This document shows, in pieces, positions 1 through 38,140 of a stretch of 38,140 nt of DNA (positions within the stretch are counted from its first letter, which is position 1; the number at the start of each line of letters is the position of its first letter). The DNA comes from Burkholderiales bacterium. GTDB taxonomy: Bacteria; Pseudomonadota; Gammaproteobacteria; Burkholderiales; SG8-41. The notes beneath the pieces were generated by a model that had not been told where the DNA came from, made no database searches, and saw only the letters and a list, made by a program, of their open reading frames with translations. The position numbers and the translations under genes are program-made. Where the stretch lies: assembly GCA_019751125.1 (NCBI GenBank), contig JAIENU010000169.1, positions 1 through 38,140 of the forward strand, read 5' to 3'.

Positions 1-1701
<1,701 letters not shown>

Positions 1702-4086
1702 TCAAGCGGGCTTCGCCTTCTTCGCCAGATAGAGCCAGGTTTCGACCACGGTGTCCGGATTCAGCGACAGGCTCTCGATGCCCTCCTCGACCAGCCATTC
1801 GGCGAGATCGGGATGGTCTGAAGGACCCTGGCCGCAGATGCCGACGTATTTGCCGGCCTTGCGGCAGGCCTGGATGGCCAGGTGCAGCATGTGTTTCACG
1901 GCCGGATCGCGCTCGTCGAAGGCGTCGGCAATGATGCCGGAGTCACGGTCCAGGGCCAGCGTCATCTGCGTCATGTCGTTGGAACCGATCGAGAACCCGT
2001 CGAAATGCTCGAGGAACTGGTCGGCGAGGATCGCGTTCGACGGAATCTCGCACATCATCACGATGCGCAGGCCGTTCTTGCCGCGCTCCAGCCCGTTCTC
2101 CGCGAGCAGCTTCAGCACCCGCTTGCCCTCGTCCACGGTGCGAATGAAGGGCACCATGATTTCGACGTTGGTGAGGCCCATCTCGTCGCGCACCTTTTTC
2201 ATCGCGCGGCATTCCAGCTCGAAGCAGTCGCGGAAGGACTGCGACACATAACGCGAGGCGCCGCGGAAACCCAGCATCGGATTTTCCTCGTGCGGCTCAT
2301 AACGCGAACCGCCGGTGAGGCTGGAGTATTCGTTCGACTTGAAATCCGACAGGCGGACGATCACCGGCTTGGGCCAGAACGCGGCACCGAGGGTTGCAAC
2401 ACCTTCGGCCAGCTTGTCGACATAAAAAGTCACCGGATCGGCATAGCCGGCGCTGTGCTCCTCCACCGCCTGCTTGAGGTCGGCGCTGAGGTCGGGATAG
2501 GCGAGCACCGCCTTCGGGTGCACGCCGATCATGCGCGCGATGATGAACTCCAGCCGTGCCAGGCCGACACCCTCGTTGGGCAGGCGCTGAAACTCGAAGG
2601 CCAGTTCCGGGTTGCCGACGTTCATGGTGATCTTCACCGGCGATTTCGGCATGCTCGACAGCGAAAGGTCGATGACCTCGGTCTGCAGCTCGCCGCGGTA
2701 GACAAAACCGGTATCGCCCTCGGCGCAGGATACGGTGACCGGCTTGCCGTCCTTCAGCAATTCGGTGGCGTCGCCGCAGCCGACCACCGCCGGAATGCCC
2801 AGTTCGCGGGCGATGATCGCAGCATGGCAGGTACGGCCGCCGCGGTTGGTGACAATCGCCGACGCGCGCTTCATCACCGGCTCCCAGTCCGGGTCCGTCA
2901 TGTCGGTGACCAGCACATCGCCGGGCTTGACGCTGTCCATCTCGGCGGCGCTTTTGATCAACCGCACCGGACCGCTGCCGATACGCTGGCCGATGGCACG
3001 ACCGGTGGTCAGCACTTCGGAACGCTCCTTCAGCCGGTAGCGGCGCAGCGTATCGACCTTCTCGCTGGCCTTCACCGTCTCCGGGCGCGCCTGCAGGATG
3101 TAGAGCTTGCCGTCGTTGCCGTCGCGCCCCCACTCGATGTCCATCGGACGCTTGTAATGTGCCTCGATGATCATCGCGTAACGGGACAATTCCATCACTT
3201 CGTCATCGCTGATCGAGAATTTGCGGCGTTCAGCCTCCGGCACTTCGATGGTCTGCACCGACTTGCCGGCCTGACGGCTGTCGGTGAACACCATGCGCAG
3301 CGCCTTGGAACCCAGCCCGCGGCGCAGGATGGCGCTCCTGCCTTCCCTCAGGCCGCGCTTGTAGACATAGAACTCGTCGGGATTGACCTGGCCCTGGACC
3401 ACGGTCTCGCCCAGCCCGTAGGCCGAAGTGATGAACACCACCTGGTCAAAGCCGGATTCGGTGTCCAGCGTGAACATTACGCCGCTGGCACCCTTGTCGC
3501 TGCGCACCATGCGCTGCACCGCGGCCGACAGCGCCACCTCGTCGTGGGTGTAGCCCTTGTGCACCCGATAGGAAATCGCGCGGTCGTTGTAAAGCGAAGC
3601 AAACACGTGCTTGATCGCTTCAAGCAGGTTGTCGAGGCCGTGAACGTTGAGATAGGTCTCCTGCTGGCCGGCAAAGGAGGCATCGGGCAGGTCTTCCGCG
3701 GTGGCAGAGGAGCGCACGGCAAAGGAGACATCGGCGCCGGATTCTGAGACCAACTGGTTGTAGGCCGACTCGATGACCTTGCCGAATTCGGCACTGAAAG
3801 GCTGGGCAAGGATGGATTCGCGGATTTCGCGGCCCGCCGCAGTCAGCGCGTTGACGTCATCCGCATTCAGGCCGGCGAGACGTTTGGAGATTTTTGCGGC
3901 GAGGCCGTTTTCGGCGAGAAACAGCCGGAAGGCGTCGGCAGTCGTGGCAAAACCGCCCGGCGCCCGCACACCGGCGCCGGAAAGCTGGCTGATCATCTCA
4001 CCCAGCGAGGCGTTCTTGCCGCCGACCCGACCCACGTCACTCATGCGCAGCGCGCCGAGTGGTAACACCAGTTCTTTGCCGCTCAT
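1702..4086 (-). CDS. ppsA: Phosphoenolpyruvate synthase
   Basis: PpsA converts pyruvate, ATP and water to phosphoenolpyruvate, AMP and phosphate for gluconeogenesis. Domains run from an N-terminal ATP-grasp-type pyruvate-binding region, through a swivelling phosphohistidine domain with GGRTCHAAI, to a C-terminal TIM-barrel PEP-binding domain with [16 protein letters not shown]. From the ATG at 4086 the protein is 794 residues, and the phosphorylated His falls at residue 421 with Thr at 419, the same numbers as in E. coli PpsA. That supports this start over a GTG 39 bases upstream, which would add a low-complexity [13 protein letters not shown] tail. A G-rich stretch precedes the ATG. It is divergent from ppsR, whose product is known in E. 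coli to modify this Thr and regulate the enzyme. Confidence 0.97.
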
Positions 4087-4193
4087 GCCGCCACCCCCGC
4101 CGTTGTGTGCCGCGATATGCGCCACGATTTGCAGCGCATTGTGTGCTGCATCAAAAGCCGTTATTTTACCGAATCCACATTCCGGTTCCGAGC
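4087..4193. promoter_or_regulatory. ppsA/ppsR divergent intergenic region
   Basis: These 107 bases separate the divergent starts of ppsA and ppsR and should hold both promoters. On the minus strand a TAAAAT -10-like hexamer (plus-strand ATTTTA at 4163-4168) could serve ppsA, but I see no good -35 at the right distance. No clear plus-strand promoter for ppsR could be picked out. The location is certain; the individual boxes are weak inferences. Confidence 0.35.
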
Positions 4194-5018
4194 ATGAGCC
4201 CGCAACGCACAGCCTTTTTTGTCTCTGACCGCACCGGCATCACTGCCGAGATGCTCGGCCACAGCCTGCTCACCCAGTTTGACGGGGTGCGCCTGCGCGA
4301 AATCACCGTGCCGTTCATCGATTCCGCCGAAAAAGCCCAGCAGTTCGTGCGTCAGGTCAATGCCACGGCCCAGACGGATGGCGTCCGGCCGATCGTCATC
4401 AGCACCCTGGTGAATACCGAGATTTCGGGAATTGTCGCCAAGGCCAACGCCTTGTTCCTTGATTCTTTTGAGATATTCATCGAACCGCTGGAGCGCGAAC
4501 TGGGCGCCAAGGCCTCCCACACCGTCGGCCGCTCGCACAGCGTCAACGATTTCGCCAACTACCACCACCGCATCGAGGCGGTGAACTACGCCTTGTCCCA
4601 CGACGATGGCGTATCAAAACGGGAGCTGACCGAAGCCGACATCATTCTGGTCGGGGTTTCCCGCTGCGGCAAGACGCCGACCTGCCTCTACCTGGCGATG
4701 CAATTCGGCATCCGTGCCGCGAATTACCCGCTGATCCCCGAGGATTTCAGCTCGATGCAGTTGCCGGCGCAGATCAAGTCTCTGCGCGGCCGGCTTTACG
4801 GCCTGACCATCCGCCCCGCCCGTCTGCAGCAGATCCGCAATGAACGCCGTCCCGGCAGCAAGTACGCCACGCTGACCAACTGTGAATTTGAAATCCGCGA
4901 GGCCGAGGCGCTGATGCGCCAGGAAGGCATCCCCTACCTTGACGCCACCAGCAAGTCGGTCGAGGAACTGGCCACCACCATTCTCCAGGAAGCCAAGCTG
5001 GAGCGGCGCATCTACTAA
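4194..5018 (+). CDS. ppsR: PEP synthase regulatory kinase/pyrophosphorylase
   Basis: PpsR (DUF299 family) is a bifunctional enzyme that inactivates PEP synthase by ADP-dependent phosphorylation of a Thr next to the catalytic His and reactivates it by phosphate-dependent dephosphorylation. The 274-residue protein starts [20 protein letters not shown], typical of the family, and has the P-loop-like [10 protein letters not shown] at residues 154-163. The target sequence (Thr419 in PpsA) is present in the divergent neighbour. The ATG at 4194 is chosen because the family N-terminus begins there; the frame is open about 45 codons further upstream but that part overlaps ppsA. The stop overlaps the convergent methyltransferase gene by 4 bases. 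Confidence 0.95.
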
Positions 5019-5791
5019 GCGCGGAGCTGGCGCACCCGTTCAAACAGGCAGATCGCCGCCGCAGCGCCGATGTTCAGCGACTCGGCAGTGCCGGGCATCG
5101 GGATACAGGCCTGAACCCGGGCTTTTGCCGCCAGCGCAGCCGACAGCCCCGCCCCTTCATTGCCAAACAGCAGGGCCACATCACCGCGCAGGTCGGTGTC
5201 ATAGATCGTTTTTTTGGCCTTGAGGCTGGTGGCCACCAAGCAGCCGTCGTAGCGGTCCGCCAGTTCAACCAGATCGGCGCCCTCGATAATGCGCAACGCA
5301 AAATGTGCACCCATGCCGGCACGCAGCACCCGCGGTGACCAGGCGTGCACCGACTGCCGTGACAGGCAAACCGTGGCCACACCGGCCGCCGCTGCCGAAC
5401 GCAGGATGGACCCCAGATTGCCCGGATCCTGTATGTCCTCCAGCCACACACTGGAGCCGCTGAGACGCTCCGGCACGGCGACCCGCGGCGTCGGCACCAC
5501 GGCGATGATGCCGGTCGGCGTCGCCACTGAAGACAACTGCCGGAACAGCGCATCACCCAGCACCAGGGCATCACCACCGGCGCCGTCGAGCAGTGCCCGC
5601 ACCTCGGGGTTGTCCAGCCCGCCGCGGCTGACCACCAGTTCATCCGGCGGGCCGGCATGATGCTGATAGGCCTCGACCAGATGCACACCGTCCAGCAGGG
5701 ACAGCCCCGAGTGTTTGCGTTCGCGCGAGGACTGCACAAGTTTGAGCAGTTTGCGGAAACGCGGGTTGTCGGTGGAAGTGATGACTTTCAT
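5015..5791 (-). CDS. SpoU/TrmH-family RNA 2'-O-methyltransferase
   Basis: This 258-residue protein belongs to the SPOUT superfamily and probably transfers a methyl group from S-adenosylmethionine to a ribose 2'-OH in rRNA or tRNA. The N-terminal part ([18 protein letters not shown]) resembles the substrate-binding domain of RlmB/TsnR-like enzymes. The C-terminal half has the trefoil-knot motifs [28 protein letters not shown] and [20 protein letters not shown]. The start at 5791 gives the family N-terminus. In many betaproteobacteria, as I recall, this gene directly follows rnhB; here the senA/senB pair lies between them. Its stop overlaps that of convergent ppsR. The exact RNA target cannot be read from sequence. 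Confidence 0.9.
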
Positions 5792-5816
5792 GCTGCGGCT
5801 TGCCTGTCGGTATGTC

Positions 5817-7109
5817 TCATATTGCACAGCTGCGGAAGCCGGCGAACACATCGTTGCGGTCGGGCGTATAAAAATTGCGCCAAGTATTCCGGATCAGTGT
5901 ATCGCGCGTGGCATGGCAGCCGCCGCGCAGCACCTTGTGGCTGCCGAACCAGGGCTCCGAATACTCGGCATAGGGATCGCGGACAAAGCCCGGATATGGC
6001 TGAAACCAGTCGACCGTCCATTCCCAGACATTGCCGGTCATCTGGCGCAGTCCCCAGGCGCTGTCACCCGCCGCACAGGCATTGACCGGCACACAGCGGC
6101 CGGCCGTGCCGTAAAGATTGGCCCGTTCCGCCGAAGGTGCTTCGTCCCCCCAGGGATGGCGGCGTTTCAGGCCAGGCGAGCCGGGCACGGTGGCCGCCGC
6201 ATATTCCCATTCCGCCTCGGTCGGCAGGCGGCGGCCGGCCCAGCGGCACCAGGCTTCGGCTTCGTACCAGCTGACATGAATCACCGGGTGATGAAGCGGC
6301 AAGCGCTCCATGCGATCGTGGCAGCGCCAGTGCCAGCGGCCATCGACGCGCTGCCAGTAGCGCGGCATTTCAATGCCGGCACTTTCACGCCACTGCCAGC
6401 CGGCCTCGCTCCACCATTCGCGGCGGCGATAACCACCCGCCTCGACAAATTCGGAAAAATCCCCGTTACTGACCGCGGCCCTGGCGATACGGAAATCCCG
6501 TATCTCGATGTCATGCGCATATTTCTCATTGTCGAATACAAAACCGCTGCCGCGTTCGGCCCCCATCCGGAAACGGCCGCCCTGCACCTCGGCATCACCG
6601 GGCCATGCCGCCCCCTCGACCGCGGCATTGGCAGCTGCCGGTGCCGGATACGCCAGCGTTTGCCGGGTATAAGTCAGCGCTTCGGCATGCATTTCCTCGT
6701 GTAACGCGCTGAGCTGGCCGAAATAAGCGAGCGCCGGCCTGTCCGCCAGCGCGGAGATGACGCGGCTGCGCACCTGATCGAGATAACGCCGGGTTGCGTC
6801 CGGATCAGGCAGGGGCAGCGACCAGCGTGTGCCATGGGCCACCCGTGCCGAGTCATACAGCCGGTCAGCCCGCTCCAGCACGCTCGCAGCCTGATGACTG
6901 CCGCCACGCAGGCACCAGAATTCCTCGAACCAGCCGAGATGCCCCAATTCCCACAAGGGCGGATTGACGATGGCCAGTTGCGGCCCCAGCCATTGCCCGG
7001 AATGCAGATCCGCAATCAGGCCCAGCGTGCGCTGTCGCGCAGCATCCAGCATGGCGAGAATCTGCGGCAGCGGTGTTGATGTGCTGTTTGAATCGGAAAG
7101 TTGCGACAA
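5817..7109 (-). CDS. senA: Selenoneine synthase SenA (EgtB-like)
   Basis: SenA is an EgtB relative that joins hercynine to a selenosugar by forming a C-Se bond in selenoneine synthesis, as known for Variovorax. Numbering from the internal ATG at 7052, there is a DinB-like N-terminal domain with the three iron-ligand histidines expected of EgtB enzymes: His38 (WELGHLGW) and His118/His122 (LHEEMHAE). A C-terminal formylglycine-generating-enzyme-like domain follows (HVSWYEAEAWCRWAGRRLPT, TGNVWEWTVDWF, KVLRGGCHATRD, AGFRSCA). The start is uncertain. The only plausible in-frame choices are TTG at 7109 (430 aa) and ATG at 7052 (411 aa), neither with a clear ribosome site. I chose TTG because the ATG would trim the first conserved helix. 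Automatic annotation would probably say EgtB; the SenA call rests on the divergent senB neighbour. Confidence 0.85.
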   Translation of the reverse strand: MSQLSDSNSTSTPLPQILAMLDAARQRTLGLIADLHSGQWLGPQLAIVNPPLWELGHLGWFEEFWCLRGGSHQAASVLERADRLYDSARVAHGTRWSLPLPDPDATRRYLDQVRSRVISALADRPALAYFGQLSALHEEMHAEALTYTRQTLAYPAPAAANAAVEGAAWPGDAEVQGGRFRMGAERGSGFVFDNEKYAHDIEIRDFRIARAAVSNGDFSEFVEAGGYRRREWWSEAGWQWRESAGIEMPRYWQRVDGRWHWRCHDRMERLPLHHPVIHVSWYEAEAWCRWAGRRLPTEAEWEYAAATVPGSPGLKRRHPWGDEAPSAERANLYGTAGRCVPVNACAAGDSAWGLRQMTGNVWEWTVDWFQPYPGFVRDPYAEYSEPWFGSHKVLRGGCHATRDTLIRNTWRNFYTPDRNDVFAGFRSCAI

Positions 7110-7137
7110 GCGGACAGCCCGGTTTGGTATAGTCCGC
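7110..7137. promoter_or_regulatory. Inverted repeat and candidate senB promoter in senA/senB gap
   Basis: GCGGAC (7110-7115) and GTCCGC (7132-7137) form a perfect 6-bp inverted repeat with a 16-base spacer, so the half-sites are 22 bases centre to centre, about two helical turns. The right arm overlaps a TATAGT -10-like hexamer at 7128-7133 that would drive senB; the matching -35 region is poor. It sits between the two divergent genes, so one regulator could control both. The repeat is seen directly; operator function is inference. Confidence 0.35.
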
Positions 7138-7160
7138 GGCAGTTTATCCGCTCTGTGCTG

Positions 7161-8117
7161 ATGATGAAAATTGCCTTGATTACGCCGGCCGCGGCCACCT
7201 CGCGCTACGGCAACCGCAACACCGCCGTGCGCTGGGCCGGGTTGCTGCGCGAGTTGGGCCACCAGGTCAGCATTGCCGAACACTGGAATGGCCGCAATGC
7301 CGACCTGATGCTTGCCCTGCATGCCCGGCGCAGCCATGACTCGATCGCGCGGTTTGCCGAGCGACACCCCCAGCGGCCGCTGCTGCTCGCACTGACCGGC
7401 ACCGACCTCTACCGCGACATCCGTGAAGATGCCAATGCCCAGGAATCGATGGCACTGGCGACGCGGATGATCGTGCTGCAGCCGCTGGGCCTGCGCGAAC
7501 TGTCGCCCCCGCTGCGCCGCAAGACCGATGTGGTGCTGCAGTCCTGCGAGGCGATCAGGCGTCTGCGTCCCCTGCCCGGCTGTTTCGAGATCGTGGTCAG
7601 CGGCCATCTGCGTGATGAAAAGGATCCTTTTCGTGGTGCCGAGGCGCTGTCGCTGTTGCCCGCCTCAAGCCGCATCCGCATCACCCATATCGGCGGCGCG
7701 CGCGACCCGGCGCTGGCACGCGAGGCGCGGCAGTGGATGAAACGGGAGCCGCGTTACCAGTGGCTGGACGAACTGCCGCGTGCCCGTGCGCTGGCCACGC
7801 TGGCGCGGGCAAGGCTGATGCTGATCAGTTCGAAGCTGGAAGGTGGCGCCAATGTTGTCAGCGAGGCACTGACCGCGGGGGTGCCGGTGCTGGCCTCACG
7901 CATCCCCGGCAATGTCGGCCTGCTGGGCAAGGACTACCGCGGCTTTTTTCCCGTCGGCAACTCTGCTGCGCTGGCCCGGCTGATGGCGCGGTCGGAGCAA
8001 TCGCCTGATTTTCTGGCCGGATTGCAGGCCGCCTGTCGCCGGCAAAGGCGGCTGGTCAGTCGCAGCAATGAACGCCGTGCGCTGCGTGCCGTGATTAAAG
8101 CGGTCACTGAAAAATAG
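7161..8117 (+). CDS. senB: Selenosugar synthase SenB, GT-B glycosyltransferase-like
   Basis: SenB makes a 1-seleno-sugar from selenophosphate and a UDP-sugar, the selenium donor for SenA. The 318-residue protein begins MMKIALITPAAATSRYGNRN, has LTGTDLYRD at about residues 78-86 and ends with a GT4-type C-terminal domain. That domain carries SKLEGGANVVSEALTAGVPV, including the E-x7-E pair (Glu227 and Glu235). This is the pattern of the family long annotated as a putative glycosyltransferase (TIGR04348) and later assigned as SenB. ATG codons at 7161 and 7164 are both possible; no strong ribosome site is visible. It is divergent from senA and convergent with rnhB. No senC/selD selenophosphate synthetase follows. 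The family assignment is strong; substrate preference is not visible. Confidence 0.88.
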   Translation: MMKIALITPAAATSRYGNRNTAVRWAGLLRELGHQVSIAEHWNGRNADLMLALHARRSHDSIARFAERHPQRPLLLALTGTDLYRDIREDANAQESMALATRMIVLQPLGLRELSPPLRRKTDVVLQSCEAIRRLRPLPGCFEIVVSGHLRDEKDPFRGAEALSLLPASSRIRITHIGGARDPALAREARQWMKREPRYQWLDELPRARALATLARARLMLISSKLEGGANVVSEALTAGVPVLASRIPGNVGLLGKDYRGFFPVGNSAALARLMARSEQSPDFLAGLQAACRRQRRLVSRSNERRALRAVIKAVTEK

Positions 8118-8163
8118 TTACAATCCGCTTTATATTAAATATTTAAATCATTGTTTTTATTGA
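8118..8163. other. Very AT-rich convergent spacer between senB and rnhB
   Basis: Only about 8 of these 46 bases are G or C, in a window that is otherwise strongly GC-rich. It contains the 12-bp palindrome TTAAATATTTAA (8135-8146) and a run of five T on the plus strand (8153-8157). There is no GC-rich stem, so it is not a textbook intrinsic terminator, though it may help end either transcript. The low GC content at the edge of the sen pair fits an insertion junction. Confidence 0.6.
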
Positions 8164-8730
8164 CTATTTTATCATATCCTTGATTGGTGCAAAACTACGC
8201 CGGTGAGCATCCAGCGGCCCCAGCCGGCGCAGTGCGTCGATGTGCAGCGCAGTGCCATAACCCTTGTGCCGGTCAAAACCGTATCCGGGATGCGCGGCAT
8301 GCAACTCGAGCATCGCCGCATCACGTGCCACCTTGGCCAGGATCGACGCCGCCGAAATCGCCGGCACAGTGGCATCCCCCCGCACCACCGCACGCGCCGG
8401 CATCATCACCACCGGCACATGCAGGCCGTCCACTTCAATCTGCAGCGGTTGCGGCACCAGCGCTTCCACGGCACGCTGCATTGCCAGCAAGGCTGCACGC
8501 AGGATGTTCAGGCGGTCGATTTCCTCCACTGATGCGCTGGCCACGGCCCAGGCCACGGCACGCTCGCGGATTTCAGCGGCCAGCGACTCGCGCCGTTTCG
8601 CCGTCAGCTTTTTGGAATCGGCCAGTCCCCGGATCAGCAGCGGATGATCAAGAATGACCGCAGCTGCATACACCGGTCCGGCCAGCGGTCCGCGCCCTGC
8701 CTCATCAACGCCGCAAACCCAATGCGCCAT
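8164..8730 (-). CDS. rnhB: Ribonuclease HII
   Basis: RNase HII cuts the RNA strand of RNA-DNA hybrids and removes single ribonucleotides from DNA. The 188-residue protein has the N-terminal catalytic motif [14 protein letters not shown] with Asp9 and Glu10, a third acidic residue in EVDGLHVPV, and the conserved block [16 protein letters not shown] near the C-terminus, followed by [14 protein letters not shown]. Length and motifs are normal. The ATG at 8730 shares one base with the lpxB stop (TGATG), so it is probably translated from the lpx transcript. It is the last gene of the minus-strand envelope block and is convergent with senB. The last codons become AT-rich together with the adjoining spacer. 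Confidence 0.96.
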
Positions 8731-9896
8731 CAGCGGCCGCCGCGCAGCTCGGCGAGCACCGCGGCCGCGGCACGTTCCGCCGCGTTCTGCCGCAGTTCGG
8801 CTGCCATGGCCGCGAAACGCTGCTCGATGGCCTCGCGTTTTGCCTTGTCCTGCAGCAGGTCAATGACCGCGGCAGCCAGTGCATCAGGCGTTGCCGCATC
8901 CTGCAGCAGCTCGGGCACCACAAATTCCCCGGCAAGAATGTTCGGCAGGCCGACCCAGGGCTGGTAGCGGCGGCTGTTCATGATCCACCACGACAGGCGC
9001 GGCATGCGGTAGCTGATCACCATCGGCCGCTGCAGCAGCGCAGCCTCCAGTGTCGCGGTACCCGAGGCCAGCAGCACCACATCGGCGGCGGCCATTGCCT
9101 CATGCGCATGGCCGAACAGCAGCGTGATTTCCAGTTCGCCGCTCTCGCGGCGGTACAGTGCCGCCTCGAACAATTCGCGGGTCTGGCGGTTGACCAGCGG
9201 CACCAGCAGGCGCACGCCGGGTACCGCCTTGGCGATGCGCTCTGCCGCGGCGACAAACAGGTCGGCCAGTTGCTCGAGTTCGCTGACCCGGCTGCCCGGC
9301 AACAGGGCCACCACCGGACCTGTCGCCGGCAGGCGCAGTTCGGCACGGACTTCGGCACGGGACGGCACCTTCGCCAGCATGTCCGCCAGGGGATGACCGA
9401 CATAGGTCACCGGTATGTTGGCACGCTCGTACAAAGCCGCCTCGAAGGGAAACACCGTCAGCATCCGCGACACCGAACGGCCGATCTTGCGGATACGGCC
9501 GCCACGCCAGGCCCAGATCGAGGGGCTGACGTAATGGATGGCCGGTATGCCCGCCGATTTCATCGAGGCTTCAAGATCCAGGTTGAAATCCGGCGCATCA
9601 ATGCCGATGAAGGCGCTGGGACGCTCCGTCAGAAAGTGCCGGCGCAGGCTCGAACGGATGCCGACAATCTCGCGGTAGTGCTTGAACACCTCGACGTAGC
9701 CGCGCACCGCCAGCTTGTCCATCGGATACAGGGCATCGACGCCGGCGGCCATCATCTTCGGCCCGGCAATGCCGGCAAAGCGCAGACGGGGTTCCAGCCG
9801 GCGCAATGCCTTGACCAGCTCGGCGCCGAGCAGGTCGCCGGAAGGTTCGCCGGCAACAATGCCGATCAGCGGTGAGCTGCTGCTGGAAGCCGCCAT
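8730..9896 (-). CDS. lpxB: Lipid-A-disaccharide synthase
   Basis: LpxB condenses UDP-2,3-diacylglucosamine with lipid X (2,3-diacylglucosamine 1-phosphate) to form the tetra-acyl disaccharide-1-phosphate of lipid A, acting at the cytoplasmic face of the inner membrane. The 388-residue protein begins [25 protein letters not shown], with the GEPSGD signature of the family. It continues with [25 protein letters not shown] and a C-terminal [10 protein letters not shown] segment, all typical of this GT-B enzyme. The ATG at 9896 is preferred to an adjacent TTG. It lies 6 bases after lpxA and its stop overlaps the rnhB start by one base, indicating a single transcription unit. Confidence 0.97.
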
Positions 9897-9902
9897 CAAT
9901 GA

Positions 9903-10685
9903 CTAGCGAACGATGCCGCGGCCGGCGCTGGCGAGAAAATCGGCCAGCACCTGCAGCTCCGGCTGCGCAGCGGTTTCGGCGGTGATTTGTGCCTGCGCCT
10001 CGGCGAATGACAGCCCGGATTTGTAGAGCGTCTTGTAGGCGCGTTTGACCGCAGCCACCGCCTCCGCCGAAAAGCCGCGGCGGCGCAGGCCTTCGGCATT
10101 GATGCCATGCGGCACCGCAGTGTTGCCCGAGGCCATCACGAAAGGCGGCAGATCCTGCAGCAGGATGGTGCCCATCGCGGTGATGCTGTGGGCACCGATG
10201 CGGCAGAACTGGTGCACGACGGTAAACCCGCCGAGGATCGCCTGGTCACCGACATGGACATGGCCGGCCAGCTGCGCGTTGTTGGCGAAAATGGTGCCGT
10301 TGCCGACCTGGCAATCGTGGGCCAGGTGGACATAGGCCATGATCCAGTTGCCGTTGCCGACCCGGGTCACGCCGGCATCCTGCGCAGTACCGCGATTGAA
10401 GGTGCAGAACTCGCGGATGGTGTTGTCATCACCGATTTCGAGCCGCGTCGGTTCGCCCTTGTACTTCTTGTCCTGCGGCGCCTCGCCGATGGAACTGAAC
10501 TGGAAAAAAACGTTGCGCCTGCCGATGCGGGTATGCGGCCCGATCAGCACATGAGGCCCGATGCGGGTGCCCTCGCCGATTTGCGCGCCGGCGGCGATGA
10601 TCGAATAGGCGCCGACTTCGACATCGGCGGCAAGTTCTGCCGCGGGATCTACCAGCGCGGTGGGATGGATGCGTGCCTGCGTCAT
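9903..10685 (-). CDS. lpxA: UDP-N-acetylglucosamine acyltransferase LpxA
   Basis: LpxA transfers a 3-hydroxyacyl chain from acyl carrier protein to the 3-OH of UDP-GlcNAc, the first step of lipid A synthesis. The 260-residue protein is built of hexapeptide repeats forming a left-handed beta-helix, followed by a C-terminal helical part ([12 protein letters not shown] onward). The catalytic base is His123 in YVHLAHDC, equivalent to His125 of E. coli. At the hydrocarbon-ruler position, E. coli Gly173, this protein has Met171 (SITAMGT). The same Met occurs in Pseudomonas aeruginosa and selects ten-carbon chains, so 3-hydroxydecanoyl transfer is predicted. It lies between fabZ and lpxB in the same transcription unit. 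Confidence 0.97.
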
Positions 10686-10698
10686 TTCAAACCCATGC

Positions 10699-11148
10699 TC
10701 AAGCCGGCAGATCGCGCACCGTGCACATCAGCTCAGCCTCGGCTGCCACGACATCATCCACCCGCGCCACAGCCGTGAATTTCCAGATGCCACGGGTATG
10801 ACGGGCCAGTTCGACACTCAGGCGCAGCGAGTCCCCGGGTGTCACCGGCCGCTTGAAGCGGGCATTGTCGATGCCGACAAAGTAATAGATGGACTTGTCA
10901 TCGGCTTTCGCACCCATGGTCACAAAAGAGAGGATCGCCGCAGCCTGAGCCATTGCCTCGACGATCAGCACGCCGGGCATCACCGGATGGTGCGGGAAAT
11001 GCCCCGGGAAAAACGGTTCGTTGATGGTGACGTTTTTCAGCGCCTCGATATTTTTCCCCGGCTCGTACGACAGCACCCGGTCGATCAGCAGGAAGGGATA
11101 ACGGTGCGGCAGATAACGCAGTATCTCGTTGATGTCCATGCCGTTCAT
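10699..11148 (-). CDS. fabZ: 3-hydroxyacyl-ACP dehydratase FabZ
   Basis: FabZ dehydrates (3R)-hydroxyacyl-ACP in fatty acid elongation and competes with LpxA and LpxD for 3-hydroxyacyl-ACP. The 149-residue hot-dog-fold protein begins [20 protein letters not shown]; the [13 protein letters not shown] motif is diagnostic. The catalytic pair is His50 (FFPGHFP) and Glu64 (VEAMAQ), at the expected spacing of 14. Two ATGs (11148 and 11139) are possible; either keeps the whole fold. It lies 4 bases after lpxD and 13 bases before lpxA, the standard arrangement that ties fatty acid and lipid A synthesis. Confidence 0.97.
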
Positions 11149-11152
11149 GTTC

Positions 11153-12211
11153 TTATTTTCCTTTCGTTTTCACCGCAAGCGCTTCCGCCAGCGATTTCTC
11201 CAGCGCGCGCACGCGATCATTCAGGTCCCCGAGACGGCGCAGGCCGGCCGCGTTGCGGCGCCACTCGCGATTCGGTCCAAAGGGATAGGCGCCGGTATAG
11301 GCGCCGGGTTCGGTAATCGATTTGGTGACCAGGGTATGGGCCGATATCTCGACGTGGTCAGTGATGCTGAGATGGCCGGCGATGCCCGAGGCGCCGCCAA
11401 TCCGGCAATAGGCGCCGACCTTGGAACTGCCGGCAATGCCGACGCAGGCGGCAATCGCGGTATGGGCGCCGATTTCGACGTTATGGGCGATCTGGATCTG
11501 GTTGTCGAGTTTCACGCCGTCGCCGATTACAGTGTCTTCGATTGCACCGCGATCAATAGTGGTGTTGGCGCCGATCTCGACATCACGCCCGATGCGCACT
11601 GCGCCGATCTGCGGCACCTTGAGCCAATGCCCGCCGTCCTGCCCTTGCTCCATCGCAATGCCAAAACCGTCGGCACCGATGACAACACCGGCATGAATCA
11701 GCGCATCGGGACCGATGATACAACCGTGATAAACGGTGACATGGGCATACAGCCGGCTGCGCTCACCGATGACGGCATCACGGCCGATGTAACAGCCGGC
11801 GCCAACCAGCACGTTTTCACCGATCTGCGCGCCGCCTTCGATGACCGCCCCGGGGCCGATGCAGGCTGAGGCCGCAACCTTTGCCGAGCGGTCAATGACC
11901 GCAGAGGGATGCCGGCCGGCGGCCAACGCAGGCTGCGGGTTGAGCAGCGCCGAGACGCGGGCAAAATAGGCATAAGGATTGCCGGCAATGATACGCGGCA
12001 GATCCACCACGGCACTGAAGGATTCGCCGAGGATCACGGCGGCAGCCCGGGTACTCTTCAATTGCCCCAGATAGCGCTCATTGGCCAGAAAACTGATGGT
12101 ACCTGGAGCGGCGCGCTCGAGGGTCGCCACCTGGCTGATCACCGTGCCGGCGTCGCCGATCACCGTGCCGCCCAGGCGTTCAACAATACCTGACAGGGAG
12201 TATGAAGCCAT
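11153..12211 (-). CDS. lpxD: UDP-3-O-(3-hydroxyacyl)glucosamine N-acyltransferase
   Basis: LpxD adds the second 3-hydroxyacyl chain to the 2-amino group in lipid A synthesis. The 352-residue protein has an N-terminal uridine-binding domain (about residues 1-100), then a left-handed beta-helix of hexapeptide repeats. The catalytic His is residue 243 in [11 protein letters not shown]. The C-terminus is a charged helix ([16 protein letters not shown]). The ATG at 12211 gives the usual MASYSL start. It follows skp by 71 bases and precedes fabZ by 4. Confidence 0.97.
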
Positions 12212-12282
12212 GCGCTGCCTGATTTTCCTGGTGGCGGTCCGGGACCCGCTCCGGCAACTTCAGCGCCGCAGGCTGGCCGTGG

Positions 12283-12792
12283 TTATTTACCGTCCGCAGC
12301 CAGCGCCTTCAGCACGCGATCGGTGATGTCGATCTTCGGGCTTCGGTATGCCGCCTCGATCAGAATGATGTCGTATTTCTCGGACTCGGCAATCTGCTTG
12401 ATCACCCGGTTGGCCCTCTCGGCCAGGGCGCCCAGCTCCTGATTCCGCCGCAGGTTGAGATCCTCGCGGAACTCGCGCTGCATGCGCTGGTAATCGAGGG
12501 TCAACCGCCCGAGCTCCTGTTCGCGGGCGCGCCGGTCGCTCTCGTTCATCGTCAGCGAATCCTTCTCGAGCTGGGCCTGCAGGCTCTTGATCTGGGACTC
12601 TCGACGCTGCAGCTCCTGGGCACGCGGAGCAAATTCCTTTTCCAGCTGCTTGCTCGCGCGATCGGCCGGAACACTTTCCCGGGTGATCCGCTCCTGGTCG
12701 ACAAAACCTATCCTCACCTCGGCAGCCTGGACGGCCGAGGCCGAGGCCAGCATCATCAGCGCGGCTGTTACATGTATGGTTCGCTCAAACAC
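12283..12792 (-). CDS. skp: Periplasmic chaperone Skp (OmpH)
   Basis: Skp is a trimeric periplasmic holdase that carries unfolded outer-membrane proteins to BamA. The 169-residue precursor has a signal peptide ending SASAVQA, then the conserved RIGFVDQERI strand. A long charged helical region, probably coiled coil, follows (about residues 45-135), ending with the YDIILIEAAYRSPKIDIT association segment. The start is a GTG at 12792: an AAGGAG ribosome site at 12801-12806 lies about 8 bases upstream, and the resulting N-terminus carries the positive charges a signal peptide needs, unlike the internal ATGs. It sits between bamA and lpxD, its usual place. Confidence 0.94.
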   Translation of the reverse strand: MFERTIHVTAALMMLASASAVQAAEVRIGFVDQERITRESVPADRASKQLEKEFAPRAQELQRRESQIKSLQAQLEKDSLTMNESDRRAREQELGRLTLDYQRMQREFREDLNLRRNQELGALAERANRVIKQIAESEKYDIILIEAAYRSPKIDITDRVLKALAADGK

Positions 12793-12860
12793 GACACTGT
12801 CTCCTTGAATCTCTTGCCACCGGCTTCAGCAGCCCAACCGATAGCATACCCTGCGCCGGG

Positions 12861-15137
12861 TCAAAACGCCCCGCCAAACGTGAACTGAAACATCTGTTTA
12901 CGGTCCAGGTTGGCAGCATTCAACGGCGCGGCAAAGCTTACTTTCAGCGGTCCGAAAGGCGAGGACCAGAACACGCCCAGTCCGGTTGAGTAGCGGAAAG
13001 CCCCGCCGTCAAACTTGTTGGCCACCATACCGGCATCCACAAAGGCGCTCAAGCGCACAGAACGGTCGTTCTGCAATCCCGGGAACGGAAACAGGAACTC
13101 GACGTTGCCGAGGATGCGGTGGCTGCCGCCCTGTGGATCGCCATTCTGGTCCTTGGGGCCGATCGAGGAATTGCGGTAGCCGCGCACGGTGCTCACGCCA
13201 CCGGCAAAGAAATTCTTGAAAAACGGCAGCGGCAGATTGTTGCCCAGGCCATCACCGAAACCGGCTTCGCCATTGACCATCAGGGTGTACTGACGGGACA
13301 GCGGGAAATAACGCTGGTACTGGTAATTGACCTTGTAATACTCAAGCGACATGCCGATGCCAGGAATGCCCATTTCACTGACGGCACGCTGGAATGTGCC
13401 CTTGGTCGGGTAAATCAGGCTGTCACGACCATCACGCACCCAGCCAATGGAACCGATCAAGGCATCGTTCTTGTTGCCAAACGCGGCCACGTAGTTTGAG
13501 TAGAACAACGGGCTGTCGGTAAACGTGGTGATCTCGGTATTTTCGTAGGACAGGCCGTAATTGATGGTGTCACGTTCGGTCACCGGTACGCCGAAACGGA
13601 CGCCACCACCCAGGGTCTTGGTGATGTAGCGGCCGATGCCGCCGCGGGTGCCGTCAACCTCGCGCGAAAACACGTCAAAACCCTGGCTGATGCCATCCGT
13701 CGTGAAATACGGATCGGTGTAGGACAGGGCATATACGGTATTGATGCGACCCGAATTCAGTTGTGCCGAGACATGCTTGCCTGAGCCGAAGATATTCTGC
13801 TGGGAAATCGCGCCCGACAGCGTGACGCCGTCGCCGCTGCCGAAACCGGCACCGAGCAGAATGTTGCCGGTGGGTTTTTCGATCACCGAAAGGTTGACAT
13901 CAACCTGGTCCGTGGTGCCCGTCACCGAGGGGGTTTCCACATTGACCTCGGTGAAATAGCCCAGCCGGTCAACCCGGCTGCGGGAGAGGTTGATTTTCTC
14001 TCCCGAGTACCAGCCGCCCTCGATCTGGCGCATCTCGCGGCGGATCACTTCGTCACGGGTCTTGGTGTTGCCGGCAATGTTGATGCGGCGGACATAGACC
14101 CTGCGGCCCGGATCAATGAAAAAGGTGAACGACGCCTGGTTCTTGGTCTTGTCGAGATCCGGCGCGGCATTGACGTTGGCAAAGGCATAACCGTCATTTC
14201 CGAGCCGGTCGTTGATGTTCTTGGTGGATTCGGCGATCTTCGTGCGTGAAAACACCTCACCGGGCTTGATCGTGATCAGCTTGCGAATCTCGGCCTCTGG
14301 CAACAGCGGCTCGCCGCCGATGCGGATGTCAGACACCGTATAGCGCGGACCTTCGGTGATGCTGACGCTGATGAAGATGTCTTTTTTGTCCGGTGAAATC
14401 GTGACCTGCGTTGAATCGATGTTGAATTCGAGGTAACCGCGGTCCTGATAATGCGAGCGCAGCGTCTCAAGGTCGGCCGAGAGTTTCGGACGCGAATACT
14501 GGTCGTGCTTGCTCCACCAGGTCATCATGCCCGGGGTGCGCAGGATGAACAGGTCGAGCAGGTCTTTTTCGCGGAAAGCCTTGGCGCCGATGATGTTGAT
14601 CTGGCGGATCTTGGCAACCTCGCCTTCATCGACGCTGAAATTGATGGCCACCCGGTTACGCTCGAGAGGTGTCACAGTGGTGGTCACCACGACAGCGTAA
14701 CGGCCACGGCTCAGGTACTGGCGCTTCAGTTCCTGCTCGGCACGGTCAAGCTGGGAGCGGTCGAAAATGCGGCCATTGGCCAGATCAATCTGGCGCAGGC
14801 TCTTCAGCAGGGCTTCCTTGTCGAATTCCTTGACGCCGACAAAATCAATCTGCGCGATGGATGGCCGTTCCTGGACCGCAACGATCAGCACACCGCCATC
14901 AGCCTCGATGGAGACATCCTTGAAGAAACCGGTGCCGAACAGCGCGCGTATCGCCTGCGCCGCCTTTTCCTCGGTCATCGTCTCGCCGACTTTGACCGGG
15001 AGATAGCCGAACACCGTGCCCGCATCGACACGCTGGATGCCTTCGACGCGAATGTCGCGCACAACGAAGGGCTCGAGCGCAAAAACGGTTACGGGCAAAC
15101 TGAGGACTGCTGCAAGGACGCTACGAAGCAAATGCAT
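12861..15137 (-). CDS. bamA: Outer membrane protein assembly factor BamA
   Basis: BamA is the Omp85 core of the machine that folds beta-barrel proteins into the outer membrane. The 758-residue precursor has a signal peptide (about residues 1-20, ending VFA), five POTRA domains (about 22-420) and a C-terminal 16-stranded barrel. The barrel contains the loop-6 motif VRGYRNSSIGP and ends in the aromatic signature FTFGGAF that directs barrels to the Bam machine. The ATG at 15137 lies one base after the rseP stop. Skp, its client carrier, follows immediately. Confidence 0.98.
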   Translation of the reverse strand: MHLLRSVLAAVLSLPVTVFALEPFVVRDIRVEGIQRVDAGTVFGYLPVKVGETMTEEKAAQAIRALFGTGFFKDVSIEADGGVLIVAVQERPSIAQIDFVGVKEFDKEALLKSLRQIDLANGRIFDRSQLDRAEQELKRQYLSRGRYAVVVTTTVTPLERNRVAINFSVDEGEVAKIRQINIIGAKAFREKDLLDLFILRTPGMMTWWSKHDQYSRPKLSADLETLRSHYQDRGYLEFNIDSTQVTISPDKKDIFISVSITEGPRYTVSDIRIGGEPLLPEAEIRKLITIKPGEVFSRTKIAESTKNINDRLGNDGYAFANVNAAPDLDKTKNQASFTFFIDPGRRVYVRRINIAGNTKTRDEVIRREMRQIEGGWYSGEKINLSRSRVDRLGYFTEVNVETPSVTGTTDQVDVNLSVIEKPTGNILLGAGFGSGDGVTLSGAISQQNIFGSGKHVSAQLNSGRINTVYALSYTDPYFTTDGISQGFDVFSREVDGTRGGIGRYITKTLGGGVRFGVPVTERDTINYGLSYENTEITTFTDSPLFYSNYVAAFGNKNDALIGSIGWVRDGRDSLIYPTKGTFQRAVSEMGIPGIGMSLEYYKVNYQYQRYFPLSRQYTLMVNGEAGFGDGLGNNLPLPFFKNFFAGGVSTVRGYRNSSIGPKDQNGDPQGGSHRILGNVEFLFPFPGLQNDRSVRLSAFVDAGMVANKFDGGAFRYSTGLGVFWSSPFGPLKVSFAAPLNAANLDRKQMFQFTFGGAF

Positions 15138-15138
15138 G

Positions 15139-16509
15139 TCAACTGCCGATCAGGCGAAAGATGTCGTTGTAAACGGCGAAAGCCATCAGCATGAACAGCA
15201 GTGCCATGCCGACATGCTGCCCCATTTCCATGACGCGCTCGGAAAGCGGCTTTCCCGTCAGAATTTCCACCGAATAATACAACAAGTGCCCCCCATCCAA
15301 TAACGGCACGGGCAGCAGGTTGAGCACGCCTAGACTGATGCTGATCAAAGCCAGAAACAGCAGATAGGAAATCCAGCCGCTTTGTGCCGATTGGCCGGCA
15401 TAGTCGGCAATGGTGATCGGACCGCTGAGATTTTTCATGGACACCTCGCCGACCAGCATCTTGCCCAGCATGCGCAGGCTGAACCACGCAGTATCCCAGG
15501 TCTTCACCACGGCGCGGCTGAGGCCCTCCAGGGGACCGTAGGACACCTGCACCGACATCCGCCGCAGCGCTTCGGGATCGACGCGTGGACCGGCACCGAT
15601 GCGGCCGATGGCCGTGTCGCGCTCCATCACGCGATCCACCGTGACGGTTACCGGCGGCAGATCGACCTCGCCGCGCCGGATGCGGAATTCAAGACGCTCA
15701 CCCGGCGCCGCACGCACCAGCCGTACCAGATCCTCCCAGGATGCCAGCCGGGTGTCGCCGACGGACAGCACACGATCGCCGCCCTGCAGTCCGGCACGCG
15801 CCGCGGCGCCTGAAGGTGACAGATCACCCAGCACCGGATCCAGCGGCGGACGCAGCCGGGCAAAACCCAGCGCGCGCAACAGGTCACCTTCAAGCTCATC
15901 ACGGGTCAGTCTGGAAAAATCCAGCATGCGGCGCTGCAGGGCGCCGCCGCCTTCGCCGCGGGATTCGATCAGTGTGCTGCCGCCATCCAGCGCACGCTGC
16001 AGCATCAGCCAGCGCAGATCCTGCCAGGAGGCCACCGCATCACCACCAACCGCGGTGATGGTTTCGCCACGCACAAAACCGGCCGCTTCAGCCGCGCTTT
16101 TGGGCATCGGCGCATCGATCTGGGGTGCGACTCCGGGTACACCATGCATGAACAGGGCCCAGTAAATCATGATCGCCGCCAGGAAATTGGCCAGCGGACC
16201 AGCCACCACGATCGCTGAACGCTGCCAAACCGGTTTGCGGTTGAAGGCACGCTCCAGTTCGGCCGGACTCACCGGCCCTTCCCGTTCGTCGAGCATCTTG
16301 ACGTAGCCGCCCAGGGGGATCAGCGCGATGCGCAATTCAGTCTGGTCCGCGCCAAAGCGGCGGGACCACAGCGCGCGGCCGAAACCCACTGAAAAACGCA
16401 GCACTTTCACGTCACAGCGGCGTGCCACCCAGTAATGGCCATACTCATGTACGACCACCAGCACGCTGAGCGCAACGATGAATGCAGCCACGGTCAGCAA
16501 CACGCTCAT
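15139..16509 (-). CDS. rseP: RIP metalloprotease RseP
   Basis: RseP is an inner-membrane site-2 protease; in E. coli it cleaves the anti-sigma factor RseA after DegS to release sigma-E and also clears signal peptides. The 456-residue protein has the zinc motif HEYGH at residues 21-25 in the first membrane segment, PDZ-type sequence in the periplasmic middle part, and the third ligand motif near the C-terminus ([13 protein letters not shown]). Length is close to the E. coli protein (450). Its ATG overlaps the dxr stop by 4 bases and bamA follows after one base, so the three are probably translationally coupled. Confidence 0.97.
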
Positions 16510-17702
16510 GACAGCGCCCTTGCCTTTTGGGGGACCACGGAGGCCCGGGTCGCAGCAATTCGCGCCTCGGCATCGACTGCTTCGACCTCTTCAAGGCCGG
16601 TAATCCGGCGATGCGGCACGCGCGCCAGCACCGTCTCGATCACCCGGGGGATATCGAGGAAGCCGATGCGGCGCTGCAGGAACTCCTCCACCGCCACTTC
16701 ATTCGCGGCGTTGAGCGCAATCACCGCTGAAGGACCGGCACGCAGCGCCTCATAGGCCAGGCGCAGGCAGGGAAAACGTCCGGTATCGACAGGTTCAAAC
16801 TGCAGGGTGCCCACTGCCGCGAGTTCCAGGAAATCCGCACCCGATGCAATACGCTGCGGATAAGCCAGGGCATGTGCTATCGGCGTGCGCATGTCGGGAT
16901 TGCCCAGCTGCGCGAGAACCGAGCCGTCCTGGTATTCGACCAGTGAATGCACCACGCTCTGCGGGTGAATCACCACCTCGATCATCCCGGGATCGGCATC
17001 AAACAGCCAGCGCGCCTCGATGACTTCGAGGCCCTTGTTCATCATCGTCGCCGAATCCACTGAAATCTTGCGGCCCATTGACCAGTTCGGGTGGGCAACC
17101 GCCTGCTCCGGCGTGACGCCGGCCAGTTGTGCCAGTGGCGTGGTGCGGAACGGCCCTCCGGAAGCGGTGAGCAGGATGCGGCGCACGCCGCAGGCGGCCA
17201 TGCCGTCACGACCGCCCTGCGGCAGCGACTGGAAAATCGCATTGTGTTCGCTGTCAATCGGCAGCAGTTCTGCACCGTGCTCGCGCACCGCCGACATGAA
17301 TACGCCTCCGGCCGTGACCAGCGCTTCCTTGTTGGCAAGCAGCACGCGTTTACCGCCGCGTGCCGCGGCCAGCGAGGCGCGCAGGCCGGCAATGCCGACA
17401 ATCGCCGCCATCACCGTGGTCACCTCTGGCAGCGATGCCACCTGCTCCAGTGCCGCAGTGCCACTCAACACCTCGGTTGCAGAACCAGCCGCCGCCAATT
17501 CCTGCTGCAACAGCCCTGCTGCCGCAGCATCGGCCAGCACCGCATAACGCGGCCTGAAACGCAGGCATTGCTCGCACAGCAGATCGGCACGGCTGCGCGC
17601 CGTCAATGCCACGACTTCAAATTGCCCGGAATTACGCGCCACCACATCGAGCGTGCTGGCGCCGATGCTGCCGGTGGATCCCAATATGGTCAGGCGTTGC
17701 AT
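16506..17702 (-). CDS. dxr: 1-deoxy-D-xylulose 5-phosphate reductoisomerase
   Basis: Dxr converts 1-deoxyxylulose 5-phosphate to 2-C-methylerythritol 4-phosphate using NADPH, the committed step of the MEP isoprenoid pathway. The 398-residue protein has the N-terminal nucleotide-binding motif GSTGSIG (residues 8-14), LLANKEALV, the metal-binding segment around PIDSEHNA, and the substrate-loop motif [19 protein letters not shown]. It starts one base after cdsA and overlaps rseP by 4 bases. UppS upstream uses the isoprenoid product of this pathway. Confidence 0.97.
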
Positions 17703-17703
17703 G

Positions 17704-18522
17704 TCATGCAGCCCAGACAGACAGGCAGGTCACTGCCAGCGCCGCCAGCGGCAGGGTCGAAGTCAGTGCATCGATGCGGTCGAGCACGCCGCCATGTCCC
17801 GGCAGCAGGGTGCCGCTGTCCTTGACGCCAGCCTGCCGCTTCACCCATGACTCAAAAAGATCGCCCAAGATGCTCAGTGGAACCATCGCCGCCACCAGCA
17901 GCGCAAGGCCTGTCCCCGCGCCGCCCATGGAGGAAGCCAGCCCCCAATACCAGACCGCGGCATGATACACCGCGACTCCAAGCACCGCCCCGGCCACACC
18001 TTCCCAGGTCTTGCCCGGACTGATGGATGGCGCCAGCTTGTTGCGCCCCCACTGGTGGCCGGCAAAATAGGCTGAACAGTCTGCCACCCACACCACCCCC
18101 ATCAGGGCCAGCATCAGCCACGGATCGCGCTGCAGATGCACCAGCGCAAGCCAGGTTGGAAACAGCACGATGAAACCCGTGAGATGCCTCAGCCAAGTCG
18201 ATTGCGGCCGCCAGCCACGCCACAGCCAGAGCGGCACCACGAAAACCCAGAACAGCACCGATATCAGCCACACCGCTTTTGCCCAGGGTTGCAGCGGGTG
18301 CTGTGTCGCGCTGATGATCCAGGCGACGGCACAGGCCAGCGTCAACAAGGTATAGATCCATGCATCACGGGCCGAAAGCCCGCCCAGGCGTGCCCATTCG
18401 TAAGCCCCTGCGCCAAGCATCAGCAGCAAGGCGAAGGCCCAGCCCGTGGGCGGCAGCATGAACAGCGCGGCTAGAAACAGCGGCAACAGCACCGCCACCG
18501 TCAACACGCGTTTGAGCAGCAT
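17704..18522 (-). CDS. cdsA: Phosphatidate cytidylyltransferase
   Basis: CdsA makes CDP-diacylglycerol from phosphatidic acid and CTP, the branch point of phospholipid synthesis. The 272-residue protein is an integral inner-membrane protein with about seven or eight hydrophobic segments. The signature [14 protein letters not shown] is followed near the C-terminus by [19 protein letters not shown], with the conserved acidic residues of the active site. The ATG at 18522 follows uppS by 43 bases. Family and length are normal. Confidence 0.96.
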
Positions 18523-18565
18523 GGCCTTGTGCCCTCTCCTTGTGCGCCGTTCTTGTCCCGGACAC

Positions 18566-19327
18566 TCAGGCGCTCAGCGAGCGCCCGGGGTCGTCTGCCA
18601 GCTGGTCGCTGGTACGGCCAAAACGCCGTTCACGCCGGCGATACGATTCCAGCGCGAGCTGGAAGGCCTGGGCATCAAAATCGGGCCACAGTGTGTCGGT
18701 GAAATAGAGCTCGGTATATGCCAGTTGCCAGAGCAGGAAATTGCTGATCCGTTGTTCGCCGCCAGTACGGATGAACAGGTCCGGTTCGGGCAAATCCCCC
18801 ATTGACAGGTAACGTTGCAGGTCGGCCTCAACCCAGGTCCGGCCGGAACCCGGTTCAGCACGCAGTTTGTTCATTGCCTGCATGATGTCCCAGCGGCCGC
18901 CGTAGTTGGCGGCAACAGTCAGCGTGAGACCGGTGTTTGCTGCAGTCAGCTCCTGCGCCGATTCGATCAGCTGCACCAGCTTGGGATCAAAACGGGAAAT
19001 GTCACCGATGGCGCGAAAACGGATGCCGTTTTCGTGCAGCCGGCGCACTTCCTGCTGCAGCGCGCTGACAAAGAGCTGCATCAACAGTGAAACCTCTTCC
19101 GCCGGACGGCGCCAGTTCTCGCTGCTGAAGGCAAACAGCGTCAACGCGGAGACACCGCTTTCCGCGCAGGAGCGCACTGTATTGCGCACCGCCTCGACAC
19201 CCTTGTGGTGCCCGGCGACACGCGGCAGGAAACGCTGCTTCGCCCAACGGCCGTTGCCATCCATGATGATGGCGATGTGCCGCGGCACAACGGCTACCTC
19301 GGGTATGCCCTCGGTGGAACTGGTCAC
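18566..19327 (-). CDS. uppS: Undecaprenyl diphosphate synthase
   Basis: UppS adds isopentenyl units in the cis configuration to farnesyl diphosphate to make undecaprenyl diphosphate, the carrier for peptidoglycan and O-antigen. The 253-residue protein has the catalytic motif IMDGNGRWA with Asp23, then FAFSSENW and the conserved [17 protein letters not shown] block. The start is a GTG at 19327, 4 bases after the frr stop; no ATG is available before the essential DGNGRW motif. No clear ribosome site is visible, so translation probably depends on ribosomes finishing frr. Confidence 0.95.
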
Positions 19328-19331
19328 CGGA

Positions 19332-19889
19332 TCAGATCGCCATGAGGTCGGCTTCCTTGACCTCGAGCAGTTTGTCGATTTCGGCGATCGAGCGGTCGGT
19401 GAGTTTCTGCACCTCGTCCTGCGCCCGCCGCTCCTCGTCTTCGGCCACGGCTTTCTTTTTCAGAAGGTCCTTGAGCTGGGTATTCGCGTCGCGGCGGATG
19501 TTGCGCACCGCAACCCGAGCGTTCTCGCCTTCGTGGCGCACCACCTTGATCAGGTCTTTGCGGCGCTCTTCGGTCAGCGCCGGCATCGGCACCCGCACCA
19601 TGTCGCCCTGGGTCATCGGGTTCAGGCCCAGTTCGCTGTCACGGATTGCCTTTTCGATGGCCTGGGCCATCTTCTTTTCCCAAGGGCTGACGCCGATGGT
19701 GCGGCCGTCGAGCAGCGTCACGTTTGCAACCTGTGGCAGTGGCGTCGGGTTGCCGTAGTAATCAACCATCACATGATCTAGCAGCCCGGCATGCGCACGG
19801 CCGGTGCGCACCTTGCCGAGGTCGGTTTTCAGCGCCTCGACGGACTTTTTCATTTTCTGCTCGGCGTTTTTCTTGATGTCGGCAATCAT
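19332..19889 (-). CDS. frr: Ribosome recycling factor
   Basis: RRF splits post-termination ribosomes together with EF-G. The 185-residue protein begins [20 protein letters not shown], has the conserved [14 protein letters not shown] segment and [16 protein letters not shown], and forms the three-helix bundle plus small beta domain of the family. The ATG at 19889 is chosen because a GGAGG ribosome site lies 5 bases upstream and it gives the normal length; an upstream TTG would add five residues. It follows pyrH by 11 bases. Confidence 0.97.
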
Positions 19890-19900
19890 CTGGACCTCCG

Positions 19901-20620
19901 TCAAACGTGAACCATCGTACCTTCGTCTTCACCCATCACCACCCGTTTCAGCGCCTGCGGCTTGAAGATGCTGAACACGTTGATCGGGAGCTTCTGGTCG
20001 CGGCACAGGGTCAGCGCCGTGGCATCCATCACCTTCAGGTTCTTGATGATGGCTTCGTCAAAGGTGATGCGCTTGTAACGCATCGCATCCGGGTGGGTTT
20101 TCGGGTCATCGGTATAGACGCCGTCGACCTTGGTCGCCTTCAGCACCAGATCGACATTCATTTCCATGCCGCGCAGCGCCGCTGCTGTGTCGGTGGTGAA
20201 AAACGGATTGCCGGTGCCGGCGGCGAAGATCACCACCTTGCCTTCTTCCAGGTAGCGCATGGCCTTGCCGCGGATGTACGGCTCGACCACCTGCTCGATG
20301 TTCAGCGCCGACTGCACCCGGCTCAGCAGGCCGACCTGGCGCATTGCGTCCTGCAGGGCCAGCGCATTCATCACCGTGGCCAGCATGCCCATGTAATCAG
20401 CCGTGGCACGGTCCATATGCGAGGCACCGGGGGCGACACCGCGAAAGATATTGCCGCCACCGATGACCACCGCGACCTCAATGCCCATCCGCGCCACCTC
20501 TGCAATTTCAGCGACGATACGGCCGATGGTGTCGCGGTTGATGCCGTAGGGGTCATCTCCCATCAGCGCCTCGCCGCTCAACTTGAGCAGGATGCGCTTG
20601 TAAGCGGGACTGGCTGGCAT
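19901..20620 (-). CDS. pyrH: UMP kinase
   Basis: PyrH phosphorylates UMP to UDP and is a hexameric, GTP-activated enzyme of the amino acid kinase fold. The 239-residue protein has [15 protein letters not shown] at the N-terminus, GGGNIFRG in the glycine-rich loop, [16 protein letters not shown], and [13 protein letters not shown], all typical. The ATG at 20620 follows tsf by 24 bases. The order tsf-pyrH-frr is widely conserved. Confidence 0.98.
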
Positions 20621-20644
20621 TTATAACCCTTTGTTTTTAAACGA

Positions 20645-21553
20645 TTATTTTTGTTTTGCCTGACCGACCTGGGCCATCACTTCGGCAGCAAAGTCATCCT
20701 TTTTCTTCTCAATGCCCTCACCGACGACATAAAGATCAAAGCGGGCGACGCTGGCGTTTGAGGACTTCAGCAGCTGTTCGATGGTCTGCTTGTCGTTTTT
20801 GACGAAAGGCTGGCCCAGCAGCGTCACTTCCTTCAGGAATTTCTGCACCGAACCTTCGACGCGTTTGGCCATGATTTCCGGCGGGATGGTCTTGCCGGAC
20901 TTGGCCGCATCTTCGGCAGCCTTCTCGGTGGCCACGCGACGCTCGGACTCGATTGCCTCGGCCGACACGCCGGAAGCATCCAGCGCCTTCGGCTTGCTCG
21001 CCGCGATATGCATCGCGATATCCTTGCCCAGGGTTTCGTCGCCGCCGGCAACATCAACCATCACACCGATCTTGGCGCCGCCATGGATGTAGGTGGCCAG
21101 CTTGCCCTTGGCCTCGACACGCTCGAAACGGCGGATCGACAGGTTTTCACCGATCTTGCCAACCAGCGCCTTGCGCTTTTCCTCGACCGGGGCGCCGTCC
21201 AACGACAGCGCCGACAGCGCTGCCACATCGGCCGGCTTGTGCTCGGCCACCAGTTTTGCGAGCGCGCCGGAAAAGGCCAGAAAGTCGTCGTTTTTGGCAA
21301 CAAAATCGGTTTCGCAGTTGACTTCGATGATCGCGCCCAGTTTGCCGTCGGCCGCGACATGGGTGGCCACCACGCCTTCGGCTGCAACGCGTGATGCCGC
21401 CTTGCTCGCTTTGTTGCCGAGCTTCACCCGCAGGATTTCTTCGGCTTTTGCCAGGTCGCCGCCCGCTTCGGTCAGCGCTTTTTTGCATTCCATCATCGGT
21501 GCATCGGTTTTCTCGCGCAGTTCGCGAACCATGCCCGCAGTTATTTCAGCCAT
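20645..21553 (-). CDS. tsf: Elongation factor Ts
   Basis: EF-Ts is the guanine nucleotide exchange factor for EF-Tu. The 302-residue protein starts [20 protein letters not shown], a UBA-like N-terminal domain, and contains the EF-Tu-contacting motif TDFVAKN at residues 82-88. An AGAGGAA-type ribosome site precedes the ATG at 21553. It is separated from rpsB by a strong intrinsic terminator hairpin, so its expression probably depends on partial readthrough. Confidence 0.98.
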
Positions 21554-21577
21554 TGCTTCCGTTCCTCTTGCTTCAAT

Positions 21578-21605
21578 TTAAAAAAAAGGGGCTGTTGAGC
21601 CCCTT
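21578..21605 (-). terminator. Intrinsic terminator/attenuator between rpsB and tsf
   Basis: On the minus strand AAGGGGCT and AGCCCCTT form a perfect 8-bp stem closed by a 4-base loop (21586-21605), followed at once by eight T. This is a textbook Rho-independent terminator, yet it lies between two genes of one operon, 20 bases after the rpsB stop. It probably works as an attenuator that lowers tsf and downstream expression relative to S2. Confidence 0.9.
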
Positions 21606-21625
21606 GAATGTATCTGGAGGGCCGT

Positions 21626-22378
21626 TCAGGCGCCGGCGGTTTCGCCGTCCTCGACCTCGACAAACTCGTCGGAGCCACCCTTGACGATTTCCTTGATGCT
21701 GTTGCTGCGCCCTTCGAGCACGGCGTCAGCCATGCCGCGGGCGTAGAGCTTGATCGCGCGGCTGGAGTCATCGTTGCCGGGGATGATGTAATCCACACCT
21801 TCCGGCGAATGGTTGGTATCGACCACGCCGATCACCGGGATGCCGAGTTTCCTGGCTTCCGAGATCGCGCCCTTCTGGTAGCCGACATCAATGACGAACA
21901 GCGCGTCCGGCAGGCCGTTCATGTCCTTGATGCCGCCAAGGCTGCGCTCGAGTTTGATGATTTCGCGGTCAAAAGTCAGAGCCTCTTTTTTCGACAGCTT
22001 CTCGAAGGAGCCGTCTTCACGCATCGCCAGCAGATCCTTCAGGCGCTGGATCGAGCCTTTGACCGTCTTGAAGTTGGTGAGCATGCCGCCGAGCCAGCGG
22101 TAATCGACATACGGGGAGCTGCAGCGCAGCGCCTCTTCGCGCACGATCTCGCGCGCCTGGCGCTTGGTGCCGACAAACAGCACGGTGCCCTTGTTCGAGG
22201 TGAGCTGACGCACGAATTTCAGTGCATCCAGATACATCGCCATCGTCTTTTCGAGGTTGACGATGTGAATCTTGTTGCGGTGGCCGAAAATGAACGGCGC
22301 CATTTTCGGATTCCAGTAACGCGTCTGGTGGCCGAAGTGGACGCCGGCCTCGAGCATTTCGCGCATGGTGACTGACAT
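21626..22378 (-). CDS. rpsB: 30S ribosomal protein S2
   Basis: S2 binds late to the 30S subunit and bridges head and body. The 250-residue protein begins [24 protein letters not shown], the universal S2 signature, and contains [12 protein letters not shown] and [23 protein letters not shown]. The ATG at 22378 has an AGGAGA ribosome site upstream. The frame stays open 42 codons further, but that stretch is leader RNA without S2 similarity. In E. coli S2 represses its own operon through the leader, and a hairpin is present here too. Confidence 0.98.
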
Positions 22379-22396
22379 GATGGTGATTCTCCTGTT

Positions 22397-22429
22397 AGGG
22401 TTGATCCGCCACTCGCCCAAGACAACCCT
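22397..22429 (-). promoter_or_regulatory. Hairpin in rpsB leader above the ribosome site
   Basis: In the roughly 130-base rpsB leader, AGGGTTG and CAACCCT form a perfect 7-bp stem with a 19-base loop, ending about 5 bases before the AGGAGA ribosome site. The position fits translational autoregulation by S2, which is known for the E. coli rpsB leader. The stem is seen directly; similarity to the E. coli S2 motif and function are inferred. Confidence 0.4.
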
Positions 22430-22515
22430 TGCGGGCACCCTTAACGTCGGCAAGTGTGAGTAGTCCCGGTCCGGCAGCGCCACCATGGCCCTGCGACAAA
22501 CCAAGCTAACTCGTT

Positions 22516-22545
22516 ATTTTAACACGCAAAGAACCACGCTCTCAA
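22516..22545 (-). promoter_or_regulatory. Sigma-70 promoter of the rpsB operon
   Basis: On the minus strand TTGAGA (22540-22545) and TAAAAT (22516-22521) are separated by 18 bases. Transcription would begin near 22509, giving a leader of about 130 bases. It is the best promoter-like match in the 271-base gap between the divergent rpsB and map genes and is correctly oriented for the long minus-strand block. Confidence 0.65.
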
Positions 22546-22583
22546 GCCGCCCGGATCACCCTGGCAGGACCTCTTCAGTCAAA

Positions 22584-22612
22584 TTTTTCTAATCGGCACA
22601 AGCTGTTAGAAT
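22584..22612 (+). promoter_or_regulatory. Candidate promoter for map-glnD
   Basis: A TAGAAT -10-like hexamer at 22607-22612 lies 38 bases before the map start. The -35 region 17 bases upstream is only T-rich (TTTTTC), so the match is weak. It is the only plausible plus-strand candidate I found in the gap. Confidence 0.4.
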
Positions 22613-22649
22613 CGCTCCGTCCTGCAGCAACACCGCCACCCCTCCTGTC

Positions 22650-23447
22650 ATGTCCGTAGAACTGAAGACTCCCGAAGACATCGCCGGGATGCGTATTGCC
22701 GGTCGCCTGGCCTCGGAAGTCCTTGATTTTATTACGCCTTACGTCCAGGCCGGGATTACCACCGGGGAAATCGACCGGCTCTGCCACGACTACATCGTCA
22801 ATGTCCAGGGCACCATCCCGGCGCCGCTGAATTACACGCCGCCGGGCTATACCCCGTACCCGAAGTCGATCTGCACTTCGGTCAACCACGTGGTCTGTCA
22901 CGGCGTGCCGGGTGAAAAACGCCTGAAAAACGGCGACATCATCAATATCGACATCACCGTGATCAAGGACGGCTACCACGGTGACACCAGCCGCATGTTC
23001 TACGTCGGTTCCCCTTCGATCCAGGCCAAACGCCTGGTAGAGCTGACCTACGACTGCATGTGGCGCGGCATCCGTGCAATCCGGCCGGGCAACACCCTCG
23101 GCGACATCGGTCACGCCATCCAGAGCCACGCCGAGAGCCACGGCTTCAGCATCGTGCGCGAATTCTGCGGACACGGCATCGGCAAAAAATTCCATGAAGA
23201 TCCGCAGATCCTGCATTACGGTCGCCCCGGGGCCGGCATGCGCCTTGAAGCCGGCATGATCTTCACCGTTGAGCCGATGATCAATGCCGGAAAGCCGGAC
23301 ATCCGGCAGATGGCCGATGGCTGGACCATTGTCACCAAGGACCACAGCCTGTCCGCGCAGTGGGAACACACCGTGCTGGTCACGCCGGCCGGTTTCGAGG
23401 TGCTGACCGTATCCGCGGGCACCCCGCCCGAGCCCGCAACGGTATAA
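22650..23447 (+). CDS. map: Type I methionine aminopeptidase
   Basis: Map removes the initiator methionine from nascent proteins. The 265-residue protein has all five metal ligands at the expected places: Asp101, Asp112, His175 (CGHGIG), Glu208 (FTVEPM) and Glu239 (QWEHT), each four residues later than in E. coli Map. It is divergent from rpsB, a common arrangement, and followed after 5 bases by glnD. The ATG at 22650 gives the standard N-terminus MSVELKTPEDIAGMR. Confidence 0.97.
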   Translation: MSVELKTPEDIAGMRIAGRLASEVLDFITPYVQAGITTGEIDRLCHDYIVNVQGTIPAPLNYTPPGYTPYPKSICTSVNHVVCHGVPGEKRLKNGDIINIDITVIKDGYHGDTSRMFYVGSPSIQAKRLVELTYDCMWRGIRAIRPGNTLGDIGHAIQSHAESHGFSIVREFCGHGIGKKFHEDPQILHYGRPGAGMRLEAGMIFTVEPMINAGKPDIRQMADGWTIVTKDHSLSAQWEHTVLVTPAGFEVLTVSAGTPPEPATV

Positions 23448-23452
23448 GCGGC

Positions 23453-26020
23453 ATGGCCGCCCGGCGCAGCGCCACCGATCCGGCTGCACAGCGCAACGCG
23501 CTGACTGACGCGCGCGGTGCGCTGCGTGAGCGTTTCGAGGCCGGCACGATCAGTCGCGAACTGCTTCGACAGCTCGCCCTGCTCACTGACCGCCACCTTC
23601 GAATCGCCTGGAATGCCCAGGAAATGCCAAGGGAGGCGGCCCTGGTCGCTGTTGGCGGGTATGGCCGTGGCCAGCTGTTCCCATACTCCGATGTCGATAT
23701 CCTGATCCTGTTGCCCGAGGCTGCGGATGAGGCGTTGCGCAGCAAGCTGGAAAACCTGGTCGGCCGGTTCTGGGATATCGGCCTAGAAGTCGGCCATAGC
23801 GTGCGCACCCTGGAGGAATGCTTCGAAGTCGCCGCCAGTGACATCACCGTACAGACCACCATGCTCGAATCGCGGCTGCTCGCCGGCAACCGCGAGCTCC
23901 ATCAACGCTTTGCACGCAAGCTGCAGCAGTCCATCGACCCTGCGGCCTTTTTCCGCGCCAAACACCTCGAGCAGCAGGACCGCCACCGCCGCCATGCAGA
24001 AACCAACCTGGAGCCCAATCTCAAGGAGAGCGCCGGCGGCCTGCGCGACCTGAACACCATCCTATGGATTTCACGGGCTGCTGGCCTCAGCCGCACCTGG
24101 CTGGAACTTGCCCGCCGCGGCTTCATCACCCGCGACGAGGCGGTCGCAATCGGCCGCCACGAACGCGTATTGGAATTGCTCCGGATACGCCTGCACTACC
24201 TGGCCGGCCGCCGCGAGGACCGGCTGCTGTTCGACCACCAGCACGCACTCGCACGCCAGCTCGGTTTTGCCGAACGGGTCGGCAAGCGTGCCAGCGAGCG
24301 GCTGATGCAACGCTACTATCAGACGGCCAAGGCAGTCTCGCAGCTCAACACCATCCTGCTGCAGAACCTGGACCGCCGCATTTCCCCGCCGGGCAACCGC
24401 AAGGTGAAGCCGCTCAACGAGCGTTTTGTCATTCTTGGCGACCTGCTCTCGGCACCCGACGAAACCATTTTCGAGCGCGACCCGGCGGCGATACTCGAAG
24501 CCTTCGCATTGATGCAGCAGCACCCTGAAATCAAGGCTGTGGGCGCCTTCACACTGCGCGCCCTCTGGCGGGCGCGCCGCCGCATTACACCTTCGGCACG
24601 GCGCGATCCGCGGCTGCATGAACTGTTCCTCGGCATCCTGCGCAGCCCGACGCGGGTGATCCGCGAGCTGCGGCGCATGCACCAGTTCGACATCCTCGGC
24701 CGCTACATCCCCGCCTTCGGCCGCATCGTCGGCCAGATGCAGCATGACCTTTACCATGTCTACACCGTCGACGAACACATCCTGAAAGTGGTGCGCAACC
24801 TGCGCCGCTTCGCCGTGCCCGAGCTCGCCCACGAATTTCCGCTGTGCAGCCGCCTGATCAGTGAATTCGAGCGGCCGGAACTGCTCTACCTCGGCGGCCT
24901 GTTTCACGACATTGCCAAGGGGCGTGGCGGTGATCACTCCGAGCTCGGCAAAAGTGATGCGCTGCGTTTCTGCAAGTTGCACGACCTGCCGCAGGAAGAC
25001 TGTGAACTGGTCGCCTGGCTGGTCGAGCAGCATCTGGTGATGTCCTCCACTGCACAAAAGCAGGATCTCGCTGATCCCGAGGTCATCCGGGCCTTTGCCG
25101 ACCGCGTCGGCAACGACCGCCGTCTGGTTGCCTTGTACCTGCTCAGTGTTGCCGACATCCGCGGCACCAGCCCCAAAGTCTGGAATGCATGGAAAGCCAA
25201 GCTGCTGGAGGATCTGTTTCATGCGACCCGGCGGCTGCTCGCCGGCAACAGCCCTGCGCCCCAGGACGGCCAGCGTGCGCGGCAGGAGGAAGCACGCGCC
25301 ATCCTCCGCCTCTACGCCCTCGACGAAAAAGCCTACAGCGCGCTGTGGGAACAGCTCGACACCGCGTACTTCCTGCGCCACGACGCCCAGGAAATCGCAT
25401 GGCACACGCGCCAGCTGTCGGGCAAGGTTGATACCCGCGAACCATTGGTGCGGGCACGGCTGTCACAGGTGGGTGAAGGCCTTCAGGTGCTGGTTTACAC
25501 GCCCGACCAGAAGGAACTGTTTTCGCGCATCTGCAGTTTTTTTGAAAGCATCAGTTTCGACATCTTCGAAGCCAAGGTGCACCCCACACGCAACGGCTAC
25601 GCGCTGGACACCTTCCAGATCCAGGACGCCTCCGGGCGGCAGATCGGCTACCGCGACCTGATCAGCTACATCGAATACGAACTCACGGCGCGGCTGGCCA
25701 GCCAGGGCCCGCTGCCACCGCTGTCACGGCCACGGCTGAGCCGGCAATTGCGCCATTTCCCGATCACGCCACAGGTCAGCATCCAGGCCGACGAACGCGG
25801 CACCTACCGCATCCTGTCCATCGTTGCCGGCGACCGGCCTGGCCTGCTGTCGCGGATTTCGCGCACGTTGACCGCCTTCGATATCAATCTGCATTCCGCA
25901 AAGATCAACACCCTCGGCTCGCGCGCGGAAGACATTTTTGTGGTCAGCGGCGCCGCGTTGTCCAACCCTAAAGCCAGCGTGCAGTTTGAAAGCGAGCTGC
26001 TCGACCAGCTCAAGGTCTGA
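23453..26020 (+). CDS. glnD: PII uridylyltransferase/uridylyl-removing enzyme
   Basis: GlnD senses glutamine and adds or removes UMP on PII proteins to control nitrogen assimilation. The 855-residue protein has a nucleotidyltransferase domain with GGYGRGQLFPYSDVDILIL (about residues 68-86, Asp80 and Asp82 catalytic) and a middle region with HDLYHVYTVDEH. It then has an HD hydrolase domain with LFHDIAKGRGGDHSELG near residue 483 and two C-terminal ACT domains starting near residues 678 and 784. The ATG at 23453, 5 bases after map, is the first credible start; the frame is open further back inside map. Length is normal for the family (E. coli 890). Confidence 0.96.
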   Translation: MAARRSATDPAAQRNALTDARGALRERFEAGTISRELLRQLALLTDRHLRIAWNAQEMPREAALVAVGGYGRGQLFPYSDVDILILLPEAADEALRSKLENLVGRFWDIGLEVGHSVRTLEECFEVAASDITVQTTMLESRLLAGNRELHQRFARKLQQSIDPAAFFRAKHLEQQDRHRRHAETNLEPNLKESAGGLRDLNTILWISRAAGLSRTWLELARRGFITRDEAVAIGRHERVLELLRIRLHYLAGRREDRLLFDHQHALARQLGFAERVGKRASERLMQRYYQTAKAVSQLNTILLQNLDRRISPPGNRKVKPLNERFVILGDLLSAPDETIFERDPAAILEAFALMQQHPEIKAVGAFTLRALWRARRRITPSARRDPRLHELFLGILRSPTRVIRELRRMHQFDILGRYIPAFGRIVGQMQHDLYHVYTVDEHILKVVRNLRRFAVPELAHEFPLCSRLISEFERPELLYLGGLFHDIAKGRGGDHSELGKSDALRFCKLHDLPQEDCELVAWLVEQHLVMSSTAQKQDLADPEVIRAFADRVGNDRRLVALYLLSVADIRGTSPKVWNAWKAKLLEDLFHATRRLLAGNSPAPQDGQRARQEEARAILRLYALDEKAYSALWEQLDTAYFLRHDAQEIAWHTRQLSGKVDTREPLVRARLSQVGEGLQVLVYTPDQKELFSRICSFFESISFDIFEAKVHPTRNGYALDTFQIQDASGRQIGYRDLISYIEYELTARLASQGPLPPLSRPRLSRQLRHFPITPQVSIQADERGTYRILSIVAGDRPGLLSRISRTLTAFDINLHSAKINTLGSRAEDIFVVSGAALSNPKASVQFESELLDQLKV

Positions 26021-26040
26021 CCGGCGAAGGCACGCCGGTC
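26019..26040 (+). terminator. GC-rich stem-loop at the end of glnD
   Basis: GACCGGCG and CGCCGGTC form a perfect 8-bp stem with a 6-base loop beginning inside the glnD stop codon. There is no T tract after it, so it is not a classic intrinsic terminator; it may protect the transcript end or aid Rho-dependent ending. The rest of the 117-base convergent gap to soxB shows nothing I can name. Confidence 0.35.
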
Positions 26041-26137
26041 TCGCCGCGGATGTATCAGATATTGGGGGCGATGCGGATTGCCTCGAGGGCCTGCGCCGGC
26101 GCGCAACAGGACAGCCGTCAGACAACCAGCAAACGCG

Positions 26138-27832
26138 TCATGCCAGGCCCTGGTTGCCACCCATGCCGATCAGGCGCGGCAGATTGGGCCGCCGTGGCTT
26201 GACCGTCTTGATCTGTTTCAGATAATTCTCCACCACTTCCCACACCGGCTCGCCAATCGCGCCGGGATTGACCGGCGCCCAACCCGCCACCTTGTAGCGT
26301 TTGCCGGCCTCAATCAGCTGGCCACCGATGCGCATGTCATCAATGCGCTTGCCCATGGCCGCCCGCGGATCACAGCTGTAGGTCAGTCCGCCCACACGCA
26401 CCATGTCACCGCCCTGCTGCAGGTAGGGATCCGGATTGAACAGGTTGTCGCAGACATCCTCGAGGATGATCTTGATGTCGGCACCGGAAATTTCGTTGAC
26501 CGTGACCGTCGGGTAGGTGATCGCGGTCTGGTCCATCAGGTGTTCGCGCAGGATGGTCTGCCCCGGCAGCAGCGTAGTACCCCAGCGGAAACCCGGGGAA
26601 AAGCCGATCTCGGCACCTTTTACTGACATCAGGGCATCGAGGATCAACTGGTCAAAAGTGCCGTTGAAATTGCCGCGCCGGTAGAGCAGCCCTTCGGTCA
26701 CGGCCAGGGGTTCGCGCAGCTTTGCGGCGAACGGCGCACGCACGCGATCGATCAGATTCTGCATCTGCGCATCGGCCGGCAGCAGGTTCGAAAACACCGG
26801 CAACAGGCGGTAGCGGAAATCTGAGACACCGCTGCTGCTGACATCAAGATCGAGTACGGCGAGGAATTTGCCGTTGGAACCGGCATTGGTAACGACGGTC
26901 TTGCCGCCGCCATTGCTGACCACCACCGGCACCGGCACGCCGTCATGGGTGTGGCCGCCGAGGATGGCATCGATGCCACGCACCCGGCCGGCGAGCTTGA
27001 CGTCGACATCCATGCCGTTGTGCGACAGCAACACTACTGCACGAGCGCCCTTGGCGCGCACTTCATTGACCAGGTCCTGCAGCTCGGACTCCTGGATGCC
27101 GAAGGTCCACTCCGGCACCAGATAGCGTGGATTCGCGATCGGCGTGTACGGAAAAGCCTGGCCGATGATCGCCACCGGCACGCCGTTCATTTCGCGGATC
27201 ACCCAGGGTTTGAACACCGGATCGCCGAAATCAGTGGTCTTCACGTTATGCGCCAGGAATTCGATCGGCGCCAGCGACTTGACCGCCTCCTGCACGCGAT
27301 GGTCGCCGTAGGTGAATTCCCAGTGCGCGGTCATGATGTCGACGCCAAGCTGCTTGCAGGCGTCGATCATGTCCTGCCCCTTGGTCCACAGCGCGGTGGC
27401 CGAACCTTGCCAGGTGTCGCCGCCGTCGAGCAGCAATGCACCGGGCCGGCTTGCACGCAGGCGCTTGACCAGCGTGGTCATATGGGCAAACCCGCCGACC
27501 TTGCCGTAACGCCGTGCCGCGGCCGCGAAATCAAGATAGGTGAAGGCATGTGCTTCGGCGGTTCCGGGCGTGATGCCGGCCTGTTTCAGCAGATGCTCGC
27601 CGACCAGGTGGGGAAACCGTCCCGCCGACTCGCCAACGCCGATGTTGGCACTCGGCTCGCGGAAATGGATCGGCAGCAGCTGCGCATGGCAGTCCGTGAA
27701 ATGCAGCAGGCTGACATTGCCGAAGCGCGGCAGGTCGTACAGCTTCTGTGCAACCTGGGCATGCGCCGCATCAAGTGGCACGCCGCAGGCCGCCGCCGCG
27801 GCCAGCGTGCCCAGGAATTCCCTGCGGTTCAC
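26138..27832 (-). CDS. soxB: Thiosulfohydrolase SoxB
   Basis: SoxB releases sulfate from the cysteine S-thiosulfonate on SoxY in the periplasm, using two manganese ions. The 564-residue precursor has a twin-arginine signal (NRREFLG) with cleavage probably near AHA. The 5'-nucleotidase-like motifs follow: LLHFTDCHA (Asp47, His49), DGGDTW (Asp136, Asp139), AHWEFTYG (His170, Glu172) and GGHTHDG. The start is the GTG at 27832, whose first bases overlap the soxX TGA stop as GTGA, implying coupled translation. The frame is open far upstream through soxX, but that is a shadow. It is the last gene of the sox operon and convergent with glnD. Confidence 0.96.
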   Translation of the reverse strand: MNRREFLGTLAAAAACGVPLDAAHAQVAQKLYDLPRFGNVSLLHFTDCHAQLLPIHFREPSANIGVGESAGRFPHLVGEHLLKQAGITPGTAEAHAFTYLDFAAAARRYGKVGGFAHMTTLVKRLRASRPGALLLDGGDTWQGSATALWTKGQDMIDACKQLGVDIMTAHWEFTYGDHRVQEAVKSLAPIEFLAHNVKTTDFGDPVFKPWVIREMNGVPVAIIGQAFPYTPIANPRYLVPEWTFGIQESELQDLVNEVRAKGARAVVLLSHNGMDVDVKLAGRVRGIDAILGGHTHDGVPVPVVVSNGGGKTVVTNAGSNGKFLAVLDLDVSSSGVSDFRYRLLPVFSNLLPADAQMQNLIDRVRAPFAAKLREPLAVTEGLLYRRGNFNGTFDQLILDALMSVKGAEIGFSPGFRWGTTLLPGQTILREHLMDQTAITYPTVTVNEISGADIKIILEDVCDNLFNPDPYLQQGGDMVRVGGLTYSCDPRAAMGKRIDDMRIGGQLIEAGKRYKVAGWAPVNPGAIGEPVWEVVENYLKQIKTVKPRRPNLPRLIGMGGNQGLA

Positions 27833-28458
27833 TGGTTTACCGGTGAATTCGGATCCAGCAGCAGCGCGGTGACATCCCTGATCTGCTGCTCGGTGAGGAT
27901 GCCGTTGTGGCCGAAACGCGGCATGTTGGAACAGGCAGTGAAAGCCTGCGGGTTGTAGATGCGGCCGTAGGTGTAGCGCTGCATCTCGGGCGAGGCGCCA
28001 CCCCGGAGCTTGCCGTAGTTGTACAGGCTGGGCCCGATGGTGCCGAAGGAAATCTCCTCCTTGCTGACCTGATGGCAGGCGTAGCAGTTGCCACCCGAAG
28101 GGGTTTTCGGATTGTCGGAGAACTGCATGCCGACGCCCGTCTGCGCGATGCGCTCGCCGGCGCGCCAGTCGCCCATCAGATTGCCGTCTGCCGGATACTT
28201 GATCGCGGCAAAATTCGCTTTCTCGATGCGCGCCGCAAGTTCCTTGGCGATGGTCACCGTCGGCGGGTTGCTGCAATGTTTTTGCGCATCATCCTGATCC
28301 AGCCGGTCCAGTCCTGCCTGGCCTTGCGCCCTGAACGAGGCCTTGATGATGTTGAGGTCTTCCGCAGTCACCGCCTCCATCTGGCGGGGACCGGTTGCAC
28401 AGCCTGCGGCTACCAGCACGGAGACTACAGCGGGCAATGCCCAATACACCGGTTTCAT
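27829..28458 (-). CDS. soxX: Sulfur oxidation c-type cytochrome SoxX
   Basis: SoxX is the electron-accepting partner of SoxA; the pair attaches thiosulfate to SoxY. The 209-residue precursor has one haem site, CYACH (Cys125, Cys128, His129), and the distal Met in SNMPRFG (Met179), typical of SoxX. The N-terminus MKPVYWALPAVVSVLVAAGC looks like a lipoprotein signal with Cys20, so the protein may be membrane-anchored. About 100 residues lie before the haem domain, the long form of the family. Cys62 and Cys176 could form a disulfide. The ATG at 28458 is preferred because GAGGAG lies at good spacing; the ATG at 28467 abuts that site. It is 13 bases after soxA. Confidence 0.95.
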   Translation of the reverse strand: MKPVYWALPAVVSVLVAAGCATGPRQMEAVTAEDLNIIKASFRAQGQAGLDRLDQDDAQKHCSNPPTVTIAKELAARIEKANFAAIKYPADGNLMGDWRAGERIAQTGVGMQFSDNPKTPSGGNCYACHQVSKEEISFGTIGPSLYNYGKLRGGASPEMQRYTYGRIYNPQAFTACSNMPRFGHNGILTEQQIRDVTALLLDPNSPVNQ

Positions 28459-28471
28459 GATGTTCATCTCC

Positions 28472-29293
28472 TCAGCGTTTGATGGCCGGCGCGTTGAACG
28501 CGGCGCCATTGGCGTTGTAGGCCAGGAAGGTGGTCAGCGCGATCGACAGCTCCGAAGCAAATTCCAGCTCGGGAAAACGCTGCTGGCGGAAGCAGTCATA
28601 GAGCCGCCACTGGAAAGTGCGCAGCTCGCCCTGCGAAACGCGGTAGGCCGGCCAAGTGGTATAGCCCAGCTGTGCGCCCTTTTTCTGCGTCAGGTTGGGC
28701 AGATCCTGCAGTCGGATGCGCTTGTTGTCCTCGGCGTGGCAGGTGGAGCAGGAAAAATCATGGGGCCCGCCGCGGAAATAGAACGCTTTTTCACCCAGTT
28801 CGTAGGCACGCTGCACCTTGGGATGGTTCAGCGACACCTTCATCACCACGCCCCTCGATTCGGAGGTGATCCAGGCGGCCAGCGCTTCGAAATCCGAACG
28901 GTTGCTGCCGGAACCGAACACGCGTCTGGTCGCATCGGCCTTGCTGAATCCCTGCACCGTCATCATGCAATGCAGAAGCCGGGTTTCCAGATCCATCACC
29001 CGGTCGGCATCGGCAAAGTACCGCGGCAGCTCGGCATAGGCGCCCTTGACCACGCCCCTGCCCTTGCCGAGATCGCATTGCTCCAGCGAAACCTGCTTCG
29101 GGCCGCGCTTCTGTTTCCACAGATCCTCGCCCCGGGCCTCCCACAGCTCGGCCGGATTACCGTCCTGCAGCTGAGCGCGATAGCGCGCGATTTCGTCGAG
29201 TGTGTTGTTCTGCGCCCATGCACCCGCCGCCAGCAGCGGGCCGAACAGCAGGGCCAAACCGAGGTTTTTGCCGATCCCCAGGTATCTGTTCAT
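28472..29293 (-). CDS. soxA: L-cysteine S-thiosulfotransferase SoxA, monohaem form
   Basis: SoxA joins thiosulfate oxidatively to the carrier cysteine of SoxY. The 273-residue precursor has a signal peptide ending GAWAQ. It has a single haem site CSTCH (Cys182, Cys185, His186) and the catalytic haem-ligand cysteine Cys234 in YDCFRQQRFPEL. The N-terminal domain has only single cysteines (Cys73, Cys109) where dihaem SoxA proteins carry a CxxCH, so this is the monohaem type with a probable disulfide. The ATG at 29293 has a GAGGAG ribosome site. It is separated from soxZ by an unusually long gap of 190 bases. Confidence 0.95.
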   Translation of the reverse strand: MNRYLGIGKNLGLALLFGPLLAAGAWAQNNTLDEIARYRAQLQDGNPAELWEARGEDLWKQKRGPKQVSLEQCDLGKGRGVVKGAYAELPRYFADADRVMDLETRLLHCMMTVQGFSKADATRRVFGSGSNRSDFEALAAWITSESRGVVMKVSLNHPKVQRAYELGEKAFYFRGGPHDFSCSTCHAEDNKRIRLQDLPNLTQKKGAQLGYTTWPAYRVSQGELRTFQWRLYDCFRQQRFPELEFASELSIALTTFLAYNANGAAFNAPAIKR

Positions 29294-29347
29294 CCTGATC
29301 TCCTCATGATGTGACGCGGGGTGCATTACAGCAGCCCTCCACGCAGG

Positions 29348-29408
29348 TCCGGCATCAATCTGCGGGATGTCCACAGCAGACTGCCGGATCCGATTTTTTT
29401 ATATAAAA
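29348..29408. other. Hairpin, T run and AT palindrome in the soxZ-soxA gap
   Basis: Within the 190-base gap, TCCGGCA (29348-29354) pairs with TGCCGGA (29382-29388), and TCTGC (29359-29363) pairs with GCAGA (29376-29380) inside it. On the plus strand a run of seven T (29394-29400) follows, then the palindrome TTTTATATAAAA (29397-29408). Read on the plus strand this resembles a terminator, opposite to sox transcription; read on the minus strand it is an AT-rich block followed by a hairpin ahead of soxA. Structure seen directly; role unknown. Confidence 0.4.
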
Positions 29409-29483
29409 CAACAGCTTACAAAAAACTCGAGCAATCCCAAGCCGTACTGCCGGTCAGCCGGGATGACACAAGCAACAGGGATT

Positions 29484-29795
29484 TCAGTTGATCACGCCTT
29501 CGTCGCTGCGCTTGTCGCCCTTGTTGTCTTCCCAGGTGACAATGATCTTCTCGCCTTTCTGTCCGCCCTTGAACTCGAACTCAAGGTAGGGATTCTTGGC
29601 CACTGCAGGGCCCCAAAGCGCCGTCAGCACCGTCTTGCCCTGATGCGTGGCTGTGACGTTGCGGATGAAATGCGCCGGAACCAGCTTGCCCGAAGCATCC
29701 TTGCGCTGGCCGGTTTCCATTTCGTGGCTCATCAGCACCCTGACGTTGACCACACCATCGCGCGCAACGGCGCGGATTCTCATCGGATCTGCCAT
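29484..29795 (-). CDS. soxZ: Thiosulfate oxidation carrier complex protein SoxZ
   Basis: SoxZ is the partner of SoxY and helps present the carrier arm to SoxXA, SoxB and SoxCD. The 103-residue protein is a small immunoglobulin-like beta-sandwich protein beginning MADPMRIRAVARDGVVNVRV, with HFIRNVTATHQGKTVL, typical of SoxZ. It has no signal peptide; SoxYZ is carried through the Tat pathway by the SoxY signal. It follows soxY by 15 bases. The ATG at 29795 is preceded by a GGAGAA ribosome site. Confidence 0.96.
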   Translation of the reverse strand: MADPMRIRAVARDGVVNVRVLMSHEMETGQRKDASGKLVPAHFIRNVTATHQGKTVLTALWGPAVAKNPYLEFEFKGGQKGEKIIVTWEDNKGDKRSDEGVIN

Positions 29796-29810
29796 GATTT
29801 TTCTCCGGGT

Positions 29811-30266
29811 TCAGCCGCCGCAGCCGCCGAGGGTGATCTTGATTTCTTTTTTCGCGACATAAAACCTGCCGTCAGCCTTGACCAGTGCATAGACGTCGGA
29901 GGTCTGCCCCATCTTGACCCGCGTCGATACATTGCCGACCGTGCCCGACGGGATGCCGAAGCTGCCGACCAGCGGCTGCGGGTTCTTTTCGACAAACAAG
30001 GCGATCAATTCCGTGCCAGGCAGCTTGCTTTCAACACCCACCGGCACCACGGCGCCGTTTTCGGCAATCGCCGGCGCCTTGATGATGATCGCATCGGAAA
30101 CGGTCTGGTTCGGCCCGCCCACCGCGCGCATCGCCTCGGCCAGGGTTTTCATGGTGAAAGGATCGCTCTGCGCCAGCGCCTCGCCGGGACTGATGACGCC
30201 CGCCGCAAGCAGCATGGCAATCAGGCCACCACCGGACTGAATGGCTTTTCTTCGTGAATGGTTCAT
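29811..30266 (-). CDS. soxY: Thiosulfate oxidation carrier protein SoxY
   Basis: SoxY carries sulfur intermediates covalently on a C-terminal cysteine in the periplasm. The 151-residue precursor has a twin-arginine signal (NHSRRKAIQSGGG) cleaved near LAQ and ends in the conserved swinging arm GGCGG with Cys149. A strong GAGGAGG ribosome site lies before the ATG at 30266, fitting the high level needed for a carrier. It lies 49 bases after soxD and 15 before soxZ. Confidence 0.97.
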   Translation of the reverse strand: MNHSRRKAIQSGGGLIAMLLAAGVISPGEALAQSDPFTMKTLAEAMRAVGGPNQTVSDAIIIKAPAIAENGAVVPVGVESKLPGTELIALFVEKNPQPLVGSFGIPSGTVGNVSTRVKMGQTSDVYALVKADGRFYVAKKEIKITLGGCGG

Positions 30267-30315
30267 GGTTCCTCCTCGTTCAACGGTAGTTGCTCAAACT
30301 TTATTGAATCGGTTT

Positions 30316-31332
30316 TTACTCGGCCTTCAAAATCCACTGCACCATGGCGCGCAGGTCCTGCTCCTGCAGATTCTGGAACGGGGGCATGGGCGTGGTGCCC
30401 CAGACCCCCTGGCCGCCGGCGCGAACCTTGGCAACAAGCCTCGATTCTGCACCGGAATCACCACGGTATTTTGAAGCAATTTCGGCCAGTGCGGGCCCGA
30501 TCGTGCGCTGTTTTGGCGCATGACAGGCCAGGCAACCGTTTTTATCGGCCAGACTGCGGCCCGGATCCGACACCACAGCCGGTGCGGCCGCCGGAACCGC
30601 CGATGCCACTGGCAACGCTGCCATGCGCACCGGCCCGAATAGCCGGTACTGCTCAACAAGGTCACCATGAGATCCTGCGGCATGGTCAGGCAGTTGCGAG
30701 GTGATGCGTGGTTCCGGACCACAGTTGCGCATGCAGGCCACTGCCTTGACGTCCGGCTTGCCACGCGTTTCCCACAGGCCGTGCTTGCGGGTCATGCCGT
30801 TGCGGTTGGGCAGGCGCGCCTGCACCTCGGCCATGTTTTTGTCGGACAGCACGAAACTGCCGGGAACGATATTGCCCTGGTGCAGGATGTAGGCTGTCAA
30901 CGCATACACCTCGTCGGCTGTCAGTGTCTTCGGTGCCTGCCAGGGCATTGCGCGGTTGATGTAGTCCCAAAGCGTGGAAATTTTCGACAGCTTCATCACC
31001 GTGCTGCGCTGTTCCCCGCCTTTCGCCAGCCCGGCGACACGGCCGGTCCTGATGTCCTCCGCGGTGACGCCACCGATCAGCGGCGGGAAGAACTGGTTCG
31101 ATTCGCCGAAGCTGCCGTGACAGGACGCACACTTGGCCTCCCACACCACTTCACCGTGGGACACGCTGCCCGATCCGGGAGGGAGCCCCTTGAAATCCCC
31201 GCGGACATCAGTATCCCAGGCTGCAATTTCAGCCGGTGTCGCGGCACGGCCGATGCCGGAATGCTGCGCCCAGGCCTGATTCGCGGCCAGCACCAGCGCC
31301 ATTGCACAAAGCGCCTTATTCCACCTGGACAT
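30316..31332 (-). CDS. soxD: SoxD dihaem cytochrome c (sulfane dehydrogenase subunit)
   Basis: SoxD is the electron-transfer subunit of sulfane dehydrogenase SoxCD, which oxidises the sulfane sulfur left on SoxY and takes up six electrons. The 338-residue precursor has a signal peptide ending NQAWA and two haem sites, CASCH (Cys68, Cys71, His72) and CLACH (Cys267, Cys270, His271), joined by a long linker with a Pro/Ala-rich segment. The ATG at 31332 lies inside soxC (17-base overlap) with GAGG six bases upstream; a longer open frame extends further into soxC but lacks a signal peptide. Confidence 0.94.
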   Translation of the reverse strand: MSRWNKALCAMALVLAANQAWAQHSGIGRAATPAEIAAWDTDVRGDFKGLPPGSGSVSHGEVVWEAKCASCHGSFGESNQFFPPLIGGVTAEDIRTGRVAGLAKGGEQRSTVMKLSKISTLWDYINRAMPWQAPKTLTADEVYALTAYILHQGNIVPGSFVLSDKNMAEVQARLPNRNGMTRKHGLWETRGKPDVKAVACMRNCGPEPRITSQLPDHAAGSHGDLVEQYRLFGPVRMAALPVASAVPAAAPAVVSDPGRSLADKNGCLACHAPKQRTIGPALAEIASKYRGDSGAESRLVAKVRAGGQGVWGTTPMPPFQNLQEQDLRAMVQWILKAE

Positions 31333-32608
31333 TGGAAACCTCGCCGCTGGCCGCGACCAGCCAGGACTGGATGGCGTTGTTGTGATAAATCGAGCGCGTG
31401 CCGCGCACCGCACGCAGTTGCGCAATCTTCGGCTGCACATAGCCGGTGTCGTCGATTGCACGGCTTTGCAGGATGGCCGGACGGCCATCCCAGTTCCAGG
31501 CCATGTTGAAACGGGTCAATGCCTTGGGCAGCACCGGCGTTTCCAGCCTAGCAGTCTTCCAGTTGCGTCCACCGTCAACGGAAACATCGACGCGACGGAT
31601 GCGACCGCGGCCGGACCAGGCCAGGCCGGTAACGTTGTACTGCCCCTTGTTCAGCAGCACCTGTCCGCCGGAGGGTGTGGTGATCACCGATTTGCACTCC
31701 TGCACCGAGCTGTACTGGCGGTGCAGCCCGTCCGGCATCAGGTCGATGTAGTGCAAGGCTTCTTCGCGCGTATCCCAGGGCTGGTCGCCGACTTCGAGGC
31801 GACGCAGCCATTTCACCCAGGACACACCCTGCACGCCCGGCACCACCAGCCGCAGCGGATACCCGTTCTCCGGCCGCAGGCACTCGCCATTCATCGCCCA
31901 GGCCACGATCACGTCATCCAGCGCGCGCTCCATGCCGATGGTACGGGTCAGGCCCGAGCCGTCCGCACCTTCAGCGAGGATGTAACGGCCCTTCTTAACA
32001 TCGGCGCCGCAATGCTCCAGCAGCGTGGCCAGGCGCACACCGGTGAATTCACAGCAGGACAGCATGCCGTGGCTGTATTGCACGGTGGGTACCGCGACGT
32101 TGGCCCACTCCATGCCGCTGTTGGCGCCGCATTCGATGAAATGGATGCGCGAGACCGATGGCAGGCGCATCAGGTCATCCATCGTGTAGACCTTGGCCTC
32201 GCGGACCAGTCCGTGCAGCATCAGCCGGTGCTGGCGCGGGTCGATGTCCCACCAGCCCTGGTGATGGCGTTCGAAATGCAGGCCGTTGGGCGTGATGATG
32301 CCGAACAGTCCCTGCAACGGCGCAAACGCCACCGAGGACTGTGAAACCCGTGTCAGGCCCGGGCTCTCCCGGCGCTGCAGGTTTTTTTCGTATTCCGAAG
32401 GTTTGCCGTAGCCGCGCGCCGCCACCGGCTGGCCAAGGCCGGTACTGTGCGCCGGCAACTGCAGGATGGCCGGATCACCCTGAGCCATCGCAGCACCTCC
32501 TGACAGCGCAGCCACAGCGCCACCGGTCAGCGACAGCGACCTGCGCAGGAAACGGCGGCGGTCTTCCACCGCCGGCCGAACCTGGCCGATGGCGGTGATC
32601 CGCTTCAC
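31316..32608 (-). CDS. soxC: Sulfane dehydrogenase molybdopterin subunit SoxC
   Basis: SoxC is a sulfite-oxidase-family molybdenum enzyme and the catalytic part of SoxCD. The 430-residue precursor has a twin-arginine signal (DRRRFLRRSLSLTGG), the molybdenum-ligand cysteine in HFIECGANSGMEW (Cys160), the GVQGVSWVKWLRRLEV segment and a C-terminal immunoglobulin-like dimerisation domain. The start is the GTG at 32608, which overlaps the TGA of the upstream regulator as GTGA, so the two are probably translated in sequence. Having soxCD predicts complete oxidation of thiosulfate to sulfate without sulfur globules. Confidence 0.96.
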   Translation of the reverse strand: MKRITAIGQVRPAVEDRRRFLRRSLSLTGGAVAALSGGAAMAQGDPAILQLPAHSTGLGQPVAARGYGKPSEYEKNLQRRESPGLTRVSQSSVAFAPLQGLFGIITPNGLHFERHHQGWWDIDPRQHRLMLHGLVREAKVYTMDDLMRLPSVSRIHFIECGANSGMEWANVAVPTVQYSHGMLSCCEFTGVRLATLLEHCGADVKKGRYILAEGADGSGLTRTIGMERALDDVIVAWAMNGECLRPENGYPLRLVVPGVQGVSWVKWLRRLEVGDQPWDTREEALHYIDLMPDGLHRQYSSVQECKSVITTPSGGQVLLNKGQYNVTGLAWSGRGRIRRVDVSVDGGRNWKTARLETPVLPKALTRFNMAWNWDGRPAILQSRAIDDTGYVQPKIAQLRAVRGTRSIYHNNAIQSWLVAASGEVSNVQVE

Positions 32609-32970
32609 GCCCGCGCCCCCCGCCTGGCCGGGGGCGGCATCAGCTTTGCCAGCTGGCGCTTCATAGGACGGCGGTCATCAATGCGCGAGGCGATGCGGTT
32701 GCAGGCGGTGCGGCACAGCTCCGCCATGGTGTCATCGGCCATCTGGTAATAGATCTGGTTGCCTTCGCGGCGGCGCGACAGCAGCCCGTTGCGGTGCATC
32801 AGGTTGAGATGGCGTGAAATGTTGGATTGCGTCGAACCGGTGGCCTCGACAATTTCCGTCACCGTGCGCTCCGCCTGGCAGATCGCGTGGATGATCTTCA
32901 ACCGCGTCGGCTCCGACATCACCGAAAAATATTGCGCGACCTCACCGAATATTTCATCAATTTCGTTCAT
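32605..32970 (-). CDS. ArsR-family repressor of the sox operon
   Basis: This 121-residue protein is a winged-helix ArsR/SmtB regulator: MSEPTRLKIIHAI, then the recognition helix STQSNISRHLNLMHRNGLL and the wing RREGNQIYYQM. It is the first gene of the sox operon and its promoter holds a perfect inverted repeat, so it probably represses itself and soxCDYZAXB. It has three cysteines, Cys31, Cys86 and Cys90. Relatives such as SqrR, BigR and SoxR-type regulators sense persulfide through two conserved cysteines, and Cys31 with Cys86 or Cys90 lies at similar places; this is inference from motif position. It lacks the ELCVCDL metal site of ArsR proper. Confidence 0.9.
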   Translation of the reverse strand: MNEIDEIFGEVAQYFSVMSEPTRLKIIHAICQAERTVTEIVEATGSTQSNISRHLNLMHRNGLLSRRREGNQIYYQMADDTMAELCRTACNRIASRIDDRRPMKRQLAKLMPPPARRGARA

Positions 32971-32997
32971 GGCTCGCCACAGAAAAATTGTTATATC

Positions 32998-33028
32998 TGA
33001 CTATATGCGCATAAACTCATATAGTCAA
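32998..33028 (-). promoter_or_regulatory. Sox operon promoter with overlapping palindromic operator
   Basis: On the minus strand TTGACT (33023-33028) and TATAGT (33000-33005) are separated by exactly 17 bases, a near-consensus sigma-70 promoter. Superimposed on it is a perfect 10-bp inverted repeat, TGACTATATG (32998-33007) and CATATAGTCA (33018-33027), with a 10-base centre, so one arm covers the -10 and the other the -35. A smaller palindrome TATGCGCATA lies at 33004-33013. A repressor bound here would block polymerase; the encoded ArsR protein is the obvious candidate. The 132 bases from 33029 to the def stop show no gene or clear terminator. Confidence 0.75.
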
Positions 33029-33160
33029 AAACAAGACAGCGGCAACCGTTGGCGCGGCGCAGCACAAAAAGGAATTACGGCAAATCCCCGGTGAAATTGC
33101 CAAGAAGAAACAAGGGGGCGCGCTTATGCTGCAGACGCTGCCGCAGCCGCCGGGATGCGG

Positions 33161-33694
33161 TCAGTCGTCGGGGACGTTCTGTCCCGGAAACAGCTCTTCG
33201 GTAAACCCGAAGCGGCTCAGGTCGCGGATGCGCATCGGGTACAGAATGCCGTCGAGGTGGTCGCATTCATGCTGCACCACCCGGGCATGGAAACCTTCAA
33301 CACTGCGGTCGATGGGCTGGCCGGAAGCATCAAAACCGCGGTAACGCAGGCGGCGATAGCGCGGCACCTCTCCACGCATGCCGGGCACCGACAGGCAACC
33401 CTCCCAGCCATCCTCCATCTCATCCGACAGGGGCTCCAGCAGCGGATTGATCAGCACCGTGTACGGCACCGGCTGGGCATCGGGATAACGCGGGCTTGCG
33501 CTGAAGCCGAAGATCACCACGCGCAGCAGCACGCCGATCTGCGGTGCAGCCAGCCCGGCACCGTTCAGCGCATGCATGGTGTCTTCCATGTCGCGCAGCA
33601 GTTCATGCAGCTCCGGGGTGCCGAAGCGCACCACCGGCTGCGACCGTTGCAGCAGCCGCGGATCGCCCATGCGCAGCACCGGCCGCACTGCCAC
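33161..33694 (-). CDS. def: Peptide deformylase
   Basis: Def removes the formyl group from the N-terminus of new proteins. The 177-residue protein has the three family motifs: [11 protein letters not shown] (about residues 46-55), EGCLSVPG with metal-ligand Cys100, and QHECDHLDG with His142, Glu143 and His146. The GTG at 33694 lies one base after the mtnP stop and gives the usual betaproteobacterial start [15 protein letters not shown]; an ATG nine codons in would cut this. Such def copies often exist beside a second def next to fmt, so this may be a paralogue; that cannot be seen here. Confidence 0.95.
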
Positions 33695-33695
33695 C

Positions 33696-34451
33696 TCAGC
33701 CTCCCTCGCCCATGGCTGTCAGCACCCGCAGCACATCCTTCATCACCCGCGCTGAGGTCTGGTGTATCTGCTCCAGCGAGATGGCTTCGCGGTTGTCGCC
33801 ACGTCCTGCCGCGGCATTGACCACCACGGCCAGCATCGCGTATTCGAGACCCAGTTCCCGCGCCAGTGCCGCCTCCGGCATGCCGGTCATGCCGACCAGA
33901 TCGGCACCGTCACGCGCCATGCGCCCGATTTCAGCAGCGGTTTCAAGCCGCGGACCCTGGGTCGCGCCGTAAGTCCCGCCTTCAATGAGGGTCGTGCCGG
34001 CCCGCACTGCCGCTCGGCGCAGGCGCTCGCGCAATGCGGCGCTGAAAGGCTGCGTGAAATCGATGTGCTGCAGCGGTTGTGACAGCCCGTCGAAATAAGT
34101 GGATTCCCGGCCCCAGGTGTAATCAATGATCTGGTCGGGCAATACCAGGCTGCCCGCGGGCATCCGCTCGTGGATGCCGCCGACAGTGGCCACAGCCACA
34201 ACGTCACGCACACCGGCGGCGTGCAGCGCCCACAGATTGGCGCGGTAATTGATGCGGTGGGGCGCGATCGAATGGTCGCTGCCATGCCGCGGCAGGAACA
34301 GGATGGGCAAACTGCCGAGTCGGCCCCGGGTCAGCGCCGCGGAAGGCTCGCCATACGGCGTGCTCACCGTTTCGCTGCCTTCAATAACCAGGGCCTCGAC
34401 GCGATCCAACCCGCTGCCGCCTATGATGCCAAGCAAGGTTTTGTCCTTCAT
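33696..34451 (-). CDS. mtnP: S-methyl-5'-thioinosine/thioadenosine phosphorylase
   Basis: This 251-residue purine nucleoside phosphorylase-family protein splits a 5'-methylthio nucleoside with phosphate. Motifs are GIIGGSGLD (phosphate-binding start), [20 protein letters not shown] and [10 protein letters not shown], and a purine-site segment VVVNAAAGR. At the two positions where adenine-specific MTAP has Asp, it has Asn212 and Ala214. As I recall this is the pattern of the Pseudomonas aeruginosa enzyme, which prefers methylthioinosine. The ATG at 34451 follows hpt by 7 bases, and def starts one base after it. Hpt could salvage the hypoxanthine released. Family certain, substrate inferred. 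Confidence 0.9.
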
Positions 34452-34458
34452 CGCCGCA

Positions 34459-35016
34459 TCAGCCGCGCAAGGCGTAGATCGCCGGCAGGTTGCGCCACAG
34501 GCCTTGTACATCCATGCCGTAACCGAAGAGGTAGCGGTCAGGCAGCGTGACGCCAATAAAATCGGCAGACACCGGTTTGGCCCGTCCCAGCTGTTTTTCG
34601 GCAAACACGACAATCAGCACACGTCCCGCCCCCTTGGCCAGGACTTCGGTACGCACCGCAGCCAGCGTCTTGCCCTCGTCCAGCACATCATCAACGATCA
34701 GCACGGTGCGTCCGGCTACTGCATCAGGCACCGGCATCCGCCACTGCAACTCGCCGCCGCGAGTGGCATCGCCGTAGCGGGTGGCATCGACATAATCAAG
34801 GTCCACCGGCAGCTCGAGCAAGGGCAGCAGCTGTCCGGCAAAAATCAGCCCGCCGCGCATCAGCACCAGTGCCAGCGGCCGCTCCTCCTGCCCGGCCAGC
34901 GCCGCATTGACTGCAGCCGCAACACGGCCGACCGCAGCAGCCACCTCATCGGCGGCGAGCAGGCAATCGGCCTGCGCAAGCACGGATTTGGCCGCGGCAA
35001 TCGTGGGCTTGTCCAA
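34459..35016 (-). CDS. hpt: Hypoxanthine-guanine phosphoribosyltransferase
   Basis: Hpt converts hypoxanthine or guanine with PRPP to IMP or GMP. The 185-residue protein has the type I PRTase fold with the PRPP-binding motif VLIVDDVLDEGKTL, LVLMRGGLIFAG near the N-terminus, and the flexible-loop region DATRYGDATRGGELQW. The start is TTG at 35016, which fits the family N-terminus (MDKPTIAAAKSVLAQADCLL); no ATG is available and no strong ribosome site is visible. It follows the DsrE-like gene by 16 bases and precedes mtnP by 7. Confidence 0.92.
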   Translation of the reverse strand: MDKPTIAAAKSVLAQADCLLAADEVAAAVGRVAAAVNAALAGQEERPLALVLMRGGLIFAGQLLPLLELPVDLDYVDATRYGDATRGGELQWRMPVPDAVAGRTVLIVDDVLDEGKTLAAVRTEVLAKGAGRVLIVVFAEKQLGRAKPVSADFIGVTLPDRYLFGYGMDVQGLWRNLPAIYALRG

Positions 35017-35032
35017 AAGCGGCCCGGCTGCT

Positions 35033-35401
35033 TCAGTAGGTGAAAGTGACCACGTCGTCGTCCATCGCCTGCTCGACGATGTAGGCGCCGCCGACGATTT
35101 CGGTGACCTCTGGAATCAGGTCGTCGCCCCACAGCTCCAGCGTCGGCGTGCACACCTTGAAATGCACACCCGCCTCATGCGCGTCACGGATGAAGTCGTA
35201 AACGCTCTTCTGCGCGCCTTCCTTGACGAACAGGTTTTCAGCGACACCTTTTTTCGCAAGCTGTCCGGCACTGCCGGTGAACACCAGCTCGACGTGGTAA
35301 TCCATCGCCGCAGCCACCGTGGCCTGGAAAAACGGCGCTCCCAGCTCGGCGGCCCGCGCCGGGTCGGTATTCGCCATCACGATCATCAGCTTGCTGGCCA
35401 T
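35033..35401 (-). CDS. DsrE-family putative sulfur-relay protein
   Basis: This 122-residue protein has the DsrE/F-like alpha/beta fold: MASKLMIVMANTDPARAAELGAPFFQATVAA is cut by a family-typical strand-helix pattern, and VELVFTGSAGQLAKKG follows. It has one cysteine, Cys84, in FKVCTPTLELWG, at the place where some DsrE proteins carry persulfide. It is not beside dsr genes but between hpt and galU, so its partner is unknown. The ATG at 35401 is clear. Sulfur transfer is inferred from family; a function in thiosulfate oxidation is not shown. Confidence 0.8.
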   Translation of the reverse strand: MASKLMIVMANTDPARAAELGAPFFQATVAAAMDYHVELVFTGSAGQLAKKGVAENLFVKEGAQKSVYDFIRDAHEAGVHFKVCTPTLELWGDDLIPEVTEIVGGAYIVEQAMDDDVVTFTY

Positions 35402-35463
35402 GCGTTTTTAAGTCTCAGGAAATGCAGAATTGATGATTGATGTTAGCACGCACCCTGCCACGC

Positions 35464-36366
35464 TCAGGCATCCAGCTTGCGCAGGTAACGGCGGAAATCA
35501 CGGCCGATTTCGGCATGGCGCAGGCCCAGCTCGACATTCGCCTCGAGGTAGCCCAGCTTGCTGCCGCAGTCATAACGGCGGCCTTCGAATTCATGGGCCA
35601 GCACCGTCTGCCGCCGCTGCAGGCGGGCAATCGCATCGGTGAGCTGGATTTCGCCGCCGCGGCCCGCGCTTGATTTCGACAGCTCCCCGAAAATCTCCGG
35701 GGTCAGGATGTAGCGGCCGACCACACCCAGAGCCGACGGCGCCTGCGCCGCCGGCGGTTTTTCGACAATGCCGGTGATGGCATGCGGAGAGCGTGAACCC
35801 CGCTCCAGTGCGACCACGCCGTAGCGCGAGATTTCAGCCCGAGGCACCTTCTTCACCGCAACCACCGAACAACCTTCACTGCGATGCAGGCGCTCCATCT
35901 GCGCCAGTGCCGGCACCTTCGCGCTGATCAGGTCATCGGCCAGCAGCACCGCAAACGGCTCGTTGCCGACCACCGGCTGCGCGCAGAGCACGGCATGGCC
36001 GAGGCCCAGCGGTTCAGCCTGGCGCACAAAAATGCAGTTCACACCCCGCGGCAGGATGCCGCGCACCTCCGCCAGCAGCGCCGTCCTGCCGGCGCGCTCC
36101 AGCGCATGCTCCAGCTCGAAGGCCTGGTCGAAGTGGTCCTCGATCGCGCGTTTGCCGCGGCCCGTCACAAAAATCAGTTCTTTGACGCCGGCTGCAACCG
36201 CCTCTTCGACCGCATACTGGATCAGCGGCTTGTCGACGACCGGCAGCATTTCCTTGGGACTCGCCTTGGTCGCCGGCAGAAAGCGGGTGCCCAATCCTGC
36301 GACCGGAAACACCGCCTTGCGTATGGAGGATCGGGAAGAAGTCTTCACCGTCTTTTTTTGTGCCAC
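35464..36366 (-). CDS. galU: UTP-glucose-1-phosphate uridylyltransferase
   Basis: GalU makes UDP-glucose from UTP and glucose 1-phosphate for polysaccharides and lipopolysaccharide core; UDP-glucose could also feed SenB. The 300-residue protein has the nucleotide-binding motif [43 protein letters not shown] and VEKPP. The GTG at 36366 is chosen because AGGGGG lies 5 bases upstream; another GTG at 36387 would overlap the ligA stop and has no such site. It follows ligA in the same direction. Confidence 0.96.
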
Positions 36367-36379
36367 ATCAACCCCCTGT

Positions 36380-38140
<1,761 letters not shown>

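Follow-up and report, generated by a model that had tools for sequence, protein, structure and literature searches.

How does a gene pair for selenium chemistry work when no gene for a selenium donor lies beside it? This question is raised by a stretch of 38,140 nucleotides (the window hereafter) from the draft genome of a Burkholderiales bacterium (GCA_019751125.1, contig JAIENU010000169.1), in which the gene of an EgtB-like protein faces that of a TIGR04348-type glycosyltransferase. An earlier, sequence-only reading had named the two genes senA and senB, after the Variovorax paradoxus pathway to selenoneine, an antioxidant containing selenium, and had offered two ways around the missing senC/selD: a general SelD encoded elsewhere in the genome, or a different donor, for example a sulfur analogue. 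We favor the first. The pair very probably (about 85%, by our own estimate) belongs to the selenoneine pathway and would draw its selenophosphate in trans, from a SelD that serves the cell in general.

In this pathway, SelD would provide selenophosphate, which SenB would combine with a UDP-sugar before cleaving the Se-P bond to release a 1-selenosugar. EgtD would trimethylate histidine to hercynine, which SenA, using iron and O2, would then couple to the selenosugar, and breakdown of the resulting selenoxide would yield selenoneine. We predict these reactions, and the substrate and product of the window pair, from gene identities, residues and co-occurrence across genomes, which were observed directly.

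The gene pair and its surroundings

The predicted non-haem iron selenoneine synthase SenA is encoded on the minus strand (5817-7052) and has 411 aa when read from the ATG at 7052. A 596-aa open reading frame was rejected as an upstream over-extension; a possible earlier start is the TTG at 7109, which would add 19 aa. The predicted Se-glycosyltransferase (selenosugar synthase) SenB, of 318 aa, is encoded on the plus strand (7161-8117). Both names given by the sequence-only reading were right, as the two proteins exceed NCBI equivalog cut-offs: in NCBIfam profile searches, SenA scores 494.7 bits against NF041186 (cut-off 420) and SenB 412.9 bits against TIGR04348 (cut-off 300). SenA also passes the signature TIGR04373 (98.8 bits, cut-off 71) and stays below the cut-off of the OvoA N-terminal profile TIGR04344 (150.9 bits, cut-off 400).

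The iron-ligand histidines described in that reading, His38, His118 and His122, are indeed present in SenA, and all three are conserved in 83/83 aligned sequences. The pocket residues E119, A125, Y364, W368, N393 and F394 are the letters of V. paradoxus SenA. The alignment further delimits a 48-residue segment (residues 292-339; 6036-6179, minus strand), which is present in 29 of the 31 rows of the window's SenA clade (see below); fewer than 25 of its 48 columns are filled in 35/45 V. paradoxus-side rows.

SenB is identical to its V. paradoxus counterpart at all twelve catalytic and pocket residues, which were defined after passages of PMC10891094: N20, T23, H58, R61, T83, T85, D86, Q131, R155, K158, E231 and E239. 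The catalytic K158, the N20/T23/E231 set and the selenophosphate pocket are all retained. Within the window clade, nine of the 31 SenB rows differ somewhere among the twelve; the most frequent change in the whole set is R61 to K (11/118 rows). V. paradoxus V157, T214 and H235 are replaced by E, A and N in the window protein. We considered V157E and H235N as signs of an altered sugar pocket and dropped the idea, E157 being the usual letter (114/118 rows) and N235 a frequent one (84/118).

The two start codons are separated by 108 bp (7053-7160). This intergenic region contains an extended -10-like element, TTTGNTATANT, at 7123-7133, which reads towards senB and was seen by eye in 11/11 intergenic sequences of the family; a sigma-70 consensus scan of the region reported no promoter. 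Neither selD nor egtD was found near the pair by tblastn over the first 15 kb of the window, and the matches to both in the genome lie on other contigs, so the locus does lack senC/selD, as had been claimed.

The divergent orientation had been noted as well, but to read it as unusual is contradicted by the comparison. SenB exceeds the cut-off in 116/399 genomes of the order, and the surroundings of senB were taken from the other 115 of these genomes. We counted 75 loci with SenA near SenB, leaving out three EgtB-like rows (L183, L193 and L213). In fact, 71 of these 75 are divergent and adjacent. On the V. paradoxus side, selD is linked to the pair in 32 loci, 29 of them divergent; on the window side, one divergent locus also has a linked selD. 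In the window clade, senB is divergent from and adjacent to senA in 31/31 loci, and 30 of them have no linked selD in the stretch covered; the remaining one has it. On each side of senB, that coverage extends for 5 kb or more in 23 of the 31 loci, none with selD, and it is shorter on one side in seven. The clade also has its own set of nearby genes, namely rnhB (25/31), lpxB (24/31), trmH (22/31) and ppsR (22/31), all four of which are absent near all 47 other SenA loci (the three EgtB-like rows being counted there). A SenA/SenB pair without linked selD looks like a modest variant of the known pathway, not like chemistry of a new kind.

A probable general SelD elsewhere in the genome

Passages of PMC10891094 and PMC10903977 treat SelD and SenC as one activity, and a missing selenium donor is unlikely for the window pair. 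The draft genome (94% complete, 275 contigs) holds both selD and egtD, selD as a fragment at the end of another contig. This fragment scores 203 bits (cut-off 125) and passes TIGR00476; it falls under the cut-off of the stricter NF002098 (239.6 bits against 299). It comprises the C-terminal part only (profile positions 142-310), the active site lying outside what the draft shows. The genome's egtD scores 401.5 bits (cut-off 290.9) and shares one contig with selA (575.9 bits, cut-off 267.9), selB (421.7 bits, cut-off 242.25) and a tRNA-Sec gene (75.9 bits, gathering threshold 47). Relatives show the same picture: among 30 genomes of the family, selD is found in 29, egtD in 30, SenA over its cut-off in 28 and a tRNA-Sec match of at least 74 bits in 28, and all 31 genomes of the window SenA clade have both selD and egtD. 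Across the order, selD accompanies SenB in 114/116 genomes and occurs in 171/283 without SenB (Fisher p 7e-18, in a test that ignores kinship); the two SenB-positive drafts with no selD match are G002 and G198. These results support the first way out proposed by the sequence-only reading, a general SelD elsewhere, and we found no support for the second, a different donor such as sulfur.

The likely donor also appears to be of a particular type. In the window family, SelD reads as a selenoprotein: 28/28 full-length copies have one in-frame TGA, which sits at HGGG*GCK in the 20/20 inspected. This is unlike the senB-linked SelDs, most of which are of the Cys type. When SelD-like genes were collected from ~7 kb around senB throughout the order, with two loose motif matches (L139 and L186) set aside as not SelD, 47 were obtained: the motif contains a Cys codon in 44, and HGGGCGCK is absent from three that are more distant (L117, L180 and L198; 33-36% identity). 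The general SelD that would feed the window pair is therefore likely one that reads as a selenoprotein. Moreover, mnmH, which encodes tRNA 2-selenouridine synthase, adjoins selD in two genus members (G046 and G233). Given this arrangement and the Sec-type SelD of the family, a single SelD probably supplies selenium for selenoproteins, for tRNA and for selenoneine alike.

The substrate of SenA and rival readings

Which histidine derivative would SenA use? We built a tree of 94 rows, without the EgtB-like L183, L193 and L213 and without OvoA rows; all trees were of the "quick" kind, with SH-aLRT supports only, and the OvsA group in this one consists of 14 loci from the best 80 of 345 relatives plus the 8ux5 chain. 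Each of three groups is cut off by a single branch, with 31 rows in the window clade (support 91), 45 on the V. paradoxus side (support 85) and 15 in OvsA (support 98). The sequence-only reading, which had called for such a tree, stands in part. Of the outcomes that it had listed as speaking against it, none came up: the genome has egtD and selD, and window SenA does not group with EgtB (OvoA being outside the tree). Neither, however, does window SenA fall inside the V. paradoxus SenA clade; its own clade is a third one, whose pocket is of the SenA type. As to how the three branch, window and V. paradoxus clades group together with a support of 41 only, and the groupings of window with OvsA and of V. 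paradoxus with OvsA have p-AU values of 0.61 and 0.573. Thus, the tree alone does not tell hercynine from histidine as the substrate.

Further evidence comes from the residues. V. paradoxus-type SenA and OvsA each have a fixed but different letter at 17 columns; the window clade agrees with SenA at 14 of them, with OvsA at one (R388), and is mixed at the remaining two. At the six pocket positions 119, 125, 364, 368, 393 and 394, the letters EAYWNF of V. paradoxus SenA are found in 30/31 window-clade rows and 36/45 V. paradoxus-side rows, whereas QSMQQA occupies them in 12 of the 15 OvsA-group rows; one row of that group (L304, Anammoxibacter) carries the SenA letters.

The distribution of EgtD, the enzyme that would supply hercynine, goes in the same direction. 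EgtD is encoded in all 31 window-clade genomes and in 11 of the 49 OvsA-set genomes searched (from the best 80 of 345). In a set of 80 hand-chosen genomes, 72 with SenB and eight without, EgtD occurs in 55 of the 56 SenB-positive genomes that have a SenA/EgtB protein and in none of the 16 that lack one, six of which have only an OvoA-like protein; these counts ignore kinship, and the one SenA-positive genome without an egtD match is G084. In the genus of the window, 5/5 members searched have no EgtB-like second match, a 98-bit second match in one member being taken for a formylglycine-enzyme relative. With EgtD present and no EgtB match, hercynine most likely goes to selenoneine in this genus, as far as gene content can tell. 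EgtD could also have an oxygen-independent, EanB-type synthase as a partner.

Could SenA nevertheless behave as an OvsA, placing selenium onto unmethylated histidine on the way to an ovoselenol-type product? The unrejected grouping of the window clade with OvsA (neither shown nor rejected at p-AU 0.61) leaves room for this, and in a PDB search window SenA scored 291.2 bits against the OvsA chain 8ux5, level with SenA. That chain, however, which we infer from its letters to be an engineered OvsA variant, has the SenA letters at three pocket sites where another OvsA chain, 8u41, does not; the level score is therefore partly a chain effect, and 8u41 itself scores 281.3. No OvsM relative was found in the window's own genome and 29 others of the family, a set with no positive control, and none of the 116 senB genes has a relative of the OvsA-linked methyltransferase in its neighborhood. 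The latter absence is weak evidence, because of 80 OvsA loci (the best 80 of 345 relatives) just 35 have OvsM beside OvsA. The pocket letters, the distribution of EgtD and, more weakly, the lack of OvsM matches led us to reject OvsA-like histidine chemistry for window SenA, and we regard an ovoselenol-type product as very unlikely.

A thiosugar or ergothioneine-like product made with a sulfur donor is also most improbable. The window does encode SoxB and SoxC, which fits the description of the organism as a sulfur oxidiser, and sulfur chemistry is close to selenium chemistry; against this, SenB keeps its selenophosphate pocket residues and selD is present in 31/31 window-clade genomes, even though it is widespread in the order (285/399). 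Least credible of all, and to be given next to no weight, is an ordinary EgtB making ergothioneine. The common fold family, the presence of EgtD and a TIGR03440 match of 336.5 bits speak for it, yet this score is below the EgtB cut-off (360), while the SenA cut-off is passed, and senB is the divergent neighbor in every one of the clade loci. The gamma-glutamylcysteine ligands of EgtB, which we take to be Arg87 and Asp416, correspond to H73 and Y395 in window SenA, and H73, R76 and W77 are common to window SenA, SenA and OvsA. The selenoneine pathway with SelD in trans is thus the reading that we retain.

SenB without SenA, and known systems

In the SenB tree, branches of support 99 separate a V. 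paradoxus half (56 rows) from a window half (62 rows), the latter containing all 31 window-clade partners and four V. paradoxus-side partners. SenB is not always accompanied by SenA: 16 of the 116 SenB-positive genomes of the order have SenB and SelD without SenA, EgtB or EgtD. As many as 14 of these 16 belong to the window half, nine have trmH within ~7 kb of senB, as in the window, and in 15 the SenB protein has the V. paradoxus letter at each of the twelve catalytic and pocket positions. These observations raise the possibility, tentative as it is, that SenB has a second, SenA-independent role in making another selenosugar or selenometabolite, and that the SenB lineage of the window would thus reach beyond selenoneine; such a role is compatible with the selenoneine reading. 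On the other side, no recurrent enzyme partner occurs within 4 kb of the SenA-less senB genes, and selD in these genomes may serve other selenium traits. If the idea holds, the selenosugar made by the SenA-less strains would either be their final product or lead on to a selenometabolite that has yet to be described, and the senA/senB pair of the window could mark a branch point. SenB without SenA is, in fact, a more open lead than the window pair itself.

What do these findings mean for the search for selenoneine producers? The sen cluster was originally discovered by a search for genes overlapping selD (PMC9814287). Such a search would miss a SenA/SenB lineage without linked selD, and therefore mining by selD linkage may underestimate the number of likely selenoneine producers. 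Among titles and abstract openings, a search that did not extend to the original sen and ovoselenol papers, we found no paper naming a selD-free SenA/SenB lineage. For future surveys, SenA and OvsA can be separated simply by pocket letters and EgtD, and the window family provides a case in which three uses of selenium probably depend on a single SelD of the selenoprotein type.

Three known systems place the window pair in perspective. The closest is senABC of V. paradoxus (SenA 8k5i/8ryz; SenB 8fbx/8jjq), to which window SenA and SenB are 47% and 43% identical over aligned positions. The iron triad, the six pocket letters and the SenB catalytic set are common to both, and divergent senA/senB genes are the rule on both sides. 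Unlike senABC, the window pair has no linked selD/senC and belongs to separate SenA and SenB lineages; its SenA retains the 48-residue segment, and its SenB has E (the usual letter) and N in place of V157 and H235. In the ovoselenol locus of Halomonas (Vreelandella) utahensis (L225), too, a SenB-like gene adjoins that of a selenoxide synthase with the EgtB fold, OvsA, to which window SenA is 40% identical. There, however, an OvoA-C-terminal-type methyltransferase gene (TIGR04345, 277.5 bits) follows ovsA, the pocket reads Q-S-M-Q-Q-A, and EgtD is far scarcer in the OvsA-set genomes than in the window clade. EgtB itself (4x8b, the ergothioneine sulfoxide synthase of Mycolicibacterium thermoresistibile) has the fold family, the iron triad, Y at 364 and N at 393 in common with window SenA, at 40% identity, but window SenA stays under the EgtB cut-off and has both presumed gamma-glutamylcysteine ligands replaced.

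SelD type in the window organism's family

Every full-length SelD copy of the window organism's family (28 of 28) contains a single in-frame TGA, which falls at the catalytic motif in all 20 of the family SelDs inspected. Judged from these reading frames, SelD of this family (loci L035-L054; own genome, L001) is a predicted selenoprotein. Among SelD-like genes linked to senB elsewhere, 44 of 47 encode Cys at the catalytic motif and the remaining 3 lack the motif.

The senA-senB intergenic region and neighboring functions

Between the divergent senA and senB genes, an extended -10-like sequence, TTTGNTATANT (7123-7133), reads towards senB, and it recurs with this orientation in 11/11 family intergenic sequences. 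Downstream of it, genus members carry a TATCCGGATA-like sequence, of which the window holds a weaker copy. Further along, the window encodes SoxB (26138-28276; 860.6 bits) and the sulfite dehydrogenase SoxC (31316-32608; 616 bits), and this gene content suggests a thiosulfate-oxidizing lifestyle.

In the organism's own draft genome, selA-selB are followed by a gene for a thioredoxin-reductase-like protein (locus L305, 1122-2027; 229 bits, below the family cut-off), with tRNA-Sec close by.

SenB without SenA and other exceptions

SenB and SelD occur without SenA, EgtB or EgtD in 16 of the 116 SenB-positive genomes of the order (loci L121, L125, L129, L132, L137, L142, L144, L148, L165, L166, L168, L177, L181, L187, L197 and L216). 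Fifteen of them share all twelve key residues with V. paradoxus SenB, and six encode an OvoA-like protein alone, with neither SenA nor EgtB. SenB may make a different selenosugar product in these 16 genomes. Other exceptions are genome G084 (L141), which pairs SenA with a linked SelD and gave no EgtD match, and the SenB-bearing genomes G198 (L167) and G002 (L116), where no SelD match was found.

Pocket residues of OvsA and SenA

A Thiobacillus MAG encodes an OvsA-type protein with pocket LSMQQA (L301, 6001-7293); that of an Anammoxibacter MAG (L304, 6001-7260) has the SenA-type pocket EAYWNF, and a SenB-like gene comes after it. When the OvsA locus of Halomonas (Vreelandella) utahensis (L225) is set against the PDB chains 8ux5 and 8u41, 8ux5, an OvsA, shows SenA-type letters at three pocket sites; by its sequence it looks like an engineered variant. 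At the same three sites, M, Q and A are found in chain 8u41 and in 13 of the 15 OvsA-group rows (8ux5 plus 14 of the 80 loci fetched, the best 80 of 345 relatives).
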